Shown one piece after another: positions 1-50,806 of a DNA stretch of 50,806 nucleotides. Positions within the stretch are counted from its first letter, which is position 1. Each line of letters starts with the position of its first letter. Both the position numbers and the translations under genes were made by a program. The stretch is from Pelagibacteraceae bacterium AG-325-E13 (GTDB taxonomy: Bacteria; Pseudomonadota; Alphaproteobacteria; Pelagibacterales; Pelagibacteraceae), in NCBI GenBank assembly GCA_003282965.1, contig QBYF01000007.1, positions 1 through 50,806 on the forward strand. Reading direction: 5' to 3'. The notes below the pieces were generated by a model, which worked only from the letters and a program-made list of their open reading frames with translations, had not been told where the DNA came from and ran no database searches.

Positions 1-579
1 AAACACCGATAATAGAAATTACAAAATACATCATAGAGGATTTCATAAAAATATTAACGATTGATGCAATGATTATTCCAAAAAGGCCCATCATTAAAAA
101 AGAGCCTAGTTTCGTTAAGTCTTTTTTAGTTGTGTACCCATAAATACTCATTGCTCCAAATGTTCCTGCAGTTATAAAGAAAACTCTAGTTATGCTCGCT
201 CCTGTATAAATTAAAAATATTGAAGAAAGAGAAGCTCCCATTAGGGCTGCGAAAACCCAAAAAGTCGTTTGAGCTTTTGCGGCAGACATTTTAGCAATTC
301 CAAAACTCATATAAAAAACTACAGCCAGCGGAGCTAACATTATTACCCATTTTAAACCTGAGCCATAAATAGTATTTCCAAAATTAGTTAGGCCTATAAT
401 TTGACCGCCTTCTGAAACTACAGCCATTTTGAAAAACGCTAGTGCAATTAATCCGGTTAGCAAAACTCCAGATGCCATATAATTGTAAACTTTTAACATG
501 TAGGCTCTTAAGCCTTGATCAATTATAGCTTCCGAAGCAGAAGATCTTACTGAAGTAGATTGTTTATTAAATTCCATAC
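1..579 (-). CDS. Bax inhibitor-1/YccA family membrane protein (C-terminus cut by window edge)
   Basis: The reading frame starts with ATG at 579 and stays open to the window edge, giving 193 residues without a stop. The N-terminus is short and hydrophilic, followed by the GLRAYMLKVYNYM segment typical of bacterial BI-1/YccA/YbhL proteins and then successive hydrophobic helices separated by short loops. The family consists of inner-membrane proteins with about seven helices, proposed as pH-sensitive ion leak proteins or partners of the FtsH protease. The physiological role in bacteria is poorly defined. The last part of the family fold lies outside the window. It is divergent from tas, with 75 bp between starts. 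Family assignment is confident; function is inferred from the family. Confidence 0.85.
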
Positions 580-654
580 AAACAATATATGAATTTTTAT
601 TAACTTTTCAATAGGCAATAATTGCTTTAAAAAAACCTTTAATATTACATTTTT

Positions 655-1692
655 ATGAAATTCAAAAAATTAGGAAATACAGACTTAGATGTAAGCTTAA
701 TATGCCTTGGAACTATGACTTGGGGTACTCAAAATTCTGAAAAAGAAGCTTTTGATCAAATGGATTATTCAATTGATCAAGGAGTTAATTTTTTTGACAC
801 CGCCGAACTTTATTCGGTCCCTCCAACGGCAGAGTCTTATGGAAAAACGGAGGCGATGATTGGAAATTGGTTTGAAAAGAGAAAAAATAGAAACAAGATT
901 ATCTTAGCTTCAAAAGTTGCTGGGCCTGGCTTAGATTGGATTAGAAATGGAAAAAAAAGTTATAATGAAAAAGATTTAGCTGAAGCAATAGATGGTAGTC
1001 TTAAAAGATTAAAAACGGATTATATAGATTTATATCAATTACATTGGCCAGAAAGGTCAACAAATACTTTTGGTAGAAGAGAATACACAATCAACAAAAA
1101 TGAGGGGGATTGGAACGAATTTGAAAATATTTTAGAAGCATTAAAAAAATTTATTAAAAGCGGAAAAATTAGACACATAGGTCTTTCTAATGAAACTCCA
1201 TATGGTCTATCAAAATATTTAGAATTATCTAAACATAAAAACCTACCAAGAATGGTCTCAGTACAAAATCCTTATAGTTTAGTAAATAGAACTTACGAAA
1301 TTGGGATGTCAGAAATTTCCATAAGAGAAAAATGTGGTTTACTAGTTTACTACCCTCTAGCTTCAGGAGCTCTATCAGGAAAATATAGAGATGGTCAAAT
1401 GCCAAAAAATGCTAGGATAACTTTGTTTAAAGGATGGGAAAGAATGATAAATCCATTAGCAATGAAAGCATACGACGAGTACTATAAGTTAGCTAAAGAA
1501 AATAATATTACTATGGTTCAGCTTGCTCAAGCTTTTGTTAATTCAAGACCTTTTGTAACAAGCAATATTATTGGAGCTACAACTATGGATCAACTTAAAG
1601 AAAATATTGGAAGTATAGATATCGAATTGTCTGAAGAAATATTAGAAAAGATCAATATTATACATAATAATAATCCAAATCCCGCTCCTTAA
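655..1692 (+). CDS. tas: NADP(H)-dependent aldo/keto reductase, Tas type
   Basis: The 345-residue product aligns from memory along its full length with E. coli Tas: LGTMTWGTQNSE near the start, AELYSVPP, SLKRLKTDYIDLYQLHWPERPT-like, GKIRHIGLSNET, QNPYSLVNR and a C-terminal IGATTMDQLKENI. The aldo/keto reductase tetrad is visible as D48, Y53, K87 and H130. Such enzymes reduce carbonyls with NADPH in the cytoplasm; the natural substrate of Tas is not settled. It starts 75 bp from the divergent BI-1 gene and is followed after 44 bp by the IalB-like gene on the same strand. A broader AKR annotation would be the only realistic alternative. Confidence 0.9.
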   Translation: MKFKKLGNTDLDVSLICLGTMTWGTQNSEKEAFDQMDYSIDQGVNFFDTAELYSVPPTAESYGKTEAMIGNWFEKRKNRNKIILASKVAGPGLDWIRNGKKSYNEKDLAEAIDGSLKRLKTDYIDLYQLHWPERSTNTFGRREYTINKNEGDWNEFENILEALKKFIKSGKIRHIGLSNETPYGLSKYLELSKHKNLPRMVSVQNPYSLVNRTYEIGMSEISIREKCGLLVYYPLASGALSGKYRDGQMPKNARITLFKGWERMINPLAMKAYDEYYKLAKENNITMVQLAQAFVNSRPFVTSNIIGATTMDQLKENIGSIDIELSEEILEKINIIHNNNPNPAP

Positions 1693-1736
1693 TTCAACCC
1701 ATTGAAATAGATGATTTTTAGTATAAAAATAAATCT

Positions 1737-2237
1737 ATGTTGTTTAAAAAAATTAGTATTTTAATCTTTCTTATATTATTTTCATTTAGTGCTACTGCTA
1801 ATGCTCCCAGATCGACTGGTAAATACAAAAATTGGGAGAGCTTTACTGTTCAAACTGATAAAGGAAAAATTTGTTTCGCGCAGACTATACCAACAAAAAG
1901 AGCGCCTGCATCAGTTAAAAGAGAGAAATCAAAATTATTTGTAACTTTCAGACCTTCTGAAAATATCAAAGATGAAGTTAGCTTAACAAGCGGGCATGAT
2001 TATAAATCCTCAACGGTTACAGCCAGTTCTGGAAAAAAAAGATATTCTTTTTTCTCTCAAAAAAGTTTTGCGTGGCTTCTTGATGATCAAGAAGAAAAAA
2101 ACTTTATTAAATTGATGAAAAGAGCAACTAATCTCATTATTAAAGCTAGAACTACTAAAGGCGCAGAGACGACTGATCATTATTCAATGATGGGATTTAC
2201 TAAAGCATACAACACCGCAAAAAAAACTTGCAGTTAA
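1737..2237 (+). CDS. Invasion-associated locus B (IalB) family periplasmic protein
   Basis: A 166-residue secreted protein: a lysine-start hydrophobic signal peptide of about 23 residues ending ATANA, then a small domain with YKNWESFTVQTDKGKICFA and a C-terminal cysteine. C46 and C165 could form a disulfide in the periplasm. The pattern of an aromatic-rich first strand, a KxC(F/Y)A motif, a central SxxSG-K-YSFF strand, the AWL segment and a TTDHYSMxGF strand matches alphaproteobacterial IalB-family proteins. The name comes from a Bartonella virulence locus, but free-living bacteria carry many members of unknown role. Its stop codon is directly followed by the argG ATG, so the two are very probably co-transcribed. 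Confidence 0.75.
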   Translation: MLFKKISILIFLILFSFSATANAPRSTGKYKNWESFTVQTDKGKICFAQTIPTKRAPASVKREKSKLFVTFRPSENIKDEVSLTSGHDYKSSTVTASSGKKRYSFFSQKSFAWLLDDQEEKNFIKLMKRATNLIIKARTTKGAETTDHYSMMGFTKAYNTAKKTCS

Positions 2238-3422
2238 ATGAAAAAAATTGTTTTAGCCTATTCGGGTGGGCTTGATACCTCAATAATTCTTAAGTGGCTT
2301 CAAGAGAACTATAAAGCAGAAGTTATTGCTTATACATCAGATATTGGTCAAGAAATGAATAAACAAAAAATTATCAGAAATGCAAAGAGATTAGGTGTTA
2401 AAAAAATCATTATAGAGGATCTTAAAAATATTTTTGTTAAAGACTATGTTTTTCCCATGATAAGAGCCCATGCAGTCTATGAGGGAGTTTATTTGTTAGG
2501 AACATCTATCGCAAGACCACTAATTGCAAAGAGACAAATAGCTATAGCAAAAAAATTTAATGCTTTTGGGGTTTCTCATGGAGCTACTGGTAAAGGAAAT
2601 GATCAAGTAAGATTTGAATTAGGATACGCTTTTTTTGGAGGAAAAAAAATTAAAGTTATAGCCCCATGGAGAGAATGGAAGTTACAATCTAGAACTGATT
2701 TGATTAATTATGCTAAAAAAAATAAAATACCTATTCCTAAAGATAAAAAAGGTGCTCCTCCTTTTTCAGTAGATGATAATATTTTTCATACCTCAACCGA
2801 AGGTAAAGTATTAGAAAATCCAAAGAATTCTCCCCCAGAATTTATATTTCAAAGAACAGTTTCACCAGAAAAAGCACCTAATAAAAAAACAAAAATTAAA
2901 ATTACTTTTAAAAATAGTGATCCAATAGCTATTAATGGAAAAAAGTTAAGCCCAGAGAAACTTCTTGAAAAATTAAATCTAATAGCAGGTAAAAATGGAA
3001 TTGGTAGAGTTGATTTAGTAGAAAATAGATTTATTGGTATTAAATCTAGAGGCGTTTATGAAACACCTGGAGGCACAGTTTTGTACGTGGCCCACAGAGC
3101 AATGGAGTCTGTCACTCTTGATAAGAAAACAGCTCACGACAAAGAAAGAGTAATGCCTGAATACGCTAAATTGGTTTACAATGGCTACTGGTTCTCAAAA
3201 AAGAGAGTTAATCTTCAAAAAATAATTGATAAAAAAAGAAATCAAGTTTCTGGAGATGTCGTCTTAAGTTTGTATAAAGGTAATATTGTCATAGTATCAA
3301 GAAGAACAAAAAATAAAGCTTACTCGATGAAGAAAGTATCATTCGAAGAGAATAAATCTTTTAATAAGTCTAAAGTCGAAAAATTTATAAAATATCATTC
3401 AAAACAGTTATATAAATCTTAA
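2238..3422 (+). CDS. argG: Argininosuccinate synthase
   Basis: ATP-dependent condensation of citrulline with aspartate to argininosuccinate, the penultimate step of arginine synthesis, in the cytoplasm. The 394-residue length is normal. The N-terminal PP-loop AYSGGLDTS (residues 7-15) binds ATP; further family segments are SHGATGKGNDQVRFE and IAPWREW in the middle and GRVDLVENRFIGIKSRGVYETPGG toward the C-terminus. The ATG follows the preceding stop with no gap, indicating translational coupling with the IalB-like gene. No argH is present in the window. Confidence 0.98.
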   Translation: MKKIVLAYSGGLDTSIILKWLQENYKAEVIAYTSDIGQEMNKQKIIRNAKRLGVKKIIIEDLKNIFVKDYVFPMIRAHAVYEGVYLLGTSIARPLIAKRQIAIAKKFNAFGVSHGATGKGNDQVRFELGYAFFGGKKIKVIAPWREWKLQSRTDLINYAKKNKIPIPKDKKGAPPFSVDDNIFHTSTEGKVLENPKNSPPEFIFQRTVSPEKAPNKKTKIKITFKNSDPIAINGKKLSPEKLLEKLNLIAGKNGIGRVDLVENRFIGIKSRGVYETPGGTVLYVAHRAMESVTLDKKTAHDKERVMPEYAKLVYNGYWFSKKRVNLQKIIDKKRNQVSGDVVLSLYKGNIVIVSRRTKNKAYSMKKVSFEENKSFNKSKVEKFIKYHSKQLYKS

Positions 3423-3443
3423 AATTCTGATATTAGTTACTTA

Positions 3444-3830
3444 ATGAACAACACGATTCGAAATATACAATTAACCGCTGTATTATTCGTTCTAATTTCT
3501 ACGATAATAGCATTTCTACTTGAAGTTAGCGAAATGTATGAAGAAAGAAATATCGATCTAGCTGATTTGCTTTTAATGTTCATTTATATAGAAGTGATTG
3601 GCCTAGTAAGATCATATTGGGAAACTAGATCTGTTAGGATTTCATATCCTTTGGTAATAGCTATAACTGCTTTAGCTAGATTTATAATATTACAAGATAA
3701 AGACAGTGACCCGACAAATTTAATTTATATTTCAACTGCAATTTTAATTGTCGCTATTGCCACGGTGATAATTAGATTTAGAAACAGTAAGTATTTAAAA
3801 ATAGATACTTCTAAAGCAAACGAGCTTTAA
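3444..3830 (+). CDS. PsiE-like phosphate-starvation-inducible family membrane protein
   Basis: A 128-residue protein with four hydrophobic segments (about residues 9-27, 40-56, 68-85, 92-110) and a short basic tail. The order of segments, the LADLLLMFIYIEVIGLVRSYW helix and the RFIIL motif resemble the PsiE family, inner-membrane proteins first named for phosphate-starvation induction in E. coli and of unknown biochemical function. It lies 21 bp after argG and its 3' end overlaps the 3' end of folD on the other strand by 20 bp. I did not recognise a PhoB box upstream, and it probably reads through from argG. Family call is moderately sure. Confidence 0.7.
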   Translation: MNNTIRNIQLTAVLFVLISTIIAFLLEVSEMYEERNIDLADLLLMFIYIEVIGLVRSYWETRSVRISYPLVIAITALARFIILQDKDSDPTNLIYISTAILIVAIATVIIRFRNSKYLKIDTSKANEL

Positions 3831-4653
3831 AACATTCTAAAGTATTTTTTAACAAGCAAGCTATTGTCATAGGTCCCACTCCTCCTGGAACTGGTGAGAT
3901 AGCTTTAACTTTATCTTTAACTTCCCCAAAACTAACATCGCCTACAATCTTATCTCCTTGCTTATTTATTCCAACATCTATAACGATAGAACCATCTTTT
4001 ACCCAATCTTTTTTTACTAAGTTGGCCACCCCAACTGCGGCGATCAAAATATCAGCTTTTGAACACTCTTCTTTTAAATTTTTTGTTTTTGAGTGAGCAA
4101 CTGTGACTGTACAATTTTCTTTTAACAAAAGTTGTGCCATTGGTTTTCCGTTAAGGTTTGACCGTCCAATAATAACTGCATGTTTTCCAGATAAATTTTT
4201 TTCTATTTTTTTTAGTAACAGAAGACATCCTAAAGGAGTACATGGAACAATTGCATCATAACCTGATGCTAAGTTTCCTACATTTATTGGGTTAAATCCA
4301 TCTACATCTTTTGATGGATCAATAGAATTAATAATTTTTTTCTTATCTATTTGATCTGGAAGAGGAAGTTGAACCAAAATACCAGAAACATTTTTATCTT
4401 TATTTAATTCTTTTATCTTCTTTAAAACTTCTTCTTCCTTAACATCATTTGAATATTTGATCACATTAGAATTGATACCGACTTCTTTTGAATTTTTTTC
4501 TTTATTTCTTACATAAATTAGACTTGGGGCAAACTCACCAATTAGTATCACTGTTAATCCTGGAACTTTATTAGTTTTACTTTTAATTGATATAATCTCT
4601 TTTTTTATCTCTTCTCGTAAAGCTGCTGCTTCTTTTTTTCCATCAATAATCAT
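3811..4653 (-). CDS. folD: Bifunctional methylenetetrahydrofolate dehydrogenase / methenyl-THF cyclohydrolase
   Basis: Interconverts 5,10-methylene-THF and 10-formyl-THF in the cytoplasm, feeding purine synthesis (PurH lies 13 kb away) and formyl-methionyl-tRNA. At 280 residues it has normal length. The YxxxK catalytic motif is Y47-K51; VQLPLPDQID and DVDGFNP follow, then the Rossmann segment GRSNLNGKPMA and the C-terminal PVPGGVGPMTIACLL. One detail: most homologs read VGxPxA after the Ser, here NGKPMA. It ends inside the 3' end of the PsiE-like gene and starts 2 bp after the YggT stop on the same strand, so it is the last gene of a minus-strand run. One-carbon metabolism is prominent in SAR11 generally. 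Confidence 0.97.
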   Translation of the reverse strand: MIIDGKKEAAALREEIKKEIISIKSKTNKVPGLTVILIGEFAPSLIYVRNKEKNSKEVGINSNVIKYSNDVKEEEVLKKIKELNKDKNVSGILVQLPLPDQIDKKKIINSIDPSKDVDGFNPINVGNLASGYDAIVPCTPLGCLLLLKKIEKNLSGKHAVIIGRSNLNGKPMAQLLLKENCTVTVAHSKTKNLKEECSKADILIAAVGVANLVKKDWVKDGSIVIDVGINKQGDKIVGDVSFGEVKDKVKAISPVPGGVGPMTIACLLKNTLECFKARLL

Positions 4654-4655
4654 AA

Positions 4656-4946
4656 TTAAAATAACGAAGGTGCAAACATCTCAAATACTAAATTTCTTAA
4701 AAACATGAGTCCTAAGATAAGTATAATTGGGGAAATATCAATTGAACCTAAATTAGGTAGATATCTTCGAATAAAATTAAGAGGGGGATCTGTCAATTTA
4801 TGAGAAACATCCAAAACAGAATAAACAAATCGATTACTTGTATTTAAAATATTAAACGCAACTAACCAGGTCATTACAACATTTATTATCAATATCCAGA
4901 TGTAAAGGTTAACAATGTTATCAAAAAGTATAAAAACTGATTTCAT
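4656..4946 (-). CDS. YggT family membrane protein
   Basis: A 96-residue protein with hydrophobic segments at both ends separated by the family loop VLDVSHKLTDPPLNFIRRYLP, which matches the YggT signature (partner D/P-P-x-x-x-I/L-R-R). YggT proteins are inner-membrane proteins linked by genetics to osmotic or ion stress and, in some lineages, to division or thylakoid organisation; no enzyme activity is known. Its start overlaps the stop of the MscS-type channel gene by one base (TAATG), suggesting coupling of two membrane proteins that may both serve turgor or ion balance. Confidence 0.85.
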   Translation of the reverse strand: MKSVFILFDNIVNLYIWILIINVVMTWLVAFNILNTSNRFVYSVLDVSHKLTDPPLNFIRRYLPNLGSIDISPIILILGLMFLRNLVFEMFAPSLF

Positions 4947-6037
4947 TATTTTTTCTCCACATAAACAGATGTACTTGGAAAAGCGAACGAAGCACCATTG
5001 CTTTCTACAATTTCTTTAATTTTAACAGCTAATCTTTCTTTCACTTTTAGCCATTCACTCCATTCGTTCGTGACTGTAAAACATCTTATATACATATCTA
5101 TTGAGCTATCAGAAAACTTATCTATTCGGACAGCGTGTTCTGTGTCTTCGCCAATTTTAAAATCTTTATTTGTAGATATAAATTTTTCGATCTGATCTCT
5201 TATATCTTTTAATTGTTGGATAGTGGAACTATACTGCAAAGTAATAATCCAGCTGATTCTCCAATTGGTTGTTTCTGTAATATTAACTACAGCATTTTCT
5301 GCAAAAGAAGCATTGGGTATGGTCGCAATAGACTTATCAAACTTTCTTATTACTGTGGATCTAAAGCCTATTCTCTCAACGATACCTTCGGTAATACCTT
5401 CTACAAATATCCAATCTCCAATTTTAAATCTTTTTTCTACCAATACCAAAATACCAGAAATTAAATTTTTAAATAAATCTTGAGCTCCTAGAGCAACAGC
5501 AACTCCAAATAATCCAAGTCCGGCAATTATAGGGGCAATTTTGATACCCCAAATATCAAGTGTAGCTGCAAAACCAAAAAAAATAATTAAAATTTTGTTT
5601 GCTTTAACAACCCAATTAAGTAAATCTTTAGATAATAATTCTTCTACCCTTTTAATCAAAAAAGTTATTGGTTCTACAATTTGATGGATTAACCAAAATA
5701 TTAAAATAGTAATTAAAGAACGATTTATATTGTCCACGAAGATAGACATTTTTCCCTCAAAATCCATGTAGGAAGTTGCCATGAATATACCAAGCACTAT
5801 TGGTAAAAATTTTACTGGACCGGCTGACGCCTCTACCAATGCATCGTCAAATTTATTTGATGTTTTAGCAACATAATTTTTTAATCTTTGAAGAATAAAT
5901 TTTGCAATTAGTCCTCGTAACAATAAAAAAAATAAGAAAATAATAATTGCCAATCCAATTTGTGTAAAATTAACACCAGAAATACCTTGTTGCCAAATTT
6001 CTACAAATAGATCTTTAAAATTGTCTAGTACATTCAT
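4946..6037 (-). CDS. MscS-type mechanosensitive ion channel
   Basis: A 363-residue inner-membrane channel expected to open on membrane tension and release ions under hypo-osmotic shock. Several N-terminal helices (about residues 24-42, 70-90, 105-125 and 148-165) precede the pore helix region GLGLFGVAVALGAQDLFKN, rich in Gly and Ala as in MscS TM3, followed by the beta domain (ILVEKRFKIGDWIFVEG, VERIGFRSTVIR, NASFAENAVVNIT) and a mixed C-terminal domain. The final VYVEKK is normal for the family. It sits 8 bp after hemD and is read in the same direction. Family certain; gating properties inferred. Confidence 0.93.
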   Translation of the reverse strand: MNVLDNFKDLFVEIWQQGISGVNFTQIGLAIIIFLFFLLLRGLIAKFILQRLKNYVAKTSNKFDDALVEASAGPVKFLPIVLGIFMATSYMDFEGKMSIFVDNINRSLITILIFWLIHQIVEPITFLIKRVEELLSKDLLNWVVKANKILIIFFGFAATLDIWGIKIAPIIAGLGLFGVAVALGAQDLFKNLISGILVLVEKRFKIGDWIFVEGITEGIVERIGFRSTVIRKFDKSIATIPNASFAENAVVNITETTNWRISWIITLQYSSTIQQLKDIRDQIEKFISTNKDFKIGEDTEHAVRIDKFSDSSIDMYIRCFTVTNEWSEWLKVKERLAVKIKEIVESNGASFAFPSTSVYVEKK

Positions 6038-6045
6038 TTTTTTTC

Positions 6046-6738
6046 CTATATTTTTAGAAGCTCTTCTCCTGGATTAAAAACTTCTACTTTTTTCCATCCG
6101 TCAGATTTAAATATTTTTGCCACTTTGTCGCTTATACACATAACTTTCGACTCTGTCATTAATGGATAAAGAGAATGATTTCTTGTTATTTCTATAAAAC
6201 TCTCTCCACTTCTTGATGAATAGACAAATATTATGTCAGGAGAATGATTTGCAATTATCTTTTTGTTTTGGTCGTTTAAATCTGTAATTTTTTCAGATTT
6301 ATAATTAATAATTTTAGCAATTTTTAACCCTTCCTTTTTAAGGTCAAGATCCAATTCATAAGAAACATTATCTCCACAAAAATAAGCTATATTTGATTTT
6401 TCGTTTATTTGGTTTGAACTAATGATTAAATTTTTTAATGCGTTAACTGTTCCACCTGCGGAAATAGTATTATTATAACCTGACATTCTTGCTATCTTTT
6501 CAGTAATAGCTCCCACACAAAAACATAACTTACTTTTATCTTGTTTTGCTACTTTCAAGTTTCGAATAGCATTTGTACTAGTAAAAATAAATGCATTATA
6601 TTTTTTTGCATCTATAGGTTCGATTTCAACTGGACAGATCTTTAAAGTTGGTATGTGGATTATTTTATGACCTAAAGAAAAAAGTTTTCCCATTAAATCT
6701 TCGGCATCAATAAGTGGTCTTGTAATTAAAATATTCAT
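6046..6738 (-). CDS. hemD: Uroporphyrinogen-III synthase
   Basis: Cyclises hydroxymethylbilane with inversion of ring D to uroporphyrinogen III in the cytoplasm. The family is poorly conserved; identification rests on the N-terminal ILITRPLIDAE start, the AFIFTSTNAIRN segment, FVYSSRSGESF in the second lobe, normal length (230 residues) and the position directly behind hemC, whose stop overlaps the hemD start by 4 bp (ATGA). It supplies the substrate for HemE, encoded 16 kb away in a second heme cluster. Confidence 0.92.
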   Translation of the reverse strand: MNILITRPLIDAEDLMGKLFSLGHKIIHIPTLKICPVEIEPIDAKKYNAFIFTSTNAIRNLKVAKQDKSKLCFCVGAITEKIARMSGYNNTISAGGTVNALKNLIISSNQINEKSNIAYFCGDNVSYELDLDLKKEGLKIAKIINYKSEKITDLNDQNKKIIANHSPDIIFVYSSRSGESFIEITRNHSLYPLMTESKVMCISDKVAKIFKSDGWKKVEVFNPGEELLKI

Positions 6739-7646
6739 CTTTTTTTAAATTTTTCTCCTGCCAAACTTAATAATTTTTCTCCTACTGCTTTTCCAATATT
6801 AGAAGCATCGGTGTGTTTACCTGTAAGCTCATAATCAAAATGAATATCACCAATATCTGAAAATAATTGGGCTTTAAGTTTTAAATTATCATTATGAATC
6901 TCAGCTAGCCCTCCTACAGCTGTTTCACAATTACCCCCTATAGTTTGTAGCATTTGTCTCTCTGCCTTGGCACAAAGACTGGTTTCATTATCATTTATCT
7001 TTTTAATAATATCTAAAATTAATTTATCCTCTTTCCTGCACTGAACAGCGATGATCCCTTGCCCAACAGCAGGTAAAATTTCGCTAGTTTCGAAAGTTAT
7101 ACTAATTTTATTTTCTAAGTTTAAACTTTTAACCCCTGCCGCAGCTAAAATGATTGCATCTAACTTATTTTCCTCCACTTTTTTAATTCTTGTGTCTATA
7201 TTTCCTCTCATATTGATAACAGAAATATTTTTATTTAATTTCTTTAATTGAAGTTCTCTTCTTCTGGAGCTCGAACCAATTATTAGTTCCTGATTTAATT
7301 CTTTTAAATTTTTAATTTTATTACTTATAAGAATGTCACGAGGATCATTTCTTTTTATGAAAGCTCCGATGGTTAAATCTTTATGCTCAATCGACTCCAT
7401 ATCTTTTAAAGAATGTACCGCAATATCTATTTCATTTTTTATTAAGTTTTCTTCTATTTCTTTACAAAATAAATTTTTTCCTCCTATCTCGGACAGTTTC
7501 TTATCTCCATGAATGTCCCCAGAAGTTTTTATAGTTTTAATATGAATATCTATACCTTTTGAGCTTTCTAGAATAAGTCTTTTAACTTTTGATACATAAG
7601 CAAGAGATAATTTGCTGCCTCTGGCTCCAATTATAATTTTTTTCAT
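6735..7646 (-). CDS. hemC: Hydroxymethylbilane synthase (porphobilinogen deaminase)
   Basis: Polymerises four porphobilinogen units to hydroxymethylbilane on a covalently bound dipyrromethane cofactor. Motifs are clear: GARGSKLSL at the N-terminus, HSLKDM at 78-83, the SSSRRR basic patch at 125-130 that binds the growing chain, RGNIDTR at 147-153, and the cofactor-bearing cysteine C240 in GGNCETAVGG. At 303 residues the length is normal. It is first in a minus-strand run hemC-hemD-mscS-yggT-folD and divergent from tsaD with 60 bp between starts, a common alphaproteobacterial arrangement. Confidence 0.97.
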   Translation of the reverse strand: MKKIIIGARGSKLSLAYVSKVKRLILESSKGIDIHIKTIKTSGDIHGDKKLSEIGGKNLFCKEIEENLIKNEIDIAVHSLKDMESIEHKDLTIGAFIKRNDPRDILISNKIKNLKELNQELIIGSSSRRRELQLKKLNKNISVINMRGNIDTRIKKVEENKLDAIILAAAGVKSLNLENKISITFETSEILPAVGQGIIAVQCRKEDKLILDIIKKINDNETSLCAKAERQMLQTIGGNCETAVGGLAEIHNDNLKLKAQLFSDIGDIHFDYELTGKHTDASNIGKAVGEKLLSLAGEKFKKR

Positions 7647-7706
7647 TATTAGTATATATATTTGATAGATGTATTTTATGCTATTCTAAAAAATTAAACA
7701 TTTATA

Positions 7707-8783
7707 ATGAAAGAAAAAATTACTTTTCTAGGAATTGAAACAAGCTGTGACGAAACAGCTGCTGCAGTTATTAGAGAAAATGAAAATGGAACTGCAGACA
7801 TATTGTCAAACGTGGTCTCAAGTCAAATAAATGAGCACAAGGAGTTTGGAGGTGTCGTACCTGAATTAGCTGCACGTGCGCATTTAGAAAATATAGATTA
7901 CATAATCAATAAATCTTTAAAAGATAGTGATATAACTTTAAATGAGATAGATGGTATAGCTGCTACTGCTGGGCCTGGTTTGATTGTTTGTTTAACTGTA
8001 GGACTAAATATTGGAAAATCCATTGCAGCTTTCGCTAATAAACCCTTTGTAGGTGTTAACCACTTAGAAGGTCATGCGCTAAGTCCTGGATTGGAAAATA
8101 AAATAGAATTTCCTTATTTACTTCTTTTAATTTCAGGGGGTCATACGCAATACCTTATTGTCAAAGATGTAAACGATTATGAACAACTCGGAACAACTAT
8201 AGATGATGCTTTAGGAGAGGCGTTTGATAAAACTGCGAAAATGTTGAATCTTGGATATCCAGGTGGACCAAATGTAGAAAAATTTTCAAAATTAGGTGAT
8301 AAAAATTATTTTAAATTACCTGAACCAATAATTAATAAGGCTGGATGCAACCTATCCTTTGCTGGTTTAAAAACTGCAGTATTGAGGGAATCAAAAAAAA
8401 TAAATGAAGAGGATCAACTAAGATACAATCTTGCTGCATCTTTTCAAAATACTATTAATAAAATTCTTTATAAAAAAACTGAAATTGCAATAAAAGATTT
8501 CAAAGATAAAACTCAAACAAAAAAAGTAAGACTAGTAGTAGCTGGTGGTGTAGCAGCAAATATATCGATAAGAGAAAATTTATCTAGTCTTGGAAAAAAA
8601 TTAAATTTTGAAACTATTTATCCCAATCTAAAATTTTGTGGAGATAATGCTGCAATGATCGCTTGGGCAGGCATCAAAAGATTCAAAAAAAAATTAACTA
8701 ATACTTTAAATATTTCTGCTAGATCTAGATGGCCGCTTGATGAAAATGCACCTTATATGAAAGGCCCTGGTTTAAAATTTTAA
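7707..8783 (+). CDS. tsaD: tRNA N6-adenosine threonylcarbamoyltransferase
   Basis: Transfers the threonylcarbamoyl group to A37 of ANN-decoding tRNAs, giving t6A, together with TsaB and TsaE (neither in this window). The ASKHA-fold protein has GIETSCDETA at 9-18, the metal-binding H119 and H123 in NHLEGH, LISGGHTQ at 141-148, DDALGEAFDK and a C-terminal GGVAANxxIR followed by PNLKFCGDNAAMIAWAG. The 358-residue length is normal. It is divergent from hemC, and its stop overlaps the EVE gene start by one base. Confidence 0.97.
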   Translation: MKEKITFLGIETSCDETAAAVIRENENGTADILSNVVSSQINEHKEFGGVVPELAARAHLENIDYIINKSLKDSDITLNEIDGIAATAGPGLIVCLTVGLNIGKSIAAFANKPFVGVNHLEGHALSPGLENKIEFPYLLLLISGGHTQYLIVKDVNDYEQLGTTIDDALGEAFDKTAKMLNLGYPGGPNVEKFSKLGDKNYFKLPEPIINKAGCNLSFAGLKTAVLRESKKINEEDQLRYNLAASFQNTINKILYKKTEIAIKDFKDKTQTKKVRLVVAGGVAANISIRENLSSLGKKLNFETIYPNLKFCGDNAAMIAWAGIKRFKKKLTNTLNISARSRWPLDENAPYMKGPGLKF

Positions 8784-9199
8784 TGAATTATTGGTTAATG
8801 AAATCCGAACCAGATGTTTGGTCTTTAGAACAACAAAAAAAAACTGGGACCAAAGGTGCTGCTTGGGATGGGGTCAGAAATTATCAAGCCAGAAATAATC
8901 TAAAAAAAATGAAAGTAGGAGATCTTTGTTTTTTTTATCATTCAAATATTGGTAAAGAAATTGTTGGTACCGTTAAGGTAATAAAAAAAGCTTTTATAGA
9001 TAAAACCGACAAAAAAAAGAGATTTGTGGCTGTTCAGGTTAGGTTCGTTGAAGAGTTTAAAATGCCAATTTCACTTGAAAAAATTAAAAAAACTAAGGCT
9101 ATTTCACATCTCCCTCTTATTAAACAAAGCAGATTATCTGTAATGCCTATAGACTATAAAAGCTGGAAAATTATATATAAGATGGGTAAGATCGAATAA
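8783..9199 (+). CDS. EVE domain protein (THYN1-like)
   Basis: A 138-residue single-domain protein starting MNYWLMKSEPDVWSLE and containing WDGVRNYQARNNLKKMKVGD, FYHSN and GTVKVIKKAFID, the classic order of an EVE domain. This is a PUA-like fold that in characterised cases binds modified bases in DNA or RNA through an aromatic pocket; a role for this member is not established. It runs on from tsaD (TAATG) and ends 18 bp before the acs start, consistent with one transcript tsaD-EVE-acs. Confidence 0.9.
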   Translation: MNYWLMKSEPDVWSLEQQKKTGTKGAAWDGVRNYQARNNLKKMKVGDLCFFYHSNIGKEIVGTVKVIKKAFIDKTDKKKRFVAVQVRFVEEFKMPISLEKIKKTKAISHLPLIKQSRLSVMPIDYKSWKIIYKMGKIE

Positions 9200-9217
9200 A
9201 TTTAATCGGGGGTCCCA

Positions 9218-11368
9218 GTGGTAAAGAAGAGAAAAGTAAAAAAATCTAGAAAGAAGAAGAGAAAAGTAAAAAAATCTAGAAAGAAGAAGAGAAAAGTAAA
9301 AAAATCTAGAAAGAAAAAGAGAAAAGTAAAAAAATCTAGAAAAGTTAAAAGAACAAAGGGAACTAAGAGAAGAAAAAGTTCAAAAAGACAAAAGATTTTT
9401 AAATCACCACCTCAGTCAAAAGATAATGAGGGTAATACAATAATTAAAGTTTCTGATAGTTGGGCTAACCAAGCATACGTAAACGGATCTAAATATAAAA
9501 AAAAATACAAACTTTCAATTAAAGAAAATGAAAAGTTCTGGGCAAAAGAAGGAAAGAGGATTTCTTGGATAAAAAAATATACAAAAATTAAGGATGTTAA
9601 ATACAGCAAAGAAGAAGTTAAAATTAAATGGTTTTATGACGGAACATTGAATGCCTCAGCAAACTGTATTGATCGTCATTTAAAAAAAAATGCAAAAAAG
9701 ACAGCTATCATTTGGGTGGGTGATGATCCAGCTGATACGAAAAAAATTTCATATAAAGAATTACACCAAAATGTTTGCAAAGCAGCAAATGGTTTAAAAA
9801 GTATTGGTGTTCAAAAAGGCGATAGAGTAACTATATATCTTACAATGATACCTGAGTTAGCTTATGTCATGCTAGCTTGTGCAAGAATAGGAGCAATACA
9901 TTCTATTATTTTTGGAGGTTTTTCTCCTGACTCAATAGCTACAAGAATAAATGATTGTGAGTCGGATTATCTTATTACTGCAGACGAAGGTGTTAGAGGT
10001 GGTAAAATTATTCCATTAAAAAAAATAGCAGACGATGCTTTAACACAATGTCCAGACGTTAAAAAATGTGTCGTAGTTCAAAGAACAGGAAATCAAGTAG
10101 ATTGGAATAACGAAAGAGATATTTCTTACAAAGAAATGATTTCCTCAGTTTCAAATAAATGTGATCCAGAGGAAATGAATGCCGAAGATCCGTTATTTAT
10201 TCTTTATACTTCAGGATCTACTGGAAAACCTAAAGGAGTTCTACATACAACTGGTGGATACATGGTTTATGCTTCGATGACTCATCAATACATTTTTGAT
10301 TATAAAAGTAATGATATCTACTGGTGTACAGCTGACATTGGCTGGGTTACAGGACATAGTTATATTATCTATGGTCCTTTAGCTAATGGCGCAACAACTA
10401 TTATGTTTGAGGGAATTCCGAATTATCCTGATAGTTCTCGTTGGTGGCAAATTGTAGATAAATATAAAGTCAATATTTTTTACACTGCGCCGACAGCAAT
10501 TAGAGCTTTGATGAGAGAAGGAGACAAGCCCGTTAAAAAAACTAGCAGGAAATCTTTAAAATTATTGGGTACAGTTGGAGAGCCTATAAATCCAGAGGCT
10601 TGGATGTGGTATTATAAAACTATCGGAGACTCTAGATGCCCAATAGTTGATACTTGGTGGCAAACTGAAACTGGAGGTATATTAATAGCTCCTCAGCCTG
10701 GGGCCATAGATTTGAAACCAGGTTCTGCTACAAAACCTTTTTATGGAATTAAGCCAGTACTAGTAGATAAAGATGGAAAAATAGTAAAAGGAGAAGGAAA
10801 AGGAAGATTATGCATGGCTCAATCTTGGCCCGGCCAGATGCGAACGGTATATGGTGATCATCAAAGATTTATAGATACTTATTTTTCTCAAGTTGAAGGA
10901 AAGTATTTTACAGGAGATGGGTGTCGAAGAGATAAAGATGGATATTATTGGATAACAGGGAGAGTGGACGATGTAATAATTGTATCAGGTCATAATCTTG
11001 GTACAGCTGAAATTGAAAGTGCCTTTGTGGCTCACCCAAAAGTTGCTGAAGCTGCAGTTGTGGGTTTTCCTCATAGCATTAAAGGAAATGGTTTATATTG
11101 TTATGTAACATTAAATGCTGATGAAAAAGCAGATGGAGATCTAGAAAGAGACCTTAAGCTTTGGGTTAGAAAACAAATTGGTCCTATTGCTACTCCAGAT
11201 GTAATCCAATTTGCTCCTGGTTTACCAAAAACACGATCTGGAAAAATTATGAGAAGAATTTTAAGAAAGATTGCGGCTAACGATCCAGGAAATTTGGGAG
11301 ACACAACTACTTTAGCTGATCCAAGTGTAGTTGAGTCCTTAGTTCAAAATAGACAAAATAAAGATTAA
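9218..11368 (+). CDS. acs: Acetyl-CoA synthetase with lysine-rich repeat N-terminal extension
   Basis: Activates acetate to acetyl-CoA through acetyl-adenylate. The enzyme core begins about residue 81 and carries [10 protein letters not shown] (ATP loop), [25 protein letters not shown], [20 protein letters not shown] and the acetylatable lysine K676 in PKTRSGKIM. The 716-residue length exceeds the usual roughly 650 because residues 1-70 are basic: four copies of a ten-residue K/R unit (3-42), then [15 protein letters not shown] at 9218 is the only possible start: the frame has a stop at 9203-9205, no ATG before the core, and GGGGG at 9208-9212 serves as the ribosome site. The first conventional Met lies deep in the core. 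Its stop shares TTAA with the stop of the next, opposite-strand gene. Enzyme identity is certain; the role of the extension is unknown. Confidence 0.97.
9224..9343 (+). repeat. Four tandem 30-bp repeats inside acs
   Basis: Units at 9224-9253, 9254-9283, 9284-9313 and 9314-9343. The first three are identical and the fourth differs by two silent AAG/AAA changes. Each encodes [10 protein letters not shown]. Being a multiple of three, the unit can expand or contract without breaking the acs frame. Near identity suggests recent duplication or ongoing homogenisation by slippage. Confidence 0.95.
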
Positions 11369-11994
11369 TTAAAAGAAAGATTTTTAGTCAAATCCTTAAA
11401 TTCATTCTCAACTAGATTCCATTTAAGCATAATAGAATTTAGGACTATTTCCTTATCTAAAACTTTTAATTCATCTGCAATTGGAGACCACTTGTAAAGA
11501 GCTAAGCCGCTTTCTTTAAATGGATTACCAAGATGATAATTATGCCAATTTATACTTTTTGCTTTCACAATAAATTCATTTTTTGCATTCTCATAAATTT
11601 TTTTATCAAGCCCATTCTCAAATTCTTTATCTAATATATTTAGAAATATTTTTTCTGAATCATTTTCTTTTAAATTTTTTTTATCAATTAAATAAGAAAA
11701 AACGTAAAATGTAAGATCTGAGATCGCAGCAACATAGATATTCCATTTAGCAATATTTATAGATTCTGCAAATTTCTCGTCTTCAACCATAAGCGCATAT
11801 CTTGTGCCAATCCTAGTTTTTAAATAACCGTAAAGAGTTGTTTGAGCAACATGGGCCGATCTCTCTTGTACGAAATTTTCTAAGTCTGCTTTTGAGTTTA
11901 TTGATTTAAATTTGTTAGTTATTTTTTTTAATGGAAAAAGGTATTCCCCCATGATTTTCATGGTCTCAAGTATATTTTTTATATTCAATCTCAC
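11365..11994 (-). CDS. Conserved alphaproteobacterial protein of unknown function
   Basis: A 209-residue soluble, mostly helical protein starting at GTG 11994. Segments such as [55 protein letters not shown] resemble an uncharacterised family I associate with alphaproteobacteria, but I know no function for it. No signal peptide or catalytic motif is apparent; a W-H-N-Y-H cluster (near residue 152) and W-S-P-I stand out as possible functional residues. It lies between acs (convergent, sharing TTAA stops) and the acetate-type symporter (divergent, with a shared 152-bp upstream region), so a role connected with that module is possible but unproven. Confidence 0.75.
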
Positions 11995-12009
11995 GTTGTA
12001 TTAAAAAAA

Positions 12010-12141
12010 TCCCTGTTTTTATTACCTTGTAGCACTTCATATTGATTTTTGGTGGCCTTTTTTCTCTTTAAATTAAGATCCATATGGGTATGATCCCAAC
12101 CATTAATTAATACTTTTTACGTAAAAAGTTAAAAACAGGGG
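12010..12141 (+). promoter_or_regulatory. Symporter leader with Shine-Dalgarno-sequestering complement (candidate cis-regulatory RNA)
   Basis: The segment 12011-12021 (CCCTGTTTTTA) is the exact reverse complement of 12130-12140 (TAAAAACAGGG), extendable by one G-U pair to 12010/12141. The 3' arm contains most of the AGGGGG ribosome site (12137-12142) of the DUF4212 gene at 12147. Immediately 5' of that arm is a hairpin-forming palindrome (12112-12129), and a further GATcCATA/TATGATC hairpin is possible near 12078-12096. The architecture would allow the start to be hidden or exposed. The transcription start is unknown, so pairing in the mRNA is inferred. Confidence 0.45.
12112..12129. promoter_or_regulatory. 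Perfect 18-bp palindrome upstream of the symporter genes
   Basis: ACTTTTTACGTAAAAAGT is a perfect inverted repeat ending 17 bp before the DUF4212 start codon, in the region shared by the divergent gene at 11994. It could be a protein-binding operator or, as RNA, a 7-bp hairpin with an ACGT loop stacked on the Shine-Dalgarno-sequestering helix. Confidence 0.5.
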
Positions 12142-12146
12142 GAAAT

Positions 12147-12404
12147 ATGTCAAATAAAGACGCATATTGGAATAAGACCAAAAACCATATGATAGTAACA
12201 TTGGTTCTTTGGGCTTTTTTCTCATTAGTCATATTCATGTTTGGTTCTGAACTGAACACGATGTCATTTCTTGGGTACCCACTAGCATATTACATGACGG
12301 CACAAGGATCACTTCTTGCGTTCGTTGTTATGCTTTTCTGGACTGCCAACAAACAAGAGAAGATAGACGAAGAGCATGGGTTCTCAGAAAGAGAGGATGA
12401 CTAA
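12147..12404 (+). CDS. Sodium/substrate symporter small subunit (DUF4212)
   Basis: An 85-residue inner-membrane protein with two hydrophobic helices (about 15-34 and 47-66) and an acidic tail (KIDEEHGFSEREDD). Size, the N-terminal KTKNHMIVTLVLWAFFSL and the position directly before a large sodium/solute symporter fit the DUF4212 small-subunit family that accompanies acetate- or short-chain-acid-type symporters. A strong AGGGGG ribosome site lies four bases before the ATG. Its TAA is followed at once by the ATG of the large subunit, so the two should be translated together and form one transporter. Confidence 0.88.
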   Translation: MSNKDAYWNKTKNHMIVTLVLWAFFSLVIFMFGSELNTMSFLGYPLAYYMTAQGSLLAFVVMLFWTANKQEKIDEEHGFSEREDD

Positions 12405-14267
12405 ATGATAGAAATGAAAGGTGGATTTGTAAAAAATCTTCCAAAAGTATATGGTCTCTACACTGGAGGTTTCGCAGTATTCATTTTAATAATGGCTATT
12501 GCTGAACAAGCGGGCGTATCTGCAAAAAACATCGGAGTGATGTTTGTTGCTTTCACCGTTTTGATTTATGCCTTTATTGGTTATTTATCAAGAACAGTCC
12601 AAGTAGATGCTTATTATGTTGCTGGAAGACAAGTGCCAACCGTATTTAACGGAATGGCAACAGCAGCTGACTGGATGTCAGGTGCATCATTCGTAGCTTT
12701 AGCGGGTGGAGTATACTTTGGTGGCTATACTTATATGGCCTTCTTAGTTGGTTGGACAGGCGGTTATGTGCTTGTAGCAACTTTGTTAGCTCCGTACCTA
12801 AGAAAGTTTGGATGTTACACAGTTCCTGATTTTATAGGAACACGATATGGTGGTAATCTCGTAAGAGCTTGCTCTGTATTTGTGCTTTTTATAGCTTCAT
12901 TTACTTATGTGACAGCACAAATTAACGCTACGGGAACAATAGCTTCAAGAGCACTGGGTATCCCATTCGAACTAGGAGTTTGGGTAGGATTAATCAGTAT
13001 CTTAATCTGTTCTATGTTAGGTGGAATGAGAGCCGTAACATGGACACAGGTAGCTCAATACATCGTATTAATCATCGCGTATCTACTTCCAGTTTTCTGG
13101 ATTAGTAATAAAATTGGTGGAGGAGTATTCCCTCACTTAATGTTAGGTGATGAAGTTGCGAGATTGGGTGATCTTGAACAACAATTTGGACTAGTTAAAA
13201 ACAGTGCCGCAGACATGAAAGCAGCGGGAGTACCAGGAGGATTGAAATACATCTCTGGACCTCACTCTGGAGTGCCTGATGGTGGTGCTGCTGTTTGGAA
13301 ATACTTATCATTAGCGATTTGTATGATGGTGGGAACTGCATCGTTACCTCATATTCTTATGAGATACTTTACAACTCCTTCAGTAAAAGCAGCGAGAAAA
13401 TCGGTAGCATGGTCGCTATTCTTTATCTTCTTGCTTTACTCTTCAGCTCCAATGTTAGCAACTTTGTCTAAACTTGCTTTAATGGATCCAAACTTACCTA
13501 CTGGAATTATCGGTAAATCTATTGCCGAAGTTCAACAAATAGCGTGGGTACAGAACTGGTCAGCAGTTAAACAAGTGTTCATCGCAGACTTTAATGGTGA
13601 CGGTATACTTCAGTTGAACGAATGGTTCATGAGAGGTGACGTTGTGGTATTAGCTACTCCAGAAGTAGCTGGATTACCTTTCGTAATCTCAGGACTTGTG
13701 TTTGCTGGTGGTATGGCTGCTGCCATGTCAACTGCAGATGGATTAGTTCTTGCGATATCAAATGCTTTATCACACGACATTTACTACAAAATAGTAAATC
13801 CAAAAGCAGATACTGCAAAAAGACTAATCGTTGCTCGTGTACTTCTAGTAATAATCGGTGCCGCAGGTGCTTACATAGCTTCATTTAGGCTAACAAGTAT
13901 CTTAGGTTCGGTTGCTTGGGCGTTTGACTTTGCGATGTCAGGCCTATTCTTCCCACTTGTACTTGGTGTATGGTGGAAGAGAGCTACTAGACAAGGTGCA
14001 ATCGCTGGAATAGTAACTGGAATACTCTCTGGATTATTTTACCTATTATGGGTATATCCTAAGTTTTCAGTTCCAATTTTCGGTCAGGTAAATGAACCTT
14101 TCTTATATATCGATCATTTAAGATTTGGTTTAATAGGAGCACCAGTTTGTTTAGTTACAATGGTTGTGGTTAGTCTTATGACTAAAGAACCAGATGCAGC
14201 TACTCAAGCGATGGTTGATGCAACTAGAATACCTACTGGTAAAGCAGTACTAGGCAAACAACACTAG
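12405..14267 (+). CDS. Sodium/solute symporter large subunit, acetate-permease-like
   Basis: A 620-residue polytopic inner-membrane protein of the SSS family with about 13 helices. Family signatures include DAYYVAGRQVPTVFNGMATAADWMSGASFVALAG near the N-terminus, ARKSVAWSLFFIF after the central loop and GLVFAGGMAAAMSTADGLVLAISNALSHDIYY (about residues 430-465). It most resembles the subgroup paired with DUF4212, close to ActP; acetate or another small monocarboxylate driven by sodium is the likely cargo, supported by the nearby acs. Unusually it holds a DFNGDGILQLNE segment (395-406) that fits the EF-hand calcium loop. A strong intrinsic terminator follows the stop. Confidence 0.92.
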   Translation: MIEMKGGFVKNLPKVYGLYTGGFAVFILIMAIAEQAGVSAKNIGVMFVAFTVLIYAFIGYLSRTVQVDAYYVAGRQVPTVFNGMATAADWMSGASFVALAGGVYFGGYTYMAFLVGWTGGYVLVATLLAPYLRKFGCYTVPDFIGTRYGGNLVRACSVFVLFIASFTYVTAQINATGTIASRALGIPFELGVWVGLISILICSMLGGMRAVTWTQVAQYIVLIIAYLLPVFWISNKIGGGVFPHLMLGDEVARLGDLEQQFGLVKNSAADMKAAGVPGGLKYISGPHSGVPDGGAAVWKYLSLAICMMVGTASLPHILMRYFTTPSVKAARKSVAWSLFFIFLLYSSAPMLATLSKLALMDPNLPTGIIGKSIAEVQQIAWVQNWSAVKQVFIADFNGDGILQLNEWFMRGDVVVLATPEVAGLPFVISGLVFAGGMAAAMSTADGLVLAISNALSHDIYYKIVNPKADTAKRLIVARVLLVIIGAAGAYIASFRLTSILGSVAWAFDFAMSGLFFPLVLGVWWKRATRQGAIAGIVTGILSGLFYLLWVYPKFSVPIFGQVNEPFLYIDHLRFGLIGAPVCLVTMVVVSLMTKEPDAATQAMVDATRIPTGKAVLGKQH

Positions 14268-14290
14268 TTAAAAAACTTTTTAAATTTAAA

Positions 14291-14319
14291 AGGGGCGAGT
14301 TTATCGCCCCTTTTTTTTT
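14291..14319 (+). terminator. Rho-independent terminator after the symporter operon
   Basis: AGGGGCGA (14291-14298) pairs with TCGCCCCT (14304-14311) around a five-base loop and is followed by an uninterrupted T run to 14319. It is GC-rich in an AT-rich background and lies 23 bp after the symporter stop. Confidence 0.93.
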
Positions 14320-14344
14320 GTCTAAATCATGATATCTTAAAAAT

Positions 14345-14680
14345 ATGATACCAACTTGGATAATTGTCATAGATTACATACTTGGAATGATAATGTGGAC
14401 CTTAATTGGAAGAGCAGCAATGAATATTTTTCAAAGAGAGGACTCCACCTTTTTCTTTATGAGAGTATTTGTTAAATACACTAATCCAATTATTAAATTA
14501 TTTAAACCAATTACTCCTAGTTTTTTATTTGGTGGATTTATTGCTCTTTACGTTGCATGGTTTTTTTATCTATTTAGATTTTATGCTATGCCCTACTTAC
14601 TTGGGTACGATGTATGGGGAATGTTGGCTTTTCCGTTAGAAAGCGATTTTTCAAAACAGCTTTACCAACTTTTTAATTAA
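14345..14680 (+). CDS. Small inner-membrane protein, function unknown
   Basis: A 111-residue protein with an N-terminal helix (residues 4-24), a middle amphipathic stretch VKYTNPIIKLFKPITPSFLFGG and a second hydrophobic region (60-85). The NPIIKLFKPITPSF stretch is reminiscent of the YggT loop (a proline-rich segment before the last helices), but the resemblance is weak and I do not assign the family. It is transcribed in the same direction as the symporter but separated from it by a strong terminator, and followed after 46 bp by rpe with its own candidate promoter. Confidence 0.7.
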   Translation: MIPTWIIVIDYILGMIMWTLIGRAAMNIFQREDSTFFFMRVFVKYTNPIIKLFKPITPSFLFGGFIALYVAWFFYLFRFYAMPYLLGYDVWGMLAFPLESDFSKQLYQLFN

Positions 14681-14692
14681 CAATTTATTTTT

Positions 14693-14720
14693 TTGACAAA
14701 TTTATTGATTAAAATATAAG
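14693..14720 (+). promoter_or_regulatory. Candidate promoter of rpe, implying a leaderless mRNA
   Basis: TTGACA (14693-14698) and TATAAG (14715-14720) are separated by 16 bp. The expected transcription start, about 7 bases after the -10 box, coincides with the A of the rpe ATG at 14727, leaving no leader. Confidence 0.55.
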
Positions 14721-14726
14721 TAAAGA

Positions 14727-15389
14727 ATGAGTGTCCCTATCAAAATATCGCCATCTATACTTTCTGCAAATTTTAGTAAACTAGGAGACGAAGTCATAGC
14801 ATTAGAAAAAGCTGGCGCAGATTATATACACATTGATGTAATGGATGGACATTTCGTACCCAACTTAACAATTGGACCAGAAGTAATAAAAAAATTAAGA
14901 CCTCTCACAAAAAAAGTTTTTGATGTTCATTTAATGATAAAACCTGTAGATAATTTTATCAAAGATTTTTCAAATGCTGGCGCAGATATTATTACATTCC
15001 ATCCAGAAGCTACGCCGAATGTATCACATACAATTAATTTAATTAAAAAAGAAGGAAGAAAAGTTGGTATATCATTAAAACCTAAATCCAAAATAGAATT
15101 AATTGAGAAACATTTAGATCAAGTCGATTTGATACTTATTATGAGTGTAGAACCTGGTTTTGGAGGTCAAAAATTTATGCCAGAAGTTTTGGAAAAAACA
15201 AAAAAAATTAAGGAGATATTAGATAACAAAAAATTAAAAGTTGAAATAGAAATAGATGGAGGAATTAATTTTGAAAATTGTATTCAGGCAAAAAAAGCTG
15301 GGGCTAATGTGCTTGTTTCTGGATCCACTATTTTTAAAGAAAATAAAGGTGACCTCAAGAAGAATATAGAAATTCTTAGAACAAATTAA
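14727..15389 (+). CDS. rpe: Ribulose-phosphate 3-epimerase
   Basis: Interconverts ribulose 5-phosphate and xylulose 5-phosphate in the non-oxidative pentose phosphate pathway. This 220-residue TIM barrel has all four metal ligands, H35 and D37 in HIDVMDGHFVPN, H68 in DVHLMI and D177 in EIDGGI, plus the MSVEPGFGGQKF loop and the phosphate-binding VSGSTIF near the end. It heads the rpe-heparinase-purH group, an order seen in many alphaproteobacteria, and has a strong-looking promoter immediately upstream. Confidence 0.98.
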   Translation: MSVPIKISPSILSANFSKLGDEVIALEKAGADYIHIDVMDGHFVPNLTIGPEVIKKLRPLTKKVFDVHLMIKPVDNFIKDFSNAGADIITFHPEATPNVSHTINLIKKEGRKVGISLKPKSKIELIEKHLDQVDLILIMSVEPGFGGQKFMPEVLEKTKKIKEILDNKKLKVEIEIDGGINFENCIQAKKAGANVLVSGSTIFKENKGDLKKNIEILRTN

Positions 15390-15392
15390 TAA

Positions 15393-17039
15393 ATGTTTAA
15401 TTTAAAAAGTATTTATTTTTACTTTTTAGCAGTTCAAATAAGTTTAATAAAATTTATAAAAAAGATTTATTTTTCAACCAGTTTTTATAATAAATCTTTA
15501 TTATCAAAAACTCCTCAACAATTCTATTTTCACCCTAATCCTTTCTTGCTTTCTACTATAACTAACTACACAAAGCATTCATTTAAGATTAGTGAAATTG
15601 ATCCAAATTTATTCTGGATTAAAAAAGGAAACAATAAAGAACAAAGAGAATTACATGATTTTTTATGGTTAAATTTAATTGACAGAAAAACTGATGGAAA
15701 ATCCTTACAAAAAATAATTGATCTGTGGATTTTAAAACACTCAAAGTATAAAAGAAATATATGGGAAAGTTCTATACTTAGTAAAAGAATTATAAGCTGG
15801 ATATTAAATGTAGATGTTATCCTTAATAATGGTTCTTTCTATTTTAAAAAAAATTTTTTAAACAGCATAATAGCCCAAACAAACCACTTAAAAAAAAATA
15901 TCAAGTTTGAAAAAAATAATTCTAAAAGGATAGAGGTATTAACTGCTATTCTTCTATCTGGATTAGTTTTTAAAGAATATTTAGATAATTTTGATATTTC
16001 AATAAAAGAATTAGAGAAGCTAGTTAAAATTTATTTTGATAATGATGGTTTCCCATTAACTCGTAATCCTAATGATCTAATTTTTTCCTCAAAATACCTA
16101 ATACTATGCAAAGAGTCTATCAAAGATGCTCAACAATATGTTCCTGAATTTCTTGAGACAATAATTGATAAAAATCTTCGATGTATTAAAAGTATTCAAA
16201 CACCTAATAATCAAACTCCGCTTTTTAATGGAGGTACTGAAGATAATTTAGATCAATTGAACAGGTACTTTGATGATTTAGACTATAAGTCTAAAGATAA
16301 AAAAAATATGATTGGTGGTATTCATGCGTTTAGAATAAGGAATAATGCAATTTTTTTTGATGTAGGAGAACCTCCAAAAAAAGACTTTTCTAGTAGTTAT
16401 CAATCTGGGCCCCTATCATTTGAGTATTATTTAGATGGAGAAAAAATTATTACTAATTGTGGATTTGGTTCTAGAATATCCACTAAAGCTGAACTTTTAA
16501 GTCGTTTAACATCGGCTCAATCAACTTTAACTCTCGATAATACCTCTGTAACCAAATTTGAGAGAAATAAACTCATTAATAGGATATTTGGAAATTCAAT
16601 TAAAGATACTTTTAAAATTAATAATCTAAATTTCACAGAAGATAAGAATGAAGTACAATTTATTGCTTCTCATAATGGTTATAAAAAAAAATTTGGTTGC
16701 GTGCATAAAAGAGAATTATCTATTGATAAGGTTAATGGTAAATTAACTGGTTGTGATGAGATAACAAAGGAAAAAGACGGTAGGCCTATTAATTATAGTC
16801 TTAGATTTCATCTATATCCTGGTTTAACAGCTGTAAAAACAATGGGTGGAAATAGTGTATTAATTCAGATTTCTAAAAATAAATCATTAATTTTCACAAT
16901 AATAAATGGGTCAATATTATTAGAAAAAAGCATTTTTTTAGGTCGAAATAAAATACTAGATAATACTTGTGTAACTGTGTCAGGTAATTTAGTTAATAAA
17001 AATCAAATTATTCATTGGGAAATAAAAAAGAATAACTAA
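15393..17039 (+). CDS. Heparinase II/III family protein
   Basis: A 548-residue protein. The N-terminal half is helical, with FLWLNLIDRKTDGKSLQKIIDLW and WESSILSKRIISWILN resembling the alpha/alpha-toroid of polysaccharide lyases. The C-terminal half contains GGIHAFRIRNNAIFFDVGEPPKKDFSSSYQSGPLSFEYYLDGEKIITNCG, matching the heparinase II/III-like beta domain (the usual H-D/AG-LSFE pattern). There is no convincing export signal, only a hydrophobic N-terminus. Homologs in this rpe-purH position are common in alphaproteobacteria and the substrate is unknown; a role in surface or storage glycan turnover is a guess. It begins 3 bp after rpe and ends 2 bp before purH. Confidence 0.85.
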   Translation: MFNLKSIYFYFLAVQISLIKFIKKIYFSTSFYNKSLLSKTPQQFYFHPNPFLLSTITNYTKHSFKISEIDPNLFWIKKGNNKEQRELHDFLWLNLIDRKTDGKSLQKIIDLWILKHSKYKRNIWESSILSKRIISWILNVDVILNNGSFYFKKNFLNSIIAQTNHLKKNIKFEKNNSKRIEVLTAILLSGLVFKEYLDNFDISIKELEKLVKIYFDNDGFPLTRNPNDLIFSSKYLILCKESIKDAQQYVPEFLETIIDKNLRCIKSIQTPNNQTPLFNGGTEDNLDQLNRYFDDLDYKSKDKKNMIGGIHAFRIRNNAIFFDVGEPPKKDFSSSYQSGPLSFEYYLDGEKIITNCGFGSRISTKAELLSRLTSAQSTLTLDNTSVTKFERNKLINRIFGNSIKDTFKINNLNFTEDKNEVQFIASHNGYKKKFGCVHKRELSIDKVNGKLTGCDEITKEKDGRPINYSLRFHLYPGLTAVKTMGGNSVLIQISKNKSLIFTIINGSILLEKSIFLGRNKILDNTCVTVSGNLVNKNQIIHWEIKKNN

Positions 17040-17041
17040 TT

Positions 17042-18592
17042 ATGAAACAAAAAATTAAAAATGCTCTTATTTCTGTTTCTGACAAAACTGAATTAAACTC
17101 GATCCTTAAAATTTTAAAAAAATTTAAAATTAATATTATTAGTTCAGGTGGGACATTTGCCTCTATTAAAAAACTTGGTTATGATTGTGTGGAAATTTCA
17201 AATTTTACTGGTTTTAAAGAAATGCTCAATGGAAGAGTTAAAACTCTGCACCCAAAGATACACGCGGGAATACTCTATGATAGAAATAACAAAAAACATA
17301 AAATTGAGATGAGTAGTCAAAAATTTATACCAATTGATTTAATTATAGTTAATTTTTATCCATTTCAGAAAACAGTAATAAATTCAAAAAATCCAAAAAA
17401 TATAATTGAAAATATTGATATAGGCGGCCCAACAATGGTAAGGGCTGCTGCAAAAAATTTTAAAAACGTAACAATAGTCACCAATAAAGATGATTATCAA
17501 AACTTAATAAAAGAAATTAATAAAAATAAAGGTAAAACATCCTTAAAATTTAGAGAACTAATGTCATCAAGAGCTTTTGGATTAACAGCATATTATGACT
17601 CTATGATTGCTAATTGGTTTAATCAGAAGTTAAAAATAAATTTTCCAGAAAAGAAAACAATCTTTGGTAATAAAATCCAAAATTTAAGGTATGGAGAAAA
17701 CCCCCATCAAGAAAGTTCTCTATATATAAATGATTACGATGATCAAAACCTTGGGTTGGAACAACTAAACGGAAAAGAACTCAGCTTTAATAACTATAAT
17801 GATATATTTGCTAGTTTAGAAATTTTATCCTCTCTTAAAAAAGACCCTGCTACTGTAATAATTAAACATGCAAACCCTTGTGGGGTTGCTCAAAATAAAT
17901 CTGCATTATCATCTTTCAAAAATGCCTTCGATAGTGACCCGATTAGTGCTTTTGGTGGTGTGATAGCTTGTAACTTTAGAATTAATAAAAAAATAGCTCA
18001 AGAAATAAGCAAAAATTTTCTTGAGGTTATCTTGGCAAAAAGTTTTGACAATAAAGCGAAGAAAATTTTAAAAAAAAAGAAAAATCTAAGGATTATTGAT
18101 ATATCTAAATTTAAAATCAAAAATTTAATAACTATAAAATCTTTTGATAAGTCGTTCTTAATTCAAAGCAAAGATGAATTAATAATAGACAAAAAAAAAC
18201 TAAAATGTGTAACTAAAATTAAACCAACAAAGAAAGAAATGTCAGAAATAGAATTTGCATTTAATATTTGCAAACATGTAAAATCTAATGCAATAGTTTT
18301 AACAAATAACTTTTCAACCATAGGAATTGGTGGGGGGCAGCCGAGTCGATTGGATAGTTGTAAAATAGCAACTCAAAAGGCAAAACAGTTTCAGCCTTCT
18401 AAAGTTAAGAACTCTATCGCAGCCTCAGATGCATTTTTCCCTTTCGCAGATGGAATTAAAACTTTAATTAAAGCTGGAGTAAAAATTATTGTACAACCAG
18501 GTGGATCCGTAAGAGATCAAGAGATTATTGATGCAGCTAATAAAGCTAAAATTAAAATGATTTTTACCAAAATACGTCATTTTAATCACTAG
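17042..18592 (+). CDS. purH: Bifunctional AICAR transformylase / IMP cyclohydrolase
   Basis: Catalyses the last two steps of purine synthesis. The N-terminal MGS-like cyclohydrolase domain shows ALISVSDKTEL, SSGGTFASIKKLG, NGRVKTLHPKIHAGIL and IDIGGPTMVRAAAKN. The transformylase domain starts around residue 200, with LRYGENPHQ, the catalytic pair K275-H276 in KHANPCGVA, SAFGGVIACN and a C-terminal SDAFFPFADG. At 516 residues it is normal. It is the last gene of the rpe group and its TAG abuts the TAG of phhB on the opposite strand with no spacer. Its 10-formyl-THF is made by FolD. Confidence 0.98.
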   Translation: MKQKIKNALISVSDKTELNSILKILKKFKINIISSGGTFASIKKLGYDCVEISNFTGFKEMLNGRVKTLHPKIHAGILYDRNNKKHKIEMSSQKFIPIDLIIVNFYPFQKTVINSKNPKNIIENIDIGGPTMVRAAAKNFKNVTIVTNKDDYQNLIKEINKNKGKTSLKFRELMSSRAFGLTAYYDSMIANWFNQKLKINFPEKKTIFGNKIQNLRYGENPHQESSLYINDYDDQNLGLEQLNGKELSFNNYNDIFASLEILSSLKKDPATVIIKHANPCGVAQNKSALSSFKNAFDSDPISAFGGVIACNFRINKKIAQEISKNFLEVILAKSFDNKAKKILKKKKNLRIIDISKFKIKNLITIKSFDKSFLIQSKDELIIDKKKLKCVTKIKPTKKEMSEIEFAFNICKHVKSNAIVLTNNFSTIGIGGGQPSRLDSCKIATQKAKQFQPSKVKNSIAASDAFFPFADGIKTLIKAGVKIIVQPGGSVRDQEIIDAANKAKIKMIFTKIRHFNH

Positions 18593-18928
18593 CTAAATTT
18601 TATCGATCTTAGCTGCCAAAATAAAATCACTTTCTGCTAATCCTTTAATTGCATGAGTGAAAATTTTAATTTTACAATAGCCCCAACCAAAAGAAATATC
18701 GGGATGATGTCCTTCCTTCTCTGCAATTATACCAACTTCATTTGAAAAGTTTTGGCTTTCTAAGAAATTTTTAAATTTAAATTCTTTTATTAAAAAGAAG
18801 CTTTTTTCTTCATCGCTTTTTACATTCCACCCATCTATTTTTTTTAAATATCTATGTATCTCCTTTGTATCAAAAGGCGGAATATTTCCCTCGCAAGGGA
18901 TACATTTTTTATCTGACAATTCACTCAT
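18593..18928 (-). CDS. phhB: Pterin-4a-carbinolamine dehydratase
   Basis: A 111-residue PCD/DCoH-fold protein. The signature EGHHPDISFGWGYCKIKIFTHAIKGL contains the active-site HHP and T-H residues, and WNV and FKFKNF precede it. It dehydrates 4a-hydroxy-tetrahydropterin for cofactor recycling after aromatic amino-acid hydroxylases, and some bacterial members support folate or molybdopterin routes. The frame is open upstream to 19000, but that part lies inside the tRNA-Gly gene, so the ATG at 18928 (MSELSDKK) is the start. Only 11 bp separate it from the tRNA 3' end; a joint transcript is likely. No phenylalanine hydroxylase gene is in view. Confidence 0.9.
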   Translation of the reverse strand: MSELSDKKCIPCEGNIPPFDTKEIHRYLKKIDGWNVKSDEEKSFFLIKEFKFKNFLESQNFSNEVGIIAEKEGHHPDISFGWGYCKIKIFTHAIKGLAESDFILAAKIDKI

Positions 18929-18939
18929 ATACACCTTAA

Positions 18940-19014
18940 TGGAGCGGGCAAAGGGACTTGAACCCTCGACCTTCTCGTTGGCAACGAGACGCTCTACCAC
19001 TGAGCTATGCCCGC
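18940..19014 (-). tRNA. tRNA-Gly (GCC), CCA encoded
   Basis: On the minus strand a full cloverleaf folds: acceptor GCGGGCA/TGCCCGC, D stem GCTC/GAGC with loop AGTGGTA, anticodon stem TCTCG/CGAGA with loop TTGCCAA (anticodon GCC), five-base variable loop, and T stem GAGGG/CCCTT with loop TTCAAGT. Discriminator T and a genomic CCA occupy 18943 and 18942-18940. Total 75 bases including CCA. Confidence 0.97.
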
Positions 19015-19025
19015 AAAATTTACTA

Positions 19026-19055
19026 AGTATATTATACTAATTTGAATTTGGTCAA
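19026..19055 (-). promoter_or_regulatory. Candidate promoter for tRNA-Gly and phhB
   Basis: Read on the minus strand, TTGACC (19055-19050) is followed after 18 bp by TATACT (19031-19026), about 11 bp before the tRNA 5' end. A TATAAT overlaps slightly upstream at a shorter, less favourable spacing. Confidence 0.55.
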
Positions 19056-19111
19056 CCTTAATAAAAATGATACTTTCGATATACTGAGATTTCTATTATA
19101 ATTAATCTAAT

Positions 19112-19729
19112 ATGAAATCTTTTCCAAATCAAATTCCAATTTTTCCACTAAGTGGGGTCATATACTTTCCTAAAACAAATTTACCCTTAAATATTTTTGA
19201 ACAAAGATATTTAGATTTAGTAAATGACTCAATTCGTAAAGACAAATTAATAGGTATGATTCAGAATAAAAGAAAAGACGAGGGATTATATAAAGTAGGA
19301 TGTTTAGGTAAAATTAGTGATTTTCAAAAAAGTGATGACGGAAGAATTCTGATAAATTTGTCTGGAATTACAAGATTTGAAATATTGGAAGAGAAAGAAA
19401 ATTCAAAACTATATCGGGAATTTAAAGTTAATTATGAAAAATTTAGTTTAGACATAGAGCCTGTCTTGGAAGAAATTAATACAAAATCTATAGTAGAAAA
19501 AGCAGAGATTTTTTTTAATAGAAGTGGATTTCTTTTAAATTGGAGAGAATTTAAAAAACTTAATGAAATGCAAAAGATAAATACTTTATCTATGATTGCA
19601 CCTGTAACAAATGAAGAAAAACAAAAGCTTCTTGAAGCTGTGTCGCTTAAAGATAAAGCAAAAACTCTAGAAAATATAATTACTTTTTATTTGCACGAGA
19701 CAGATTTTAAGAATCAAACAGTTCAATAA
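19112..19729 (+). CDS. LON substrate-binding domain protein
   Basis: A 205-residue protein starting with IPIFPLSGVIYFPKTNLPLNIFEQRYLDLVNDSI, the hallmark of the N-terminal (substrate-binding) domain of Lon protease, but with no ATPase or protease domain. It also has VGCLGKISDFQKSDDGRILINLSGITRFEI. Stand-alone members are common in proteobacteria and their role is unknown; peptide or substrate binding is inferred. A TATAAT (19097-19102) sits 9 bp before the ATG, leaving almost no leader. The stop is 9 bp from the convergent rho stop with no hairpin between. Confidence 0.9.
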   Translation: MKSFPNQIPIFPLSGVIYFPKTNLPLNIFEQRYLDLVNDSIRKDKLIGMIQNKRKDEGLYKVGCLGKISDFQKSDDGRILINLSGITRFEILEEKENSKLYREFKVNYEKFSLDIEPVLEEINTKSIVEKAEIFFNRSGFLLNWREFKKLNEMQKINTLSMIAPVTNEEKQKLLEAVSLKDKAKTLENIITFYLHETDFKNQTVQ

Positions 19730-19738
19730 ATTAAATCT

Positions 19739-21013
19739 TTAATTAGAAGACTTGTTCATAGAGTCAAAAAAATCAGCATTATTTTTAGTATTTTTTAATT
19801 TAGAAATTAAAAATTCAATACCGTCCATCGTACCCATTGGACTAATAATTCTTCTAAGAACGTTCATTTTTGATAGATCGTCTTTCTCAAAAAGAAGCTC
19901 TTCTCTTCTAGTGCCTGACCTAGTAATATCTAAAGCTGGATAAATTCTTTTATCAGCAACTTTTCTATCTAAAATCAATTCTGAATTACCTGTTCCTTTA
20001 AATTCTTCAAAAATAACTTCATCCATTCTGCTTCCAGTGTCAATCAATGCCGTAGAAATTATTGTTAGTGATCCTCCTTCTTCAACATTTCTTGCTGCGC
20101 CAAAAAATCTCTTCGGTCTCTGAAGAGCATTTGCATCAACTCCTCCAGTTAAAACTTTACCCGAACTTGGGATAACAGCATTATAAGCTCTTCCAAGTCT
20201 TGTTATTGAGTCTAGTAATATCACGACGTCTTTTTTGTGCTCCACCAATCTTTTTGCTTTTTCTATAACCATTTCAGCAACCGCAACGTGTCTAGACGCA
20301 GGTTCGTCAAAAGTTGAAGCAACAACTTCTCCTTTGACTGATCTTTGCATATCAGTCACTTCTTCTGGTCTTTCGTCAATTAATAAAACCATTAAATAAC
20401 ATTCAGGGTGATTTGCAGTTATAGATTGAGCAATATTTTGCAAAATAATTGTTTTACCGGCTCTAGGAGGTGACACGATTAGTGATCTTTGTCCTTTACC
20501 TATTGGACTAACCAGGTCTATTAACCGGGCAGTGTTGTCTGGTTTTTTTTCTACTTTAGTAGTTTCAACTTCTAATTTGATTCTTTCATTTGGATATAAT
20601 GGGGTGAGGTTATCAAAGGCAATTTTATTTTTTCCTTTTTCTGGGTCGTCAAAGTTAATTTTATTAACTTTTAATAACGCAAAATATCTTTCAGCATCTT
20701 TTGGACCTCTTATCTCGCCCTCAACTGAGTCTCCCGTTCTTAAACCAAACCTTCTTATTTGACTCGGGCTAACATATATATCATCTGGTCCAGGTAGATA
20801 ATTAGACTCGATAGCTCTCAAAAACCCAAACCCATCTTGAAGTACTTCCAAGACCCCTGTGGCAGTTATTTGCTCATTTTTTTCTGCAAGTTTTTTTAAT
20901 ATAGCAAATAATATTTCTTGCTTTCTAAGGGTGCTGGGATTTTCTATGCCTAGTTTCTCTGCTTCACTAATTAGCTCTGCAGGGTTTTTTTGCTTTAGTT
21001 CTTGTAAGTTCAT
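19739..21013 (-). CDS. rho: Transcription termination factor Rho
   Basis: Hexameric RNA-dependent ATPase that ends transcription. The 424-residue protein has the N-terminal SAP-like segment, the cold-shock-like RNA-binding fold with DGFGFLR at 60-66 and [16 protein letters not shown], Walker A SPPRAGKT at 181-188, [13 protein letters not shown] (Q-loop region), [15 protein letters not shown] (Walker B) and the R-loop [22 protein letters not shown]. It is preceded by hemJ on the same strand with a terminator-like hairpin between them. The scarcity of intrinsic terminators here suggests Rho carries much of the load. Confidence 0.98.
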
Positions 21014-21048
21014 GTGATTGTTGTTGATTAAGGAATGTAGTAAAAATA

Positions 21049-21078
21049 TAGGGGTTTTTAAAAAAAATTCAACCCCTA
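21049..21078 (-). terminator. Possible weak terminator or attenuator between hemJ and rho
   Basis: TAGGGGTT (21049-21056 on the plus strand) pairs with AACCCCTA (21071-21078) around a 14-base loop. On the minus strand the hairpin begins 1-2 bases after the hemJ stop and is followed by ATATTTTTA. The large loop and broken T run make it weaker than the two clear terminators in this window. It also lies in the rho leader. Confidence 0.4.
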
Positions 21079-21079
21079 A

Positions 21080-21511
21080 TTATATTGGCTTAAATACTAC
21101 AACAAATATAACTACAATTAATATAATCGTGGGTATTTCGTTGTAAATTCTAAAGAATTTTGGGCTTTTTTGATTATTGTCTATTGCAAAATCATTAAGA
21201 TATTTACCTAAAGTAAAGTGATAATAAGTTAAAATTACAACAGATATAGTTTTGATCTGCATCCATAACTCTAAAAAAACTGAGAAGCTTAAACTATGTA
21301 TCAATAAAATTCCAAAAAGCCACGAAAGCATCATTGCAGGCATCATTATATAATTATAAAGCTTTCTTTCCATAACTTTAAAAACTGTTTTTTGTGATTT
21401 ATCTTCTGCCTCTGAGTGATAAACAAATATCCTTGGTAAATATAGAAGACCCGCCATCCAAGATATAACAGCAATTAAATGAAGAGATTTAAATAATAAA
21501 TATAAATTCAT
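21080..21511 (-). CDS. hemJ: Protoporphyrinogen IX oxidase, HemJ type
   Basis: Oxidises protoporphyrinogen IX to protoporphyrin IX in the inner membrane. The 143-residue, four-helix protein starts LFKSLHLIAVISWMAGLLYLPRIFVYH, placing the conserved histidines at 11 and 32, and has the ERKLYNYIMMPAM and WLFGILL segments of the HemJ (UPF0093) family. It stands 1 bp after hemH, between HemE/HemH and Rho, as in other alphaproteobacteria. With HemE and HemH it covers most of the late heme pathway. Confidence 0.92.
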   Translation of the reverse strand: MNLYLLFKSLHLIAVISWMAGLLYLPRIFVYHSEAEDKSQKTVFKVMERKLYNYIMMPAMMLSWLFGILLIHSLSFSVFLELWMQIKTISVVILTYYHFTLGKYLNDFAIDNNQKSPKFFRIYNEIPTIILIVVIFVVVFKPI

Positions 21512-21512
21512 T

Positions 21513-22505
21513 TTATAAATACTTGTTTAATAATTTTTCAAATAATTTGATATGATCTGAGTTGTCGTTCAAGCAAGGAATTAAATCAAAATTAACTCCG
21601 CCATTTTCTAAAAAACTCTCTTTACCTTGAATATTTATCTCCTCTAAAGTTTCAACACAATCAGATGCAAAACCAGGACATATTACCAATAAATTTTTTA
21701 CGCCCTTTTTAGGCAAGCTTTCTAATGTTTTGTCTGTATAAGGAGTTAACCATTCTTGAGGCCCAAATCTTGATTGGAAAGTTGTTTGAATCTCTACTTT
21801 ATTAAACTTTTCCTTCATCAGTCTTGTAGTTTTGTGGCAATAGCAATGGTATGGATCTCCTTTGTCAAAATAAGACTTAGGTATTCCGTGATAAGAGGAA
21901 ATTATTAAATCAGGTTTCCAGTTTATTTCTTTAATCTTTTTTCCAATACTGTTTACTAAGGCTTCAATATAAAAAGGCTCACTTTCATAGTGGGGAATAA
22001 TTTGGATGCTGGGCTGCCATCTCATTTTCATTAGTGATCTATAAACTTCATCGCAAACTGTTGCGGTTGTTGCAGCTGCATATTGGGGGTATAAGGGAAG
22101 AATAACTATATTTTCGCATCCTTCTTCTTTAAGTTTATTCAATTTAGATTTTATACTTGGGTTCCCATATCTCATAGCGAAGTCTACAATTATTTTTTTA
22201 TTTCCAATCTTTTCGTTTAACTTGGTGGCTTGATTTCTAGTAAAATATAATAAAGGTGACTCGTTGCTTTCTTTACGCCAAATTTTTTTATAGGCATGAG
22301 CTGTTTTGGATGGCCTAAAAGTCAAAATAAATAGATTTAGAATTATTTGCCAAATTAATGGATTTACCTCTATTACCCTTCTGTCTGATAGAAATTCTTT
22401 TAAGTATTTTCTAATATCCCACCAACTTGTAGAGTCAGGGGTTCCTAAGTTGATTAACAAAACACCGGTTTTGCCAAATTTTACTACAGGATGATCTTTG
22501 TCCAT
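21513..22505 (-). CDS. hemH: Ferrochelatase
   Basis: Inserts ferrous iron into protoporphyrin IX, the last step of heme synthesis, at the inner face of the membrane. The 330-residue protein shows GVLLINLGTPDS at the N-terminus, FLSDRRVIE, AMRYGNPSI, the LPLYPQYAAATTATV segment, the catalytic-histidine motif SSYHGIPKSYFDKGDPYHCYCHKT, FQSRFGPQEWLTPYT and CPGFASDCVETLEEI. Its start codon region overlaps the hemE stop (shared base at 22505), so hemE-hemH-hemJ form one tight operon. Confidence 0.98.
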   Translation of the reverse strand: MDKDHPVVKFGKTGVLLINLGTPDSTSWWDIRKYLKEFLSDRRVIEVNPLIWQIILNLFILTFRPSKTAHAYKKIWRKESNESPLLYFTRNQATKLNEKIGNKKIIVDFAMRYGNPSIKSKLNKLKEEGCENIVILPLYPQYAAATTATVCDEVYRSLMKMRWQPSIQIIPHYESEPFYIEALVNSIGKKIKEINWKPDLIISSYHGIPKSYFDKGDPYHCYCHKTTRLMKEKFNKVEIQTTFQSRFGPQEWLTPYTDKTLESLPKKGVKNLLVICPGFASDCVETLEEINIQGKESFLENGGVNFDLIPCLNDNSDHIKLFEKLLNKYL

Positions 22506-23512
22506 TAATAATTCCTATAAAATTCAATTAATTTTTTTACTCTATCAGGATCTGTTTCAGGAAGTAAGCCGTGACCAAGATTAAAAATATAAGGAATATC
22601 CTGAAATGTCTTAATATATTTCGTCGCTCCCTTTAACATTAGTTCCTCGGACTCTAGTAAAAGTTTTGGATCAAGCCCACCTTGTAATACAACATTTTTC
22701 AAATTATTTTTTGCCCACATAGGATCTATTGTATAATCTAAATTTATACCTTCTGGCTTAACCATTTCATTAAATTCTTTGTATTTTTCTTTAATGCCTC
22801 TAGGGAAACATATATTTGGAATTTTTTTTTCTTTACAAAACTCAACTATTTTTGCGTTGGGTATATAACAATAATCTTTAATATCATTTTCAGGAATTAA
22901 TCCTGACCAAGAGTCAAATATTTGAACAACATCTGCCCCAGCATCAATTTGGTTAGAAATATGAAGAGATAGAAATTTAATTAATTTACTTAAAATCTGA
23001 TTTTTATTGATGATGTTTTTATTTAACTTGTCAAAATCTATTTCAGTTTTATTCTTTTTAATATTAAGCATATAAACTAATAATGTCCAAGGGGCTCCTA
23101 TAAAGCCTATTAAAGATTTTTTTTTATCTAGATTAGATCTTGTTATTTCAATTGCTTTATAAACTGGATTTAATTTTTCTGAGAATTCGTTTTCATTTAT
23201 ATCCAAAAATTTTTCTAAAATAAAATCGTCTAATTCTGGACCCTCATCTTTAATAAATTTTACTTCTTGGCCTAATGCATATGGTGCTATTAGAATATCT
23301 GAAAAAATTATAGCGGAATCCAAATCAAACTTTTTTATTGGTTGAAGTGTTATTTCAGAACTTAATTCGCTATTTAAACAAAGTTTGATAAAATCTTGAT
23401 TTTGTGACCTTATTTTCCTAAACTCAGGTAAATATCTACCTGCTTGTCTCATAAACCATACAGATCTACAAGTTCTATCTTTTTGTACTAATATTCTTTT
23501 AAGAGTGCTCAT
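22505..23512 (-). CDS. hemE: Uroporphyrinogen decarboxylase
   Basis: Decarboxylates the four acetate side chains of uroporphyrinogen III to give coproporphyrinogen III. Typical motifs are VWFMRQAGRYLPEFR (residues 18-32, with substrate-binding R22 and R26), FSDILIAPYALG, GFIGAPWTLLVYM, QIFDSWSGLI, and a C-terminal GGLDPKLLL and FNLGHGLLPETDPD. At 335 residues it is normal. It is the first gene of hemE-hemH-hemJ and faces ppsR across the 274-bp region proposed as oriC; hemE next to the origin is the Caulobacter arrangement. Confidence 0.98.
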   Translation of the reverse strand: MSTLKRILVQKDRTCRSVWFMRQAGRYLPEFRKIRSQNQDFIKLCLNSELSSEITLQPIKKFDLDSAIIFSDILIAPYALGQEVKFIKDEGPELDDFILEKFLDINENEFSEKLNPVYKAIEITRSNLDKKKSLIGFIGAPWTLLVYMLNIKKNKTEIDFDKLNKNIINKNQILSKLIKFLSLHISNQIDAGADVVQIFDSWSGLIPENDIKDYCYIPNAKIVEFCKEKKIPNICFPRGIKEKYKEFNEMVKPEGINLDYTIDPMWAKNNLKNVVLQGGLDPKLLLESEELMLKGATKYIKTFQDIPYIFNLGHGLLPETDPDRVKKLIEFYRNY

Positions 23513-23786
23513 AATATATAGTTTAGTTTAATAAATTTAAAATATGTAGTAGGTCCTGTTAATTATCAATATAACTATTTATACATATTTCATACAATCT
23601 GACTTGAATAAATAATGTCATTTATAGCTGTAATCCTATGATTTTAGTTAAATTATAAACAATTATAAAATTATAATATCAACACCTAACAAAATGTTTA
23701 AATAATGTTAATTATTGTTAATTACTTTTTATAAATTATAAAAATATTGAAAAAACCGAGCTTATTAAATAATTGTTAACAGAGAT
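23513..23786. other. Candidate chromosomal origin region (hemE-ppsR intergenic)
   Basis: This is the longest gene-free stretch in the window and is extremely AT-rich. Both flanking operons run away from it. The gene order around it (rho, hem genes, hemE, gap, ppsR, maf, aroE, coaE, dnaQ, secB) is that of the Caulobacter crescentus oriC. Degenerate DnaA-box-like 9-mers: TTATCAATA (23563-23571), TTATACATA (23579-23587), TTATAAACA (23653-23661). TGTTAATTA occurs three times (23557, 23706, 23716). No perfect DnaA box is present, and such matches are frequent by chance in AT-rich DNA; the call rests mainly on synteny. Confidence 0.5.
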
Positions 23787-24608
23787 ATGAACCAAAAATA
23801 CAATGTATATCTTGTGTCCGACTCTACTGGAGAAACTTTAGACAGGATTTTCTTATCACTAAAATCACAATTTTCTAATTTTGAATATGAGAAAAAAGAA
23901 TTTGCTTTTGTAAGAACTGAGCAACAAATAGACAAGATTATCAAAATTTGCTCTGATTCTAAAAATTCTATAATTTTATATACTATTGTTGAAACAAAGC
24001 TGGCTAAATATATTTCCAATATTTGTGAAGAAAATGGCATTCCCTGTTTTGGGATATTAGGAAATTTAATATTAAATTTTTCTAAACTATTAAACCAAAA
24101 AGCAATTCATAAACCAAGCGCTCAGCACGTCTTAGATGACGAATATTTTAAAAGAATTGAGGCCATTCAATTTACAATGTATCATGATGATGGGAAAAAA
24201 ATTGGAGATATTGATAAAGCAGATATTATTCTCCTGGGAGTTAGCAGGACAAATAAAACACCTACCTCCATATATTTAGCTAACAGAGGTTATAAAACTA
24301 TGAATATTCCTCTAGTTCTAGATCAAAAAGTTCCCGAAGATTTAAAATCATATAAAAATAAAAAATGCGTTATTGGTTTAGTGGCTGACCCAGACAGATT
24401 GGCTGATATTAGAAGAAATAGAGTTGCAATAATGCAGGATCATAATATTAAAGAATATACTGATCTTAATTCTATAAAAGAAGAGTTAGATAAATCTAAA
24501 AAACTTTTTAATAAGTATAATTGGCCAATTATTGACGTAACCAGAAGATCTGTAGAAGAAACAGCTGCATCTATTTTAAAGATTTTTGAAATACAAAAAA
24601 ATAAATGA
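23787..24608 (+). CDS. ppsR: Pyruvate, phosphate/water dikinase regulatory protein (kinase-pyrophosphorylase)
   Basis: DUF299-family protein that both phosphorylates (with ADP) and dephosphorylates (with phosphate) its dikinase target, switching PEP synthesis on or off. The 273-residue sequence has the N-terminal YLVSDSTGETL, HKPSAQHVLDDEYFKRIEAIQFTMYHDDG, the P-loop-like GVSRTNKTPTSIYLANRGYKT, and the C-terminal WPIIDVTRRSVEETAASI. Homologs occupy the same place next to the origin in Caulobacter. It starts the plus-strand run ppsR-maf-aroE-coaE-dnaQ, each pair overlapping by 1-8 bases. Confidence 0.95.
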   Translation: MNQKYNVYLVSDSTGETLDRIFLSLKSQFSNFEYEKKEFAFVRTEQQIDKIIKICSDSKNSIILYTIVETKLAKYISNICEENGIPCFGILGNLILNFSKLLNQKAIHKPSAQHVLDDEYFKRIEAIQFTMYHDDGKKIGDIDKADIILLGVSRTNKTPTSIYLANRGYKTMNIPLVLDQKVPEDLKSYKNKKCVIGLVADPDRLADIRRNRVAIMQDHNIKEYTDLNSIKEELDKSKKLFNKYNWPIIDVTRRSVEETAASILKIFEIQKNK

Positions 24609-25186
24609 AAATTATCTTAGCGTCCAAGAGTGGAGTAAGAAAAAAAATTCTAGATAAGTATAATATTGACACCGAAGTAATAGCATCAAATGTAGATGAA
24701 GATCAAATTAAAGAAAGTTTGTTAGCTGAAAAAGCAACTCCCTTAATTATATCTAAAAATTTAGCTGAAGTTAAATCAACAAAAGTTAGCAACAAGCACC
24801 CCAACCATCTAGTTTTGGGTGCTGATAGCGTGATCTCACTAGATAACAAATTAATTAATAAACCAAAGTCTAGAAAAGAAGCTTTAGATATTTTAAAAGA
24901 ATTAAATAATTCAAAGCACTATCTTATTAGTTCAGTATGTATTTCAAAAAATGGTGCAATGATCTGGAATTATACAGATCAATCTGAACTAAAAATGAAA
25001 AATTTTAAGGAAAAAGAATTTATAAAATACTTAGATAAAATTAAAACCGACACCTTATTAAGATATGGAGTTTATCAAATAGAGGCTGATGGCTTGAACC
25101 TTTTTGAATATATAAAAGGAGATAAAGATTCAATTATGGGTTTGCCTATAAAACAGATAATGGATTATATTAGACAATATAAATAA
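24605..25186 (+). CDS. Maf family nucleoside triphosphate pyrophosphatase
   Basis: Hydrolyses non-canonical or specific NTPs to NMP and pyrophosphate. The 193-residue sequence has the N-terminal LASKSGVRKKIL (usual ASxSPRR; here GVR), ASNVDE, the catalytic D74 in VLGADSVISL, NKPKSRKEA and GVYQIEADGLNLFEYIKGD near the end. The residue pattern does not let me decide between the YhdE (dTTP/UTP) and YceF (m7GTP) subgroups. It overlaps ppsR by 4 bp and aroE by 1 bp. Confidence 0.93.
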   Translation: MKIILASKSGVRKKILDKYNIDTEVIASNVDEDQIKESLLAEKATPLIISKNLAEVKSTKVSNKHPNHLVLGADSVISLDNKLINKPKSRKEALDILKELNNSKHYLISSVCISKNGAMIWNYTDQSELKMKNFKEKEFIKYLDKIKTDTLLRYGVYQIEADGLNLFEYIKGDKDSIMGLPIKQIMDYIRQYK

Positions 25187-26010
25187 TGAAAAAAAAATCA
25201 TTTGCGATTATCGGAGATCCAGTTGCTCATTCCTTATCGCCAGTTTTGCATAATTATTGGTTTAAGAAATATAAGATCGAGGCGGAGTACTCTTTATTAA
25301 ATGTTAAAGAAAAAGATATAGAAAGCATTGCAGTTAGAATAAGAAATGGAGAATTAAGTGGACTTAATGTAACCCTACCTTATAAGCAAAAAATAATTCC
25401 CTTTATTGATAAATTAATTAATGATGCTAAATCTACGAATTCAGTTAACACAATTTTTTTAGACGAAACAAATACTCTAGTTGGAGAAAATACAGATGTA
25501 TATGGATTACAAGCTGCTTATTTAAAAGAGATTAATGAAGCAAAAAACAAAAAAGCTCTTGTAATTGGTGCCGGTGGAGTTTCACCATCTGTGATTTTTG
25601 CATTACAAAAATCTAGGATTAACAATATTTCAATAATAAACAGAACTCATGAAAAATCTTTATTTTTAAAGAAAAAATTTGATTTTTTGAATATTCTAAA
25701 TTGGTCCTCTCTTATGCAAGAGATAAGTAATTTTGATATTATTATTAACGCAACAAGTCTCGGTCTAAAGAACGGAGAAGATTTTGAATTTAGTTTTGAT
25801 GATGTTAAAAATAATATGATTTACATTGATACAATTTATAATCCTTTAGAAACAAAGACCTTAAAATATCTTAAGGAAAATAAGATTAAGACCTTTAATG
25901 GTTTAGACATGTTTATCTACCAAGGGCAAAAATCCTTTTATTTATGGAATAAAATAAATCCAGAAATAGACGATCAATTAATTAATTTATTAGTTTCGAA
26001 ATTAAAATGA
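25186..26010 (+). CDS. aroE: Shikimate dehydrogenase (NADP+)
   Basis: Reduces 3-dehydroshikimate to shikimate in the aromatic amino-acid pathway. The 274-residue enzyme has GDPVAHSLSPVLHNYWF (10-26), the catalytic K67 in NVTLPYKQKI, D104 in ENTDVYG, the nucleotide-binding VIGAGGVSPSVIFAL, NATSLGL and the terminal DMFIYQGQKSFYLW. It belongs to the compact ppsR-to-dnaQ run; the same aroE-coaE-dnaQ order is found next to the Caulobacter origin. Confidence 0.97.
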   Translation: MKKKSFAIIGDPVAHSLSPVLHNYWFKKYKIEAEYSLLNVKEKDIESIAVRIRNGELSGLNVTLPYKQKIIPFIDKLINDAKSTNSVNTIFLDETNTLVGENTDVYGLQAAYLKEINEAKNKKALVIGAGGVSPSVIFALQKSRINNISIINRTHEKSLFLKKKFDFLNILNWSSLMQEISNFDIIINATSLGLKNGEDFEFSFDDVKNNMIYIDTIYNPLETKTLKYLKENKIKTFNGLDMFIYQGQKSFYLWNKINPEIDDQLINLLVSKLK

Positions 26011-26573
26011 CTATTATAGGACTAACCGGCTCTTTAGCTTCAGGAAAGACAACTGCTAGCAAAATTATTGCAGATAACAAAGGGCCATTATTTAGCGCTG
26101 ATAAGGTAGTAAAAAAATTATATAATCAGAAGAAATTTAAGAGAATCCTTTCTAAAAAACTGAAATTTAGAAATGATAAAAATTTTAAAAAAAATCTAAA
26201 GAATGAAATTTTAAAAAAAAAAGAAATTTTAAAAAAATTAGAAAAAATAATACACCCTTTAGTTAGAAAAGAAATGTTTATTTTTTTAAAAAAAAATCAA
26301 AAAAAAAATTTTTTATTTCTTGAAATTCCTCTATTAATAGAAAGTAAGTTAGCAAAATACTTCGATGTAATAATATTTATAAAATCCAATAAGAATTTAA
26401 GATTTAAAAGATTTATGTTGCGAGGAGGTAGTCCCGATTTATTCTCTGTATTAGATAACCATCAAATAAAAGATAGCAAAAAGATGAAGTTTTGTGACCA
26501 TATAGTTGTTAATAATAAATCTTTATCTGTTTTAAAAAGGAAACTATCTAATATAATTTATTTATATGAGTGA
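26007..26573 (+). CDS. coaE: Dephospho-CoA kinase
   Basis: Last step of coenzyme A synthesis, phosphorylating the 3'-hydroxyl of dephospho-CoA. The P-loop GLTGSLASGKTT is at residues 5-16, SADKVVKKLY carries the catalytic Asp, IHPLVRKEM and FLEIPLLIESK follow. The 188-residue protein is lysine-heavy in the middle (residues 44-105), where the DNA has long A runs (26288-26296 and 26299-26308), yet the frame is intact. It overlaps aroE by 4 bp and dnaQ by 8 bp. Confidence 0.96.
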   Translation: MTIIGLTGSLASGKTTASKIIADNKGPLFSADKVVKKLYNQKKFKRILSKKLKFRNDKNFKKNLKNEILKKKEILKKLEKIIHPLVRKEMFIFLKKNQKKNFLFLEIPLLIESKLAKYFDVIIFIKSNKNLRFKRFMLRGGSPDLFSVLDNHQIKDSKKMKFCDHIVVNNKSLSVLKRKLSNIIYLYE

Positions 26574-27231
26574 AATTTTTTTAGATACAGAGACAACAGG
26601 CCTTTCTTACAAAGATGGACATAAAATTGTAGAGATAGCATGTGTTGAAACAAAAGATTTGATCCCAACTAACAATGTTTTTCATAAATTGATAAATCCA
26701 AGAAGAAATGTGCCTGAGGCAGCTTTCAAAGTTCACGGATTTTCTGAAGAATTTTTAAGTGATAAAGAAACTTTCGATAAAATTTCTGATGAATTTCTTA
26801 ATTTTATTAAGGGCAAAAAACTAATAATACATAATGCAAATTTTGATTTAGAGTTTTTAAATGGTGAACTAGGCTCAATTAAAAAAAACCTTATAGACAA
26901 AGAGGCAGTCATTGACTCCCTTGAAATTGCAAGAAATAAATTTCCTGGAACATCAAATTCTCTAGACGCACTTTGTAGAAGATTTAATATTGATCTATCT
27001 AGACGAAGTAAGCACAATGCTATGTTAGATTGTGAGTTACTAAGAGAGGTTTATATTAATCTTTTAGATGCAAAAGAGCCTAAATTTGACCTTCCTACTA
27101 TTGAACAAAACCTGATTAAATCAAATAACGGAGAAAAAGATTATAATAAAAAAATCTTACATATTTCTAAAGCTGAAATTAAAGATCACGAGGACTTTTT
27201 AAAATCAGAGCTTAAAAAAAATTTTTATTGA
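26566..27231 (+). CDS. dnaQ: DNA polymerase III epsilon subunit (proofreading exonuclease)
   Basis: 3'-5' proofreading exonuclease of the replicase. DEDDh active-site residues are visible: D7 and E9 in FLDTETTGLS, D94 in NANFDLEFL, H150 and D155 in HNAMLDCELL. The 221-residue length is normal, and the C-terminal tail would hold the alpha-subunit-binding part. It is the last gene of the ppsR run and overlaps the convergent secB by 7 bp. Confidence 0.96.
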   Translation: MSEIFLDTETTGLSYKDGHKIVEIACVETKDLIPTNNVFHKLINPRRNVPEAAFKVHGFSEEFLSDKETFDKISDEFLNFIKGKKLIIHNANFDLEFLNGELGSIKKNLIDKEAVIDSLEIARNKFPGTSNSLDALCRRFNIDLSRRSKHNAMLDCELLREVYINLLDAKEPKFDLPTIEQNLIKSNNGEKDYNKKILHISKAEIKDHEDFLKSELKKNFY

Positions 27232-27644
27232 ATTTTTTTATGGTTATAAAGTTTTTGAAAATCTACTGTATTACTAATTTTGACATCTTTAAATCCTGAA
27301 TTTTCAAAAACAAATAAAAATATTTTTCTTAATTCAGGATAAATTGAAGTTGGTACACTAATTAATATTATTTTTTCCACATCCTTTTTATCAGTCACAG
27401 TATCGTCTAATTCAATAATAGTAGAATATATTATTTTTGTATTAATCTTTTCAACCTCATCTTTGTTTGGTGTGAGATTTAGAGTTGTTTCAACTTCTAA
27501 AATTCTGTCTTTTAGCTGGTTACTTTTTATATCTATATTAATTTTGTAATTTGAAATATTTTTAGACAATAAGGAAAATATTTTTGGATTAGGTATTTTA
27601 AAATCTAAATTTTTAATATATTTTCCTATAATTTTATATTTCAT
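27225..27644 (-). CDS. secB: Protein-export chaperone SecB
   Basis: Cytoplasmic tetrameric chaperone that keeps precursors such as porins unfolded for SecA. The 139-residue sequence is divergent but keeps the family course: YIKNLDFKIPNPK at the start, LEVETTLNLTPN, then the strand pair INTKIIYSTIIELDD and a C-terminal VPTSIYPELRKIFLFVFENSGFKDV. The P-x-x-x-Y/F-P-x-x-R segment is typical of SecB. Position between dnaQ and fxsA is the usual alphaproteobacterial one. It overlaps fxsA by 11 bp on the same strand and dnaQ by 7 bp tail to tail. Confidence 0.9.
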   Translation of the reverse strand: MKYKIIGKYIKNLDFKIPNPKIFSLLSKNISNYKINIDIKSNQLKDRILEVETTLNLTPNKDEVEKINTKIIYSTIIELDDTVTDKKDVEKIILISVPTSIYPELRKIFLFVFENSGFKDVKISNTVDFQKLYNHKKIQ

Positions 27645-28059
27645 CTTTCTTATCCTTGTCTTCTATAATTTCACCATCTAACGTATTTGAGCTTTCTTGG
27701 TTTGTTTGAGTAGTTTTTCTTTTTACAAAAGATCTGATTAAAAACTTTCTTGTAAAAGGTATTAAAAGTAAAAAGCCTAAGGTGTCGGTAAAAAAACCTG
27801 GGATAATAAGAAGTAAAGCTGCAAAAGCAATAGAAGCTCCAGATATAATCTCATAGATTGGTATTTTATTCTGATAGAGATTTATCGCACCAGATCTGAT
27901 AGTTCTAATTCCTTCGAGTTTCGCAAAATAAATCCCGATAATTGCTGTTAAGAAAATTAAGGACACCGTGTTTAATGCTCCTATTTTTCCTCCAATCTTA
28001 ATCATAAAAAAAACCTCTATAGCTGGTATCCCAATAAATATAAGAAAAAGTGAGTTCAT
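27634..28059 (-). CDS. fxsA: FxsA family membrane protein
   Basis: A 141-residue inner-membrane protein beginning LFLIFIGIPAIEVFFMIKIGGKIGALNTVSLIFLTAIIGIYFAKLEG, followed by the GASIAFAALLLIIPGFFTDTLGFLLLIPFTR motif that marks FxsA. The name comes from suppression of phage T7 F exclusion in E. coli; the normal role is unknown. It heads the fxsA-secB pair and is divergent from timA, with 44 bp between start codons. Confidence 0.92.
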   Translation of the reverse strand: MNSLFLIFIGIPAIEVFFMIKIGGKIGALNTVSLIFLTAIIGIYFAKLEGIRTIRSGAINLYQNKIPIYEIISGASIAFAALLLIIPGFFTDTLGFLLLIPFTRKFLIRSFVKRKTTQTNQESSNTLDGEIIEDKDKKDEI

Positions 28060-28103
28060 TTGTCTGTTACAAAATTATATTATTAATGTATATTTATCAA
28101 ACT

Positions 28104-28706
28104 ATGAGTAACAATTTTGGATATATAGACATTATTTTACTAGGAATGATTGCTGGATTTATAATCTTGCGACTTAGAAGTATCTTAGGAAGAAAGACTG
28201 GACATGAACCTAAAATTTATCCAGGTTTTGCAGAAAAGAAATTCAACGTACCAAATAATAATACAAAAAGTTTTAAAGAAAATTACGAAGTTTTAGAAGG
28301 GCAAAAAAAAGTGGAATTTTTAAAAGGTGCAGAAATTGCTTACGAAACAATACTAACTGCTTTTTCTAAAGGCGATAAAAAGAAATTACAAACTTTACTC
28401 ACTTCTGATATGGCCTCAAATTTTGAACAGGCGATAGATGCAAGAAATAAAGAAAATATAAAATCTGAATTTACTTTTATAGGCGTGAAAGAGCCTAGCG
28501 TAGAAAAATACGAGAGAATTAAGAATGAGCTTTTTGCTTCAGTAAAATTTGTTTCAGAGGTCATCTCTGTAAAGAGAGATAAAGATAATAAAATAATTGA
28601 AGGAAATCCTGACAAAATAAAGCAGGTTACTGATTACTGGAAGTTTACAAAAAATATATTGAAAAAAAGTCCTAATTGGTATTTGTCTGAAATTGTCAAC
28701 AAGTGA
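28104..28706 (+). CDS. timA: Tim44-like protein TimA
   Basis: A membrane-anchored protein of the Tim44/TimA family. The chosen start MSNNFGYIDIILLGMIAGFIILRLRSILGRKTG gives the single N-terminal helix and RSVLGRRTG-like motif of the family; the frame is open further upstream to 28050, but that would overlap the divergent fxsA start. The C-terminal two thirds hold the Tim44 domain (EFLKGAEIAYETILTAFSKGDKKKLQTLLTSDM to WKFTKNILKKSPNWYLSEI). In mitochondria Tim44 recruits Hsp70 to the translocase; the bacterial role is not fixed but is probably membrane or export related, in keeping with nearby secB. It overlaps smr (GTGA). Confidence 0.92.
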   Translation: MSNNFGYIDIILLGMIAGFIILRLRSILGRKTGHEPKIYPGFAEKKFNVPNNNTKSFKENYEVLEGQKKVEFLKGAEIAYETILTAFSKGDKKKLQTLLTSDMASNFEQAIDARNKENIKSEFTFIGVKEPSVEKYERIKNELFASVKFVSEVISVKRDKDNKIIEGNPDKIKQVTDYWKFTKNILKKSPNWYLSEIVNK

Positions 28707-29122
28707 CCAAAAAGAAAAATATTTCTCAAGAAGATATTAATACCTGGAAAAACTATATTAAGAACCCCACAGATATAGTTGATAAAGAATCTAAACAGAA
28801 AATAAGTTTACCAAAAGATCATAGATTTATTTTTGATCTTCACGGTTTCACCTTGATTGAGGCCAATCACAAAGTAAAAGAGGTTATTTTATCTTGTGTA
28901 AAAAAAAATTACAAAGAAATTTTATTTATCACTGGTAAAGGAATCCACTCTAATACAGAAAAAGATGTTTACGTCTCTAAAGATCTGAGCAAGTTAAAGT
29001 TCTCTGTTCCACAATTTATTAAATCAGATCTAGATTTGTCCAGGTATATATTGTCAATTTCTAAAGCAGATTTAGCTGATGGCGGAGACGGTGCAATTAT
29101 AATTAAGCTTAAGAACTTATAA
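28703..29122 (+). CDS. Smr domain protein
   Basis: A 139-residue protein with GTG start at 28703 overlapping the timA stop. It has the Smr core: [19 protein letters not shown] (the LDLHG motif) and ITGKGIHS (the TGKG motif), then a separate C-terminal strand [11 protein letters not shown]. Smr domains act as nucleases, and some cleave mRNA at collided ribosomes; this short stand-alone form matches the common alphaproteobacterial version of unknown role. Its end overlaps the hslU stop by 6 bp tail to tail. Confidence 0.9.
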
Positions 29123-30493
29123 AATAAATTTTGATAAGTCAGTATCTTTAACCAAATTACCTAAATTTTCGTTTACATATTTATTATCTATAGTAATAGT
29201 TTCACCTGTTTTGTCGGTAGCATTGAAGCTAATATCATCTAGAACTTTCTCGATTATTGTATGCAATCTTCTGGCACCAATATTTTCAACAGATGAATTA
29301 ACTTCAGCTGATATTTTTGCTAACATGTCAATCCCATCATCTGTAAATACAAGATTAACATTTTCTGTTTTTAATAGTTCTTTGTATTGTTTTATTAGAC
29401 TATTATCGGGTTCCTTTAAAATTCTCTTAAAGTCATCTTCGTTTAAAGCATTAAGCTCCACTCTTATAGGTAATCTACCTTGTAATTCTGGAAGAAGGTC
29501 GGATGGTTTTGCTAGTTGGAAAGCGCCTGATGCAATAAAAAGTATATGATCAGTCTTAATTGGTCCATGCTTAGTACTTACTGTAGTGCCTTCAATTAAT
29601 GGTAGCAAATCTCTTTGGACGCCCTCTCTAGATACATCCCCACCCACACGGTCACTTCTAGCTGAAACTTTATCAATTTCGTCTAGGAATACTATACCGT
29701 TTTCTTCAGTTGCTATTTTGGCTTCTTTTATTATTTTATCTTCTTCAATCATTTTGTCAGATTCTTGAGCAACTAAAATGTCATGGGACTCTTTCACTGT
29801 CATTTTCTTCTTCTTACCTTTTTTATTTCCCATTGATTTTCCAAGAATATCACCCAGATTTACCATACCAACATTTCCACCAGGCATACCTGGAATCTCA
29901 AAACTTTGAAGTCCAGAAGATTTATCTTGGACCTCTATTTCTATTTCATTGTTATCTAAATCACCATTTCTTAATCTTTTCCTAAAACTTTCTTTAGTTG
30001 CTACGCTAGCTTTACTTCCGACTAATGCATCTAAAACTTTATTTTCTGCTTTAAGCTCTGCTTGCGCTTTAACTTCTTTTCTCTTTTTCTCTCTTTCCAT
30101 TGCGATAGCTATCTCAATTAGGTCTCTCACAATTTGTTCAACATCTCTTCCTACGTAACCGACTTCTGTAAATCGTGTAGCTTCAACCTTGATAAATGGA
30201 GCTTGTGCTAATTTTGATAGTCTTCTTGAGATTTCAGTTTTACCAACACCAGTTGGGCCAATCATAAGAATATTTTTAGGAAGAACCTCATCTCTCATTT
30301 CGTCTGAAAGCGCTTGTCTTCTCCATCTATTTCTTAAAGCAACTGCCACTGCTTTCTTAGCTTCTTTTTGTCCAATTACATATCTATCTAGTTCAGAAAC
30401 TATTTCTCTTGGAGATAAAGCGCTCACTTTGGAACTTTTCTTTTTGGTATTTTTTACTAAATTTAAATTTGTAACATTTTTAGAATTAACCAT
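29117..30493 (-). CDS. hslU: HslU, ATPase subunit of the HslVU protease
   Basis: AAA+ unfoldase that feeds HslV. From ATG 30493 the product has 458 residues: a short lysine-rich lead (1-24), [33 protein letters not shown], Walker A GPTGVGKT (79-86), [16 protein letters not shown] (pore loop), the inserted I-domain with a Gly/Met-rich stretch, [10 protein letters not shown] (Walker B), and [17 protein letters not shown]. The frame stays open upstream to 30571, but this runs into hslV; the ATG 1 bp after the hslV stop is the natural start. It is co-transcribed with hslV. Confidence 0.96.
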
Positions 30494-30494
30494 A

Positions 30495-31034
30495 TTAAAT
30501 TTTCTCCACAGTGACGTTATTATTAGTAAATACACAAATATCAGAAGCAACTTTGATAGCTTTTCTGGCAATTTCTTCAGCTTTTAAGTCTGTTTCCACC
30601 AAAACTTTTGCAGCAGCAAGAGCATAATTTCCTCCAGATCCGATACCTATGATTCCGTCTTCTGGTTCCAACACATCTCCTGTACCAGAAATAATAAAGC
30701 TATGTTTTTTATCCGCTACAGCCATAAGTGCTTCTAATCTTCTTAAAAATTTATCACTTCGCCAGTCTTTAGCTAGTTCAACAGCTGCTCTTTGTAAGTT
30801 CCCAGCATGCTTTTCGAGCTTTGCCTCAAGTCTTTCAAATAAAGTTAATGCATCAGCAGTAGAACCTGCAAATCCTGCAATCACTCCTCTACTTTCAATT
30901 TTTCTAACTTTTTTTGCTTTACTTTTAAGTACAGTATTTCCAAGACTTACTTGACCGTCTCCTGCAACCACTGTTTCGTTATTTTTTCGCAGTAAGACAA
31001 TGGTAGTTCCATGCCACTTTTCAGCTGTATTCAT
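30495..31034 (-). CDS. hslV: HslV, peptidase subunit of the HslVU protease
   Basis: N-terminal-nucleophile threonine peptidase, a bacterial relative of the proteasome beta subunit. After removal of MNTAEKWHG the mature chain starts at T10 (TTIVLLRK). Other motifs are [38 protein letters not shown] and [16 protein letters not shown]. At 179 residues it is normal. It is the first gene of hslVU, divergent from hisB with 102 bp between starts, and a heat-shock-like promoter can be drawn upstream. Confidence 0.98.
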
Positions 31035-31042
31035 GATGTTAT

Positions 31043-31069
31043 ATGTGGAGATTAATTCTAGATCTTCAA
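31043..31069 (-). promoter_or_regulatory. Candidate RpoH (heat-shock) promoter of hslVU
   Basis: On the minus strand TTGAAG (31069-31064) and CTCCACAT (31050-31043) are spaced 13 bp apart, similar to the E. coli sigma-32 pattern of CTTGAA and CCCCAT. The predicted start lies within a few bases of the hslV ATG (31034). hslVU is a classical heat-shock operon. Only a visual match. Confidence 0.4.
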
Positions 31070-31136
31070 TAGTGAAATCTGATTTATTGATAAAATGTTA
31101 ATTTGTATATATATCAAAGATAAATTGTCTTAGATT

Positions 31137-31727
31137 ATGAAAAGAAAAGCTAAAATAAACAGAAAAACCAAAGAAACTAACATTTCCGTCGCAGTCAACT
31201 TAGATGGAAAAGGGAAATATAAAATTAAAACTGGGATCGGTTTTCTTGATCACATGCTTGAACAATTAGCAAAGCATTCACTAATAGACATTGAAGTTAA
31301 AGCTAAAGGCGACACACATATTGACTTACACCATACAACAGAAGATACAGGTATAGCTATTGGAGAAGCTATAAAAAAAGCTGCAGGCAATAGAAAAGGA
31401 ATTACTAGATACGCATCAACTATGATACCGATGGATGAAACTCTTAGCCGAGTTTCAATTGATGTATCGAACAGACCTTATTTAATCTGGAAAGTAAACT
31501 TACCAGTTGAGAAGCTTGGTGAAATGGACACAGAGTTATTTAAAGAATGGTTCCAAGCATTTTCTCAATCAGCAGGAGTAACTTTACATGTAGAAAATAT
31601 TTATGGCGATAACAGTCACCATAAGATTGAGTCTTGTTATAAAGGTTTAGCTAGATCGCTCAAGGATGCTTTAGCGATAGATAAAAGAATTAAAAACTCA
31701 ATACCTTCGACAAAAGGCTCTATTTAA
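31137..31727 (+). CDS. hisB: Imidazoleglycerol-phosphate dehydratase
   Basis: Dehydrates imidazole glycerol phosphate in histidine synthesis. The 196-residue enzyme has the two manganese-binding motifs HHTTED (65-70) and HHKIE (161-165), plus [15 protein letters not shown] and [12 protein letters not shown]. It has no histidinol-phosphatase domain, in contrast to the enterobacterial fusion. It starts the cluster hisB-hisH-hisA-hisF-hisE; hisG, hisD, hisC and hisI are not in this window. Confidence 0.98.
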
Positions 31728-31732
31728 ATTTG

Positions 31733-32359
31733 ATGAATGTCACAATTGTTGACTACCAATCAGGCAATATAAGTTCAGTCATTAACTCTTTTACAGAGGT
31801 CGCTAAAGGTAATGTTAATCTAGAAGTAACTTCAGATATAAAAAAAATTAAATCCAGCGATAAGATTGTCTTACCAGGTCAAGGATCATTTAAGAGCTGT
31901 GTAGATTCTTTAAACAGCATCAATGAATTAGTTGATACACTTAAAGAATTCGCAATCATTTACAAGAAACCTTTATTAGGAATTTGCGTGGGTTTACAAA
32001 TGTTTGCTGACGTTGGTTTTGAAGAAGCAGAAACAAAAGGACTTGGTTGGATTTCAGGAAAAGTTTCAAAAATTGATAATCAAAATGGAAAATTTAAACT
32101 TCCACACATTGGTTGGAACGAAATTGAAATTCAAAAGGAAAGTAAAATATTTAAGGATATTAGAAATAAATCTCACATGTATTTCGTCCACAGCTATGAG
32201 TTCATTCCTGAAGATAAATCAGTTATTTCAGCAACAACAGATTACTCATCACAGATTGTTTGTTCTGTTGAAAAAGATAATTTATTTGGAACACAGTTTC
32301 ATCCTGAGAAAAGTGATAAAATTGGATTAAAAATAATTGATAACTTTATAAAACTTTAA
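31733..32359 (+). CDS. hisH: Imidazole glycerol phosphate synthase, glutaminase subunit
   Basis: Hydrolyses glutamine and channels ammonia to HisF. Class I amidotransferase triad: C85 in GICVGLQMF, H190 and E192 in QFHPEKS; the N-terminal VTIVDYQSGNISSV and VLPGQGSFK complete the pattern. The ATG at 31733 (MNVTIVDY) is preferred to an in-frame TTG one codon earlier. It lies 5 bp after hisB and its stop shares a base with the hisA ATG. Confidence 0.97.
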   Translation: MNVTIVDYQSGNISSVINSFTEVAKGNVNLEVTSDIKKIKSSDKIVLPGQGSFKSCVDSLNSINELVDTLKEFAIIYKKPLLGICVGLQMFADVGFEEAETKGLGWISGKVSKIDNQNGKFKLPHIGWNEIEIQKESKIFKDIRNKSHMYFVHSYEFIPEDKSVISATTDYSSQIVCSVEKDNLFGTQFHPEKSDKIGLKIIDNFIKL

Positions 32360-33084
32360 TGAAAATATTTCCCGCCATAGATATTAAAGATAAAAAGTGC
32401 GTGAGATTAATCAGAGGAGACTTTGAGAATAAAACAGAATATGAAACTTCTCCTATAGACCAAGCAGGTAAATACAAAGATCATGGTTTTAAAAATTTAC
32501 ACATTGTTGATTTAGACGGCGCTCTAACTGGTCAGACAGTTAACCTAAATGTTATCCAAAAAATAGTAAGTAAATATGATTTAAAAATTGAAATAGGTGG
32601 TGGTATTAGATCTCTTGATAGTGTTAAGCAATATATTGATGCAGGTGTTGAGAAGGTAATTTTAGGAAGCGGTGCGATTAAAAATAAAGAATTTTTAAAA
32701 GAGGCCTGTGAAAAATTTAAAAGTCAAATTGCTTTAGGATTAGACACAAAGGATGGAAATCTCTCTGTGTCAGGTTGGAAAGAAAATCTAAATGTTAAAA
32801 CCATAGACTTTCTTAAAGAAGTCAATAGTTATGGCGTGAGCAGAATTATTTACACTGATATAAATAGAGATGGAATGAAGACTAGCCCTAACTTTGATGA
32901 GACAGTAAAAATTGCAGAGCTCTCTAATTGTCCTGTTGTGATTTCAGGAGGTGTTTCTTCAATAAACGATATTAAAAAAGCCAAAGAATTAGATAATAAA
33001 AAAATTGAAGGTATTATTGTTGGTAAAGCTATTTATGATGGTGATATCAAACTTGATGAGTTAGCGAAGGAGATTAGTGCTTAA
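32359..33084 (+). CDS. hisA: ProFAR isomerase (phosphoribosylformimino-AICAR phosphate isomerase)
   Basis: TIM-barrel isomerase opening the ribose ring of ProFAR to give PRFAR. Catalytic D8 lies in [15 protein letters not shown]129 in LGLDTKDG and T166 in [17 protein letters not shown] and VISGGVSS are the phosphate loops. At 241 residues it is normal. It overlaps hisH by one base and hisF by eight; both partner barrels HisA and HisF are adjacent. Confidence 0.97.
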
Positions 33085-33835
33085 AAATAGAATTATACCT
33101 TGTCTTGATGTTAAGAATGGAAGAGTAGTAAAAGGTATCAACTTTGTCGAATTAAAGGATGCTGGAGATCCAGTTGAACAAGCTAAGATTTATAGTGATG
33201 GTGGAGCTGATGAAATTTGTTTTTTAGATATTACTGCATCAAATGAAAATAGAGAGACAATTATCGATATTGTAAGAAAAACTGCAAAAGAATGTTTTGT
33301 TCCTTTAACGGTTGGAGGTGGCGTTAGATCTATTCAAAATATTACTGATTTACTTTTAGCTGGTGCGGATAAGGTTTCTATAAACACAGCTGCTGTTAAA
33401 GATGTAAGTTTTATAAAAGAGGCGTCAAAAAAATTTGGGTCGCAATGTATTGTTGTAGCTATAGATGCTAAAAAAGTTTCAGATAATAAATGGGAAGTCT
33501 TTACTCATGGTGGAAGAAACAAAACAGGCATTGACGCAATAGAATTTGCAAAACAAGTAGAAGCAAATGGAGCAGGAGAAATTCTATTAACTTCAATGGA
33601 TAGAGATGGAACAAAGTCTGGTTATGATATTGATTTATTAAGAGAAATTACAAAGAGTACGAATATTCCTGTTATTGCATCTGGAGGGGTTGGAACTTTA
33701 GATCATTTATATGACGGTATAGTTAAAGGTGGAGCAAGCGCTGTTTTAGCTGCTTCTATTTTCCATTACGGTGAATATGAAATTAAAGAAGCCAAAGAAT
33801 ATTTGAATTCTAAGAATGTATCAGTAAGATTATAA
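33077..33835 (+). CDS. hisF: Imidazole glycerol phosphate synthase, cyclase subunit
   Basis: Uses ammonia from HisH to turn PRFAR into imidazole glycerol phosphate and AICAR; the AICAR is used by PurH. Catalytic D11 is in [14 protein letters not shown] and D130 in [16 protein letters not shown] and [13 protein letters not shown] are the phosphate-binding loops. It begins with GTG at 33077 inside the end of hisA, which fits the usual [11 protein letters not shown] start. 252 residues. Confidence 0.97.
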
Positions 33836-33836
33836 A

Positions 33837-34109
33837 ATGTTTGAAAACCTAGAACAATTGATGAAAACGATTAGAGAGAGAAAAAATTCCTCTCCTGACA
33901 AATCCTATACGAATAAACTTTTAAACGATAAAAGTTTAAGCGTTTCAAAAGTTAAGGAAGAAGTAGGAGAGTTGATTGAAGCGGTAGAACAAGATTCTAA
34001 TAAAATACATGAAGCTGCTGATGTTATTTATCATTTGATGGTTTATCTTGAAACTAATAATATCAAGATAGAAGATGTAATGAGTGAACTTAAAAAAAGA
34101 CAAAAATGA
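33837..34109 (+). CDS. hisE: Phosphoribosyl-ATP diphosphatase
   Basis: Hydrolyses PR-ATP to PR-AMP, the second step of histidine synthesis. The 90-residue all-helical MazG-like protein has KVKEEVGELIEAVEQD (the E-x-x-E metal motif) and HEAADVIYHLMVYLE. It stands 1 bp after hisF and overlaps the HIT gene by 4 bp (ATGA). It is a separate protein from HisI, which is not seen here. Confidence 0.96.
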   Translation: MFENLEQLMKTIRERKNSSPDKSYTNKLLNDKSLSVSKVKEEVGELIEAVEQDSNKIHEAADVIYHLMVYLETNNIKIEDVMSELKKRQK

Positions 34110-34462
34110 GTTACGATAAAAATAATATATTTGCTAAAATTCTAAGAAAAGAAATTCCTTGTAAAAAAATTTATGAGAATGATCATGTCTTAGCTTTTCA
34201 CGACATTAATCCTCAAAAGAAAGTACATGTATTAGTAATTCCTAAAGGTGAGTATAAAGACTTAGATGATTTTAACAACAAGGCATCAGATAAAGAGATT
34301 ATTGAACTTTATAAAGCTGTCACGCATGTAGCAAATCTAATAGGTTCTAAGGACAAAGGTTACCGTGCTTTAACAAATATTGGTAGTGATGGGGGACAAG
34401 AAGTTCCTCACTTACATTTTCACATCTTTGCAGGTGAAAAAATTGGGAAAATGGTAAGTTAA
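34106..34462 (+). CDS. HIT family protein (HinT-like nucleotide hydrolase)
   Basis: A 118-residue histidine-triad protein: NIFAKILRKEIPCKKIYENDHVLAFHDINPQKKVHVLVIPK at the start, and the triad H102, H104, H106 in PHLHFHIFAG. Such proteins hydrolyse adenosine phosphoramidates and aminoacyl-adenylates. Association with hisE is widespread in alphaproteobacteria. It overlaps hisE by 4 bp and the GNAT gene by one base, so it is part of the his transcript. Confidence 0.93.
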   Translation: MSYDKNNIFAKILRKEIPCKKIYENDHVLAFHDINPQKKVHVLVIPKGEYKDLDDFNNKASDKEIIELYKAVTHVANLIGSKDKGYRALTNIGSDGGQEVPHLHFHIFAGEKIGKMVS

Positions 34463-34968
34463 TGGTTTCGAGAGTAAAAAGGTATTTTTTAGAGATAAAA
34501 GATTTTTCAAATACTATCGACTTAAACCTGCCTGAAAGTTTTAAAATTGTCTTAGATAATGAAGATAATTTTAATTTAAATAAATTTTTTTATAAGCAAA
34601 TAGGCCTAGACCATTTTTGGAGAGATAGATTGCTATGGTCAGATAGTGAATGGGTGAAATATGTGACCAATAAAAATTTAGAGACACATGTTCTAAAAAA
34701 AGGAGACAATTTTGTTGGATACTACGAGCAAGAATATCATCCTGGCTCTAACGAGGTAGAATTAATAAACTTGGGTATACTAAAAGAATTTAGAGGTCTT
34801 AAACTAGGATCTACACTTGTTAATCACGCTATTGCAAGTGCATCTAGAAAGAACCCAGAGAGAATGTGGGTTCATACATGTAGCCTAGATCATAAACATG
34901 CGCTTCAAAACTATAAATCAAAAGGTTTTGAAATATTTAAAGAAGAAGAAATTGATTTTGTAGCTTAA
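34462..34968 (+). CDS. GNAT family N-acetyltransferase
   Basis: A 168-residue protein with the acetyl-CoA-binding motif A region VELINLGILKEFRGLKLGSTLVNHAI (R-G-x-x-x-G), then ERMWVHTCSLDHKHALQNYKSKGFEIFKEEEI, which gives the C-terminal N-Y-x-x-x-G-F pattern. The N-terminal third is specific to this branch, with the unusual FRDRLLWSDSEWVKYV-type stretch. The acceptor substrate is unknown. It sits at the end of the his-HIT transcript and shares a TTAA stop overlap with the convergent lolA. Confidence 0.85.
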   Translation: MVSRVKRYFLEIKDFSNTIDLNLPESFKIVLDNEDNFNLNKFFYKQIGLDHFWRDRLLWSDSEWVKYVTNKNLETHVLKKGDNFVGYYEQEYHPGSNEVELINLGILKEFRGLKLGSTLVNHAIASASRKNPERMWVHTCSLDHKHALQNYKSKGFEIFKEEEIDFVA

Positions 34969-35516
34969 TTAATTTCAGGAATTTTAAAAGTATTTTTTTC
35001 AAAAACATCATTTTTAGCAATAATGTTTAAAGAGAAATTTATATTATTGTTATATTGGTCGATAATTTGCCAACCTTTTAAATCTAATGTTTTTCTATCA
35101 AAAAAAACCGTTATCTCATTATCTCCTACATATACGAGCTTAATTATCTGATCATATAATTCTAATTCTCCAGATTGAATAATTTCTAAAAGTTTGTCTT
35201 TATATAAAATATTTAGGAAAGGAGATTTTGAGATAGGATAATAATAAGTTTTGTTATATCTTTTTTGTGTTATCGCTAATCTTTTTTTATTTATTACTAA
35301 TTGCTTTTTTTTATCATCAAAGTAATCACATTTTAATTTTCCAGGAAATTCTAAAAGACAACTTCCTTTTTCAGTTTTGTTATTTATGATTTGATTAAAG
35401 GTAAATTCCATAGAATTTAAACCATTTAATTGATAAATTATTTGGTCTTTTTCATTAGCATAAAGATTTGCTGTTAATATAATAAAAATTAAGAATATTT
35501 TTTTAAAGAACTTCAC
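34965..35516 (-). CDS. lolA: Outer-membrane lipoprotein carrier protein LolA-like
   Basis: Periplasmic chaperone that shuttles lipoproteins from LolCDE to the outer membrane. The GTG at 35516 gives MKFFKKIFLIFIILTANLYA, a clean signal peptide, followed by a LolA-type beta fold: NGLNSMEFTFNQ, KGSCLLEFPGKLKCDYFDDKKKQLVINKKRLAI, ISKSPFLNIL and LKGWQIIDQYNN. An ATG four codons earlier (35528) is an alternative; both overlap the end of ftsK. The ftsK-lolA order is conserved in alphaproteobacteria. LolA sequences vary, so identification leans partly on context. Confidence 0.85.
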   Translation of the reverse strand: MKFFKKIFLIFIILTANLYANEKDQIIYQLNGLNSMEFTFNQIINNKTEKGSCLLEFPGKLKCDYFDDKKKQLVINKKRLAITQKRYNKTYYYPISKSPFLNILYKDKLLEIIQSGELELYDQIIKLVYVGDNEITVFFDRKTLDLKGWQIIDQYNNNINFSLNIIAKNDVFEKNTFKIPEIN

Positions 35517-37599
35517 GTTTGCCAACATGATTTGCTTTGCTAACAATACCTTTTTCTTCCATCATATCAATAATTCTAGCTGCTCTATTGTAACCTATTT
35601 GTAATTTTCTTTGTAAAAAGCTAGTAGATGCTTTTCCTTCTGACTTAATTATTTCTAAAGCCTGATTATAAAGTTCATCTTCATCACCATCTTCAACAGA
35701 AGATAATGTATCTTCTTTATTTTCTTGGATTGTAATTTCTTCAATATAGTCTGGTTCACCTTGAGTTCTTAACGTATTTGCAATTTTTTCAATTTCTTGT
35801 TCTGAAACATACGGGCCATGTATCCTAATAATACGATTTGCTGAAGACATGAAAAGCATATCTCCCTTCCCAAGTAATTGTTCTGCGCCCTGCTCTCCTA
35901 AGATAGTTCTACTATCAATTTTAGAACTTACTTGAAAAGATATACGAGTTGGAAAGTTAGCTTTAATTGTACCTGTAATAACATCTACACTTGGTCTTTG
36001 AGTCGCCATGATAATGTGAATACCTGCAGCTCTAGCCATTTGAGATAGTTTTTGAATATAGTTTTCAATTTCTTTGCCAGAAACTAACATTAAATCTGAC
36101 ATCTCATCGACTACGACTACTATATAAGGCATTTTAAGTTTATGCTTAGAGTTGTAGCCATCTATATTTCTTACCCCAACTTTACTCATCAGCTTATAAC
36201 GACTATTCATTTCTTTGACCGTCCATGCTAATGCTGAAGTTGCCTTTTTTGCATCTGTAATCACTGGTGTAAGTAAATGAGGTATACCCTCGTAAGTAGA
36301 TAGCTCTAACATTTTTGGATCAATTAAAATAAATTTACATAAATCTGGATTTAATTTGTAAAGCAATGACACAATAATTGTATTAATACATACAGATTTT
36401 CCTGATCCAGTAGTTCCCGCAATAAGCAAGTGAGGCATACTAGTTAGATCACCAACTATTGGTGTGCCAGAAATACCCTTTCCAAGAGCTATAGGTAATC
36501 TTATTTCTTTTTTTTGAAATCTTTCATTAGATATTATTTCTCTTAAAGAAACGCTATTTCTTACTTCATTAGGGATTTCAATACCGACTGTATTTTTTCC
36601 TGGAATTACTGAAACTCTAGTTGATGTTGAACTTGTATTTCGAGCTAAATCTTCGGATAGATTTATAATTTTCGAAACTTTTACGCCTGGAGCAGGTTCA
36701 AATTCGTATAAACTTACCACCGGTCCATTATTTATATTTTTGATTTTTCCGTCAATTCCAAAGTCTAGCAAAACTTTTTCCATAAATTCAGCATCTGGCC
36801 TGCTTTTGTTTTCATCCAAGAGACTTGACTCTGAGGAACTTTTTTCTAGAAATTCTAATGAAGGTAATTTGTATTTGATTTTTGTTTGAACTGTTTGTTT
36901 ATCTTCTTTTGTTACATTATCAAAAACAAAAGATTGTTGAGGTTTCTCGGTTAAAGAAACTTCTTCATCAGCTTTGTCATTAGAAAAGTCGTTTACTGGA
37001 GAAGTTTCCTTCTTATTTTTAAATAATGGTAAAAAAGTTTTAAATATTTGTACTATTATTGTTTTAACATTTAAATCAGACGATAGAATAAAAAAAATTA
37101 ATGTTAAAAAGAATAATGCAAAGAGTGAATATTGACTATTGATCCAAGGGGCTATATTGCTGATAAAATTATAACTTACCTCTCCTACAAATCCTGAATT
37201 ACCATTATCTATAAGCCAAAAAGAATTATTAAATGTTAGATAAATAAAAATTGACCCTAAAGTAAGATAAGTTACAACCAAAAATAATTTTAATATTATT
37301 CTGTTAATTTCTTTTTTTATTAATAAACTTATTCCCCAAAATAATAAATTTGCTAAAAGTAAAAAAGAAGCTACGCCAAAACTTTGAAGAAGAAAGTCTG
37401 CAATACTACTTCCATATATTCCAAAGAAATTTTTTATCTCTATATTACTATCGCCATAAATAAATGATGGATCTTCTGGAGCATACGTTGCGAAAGATAT
37501 TGCCAGTCCGATACCTGTTAAAATCAGGATTAGTCCCAATAATTCAAAGGTTCGTTTTTTCAAAAAATTTGTTAAACTGTTTAAAAAGTTTGTATTCAT
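35503..37599 (-). CDS. ftsK: DNA translocase FtsK
   Basis: Septum-anchored motor that moves chromosome termini and activates XerCD at dif. The 698-residue protein is short but complete: four N-terminal helices (about 20-37, 65-93, 104-123, 155-175), a linker of roughly 60 residues, the alpha/beta motor with PGVKVSKIINLSEDLAR, Walker A GTTGSGKS (395-402), LIDPKMLELSTYEGIPHLL, VVVDEMSDLM and MATQRPSVDVITGTIKANFP, and a C-terminal winged-helix gamma domain (STSFLQRKLQIGYNRAARIIDMME) for KOPS recognition. It is divergent from the UbiH-type gene. Confidence 0.97.
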   Translation of the reverse strand: MNTNFLNSLTNFLKKRTFELLGLILILTGIGLAISFATYAPEDPSFIYGDSNIEIKNFFGIYGSSIADFLLQSFGVASFLLLANLLFWGISLLIKKEINRIILKLFLVVTYLTLGSIFIYLTFNNSFWLIDNGNSGFVGEVSYNFISNIAPWINSQYSLFALFFLTLIFFILSSDLNVKTIIVQIFKTFLPLFKNKKETSPVNDFSNDKADEEVSLTEKPQQSFVFDNVTKEDKQTVQTKIKYKLPSLEFLEKSSSESSLLDENKSRPDAEFMEKVLLDFGIDGKIKNINNGPVVSLYEFEPAPGVKVSKIINLSEDLARNTSSTSTRVSVIPGKNTVGIEIPNEVRNSVSLREIISNERFQKKEIRLPIALGKGISGTPIVGDLTSMPHLLIAGTTGSGKSVCINTIIVSLLYKLNPDLCKFILIDPKMLELSTYEGIPHLLTPVITDAKKATSALAWTVKEMNSRYKLMSKVGVRNIDGYNSKHKLKMPYIVVVVDEMSDLMLVSGKEIENYIQKLSQMARAAGIHIIMATQRPSVDVITGTIKANFPTRISFQVSSKIDSRTILGEQGAEQLLGKGDMLFMSSANRIIRIHGPYVSEQEIEKIANTLRTQGEPDYIEEITIQENKEDTLSSVEDGDEDELYNQALEIIKSEGKASTSFLQRKLQIGYNRAARIIDMMEEKGIVSKANHVGKREVL

Positions 37600-37655
37600 T
37601 TCGAATCGTTTTACGTACTTTTTACCATTTTTATGAAAGTGTTAAAAATTTTTAT

Positions 37656-38753
37656 ATGAATAAACAGAAAATATGCATTGTTGGAGACGGTCTATCTGGC
37701 TTAATGACTGCTTTGGCATTAAATAAATTAGAAGGCTTGGAAGTTCACTTAATATCTAAAAAAAATAAGTATTTTAAAGATAAAAGAACGACAGCTATAT
37801 CTGCCTCTAACTATGATTTTTTTAACAAAGTTATAGGCAAACTCGATAAAAAGTTATTTTGGCCTTCTAAAAAGATTGACCTTTTCTATGAGACAAAAGA
37901 CCAGAACACAAATTTCTTAAATTTTAGTGAAGACAACAAAAATCTTATGTACGTTTTTGAGAACGACAAGATAAAAGAAATTCTAATTAAAGAAATAAAA
38001 AAAAAAAAGATCAAAATTCTTCAAAAAAATATTAATGAACTAAAAGACTTAGATGGATACGATATGAAGGTACTCTGCTTAGGTAGATCTTCAAAAATTT
38101 ATCAAAGTATAGTTGATAAAAGGTCGTTAAATAAAGATTATAAAGAAATCGCTATCACGGGTTATGTTAAACATAATTTAAGGAATTTGAATACTGCTCA
38201 ATATTTTTTTAAAGATGGTCCGTTAGCAATACTTCCCTTTTCAAAAAATAATTTTTCTTTTGTCTGGAGTGTAGATAAAGACTTTGCCCAAAAAGATATT
38301 AACTTAGTCGTTAAATCTAAAATTTGTGAAGTTTTAAAAACAAAAAAAATACAGATTTCAAATCAACAATCATATCCTTTGACGCTTAATCTAAAACGAA
38401 CATATTATAAAAACGATATTCTTATTTTAGGTGAAGGACTTCACACAGTTCATCCCGTAGCAGGTCAAGGCTTTAATCTTGTATTAAGAGATATAAATAA
38501 GTTACAAGAGCTTTTAAAATACTATACGGGATTAGGCATGTCTTTAAGTAGCACCCCAGTGCTTGAAGATTTTACAAATAATAGAAAATCTGAAAATATT
38601 ATTACTGGAATAGGAATTGATCTAACTCATAATTTCTTTAAACAAAATAATTTATTAGATCCCATTAAAGAAACAATTTTGAAGAATATTTCAAAAAATA
38701 ATACTCTTAAAAAAATAAGCAAATTTATTTCTAATCAAGGTTTAGCAATTTAA
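37656..38753 (+). CDS. UbiH-family FAD-dependent hydroxylase (ubiquinone biosynthesis type)
   Basis: A 365-residue flavoprotein monooxygenase likely hydroxylating the ubiquinone ring. FAD site: CIVGDGLSGL near residues 7-16; C-terminal ILILGEGLHTVHPVAGQGFNLVLRDI, the second FAD motif typical of UbiH/UbiF/VisC. The frame extends upstream to 37464, but this is antisense to ftsK; ATG 37656 gives the canonical start. UbiH, UbiF and UbiI cannot be told apart by eye. It lies 4 bp before mnmE. Confidence 0.88.
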   Translation: MNKQKICIVGDGLSGLMTALALNKLEGLEVHLISKKNKYFKDKRTTAISASNYDFFNKVIGKLDKKLFWPSKKIDLFYETKDQNTNFLNFSEDNKNLMYVFENDKIKEILIKEIKKKKIKILQKNINELKDLDGYDMKVLCLGRSSKIYQSIVDKRSLNKDYKEIAITGYVKHNLRNLNTAQYFFKDGPLAILPFSKNNFSFVWSVDKDFAQKDINLVVKSKICEVLKTKKIQISNQQSYPLTLNLKRTYYKNDILILGEGLHTVHPVAGQGFNLVLRDINKLQELLKYYTGLGMSLSSTPVLEDFTNNRKSENIITGIGIDLTHNFFKQNNLLDPIKETILKNISKNNTLKKISKFISNQGLAI

Positions 38754-38757
38754 TTTA

Positions 38758-40086
38758 ATGAATATTTATGCACTTTCATCAGGCAGAGGTCCGTCAGGAA
38801 TAGCTATTGTAAGAATCTCAGGCAAAGACACACTTAAAATTTGTAAAAATTTAACTAAATTAAAAGAGATCAATTCTAATGAGGTAAATTATTGCAAATT
38901 TTTTGACCCTAAAGATGATAAAGTTATAGATCCAGAAGCTCTATTATTATGGTTTCCTGGGCCTAATAGCTATACTGGCGATGATTTAGCTGAGTTTCAG
39001 GTCCATGGAAGTAATGCTGTTATCAACGTTTTATTAAAAGCATTATCAGAACAAGATAATTGTAGATTAGCCGAACCTGGTGAATTCACAAAGATAGCTT
39101 TTCAAAACGATAAAATAGATCTTTTAAAAGCAGAAAGTATAGGTGATTTAATTCACGCAGAAACTGAGCTTCAGAGAGAACAAGCTGTTAAATTAGTTCA
39201 AGGTAATGTCTCAAATTATTACAATGATTTAAGGGAAAAACTTATAAAATCTTTATCTTATATCGAGGCTAAAATAGATTTTGCAGAAGATGATTTACCT
39301 GAAAAAGTTCTTAAGGAAGTACAAAAGTCTATTAAAGACGTTCATAAAGATATTCATAAGATAATAGAGGATAATAAAATTGGAGAGAAAATACGAGATG
39401 GATTTAGAGTCTCTATCACAGGCGAAGTCAATGCTGGCAAGTCTTCACTTTTGAATCTGATAGCAAAAAGAGATGTTGCAATTGTTTCAGATGAGGCAGG
39501 AACAACAAGAGATGTAATTGAGACTTATTTAAATATAGATGGTTACCCTGTAATTTTAGCTGATACTGCTGGTATTAGAAAATCTAAAAATGAAGTCGAA
39601 AAAAAGGGGATTTTATTAGCTTTAGGAAAATCAAAAGAAGCAGATCTAAATATTGTCGTTATAGATAACTCATCAAAAAATATAAATAATGAAATTAAAA
39701 AAATGATAAATAAAGATACAATACTTTTACTTAATAAATCAGATGTTCAAGATAAACAAAATCATAAATTCGATGCAGATACAGTTCTTGCGTCAGTTAA
39801 AGAAAATAAAAATATAGATAAGTTGATTAAAAAGATTAAGGAAAAATTAAGCAAAAAATTTACATCAAATAATAGTGCTTTAATTACAAGAGAAAGGCAT
39901 CGATTAAAACTTAATGAATGTTTAAAAGAAATAGACAACTTTCTTAAAAAAGATCAAAACAAGGATTTAGAACTGGCGGCTGAAGATTTAAGAATGGCTA
40001 CACGTCATCTTGGGAGTATTGTAGGCAAAGTTGACGTAGAAGAAATTCTTGGATCGATATTTAAAGACTTCTGCATAGGCAAATAA
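38758..40086 (+). CDS. mnmE: tRNA modification GTPase MnmE
   Basis: With MnmG makes the cmnm5 modification on wobble U34. The 442-residue protein has the N-terminal folate-binding domain (IYALSSGRGPSGIAIVRISG, SYTGDDLAEFQVHG, AEPGEFTKIAFQNDKIDLLKAESI), a G domain with P-loop GEVNAGKSS (222-230), AGTTRDVIE, DTAGIR and LLNKSD, and the C-terminal CIGK that carries the catalytic cysteine C439. It is followed after 42 bp by its partner mnmG. Confidence 0.98.
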   Translation: MNIYALSSGRGPSGIAIVRISGKDTLKICKNLTKLKEINSNEVNYCKFFDPKDDKVIDPEALLLWFPGPNSYTGDDLAEFQVHGSNAVINVLLKALSEQDNCRLAEPGEFTKIAFQNDKIDLLKAESIGDLIHAETELQREQAVKLVQGNVSNYYNDLREKLIKSLSYIEAKIDFAEDDLPEKVLKEVQKSIKDVHKDIHKIIEDNKIGEKIRDGFRVSITGEVNAGKSSLLNLIAKRDVAIVSDEAGTTRDVIETYLNIDGYPVILADTAGIRKSKNEVEKKGILLALGKSKEADLNIVVIDNSSKNINNEIKKMINKDTILLLNKSDVQDKQNHKFDADTVLASVKENKNIDKLIKKIKEKLSKKFTSNNSALITRERHRLKLNECLKEIDNFLKKDQNKDLELAAEDLRMATRHLGSIVGKVDVEEILGSIFKDFCIGK

Positions 40087-40128
40087 AATACCTCTTGTAT
40101 TCCTAATATACCACGTTACAGTCAACCC

Positions 40129-41997
40129 ATGACAAAACAAAGCTATGATGTAGTAGTAATAGGCGGTGGGCACGCTGGATGTGAGGCTGCAGCCGCATCC
40201 GCTAGAATCGGCGTTAATACTGCTCTTTTTACACATAAAATAGAGACGATTGGTGAAATGTCGTGCAATCCCGCTATCGGAGGGTTAGGCAAAGGTCATC
40301 TAGTACGAGAAATAGATGCTTTAGATGGAGTAATGGGCGTAGTAGCTGATAGATCAGGTATTCAATTCAGATTATTAAACAGAAGTCGAGGGCCAGCAGT
40401 GCAGGGGCCTCGTACTCAGTCAGATAGAACTCTTTACAAAGAGAATATGCAAAAGATCCTACTAAATTATAAAAATTTAGAGGTCATAGCAGATCCTGTT
40501 ATAAAATTTTTATTTAATGAAAATAAAATCATTGGTTTTATATGTCAAAGTGGAAACGAGATTAGATGTAAAGAGTTAATACTAACTACTGGAACCTTTT
40601 TAAATGGTTTAATTCATATAGGAGAAAAACAAACACCTGCTGGTCGATATGATGAAAAACCTTCAACTGGATTAAGTGAACAATTAGAAAAACACAACTT
40701 ACAAATTGGGAGACTTAAAACAGGTACACCGCCTAGACTTGATGGGAATACTATCAATTATGATGAACTGGAAATGCAGCCAGCAGATGACGATCCACAC
40801 TATTTTTCTTTTTTAACTGAAAAGCTTTATAACAAACAAATTAAATGCGGCATGACTTACACCAATAATGAAGTTCATAAAATTATAAGTGAGAATATTT
40901 CTAAGAGCGCAATGTACTCAGGTAACATTAAAGGAGTAGGCCCTAGATATTGCCCAGCTATTGAAGATAAAATTGTAAAATTTAAAGAAAAAGAAAAGCA
41001 TCAAATATTCCTTGAGCCAGAGGGATTAACTGATAACACTATTTATCCAAACGGCATATCTACGTCCCTTCCAGAGGAGATACAGCTTGAAATACTAGCT
41101 AAAATTAAGGGTTTAGAGCAAGTTAGGATGAAAAGAGCCGGATATGCTATTGAATATGATTTTGTTGACCCCCGTGAGCTTAAAGTTACTCTAGAGACAA
41201 AAAAGATTGAAAGTCTTTTCTTAGCTGGCCAAATAAATGGAACTACTGGATATGAAGAAGCTGCTGCGCAAGGTCTAATAGCTGGAGTGAATGCTGCTTT
41301 AAAAGTTAAAAATGAGAAAGAATTTATATTAAATAGGTCTAACTCTTATATTGGAGTTATGGTGGATGATTTAATAACAAAGGGCGTTTCCGAACCTTAT
41401 CGTATGTTTACTTCTAGAGCCGAATATAGATTAACGTTAAGAGCAGACAATGCGGATCAAAGATTATCTCCTTTAGGAATTAAGATTAATCTTTTGAGTG
41501 AAGAAAGAAAAAATATTTATTTGGATAAAGAAAAAAAATTAGTCAAACTTAATAAATCTTTAAAATCAAATTTTCTATCTCCAAACCAAGCAAAGAAATT
41601 TTCTATTAAAATTTCCATGGATGGAGTAAAAAGATCTGCTATTGAAATAATAGGTCAGAGAAATGTAAATATGGCAAAAATAAGGCAGATATTTCCCTCA
41701 ATACCTACATATGAGCCTTGTCTTGATAAACAGGTTGAAATCGATGCTCATTACTTAGGTTATCTAGATAGACAATCTAATGACATTGCATCTTTCAAAA
41801 AAGACGAGTCAGTCCTTATACCTGAAGGCATAAATTATGATTTATTGAGTGGTCTCTCTAATGAAATTAAGTCAAAACTCAAAAATATAAAGCCTAAAAC
41901 GCTAGGACAAGCTTCAAGAATAGATGGAGTCACTCCAGCTGCTGTTATAATTATACTTTCTTATCTTAGGAGATCGAATTTTAAGAAAAGAGCTTAA
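40129..41997 (+). CDS. mnmG: tRNA uridine-5-carboxymethylaminomethyl enzyme MnmG
   Basis: FAD-dependent partner of MnmE. The 622-residue protein has the nucleotide-binding [14 protein letters not shown] (GGGHAG 12-17), [79 protein letters not shown] and the C-terminal tRNA-binding helical domain. The order mnmE-mnmG-rsmG-parA-parB is the classical origin-proximal block. Its stop overlaps the rsmG start by one base. Confidence 0.98.
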
Positions 41998-42614
41998 TGA
42001 GCGTTAAAAATGTTATTAAATTGCTTAAAAGTGAGCTAGAATTCTCAGAATCGTCAATTGATAAACTTAAAACATTTCACGATTGCCTTTTAGACTACAA
42101 TAAAAAGTATAACTTGATATCTAAAAGCACAGAAAAAAACGTTTGGTTTAGACATATTCTTGACTCAGCTCAAATACTCAAATTTATAGATAGAAAAAAA
42201 GATAATAATATCGCTGATTTTGGCTCTGGAGCAGGATTTCCTGGATTAATATTAGCAATACAGTCTAGAAATAATATATTTCACGTGAAATTGTATGAAA
42301 AATCAGCTTTAAAAAGAGATTTTCTAAATGAAATAAAAGAAAAATTAGATCTTCAAAATGTAGAGGTAAAAGGAGATATTTATGAGAGTGAAATCACTTC
42401 AAACACAATAACATGCAGAGCTTTTAAAAAATTGAAGGAAATTATAAATATTTCACGTGAAATGATAAAAAAACCTCATAAATTAATCATTCTGAAAGGA
42501 AAAAATGCACAGTCTGAAATTAATAATGTATCATTAGGGACCAATTATAGTTATAAGTTTGAAAACAGTATTACAGACCAGGATTCAAAAATAATACTGA
42601 TCGAAGCAAAATGA
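41997..42614 (+). CDS. rsmG: 16S rRNA (guanine527-N7)-methyltransferase
   Basis: Methylates G527 of 16S rRNA with SAM. The 205-residue protein has LLDYNKKYNLIS, RHILDSAQIL, the SAM-binding ADFGSGAGFPGL (73-84) and TCRAFKKLKEI. Codons in its second half contain two parS-like palindromes (42278-42291 and 42450-42463), so the gene also serves as carrier of the centromere site next to parA. It ends one base before the parA ATG. Confidence 0.97.
   Translation: MSVKNVIKLLKSELEFSESSIDKLKTFHDCLLDYNKKYNLISKSTEKNVWFRHILDSAQILKFIDRKKDNNIADFGSGAGFPGLILAIQSRNNIFHVKLYEKSALKRDFLNEIKEKLDLQNVEVKGDIYESEITSNTITCRAFKKLKEIINISREMIKKPHKLIILKGKNAQSEINNVSLGTNYSYKFENSITDQDSKIILIEAK
42278..42291. other. parS-like centromere site 1
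   Basis: ATTTCACGTGAAAT is a perfect 14-bp palindrome containing the TTTCACGTGAAA core of the bacterial parS consensus (TGTTTCACGTGAAACA). It lies inside rsmG, about 340 bp before parA. It is read as codons for F-H-V-K. Confidence 0.92.
42450..42463. other. parS-like centromere site 2
   Basis: A second, identical ATTTCACGTGAAAT palindrome in rsmG, 172 bp from the first and 153 bp before parA. Here it is read in a different codon phase (I-S-R-E), so identity comes from the DNA rather than from a protein repeat. Confidence 0.92.
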
Positions 42615-42615
42615 A

Positions 42616-43419
42616 ATGGACAACAAATCTACTATAGCAGTCATAAATCAAAAAGGTGGAGTAGGCAAAACAACTACAGTTATCAATTTAGCTACAGCAC
42701 TGTCCATTTTGGGCCAAAACAATCTCATTATAGATTTAGATCCTCAAGGTAACGCAACTACAGGCTTAGGAAGATCTAACAATGATGAAGAAAACAATAT
42801 TTATAATTTACTTATAAAAAAAATAGAATTGAAAGACGCTATTCAAAAAACGGATATTAAAAATTTAGATATCATAGGATCAAATGTTAACTTGTCAGGA
42901 TTGGAAGTGGAAACAGCAAATGATTCGGACAGAGCATTTGTTTTAAAAAAAATTTTAGATAATGAGAAAAATAATTCGCTGTTAAAATATGATAATATAT
43001 TCATAGACTGTCCACCTTCACTTAGTTTACTTACAATAATGGCTTTAGTAGCATCTAATGAAATATTAGTTCCTCTTCAAACAGAATTTTTTGCTTTGGA
43101 GGGTATTACCCAGTTAGTCAAAACTATAGATAGAATTAAAGTTAACTTGAATCCAAAATTAAAAGTACGAGGAATTTTGCTCACGATGTTTGATAAAAGA
43201 AATAAGCTATCCTCACAAGTTGACAAAGAAGCAAGAAATTATTTCAAAGAGAAAGTTTATGAAACGGTAATACCTAGGAATGTTAGATTATCTGAAGCTC
43301 CATCACATGGTATGCCATGTGTAGTTTATGACAAAACATGTTTAGGAAGTAAATCTTACTTAAAACTAGCAGATGAATTTGTTGTTAAAAAGAGCCATAA
43401 TGTGGAAAGCGCAGCATGA
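42616..43419 (+). CDS. parA: Chromosome partitioning ATPase ParA
   Basis: Walker-type ATPase that segregates the origin region with ParB-parS. The 267-residue protein has the deviant Walker A KGGVGKTT (13-20), DLDPQGNATTGLG (Walker A'), FIDCPPSLSLLTIMAL, LLTMFDKRNKLSSQV, and the C-terminal VIPRNVRLSEAPSHGMPCVVYD. The short N-terminus without a DNA-binding domain marks the chromosomal (Soj-like) type. The first codon is one base after the rsmG stop; it overlaps parB by 4 bp. Confidence 0.97.
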   Translation: MDNKSTIAVINQKGGVGKTTTVINLATALSILGQNNLIIDLDPQGNATTGLGRSNNDEENNIYNLLIKKIELKDAIQKTDIKNLDIIGSNVNLSGLEVETANDSDRAFVLKKILDNEKNNSLLKYDNIFIDCPPSLSLLTIMALVASNEILVPLQTEFFALEGITQLVKTIDRIKVNLNPKLKVRGILLTMFDKRNKLSSQVDKEARNYFKEKVYETVIPRNVRLSEAPSHGMPCVVYDKTCLGSKSYLKLADEFVVKKSHNVESAA

Positions 43420-44279
43420 GCACTTCAAAGAAAAAGGGCTTAGGAAGAGGTTTGTCGGCTCTTTTTGGAGATCAAAAATCCGAGCAAAAAGAACAAAAAA
43501 TAAGTCAAAAATCACTCAGAGCTGGAATTAGCGATTTAAGGCCTAACAAATATCAGCCTAGAATACACTTTAATGAGGAAAAATTGTCAGAATTAGCTAG
43601 TTCCATTAAGAAAAACGGCATTATTCAGCCAATAGCTGTAAGAAAAGATGATGGAGATCCTGGGAGATACGAAATAGTTGCTGGCGAGAGAAGATGGTTA
43701 GCAGCTCAAAAAGCAGGTTTACATGAAGTACCAATAGTCGTTTTAGATCTTGATGACAGTGAAGCATTAGAGGTTGCTATTGTTGAAAATATTCAACGAG
43801 ATGATCTTAATGTTGTAGAGGAAGCAAAAGGTTATAAAAGATTATCAGATGAATTTGGATATGATCACGAAAAAATTGCAAAGTTTATGTCTAAAAGCAG
43901 GAGTCATATAAGCAATACTTTACGCCTACTATCATTGCCAGCAGATGTAATTGGCTTAATCCAAGAAGGAAATTTAACTGCAGGACAAGCTAGACCTTTA
44001 ATAGGATTATCCAACGCAACAAGTATCGCAGAAGAAATTGTTGCAAAAAATTTAAGTGCTAGAAGTGTTGAAATTTTAGTAAGAAGCAAGAAGGGTCCTC
44101 AAAAATCTGGTCAGATTAAAATTGATGCAAACATATTAAATGAAGAAAGAAGAATTCAGGATAATCTAGGCTTAAATATTAAAATTGAAAATAAAAAGAA
44201 TAATTCAGGTAAAATTACTATTTTATATAAAAATCTAGAACAATTTGAATTTGTTTCAAATTTACTTAAGCGGAATTAG
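43416..44279 (+). CDS. parB: Chromosome partitioning protein ParB
   Basis: CTP-dependent DNA clamp that loads at parS. The 287-residue protein has the N-terminal ParA-stimulating GLGRGLSALFGD (8-19), LRPNKYQPRIHF, the CTP-binding GERRWLAA (90-97), AIVENIQRDDLNVVEEAKGY, and a helix-turn-helix with MSKSRSHISNTLRLLSLP. Its likely targets, two parS palindromes, are about 1 kb upstream within rsmG. Its 3' end overlaps holA by 14 bp. Confidence 0.97.
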   Translation: MSTSKKKGLGRGLSALFGDQKSEQKEQKISQKSLRAGISDLRPNKYQPRIHFNEEKLSELASSIKKNGIIQPIAVRKDDGDPGRYEIVAGERRWLAAQKAGLHEVPIVVLDLDDSEALEVAIVENIQRDDLNVVEEAKGYKRLSDEFGYDHEKIAKFMSKSRSHISNTLRLLSLPADVIGLIQEGNLTAGQARPLIGLSNATSIAEEIVAKNLSARSVEILVRSKKGPQKSGQIKIDANILNEERRIQDNLGLNIKIENKKNNSGKITILYKNLEQFEFVSNLLKRN

Positions 44280-45264
44280 CTGTAGTACATAAGTCAATTA
44301 TTAAATTTTTAATCAAAAGGCTTTTATCAATTGATGAATTTGATTTAATTTCTAATTCAGCATCATAAGTCTTTTTTAGAGCTGTCCGAATCTTACTTTT
44401 GCTCCACCTCTTTGATTGTTCTATTAAAATTGGTTTATCTTTCCAAAATATTGGAGGTTTTAAATTAGATATAAGATTTTCGATATTCGTGTTATCATTT
44501 TTAAGATTCTCAATTTCACTTAATTTATTTATCCTTTGATTAATCAAATTAAGGTAATAAATATTATCCTCTTTTTCAAAAATAGTGTCAGATAATAGTC
44601 TATTTGTGTTGATTTTATTGCCATTTAGGGCTGCATCTTTAAGCAAGTTAAAATCTTCATTAGTTTTCGTATTTAACAGTAAATCTATTTTTTCAAAATC
44701 TATTTGTTTATCAACAAAACAACTTACTATTTTTTCAATTTCATTATTAAGTTTGCTTCTATCTAATCCGGTGTTTTGAATAATTAGATTTATTATTTCT
44801 GTGGAAACCCCCTTGTACCCACTAAGTTTTTTCATTATTTTTTTTCTAAATGTGATTTCGTTGTCTTTATAACAAGCAGTAATTCCTCCAATTTTTGTTT
44901 TTTCGAAATAACCTCTTAATTTTGATTTTTTGTCTAATATATCTGCGAATAAGAAAATCTTTTCATCTTGTATACTTTCTGCTACTTCATTTAAAATATC
45001 TATAATTTTATCATTCACTTCATTAATAAAAATAATTTTTTTTTCGTTAAATAGAGATTTATTCAATATTTCATTAATCAATATTTTTTTATTTTTGATC
45101 ACTTCGTCTTGAAAAAAATTAAGAATTTCCTTACTCTTGTTTAAGTTTTTTATGTTTTCTTTAAATTCTTTTTTTAATCCATAGTTTTCTCCATAAAACA
45201 AAAACATCCTTAAATTTTCTATAGTTTGAAAATTTTCCTCTAAAATGTAACTTTTAAAGATCAT
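44266..45264 (-). CDS. holA: DNA polymerase III delta subunit
   Basis: Clamp-loader subunit that opens the sliding clamp. This 332-residue protein is divergent but follows the HolA plan: an N-terminal FLFYGENYGLKKEF start, the IIFINEVNDKIIDIL strand, DILDKKSKLRGYFEK, FRKKIMKKLSGYKG and a C-terminal helical domain with LNLINQRINKLSEIENLK and PPIFWKDKPILIEQSKRWS. Position after lptE is the standard order leuS-lptE-holA. It overlaps lptE by 11 bp on the same strand and parB by 14 bp tail to tail. Confidence 0.9.
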   Translation of the reverse strand: MIFKSYILEENFQTIENLRMFLFYGENYGLKKEFKENIKNLNKSKEILNFFQDEVIKNKKILINEILNKSLFNEKKIIFINEVNDKIIDILNEVAESIQDEKIFLFADILDKKSKLRGYFEKTKIGGITACYKDNEITFRKKIMKKLSGYKGVSTEIINLIIQNTGLDRSKLNNEIEKIVSCFVDKQIDFEKIDLLLNTKTNEDFNLLKDAALNGNKINTNRLLSDTIFEKEDNIYYLNLINQRINKLSEIENLKNDNTNIENLISNLKPPIFWKDKPILIEQSKRWSKSKIRTALKKTYDAELEIKSNSSIDKSLLIKNLIIDLCTTANSA

Positions 45265-45727
45265 TACTTATTAAATTAATTTTATTTTTAATTTTATCAG
45301 AAAGGTCGTTAGTTAAATCTTCGATTAATCTTTTTTCATTTTGTATTGTTGTAGAATATTTATCAGCAGCTAAATAATCACCATTAGATGAAACAGTAAA
45401 TTTATGTTTTGTATTTTTTTCTAGAAAAGCTAATTCAATACTGCAAACAATGGTTACCTCGTACTTAGAAATTTCATTTTTAATATTTTTTTCCTTTATT
45501 CGCTTAGTTTTTTTTGTGTCTAGTGTAAGGATTAAATTATTTGTCGAATTATTTGAATAGTCAATTATTAAATCGTTTTTAATCTTAAAGTTTATTCTTT
45601 TATCTCCCGAAGTGTTTATTTCTCTTATGCTAAAATTTGACTCTAAATTATCCAAAACTTTGAATCCACAACTTGATAAAACAATAAATAGAAAAACAAG
45701 ACTGTACTTAATTATAATATTTCTCAT
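45254..45727 (-). CDS. lptE: LPS-assembly lipoprotein LptE
   Basis: Outer-membrane lipoprotein that plugs the LptD barrel for LPS insertion. From ATG 45727 the 157-residue product has a signal peptide with lipobox LSSC (C20) followed by GFKVL, and a small beta-rich domain (LILTLDTKKTKRIKEK, KYEVTIVCSIEL, KFTVSSNGDYLAADKYST). Sequence similarity in this family is low; the call combines the lipobox, length and its position between leuS and holA. The TGATG junction with leuS indicates coupling. An in-frame TTG one codon earlier was not used. Confidence 0.88.
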   Translation of the reverse strand: MRNIIIKYSLVFLFIVLSSCGFKVLDNLESNFSIREINTSGDKRINFKIKNDLIIDYSNNSTNNLILTLDTKKTKRIKEKNIKNEISKYEVTIVCSIELAFLEKNTKHKFTVSSNGDYLAADKYSTTIQNEKRLIEDLTNDLSDKIKNKINLISNDL

Positions 45728-48255
45728 CAATTTTTTATTATGTAATTAATAATTTTATTTTTTATAAAAATAGTTTTTAAGATTTTTTTATCTGATATAT
45801 ATTTATTTACTTTTGTTGACTTTTTTACCAAAATATTTACTTCCGCTTCTTCAAGGTCTCTCTTAGTATTTAGTACATCTCTAGTTCTCCCATTAACCTG
45901 AACAACCATTTTTGTTTCAATATTATCAATAATCTTTTTATTTACTGCTGGCCATTGATTAAATTCTTTACAATTCAAATTTGTTAAGCATTCGTAAGCA
46001 ATATGCGGTGTGAAGGGTATCATTAATTTCATTACTTTTATCATATTTGAAGTTAAGGTCTCATTATTTATACCTAATTTCATAGTGTCATTAAAATATC
46101 TGTAAATTTCGTAGAATTGAGCAATTGCAACATTAAATTGAAAATTGTTTATAGCATTATCGATTTTGTAAACACTTAGGTTTATTTTATTTTCAAAAGA
46201 TTTTTGTTTTTCTTTATCTACTTTTGCTTCTATCTTATTTAAAATTGATTGATTTAAATTCCAAATTTTTTGTAGAAATTTGCTTGATGAAACTACTCCA
46301 GCATCAGACCATTGAACATCTTTTTCTGGCGGGCTATCTGATAGCATAAACCATCTCACTGAGTCAGCTCCATAATTTTTAATCATAGTTTCCGGGTCGA
46401 CAGTATTTTTTTTTGATTTAGACATAGACTCTGAGGGACCAACAATAACTTTTGATTTATCAGAAATTCTAATAGCTTCTTTTTTTGAGATTTTTTCAAC
46501 TTCAACAGGATCTAACCAATTGCCTTTAAGATCTTTATAAGTTTCATGACATACCATTCCTTGAGTAAATAAATTTTGAAAAGGCTCAGAGCAATCTATT
46601 TTATTGTTAGTTTGTTTTATTGCTTTCATAAAAAAACGTGAGTAAAGCAAGTGAAGAATGGCATGTTCAATTCCACCAATATACTGGTCGACGGGCATCC
46701 AATAATTTGTTTGTTTTTTATCAAAAGGATCTTCTTCATTTTTAGGTGAACAAAATCTTAAAAAATACCAAGACGAATCTACAAAAGTATCTAAAGTATC
46801 TGTTTCCCTGATAGCCGGTTTACCAGTTTTTTTATGGATCGTTTTTTTCCAATTTGGATGATTATCCAAAGGGTTGCCAGAAGAATTGAGGTCTACATCG
46901 TCTGGAAGTACAACTGGTAACTCATTTTTATCTACTGGAACAACTGAACCATCTTCTAAATATATCATTGGTATCGGGCATCCCCAATATCTTTGCCTTG
47001 AAATTCCCCAATCTTTTAATCTAAATAAAGTTTTTCTTTCTCCAATATTTTTTTCTACAATTTTATTAATGACAGTTTTTTTTGCATCTTCTATACTTAA
47101 TCCGTTTAAAAAATCTGAGTTTATAATTTTACCTGTACCTGTGTAAGCCTCTTTCATTTTTTTACCTATTTCTGGATTATCTTTATTCGAAACAACTTTT
47201 ATAATTGGTAACTCATATTTTTTTGCAAAATCAAAGTCTCTTTGATCATGTGCTGGGCAGCCAAAGATAGCTCCATTTCCATAATCCATTAAAACAAAAT
47301 TTGCCACGAATATTGGCAATTTCTTATTTTTTATGAAAGGATGTTCGGCAAATAACTTTGTATCAAATCCTAATTTTTCTGCATTTGCTAATGCTTCCTC
47401 TGTAGTTCCAATCTTAGAGCATTCTTTTAGAAATTTTTTAAATTCAGTTTTTTCATTAAAATTTTTACAAATCGGATGGTCTGTTGAAATGGCAATAAAA
47501 CTTGCTCCAAAAATAGTATCGGGCCTTGTAGTAAATATTCTTATATTCTTTTTAAGATCTTTAATTTTGAAATCTAATTCGCAACCAATTGATTTACCAA
47601 TCCAATTTTTTTGCATAAGTTTTACTTTATCTGGCCATCCATCTAGACTATCTAAATCTTTTAAAAGTTGATCTGAAAATTTAGTAATATTAAAGAACCA
47701 CTGCGATAATTTTTTTCTTTCGACTACTGCATTAGACCTCCAACCTTTGCCGTTGATCACTTGTTCGTTTGCTAATACTGTTTTCTCAATTGGATCCCAA
47801 TTGACATAGGTTTCTTTACGTGAGACGAGACCTTGATTATAAAAATCTATGAATAATTCCTGTTGATGCTTATAATAATCTTTGTTGCAAGTAGATATTT
47901 CTAAATCCCAATCTATAGACAGCCCTAACATTTTTAATTGTTCTTTCATTGTCTTGATGTTCTTTTCTGTCCAATTTTTAGGATTTAAATTATTGAGTCG
48001 TGCTGCATTCTCAGCTGGGAGACCGAAAGAATCCCATCCCATGGGGTGCAAAACATTAAAGCCGTTTAAATATTTGTAACGTGCAATAACATCACCTATA
48101 GTGTAATTTCTTACATGACCCATGTGAATTTTACCAGAGGGATAAGGAAACATCTCTAGACAATAAAATTTTTTTCCATTCTTATTATAAAGTTTTGAGG
48201 AACTAAATTTAGCTTGCCATTTTTTTTCAATTGCTTGAAAGTTTGCTCTTTCCAT
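45727..48255 (-). CDS. leuS: Leucyl-tRNA synthetase
   Basis: Class I synthetase charging tRNA-Leu. The 842-residue protein has [15 protein letters not shown] (HIGH motif as HMGH, 44-47), the editing domain [53 protein letters not shown], and the C-terminal anticodon and extension domains ending [12 protein letters not shown]. The KMSKS loop reads SMSKS (610-614): the first lysine is serine while the second is kept. It is co-directional with lptE and holA, and 7 bp downstream of the DUF3576 gene. Confidence 0.98.
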
Positions 48256-48262
48256 TAAAAAT

Positions 48263-48805
48263 TTATTTTTTCTTTTTTTCTTTAGATTCTTTTTCTAACA
48301 AAGCAGCTTTTCTAAGTATAGTGGTGTGTAATTCTTCTTTGATCTTAGTATTATTCAATAAAATTACTCTACAATCTAAATTTGAAGAACAGGTTTTTTG
48401 ATGGACAATCACTTTCAAACTTTCACTTCTAATTTCATTTGCTAAAAATCTAAGAGAAATCTTAATTGACTCTTTTGCCGAATTCCCATCAGAATACCAA
48501 TCAGTAATAATTACACCACCTGAATAATCTACAGTTGTTAATGGAAGAAAATCTAAAGTTTCCAGAGATGCTCGCCACATGGGATTAGATGTACTGAATT
48601 CATAAGTAGTCTTACCGATACGTCCTTTAACTAATCCACCAACTGAAACACCTCTTCCTTCTTCTATATTTTTTCTAGCTTTCGCTTTAGACCCATCTGG
48701 CATCTGCCTTTGATCAACTTTTTTAAATCCGCCACACGCTGTTAGAGCCATCAAGATTAATACAACTGCAGCTTTTAGGGAGATTTTAAACATAAGATTA
48801 TTCAT
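48263..48805 (-). CDS. DUF3576 family lipoprotein
   Basis: A 180-residue probable lipoprotein with signal peptide and lipobox LTAC (C24) followed by GGFKK. The body has [56 protein letters not shown], which is the DUF3576 signature, ending in a lysine-rich tail. The family is common in alphaproteobacteria directly upstream of leuS, suggesting an envelope role linked to lptE, but the function is unknown. An internal ATG at 48793 is an alternative start. It is divergent from the porin gene. Confidence 0.88.
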
Positions 48806-49002
48806 AAATTATCAAAATATAATTATATATAGCCCCAAAAATCCTATTATCACGAGATATTTAGTGTATTATATTGTTGTAATTTTACAACACTATATGA
48901 AAAAAGCTAGGTTTAATTTACTTAATAGCCAGTAAGGGTCAATTATTTGTTAATAATCCATCATTATTATTAATAATAATATTAACAATAAAAAGGAAAA
49001 AT
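48806..49002. promoter_or_regulatory. Upstream region of the porin gene
   Basis: This 197-bp divergent intergenic region contains an 18-bp inverted repeat, TGTTGTAA-TT-TTACAACA (48875-48892). Closer to the porin it has an almost pure A/T stretch with the palindrome ATTATTATTAATAATAAT (48963-48980), embraced by GTTAATAAT (48949) and AATATTAAC (48978), and an AAAGGA ribosome site. A TATATG (48894-48899) follows the repeat. No confident -35/-10 pair could be fixed. Confidence 0.45.
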
Positions 49003-50061
49003 ATGAAAAACATAACTAAAACATTACTTGTGTTAGTTTCTTCTTTCGCTATTTCTTTTGCTGCTACAGCAGGTGAGCTTACAATTTCAGGCGCTGCTAA
49101 AGCATCATACGTAATAGGTGGAGCTGATGACTCACAAGGTAAAGGTATTGGTGTTGGTAACGAACTAAATGCAACTGCATCTGGAGAATTAGATAACGGT
49201 TTCACTTGGAGTTACAGCACAGAGTTAGATCCAGCAGATGGCGGAGCAGCTACAAACGATGATTCTCAACTAGTAATTGGTATGGGAAGCATGGGTACAA
49301 TTGGTTTCTTCGATTCTGAAGGTGGACTATCTCAAGAATTAGGATATGGAATTGGTGCATTAGGAACAGGTTATGACTGGGGATCAACTATGACAGTGCA
49401 AGCTGGCTTAGACGTATCTAGTCACCCTAACGTTCAGTACCATATGCCAGCAGACTTGTTACCATTTGGTATGACAGCTAAAGTAGGTTACGCACCTAAC
49501 ATGACTGACGGCCAAGGTAATAGTTTTAAAAACTCTGGTCCAGTTAATCATCAAACGGACACAGGTAAAAATATGACAGGTTACGCAGTAACTATGGCAC
49601 CTATTGACGGTTTAAAAATTGGAGCTGACTATCACACGACAGATGGTCAATTATCAACAACTGTTCAAGAAGGTGAGTCAGGTAACTACTTTGCACAATA
49701 TGCAATGGGTAACTTTAAAGTTGGTTACAGTAAAGGTCATGTTGCACCAGGTTTAACTGACAAAAACGCAGCCGTAACGTCGTATGAAAATACTTCTATG
49801 GGTGTTGAATTTGCAATTAACGATGCATTATCTGTATCTTACAATGATGAAGAGTTTGAAGCTACAACTAACGTTGCAGTAGCAGCGGGAGCTTCTTCAA
49901 ACACTAAAACAACTGTAACTTCAGAGCATGAGTCAATTCAAGTTGCGTACAACATTGGTGGAGCTACTTTAGGTATGGCTCTAGTTGAAGTTGGTAACGC
50001 TGACTACACAGCTTCTAAAGATGAGAAGAAAAGTATCTTTACATTAGCTATGGAATTTTAA
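49003..50061 (+). CDS. Outer-membrane porin
   Basis: A 352-residue beta-barrel protein. The signal peptide MKNITKTLLVLVSSFAISFAATA is followed by GELTISGAAKASYVIGG, an opening typical of Gram-negative porins, then alternating amphipathic strands and Gly/Asp/Asn-rich loops (GAADDSQGKGIGVGNELNATASGELDNGFTWSYSTELD) and the C-terminal strand SIFTLAMEF ending in Phe, the recognition signal for BamA. Codon use is less AT-biased in places (GGT, GCT, AAC), as expected of an abundant protein. It probably controls uptake of small hydrophilic nutrients. A structured leader precedes it and a strong terminator follows. Confidence 0.88.
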   Translation: MKNITKTLLVLVSSFAISFAATAGELTISGAAKASYVIGGADDSQGKGIGVGNELNATASGELDNGFTWSYSTELDPADGGAATNDDSQLVIGMGSMGTIGFFDSEGGLSQELGYGIGALGTGYDWGSTMTVQAGLDVSSHPNVQYHMPADLLPFGMTAKVGYAPNMTDGQGNSFKNSGPVNHQTDTGKNMTGYAVTMAPIDGLKIGADYHTTDGQLSTTVQEGESGNYFAQYAMGNFKVGYSKGHVAPGLTDKNAAVTSYENTSMGVEFAINDALSVSYNDEEFEATTNVAVAAGASSNTKTTVTSEHESIQVAYNIGGATLGMALVEVGNADYTASKDEKKSIFTLAMEF

Positions 50062-50084
50062 TTAGTTCGTAGTTTAAGTAAAAT

Positions 50085-50660
50085 TTAAAAAAGCCGGTTA
50101 AATAATTTAGCCGGCTTTTTTTTTATTTCAGACAAAAGCGCAAAAGAATTAGATTTAACCATTTTTAATTTATTCAAATTAGATAAATTAATACCTCCTA
50201 ATGGCACTAAGTTTTCTTTTCTAGATAATTTAAATAGATTGAACTTAATTACTCCCATAAAACCTCTTTTAAGAGGGTTAGAAACTTTAAATAGTCTTGA
50301 AAAAATTACAGATGAGCAACCTTGTAATAATTTTATATTTAATTCTTTAATGTTATGCGCAGAACCTATTATCTTGAAGTTAGATTGTTTTAGTTTTGCT
50401 AAACTTAGATTTTTGTTGTGAGCTGATATATATAAACCATCAGCTTTAAGGTCTAAAGTAAGCTTTTTATTATTAGAAACATAAAAATCTATTTTTTTTG
50501 CCTTACAATTTCTTCTAAATTTAAGTAAATCATCTATATTTTTTATTTTACCAACATTTCTATAAATGATTGTATATTTATTAATAAGTTTAATATTTCT
50601 TAAATCTATATCTTTGATACTTTCTATTATTAGGAAATATTTGTTTTTAAAGGTAAACAT
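50085..50660 (-). CDS. ThiE-like (thiamine-phosphate-synthase fold) protein, active site degenerate
   Basis: A 191-residue product from ATG 50660. Echoes of ThiE motifs in order: YTIIYRN (R34 where ThiE has QYRDK), ADGLYISAHN (where ThiE has HLGQxD, here without the acidic residue), IIGSAHN (GSAH, 99-102), SRLFKVSNP and LVPLGGI (phosphate loop, 154-157). The TIM-barrel fold is therefore likely but catalysis doubtful. The start codon sits directly against the divergent yggS start (CATATG), with no leader. The 3' end carries a bidirectional terminator. A TTG start at 50696 is possible but would lie inside yggS. Confidence 0.65.
   Translation of the reverse strand: MFTFKNKYFLIIESIKDIDLRNIKLINKYTIIYRNVGKIKNIDDLLKFRRNCKAKKIDFYVSNNKKLTLDLKADGLYISAHNKNLSLAKLKQSNFKIIGSAHNIKELNIKLLQGCSSVIFSRLFKVSNPLKRGFMGVIKFNLFKLSRKENLVPLGGINLSNLNKLKMVKSNSFALLSEIKKKPAKLFNRLF
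50091..50119. terminator. Bidirectional intrinsic terminator after porin
   Basis: AAGCCGGTTAAA (50091-50102) pairs with TTTAGCCGGCTT (50106-50117) with one G-T wobble and a three-base loop, preceded by an A run and followed by a T run. It can terminate the porin transcript and the opposing ThiE-like gene, whose last codons it overlaps. Confidence 0.93.
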
Positions 50661-50806
50661 ATGAACATCATAATTGAAAGATTTAACAAAATACAATCGA
50701 ATATATCAAAATTAAATAATTCAAAATCACCTAAGATTATAGCTGTGAGCAAGACATTTTCGCTAGACTATATAATGCCATTAGTTGAACATGGCCATAA
50801 TCATTT
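50661..50806 (+). CDS. yggS: YggS/PLPBP family pyridoxal-phosphate-binding protein (5' part only)
   Basis: The frame opens at ATG 50661, after an AAAGG ribosome site at 50649-50653, and continues to the window edge (48 complete codons). The sequence NIIIERFNKIQSNISKL then SPKIIAVSKTFSLDYIMPLVEHGHNH matches the N-terminus of the PLP homeostasis protein family; K31 in AVSK is the PLP-binding lysine. Members have no enzyme activity but buffer PLP and affect amino-acid metabolism. It is head-to-head with the ThiE-like gene. Confidence 0.9.
   Translation, partial: MNIIIERFNKIQSNISKLNNSKSPKIIAVSKTFSLDYIMPLVEHGHNH

Follow-up and report, generated by a model that had tools for sequence, protein, structure and literature searches.

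The hemE-ppsR intergenic gap as the probable chromosomal origin of a SAR11 bacterium, with degenerate DnaA boxes

The window analysed here is one complete contig, of 50,806 nucleotides, of Pelagibacteraceae bacterium AG-325-E13, whose genome of 956 kb lies in 28 contigs, with dnaA on a different contig. The region of interest is the gap between two divergent genes, hemE and ppsR:

23513..23786, no strand: putative oriC intergenic region, 274 bp, 17.2% GC
22505..23512, minus strand: hemE, uroporphyrinogen decarboxylase, left flank (TIGR01464, E=4.2e-94)
23787..24608, plus strand: ppsR (COG1806/DUF299), right flank (PF03618, E=7.3e-91)

The edges of the gap are exact: the start codon of hemE, on the minus strand, ends at 23512 and ppsR begins on the plus strand at 23787. 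The initial annotation had placed a probable origin here on the strength of a Caulobacter-like gene order, and profile matches verified that order on both sides (rho-hemJ-hemH-hemE to the left, ppsR-maf-aroE-coaE-dnaQ-secB to the right), while the coordinates bear out that hemE and ppsR diverge from the gap. It had also called the gap the longest non-coding stretch, which holds on the list of open reading frames except for the longer contig end (1-654), and exceptionally AT-rich. The latter is right (17.2% GC against 30.1% for the contig, with 0.26% of the contig's 274-bp windows equally or more AT-rich) but not unique, because the most AT-rich 274-bp window, at about 26.1 kb, sits inside coaE. 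Rfam gave a single kind of match in the window, to a tRNA, and the IHF pattern WATCAN5WTR gave a single raw pattern match in the gap, at 23631-23643 on the minus strand.

Nine DnaA-box cores were located in the gap, listed here with the conservation of the C of ACA, or the G of TGT on the opposite strand, in 80 close relatives:

23557..23565, minus strand: box core 1, TGTTAATTA, G 100%
23577..23585, plus strand: box core 2, ATTTATACA, C 100%
23579-23587: TTATACATA, overlapping box core 2, 2 mismatches to TTATCCACA
23588..23596, plus strand: box core 3, TTTCATACA (consensus TTTTATACA), C 97%
23653..23661, plus strand: box core 4, TTATAAACA, C 94%
23676..23684, plus strand: box core 5, ATATCAACA (consensus TTATTAACA), C 100%
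23695..23703, minus strand: box core 6, TGTTTAAAT, G 99%
23706..23714, minus strand: box core 7, TGTTAATTA, G 100%
23716..23724, minus strand: box core 8, TGTTAATTA, G 100%, 10 bp from box 7
23773..23781, plus strand: box core 9, TTGTTAACA (consensus TTATTAACA), C 100%, directly before the ppsR start

In the window's single sequence these boxes are only marginally above chance. Four 9-mers lie at two mismatches to TTATCCACA (23563, 23579, 23653 and 23676; P=0.041 by shuffling) and none in the gap lies below two; the strict form TTATNCACA is absent from the gap and TTATNNACA occurs there once (P=0.32). Three degenerate DnaA-like boxes had been noted before, together with three copies of a repeat. 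Degenerate boxes are indeed present, as about nine conserved cores rather than three, and the gap does contain three copies of the repeat TGTTAATTA, at 23557, 23706 and 23716, a count reached in 0/1000 dinucleotide shuffles of the gap. It occurs once more elsewhere in the window, and four copies window-wide are unremarkable (20/100 shuffles). Read on the opposite strand the repeat is TAATTAACA, a DnaA box with three mismatches, and its copies are most likely reverse-oriented boxes, not a separate motif.

Support for an origin comes chiefly from relatives. The window's ppsR matches 65 loci, nearly all Pelagibacteraceae, at 67-88% identity, with further matches to L100 (a truncated copy) and to one SAR116 locus (40% identity), which places the organism in SAR11. 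For comparison of the gap itself, identical gaps were collapsed (131 to 106), L099 (SAR116) was dropped from the SAR11 set, and two loci without ppsR (L128 and L129) were left out of the counts. The resulting 105 distinct copies, including the window's, comprise 80 close relatives (loci up to L103, ppsR 66-100% identical) and 25 copies from other genera (22 from genus g8, one from g5 and two from g7). Gap length is 261-289 bp throughout the 105 copies while hemE diverges, and 272.2 ± 3.2 bp in 65/65 named loci (L034-L098). Gene order is similarly stable: the complete series rho-hemJ-hemH-hemE-ppsR-maf-aroE-coaE-dnaQ-secB is found in 50/65 named loci, 47 with one extra gene on the left and three without, the others having no hemJ match (6/65) or showing fewer genes (9/65), several of these on shorter loci.

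Fixed gap length alone is weak evidence, because the rho-hemJ gap hardly varies in length either (66.3 ± 2.0 bp over 55 loci). One could therefore suppose that in these compact genomes the hemE-ppsR gap is kept for its divergent promoters and translation starts plus a regulator, perhaps DnaA itself, and that replication starts elsewhere nearby. The divergence of the two genes would suit this account, but one locus from the order's other family argues against it. There ppsR was not found in 24/24 genomes; in L128, the only locus of that family that was read, a 271-bp gap (1203-1473) nonetheless persists beside hemE, with a Maf-like frame, named by eye, in the place of ppsR and diverging from hemE across the gap. 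That gap holds five two-mismatch DnaA boxes against 1.26 expected from single-base shuffles. Together with the box cores, the module at one gap end and the strand-bias switch described below, it leaves the promoter account, in our judgement, very improbable.

By coordinates, hemE and ppsR are adjacent in 13/16 genomes searched; the three others are G062 and G063, where the genes lie apart, and G037, where no ppsR was found. In G062 and G063 (genus g6) the distance from ppsR to parB is still 20 kb and the sole hemE-like match (31-32% identity) is far off, which suggests that hemE was relocated or exchanged there. At L057 a hemE only 39% identical to the window's adjoins a ppsR that is 79% identical, possibly a replacement in place.

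Returning to the gap as an origin, we found that what is conserved within it is mainly the cores of DnaA boxes. In the 80 close relatives 11 G/C columns are conserved at 85% or above, and nine of these are the C of ACA or the G of TGT, in contexts that include TTATTAACA, TTATAAACA, TTTATACA and TGTTAATTA. The other two are the GG of a TAGG beside the leftmost core, next to the TAG repeats. The chance of nine in 11 is 5e-4 at the context rate of these gaps or 5e-6 at the shuffle rate, values that are only indicative as the sequences are related. TTATNNACA is over-represented about eight to nine times, at 2.38 per gap against 0.29 in shuffles for the 80 close relatives and 3.04 against 0.33 for the 25 other-genus copies. 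The looser pattern TTAT[ACT][AC]ACA is densest in the gap in G087 (four, against at most two elsewhere in the 800 of 1309 kb scanned) and in G091 (three, against one elsewhere in 180 kb); on a simple count of boxes per cluster, other places outrank the gap in G090 and G068, and it no more than shares first place in G064 and in the window.

These boxes may have a more conventional ancestry. The hemE-ppsR gap of SAR116 locus L099 (440 bp scanned) contains two exact copies of TTATCCACA and two one-mismatch boxes, and the SAR11 boxes are therefore probably eroded descendants of ordinary ones. The DnaA protein of the window's own genome and of close relatives carries the motif RDHTTV, and most g8 genomes listed carry RDHTTI; the solved Bacillus subtilis DnaA has the same motif letters. 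This motif is the part of DnaA that reads the DnaA box, and as it is kept in canonical form nothing suggests a changed reading of DNA.

A second element lies at the hemE end of the gap, next to box 1:

23547..23552, plus strand: TAGTAG, two units resembling DnaA-trios (3'-GAT-GAT-5'), separated from box 1 by 4 bp
23513..23546, no strand: hemE-proximal AT-rich stretch, a candidate duplex-unwinding element judged from sequence

In the basal unwinding architecture (BUS), as set out in the sections of PMC8287927 and PMC7561715 drawn on here, the unwinding region lies beyond the trios from the box, and the candidate stretch matches this in being separated from box 1 by the TAG repeats. The search rule given in the same section of PMC8287927 is a box with at most two mismatches, a spacer of at most 16 bp and at least three trios; the window falls below it, with three mismatches, a spacer of 4 and two trios. 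The case for the module comes from the other genera. In genus g8 the leftmost box reads TGTGAAT or TGTGGAT in 11/22 copies, one or two steps closer to the consensus box with orientation unchanged. Among the 25 other-genus copies the best array stands at spacer 4 in 16, and 22 have at least three units by a loose rule counted without a shuffle control. Under a test narrower than the published rule (box with at most two mismatches, spacer 3-5, GAT or TAT units), a module with at least three trios is present in 12/25 gaps against 0.05 in shuffles, and one with at least four trios in 11/25 against 0.00. That this module sits at the same gap end in other genera would be hard to expect of a mere promoter region.

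The 80 close relatives behave differently, with 0/80 (0.20 expected) at three or more trios and a box with at most two mismatches, and 11/80 (12.3 expected, chance level) at two or more trios and at most three mismatches. Selection of the left box took a non-homologous upstream match in L105 and L115, and by pattern gave no box in 20/105 copies, all of them close relatives. Judging by position and conservation, we read TAGTAG-GTCC-TGTTAATTA as a worn trio module in the window's lineage. The trio array of Clostridioides difficile, given as CCTACTACTATTACTACTA in the relevant part of PMC7561715, resembles the complement of the SAR11 repeats.

Replication from the gap would be expected to leave a change in strand composition, and we looked for a change point in the base counts of fourfold-degenerate sites, after correction for the coding strand, using five scan windows. 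In three informative relatives the change point fell close to hemE/ppsR in all five (0.1-0.5 kb in G087, 0.9-1.4 kb in G090 and 5.6-5.8 kb in G064), and 0/100 block permutations reached the observed maximum in any of them. These data also bear on the idea that the origin lies at dnaA, as dnaA-linked origins are common among bacteria, and that the hemE-ppsR gap is merely an AT-rich divergent promoter region. The record of G061 begins at dnaA, with a match from base 61, and in G091 (180 kb scanned) the best change point is 51 kb off on the dnaA side, although 6/100 permutations reach it and it is not significant. With dnaA 63-74 kb from hemE/ppsR in the three informative relatives, twice the log-likelihood gain prefers hemE/ppsR by 198 to 96 in G087, 67 to 37 in G090 and 87 to 39 in G064 (±200 kb). 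Moreover, TTATNNACA is absent from the 350 bp upstream of dnaA in 20/22 loci (one with only 9 bp) and single in 2/22. An origin at dnaA thus has very little probability here, and the switch at the gap likewise tells against replication starting elsewhere nearby.

Agreement with an origin at hemE-ppsR is weak in G068 (22.6 against 18.1), where narrower scans shift the change point to -122 or -67 kb. The window alone is too short and gave no significant switch (T/A 2.4 at 32 kb; G/C 3.2 at 24 kb). A two-breakpoint fit for G087 (800 kb, 10-kb grid) put breaks at 330 kb and at 1.12-1.15 Mb, the latter in the uncovered part, and the interpolated raw GC-skew maximum of that genome, at about 1.00 Mb, lies opposite the gap at 0.336 Mb. 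On the right-hand, leading side A exceeds T in all four of G087, G090, G064 and G068. The sign of the T/A shift is constant, and that of the strand-corrected G/C shift varies between lineages, being positive in G087 but negative in G090, a reversal of GC skew inside SAR11. Cumulative GC skew, proposed earlier as a check on the origin, turned out to be a poor one, as over the stretches covered its raw minimum misses the gap by 28-32 kb in G087, G068 and G064 and by about 250 kb in G090. Raw GC skew may therefore misplace a SAR11 origin by tens to hundreds of kilobases.

In Caulobacter the parABS locus lies near the origin. The initial annotation put the window's parABS about 19 kb away, and this agrees with the starts of parA and parB, which lie to the right of the gap at distances of 18.8 and 19.6 kb:

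42277..42292, plus strand: parS-like palindrome TATTTCACGTGAAATT, inside rsmG
42449..42464, plus strand: parS-like palindrome TATTTCACGTGAAATG, inside rsmG
42616..43419, plus strand: parA-like ATPase, ParA/MinD matches, none of those listed over its own cut-off
43416..44279, plus strand: parB, TIGR00180, E=2.1e-55, over cut-off

The two parS-like palindromes sit just upstream of parA, each with three mismatches to the parS consensus (two matches against 0.29 expected). Such palindromes also occur in the stretches of G090, G068 and G064, with a near-perfect TGTTTCACGTGAAACA in G068 and G064, and none was found in the G087 stretches searched. The placing of neighbours varies: parB and dnaA share the hemE side in G087, dnaA is on the ppsR side in G090, and in G064 parB is on the ppsR side and dnaA on the hemE side, which suggests inversions around the origin. 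Elsewhere in the window a UbiH-like frame (37464-38753) shares part of its length with the frame before it on the opposite strand (35503-37599), and the family matches of the UbiH-like frame start at about residue 65-70, so that its true start is probably further downstream.

Ideas concerning how such an origin might be controlled turn first on CtrA. It could be argued that the gap is an origin in which the TTAA-bearing TGTTAATTA repeats are sites for a CtrA-type repressor and not DnaA boxes. OmpR-type regulators are present in these genomes, and TTAA-N7-TTAA is more frequent in the gaps (0.67 per gap) than in single-base shuffles of them (0.25), with one site in the window's gap, at 23765-23779, overlapping box core 9. 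Set against this, the best match to Caulobacter CtrA reaches no more than 26-35% identity in 10/10 genomes, Pelagibacter has no ctrA ortholog according to the part of Brilli et al. 2010 (PMC2877005) consulted, and the tandem TGTTAATTA pair of the window has N6 spacing, which close relatives likewise show more often than any other (N6 at 0.99 per gap, N7 at 0.75). With no close CtrA and N6 prevailing, we rejected a CtrA reading of the repeats; a CtrA-type repressor acting on them is, on balance, improbable. The scarcity of CtrA features does not by itself exclude the gap from the hemE-type origins, because origins of that type with few or no CtrA sites are reported in the portion of PMC1914354 used here.

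Control through GANTC methylation fares no better within the gap. GcrA is present in 9/10 genomes and missing only from the incomplete G000, and a CcrM homolog in SAR11 is described in the cited part of PMC3973325. There is no GANTC in the window's gap and any at all in only 7/105 gaps, on which ground GANTC/CcrM control within the gap was rejected. With no close CtrA and scarce GANTC, control is likely to run via DnaA level and activity, and initiation is probably DnaA-driven without CtrA.

Taking these lines together, the hemE-ppsR gap is in our estimate the chromosomal origin (oriC) with a probability of about 0.93, a reading drawn from sequence comparison and supported because gap length, box-core conservation, the trio module and the strand-bias switch all recur in relatives. 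In the mechanism that we envisage, DnaA would load cooperatively on about nine weak boxes, arranged as a single box that points towards hemE, two pairs that point towards ppsR, a cluster of three pointing back towards hemE, and a last box where ppsR starts. Growing out from box 1, DnaA would cover the neighbouring TAG repeats and open the AT-rich DNA next to hemE, and helicase would be loaded there for two divergent forks, with timing set by DnaA level and activity without CtrA. A bolder proposal, which we put forward tentatively and with some doubt, is that the origin of the window's lineage has no high-affinity DnaA box at all, only some nine ACA-core sites in a fixed layout, a two-unit trio and no CtrA. 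If true, DnaA must accumulate and load cooperatively, and replication would be timed by a minimal clock that depends on almost nothing but the DnaA level.

SAR11 bacteria rank with the most abundant in the ocean, and both growth estimates from read depth and work on the SAR11 cell cycle need a dependable origin coordinate. We found no paper defining a SAR11 oriC by its title or abstract, though a DoriC prediction may well exist; a marine methylome study used a GC-skew script to assign ori and ter in a Pelagibacter MAG whose contigs had been reordered, as stated in the section of PMC9516812 cited here. The hemE-ppsR gap would provide a sequence-defined landmark usable even on fragmented genomes, and its worn boxes without CtrA would allow a test of the smallest number and strength of signals from which a chromosome can still be started.

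Among known systems the closest parallels are in the Alphaproteobacteria. The Caulobacter crescentus origin (Cori) was mapped experimentally and a counterpart proposed in Rickettsia prowazekii, both with hemE/COG1806 flanks according to the part of PMC1914354 drawn on, and the SAR11 gap shares with them the flanking genes, an AT-rich gap and DnaA-type sites. It differs in being shorter (274 bp against the >400 bp stated in that part of PMC1914354) and, in the window, in having only degenerate boxes, no close CtrA and no GANTC in the gap. In the same order as in the Bacillus subtilis BUS, so far as the cited section of PMC8287927 describes it, the window presents a reverse box, then TAG repeats at a spacing of 4 bp and beyond them AT-rich DNA; in contrast to that system it has two trio units and a box with three mismatches, below the published rule. 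SAR116 locus L099 has its gap between hemE and ppsR as well, with exact and one-mismatch boxes where the window's gap has none below two mismatches. On the reading favoured here, the gap is a new example of the alphaproteobacterial hemE-ppsR origins, one whose DnaA boxes are unusually degenerate.
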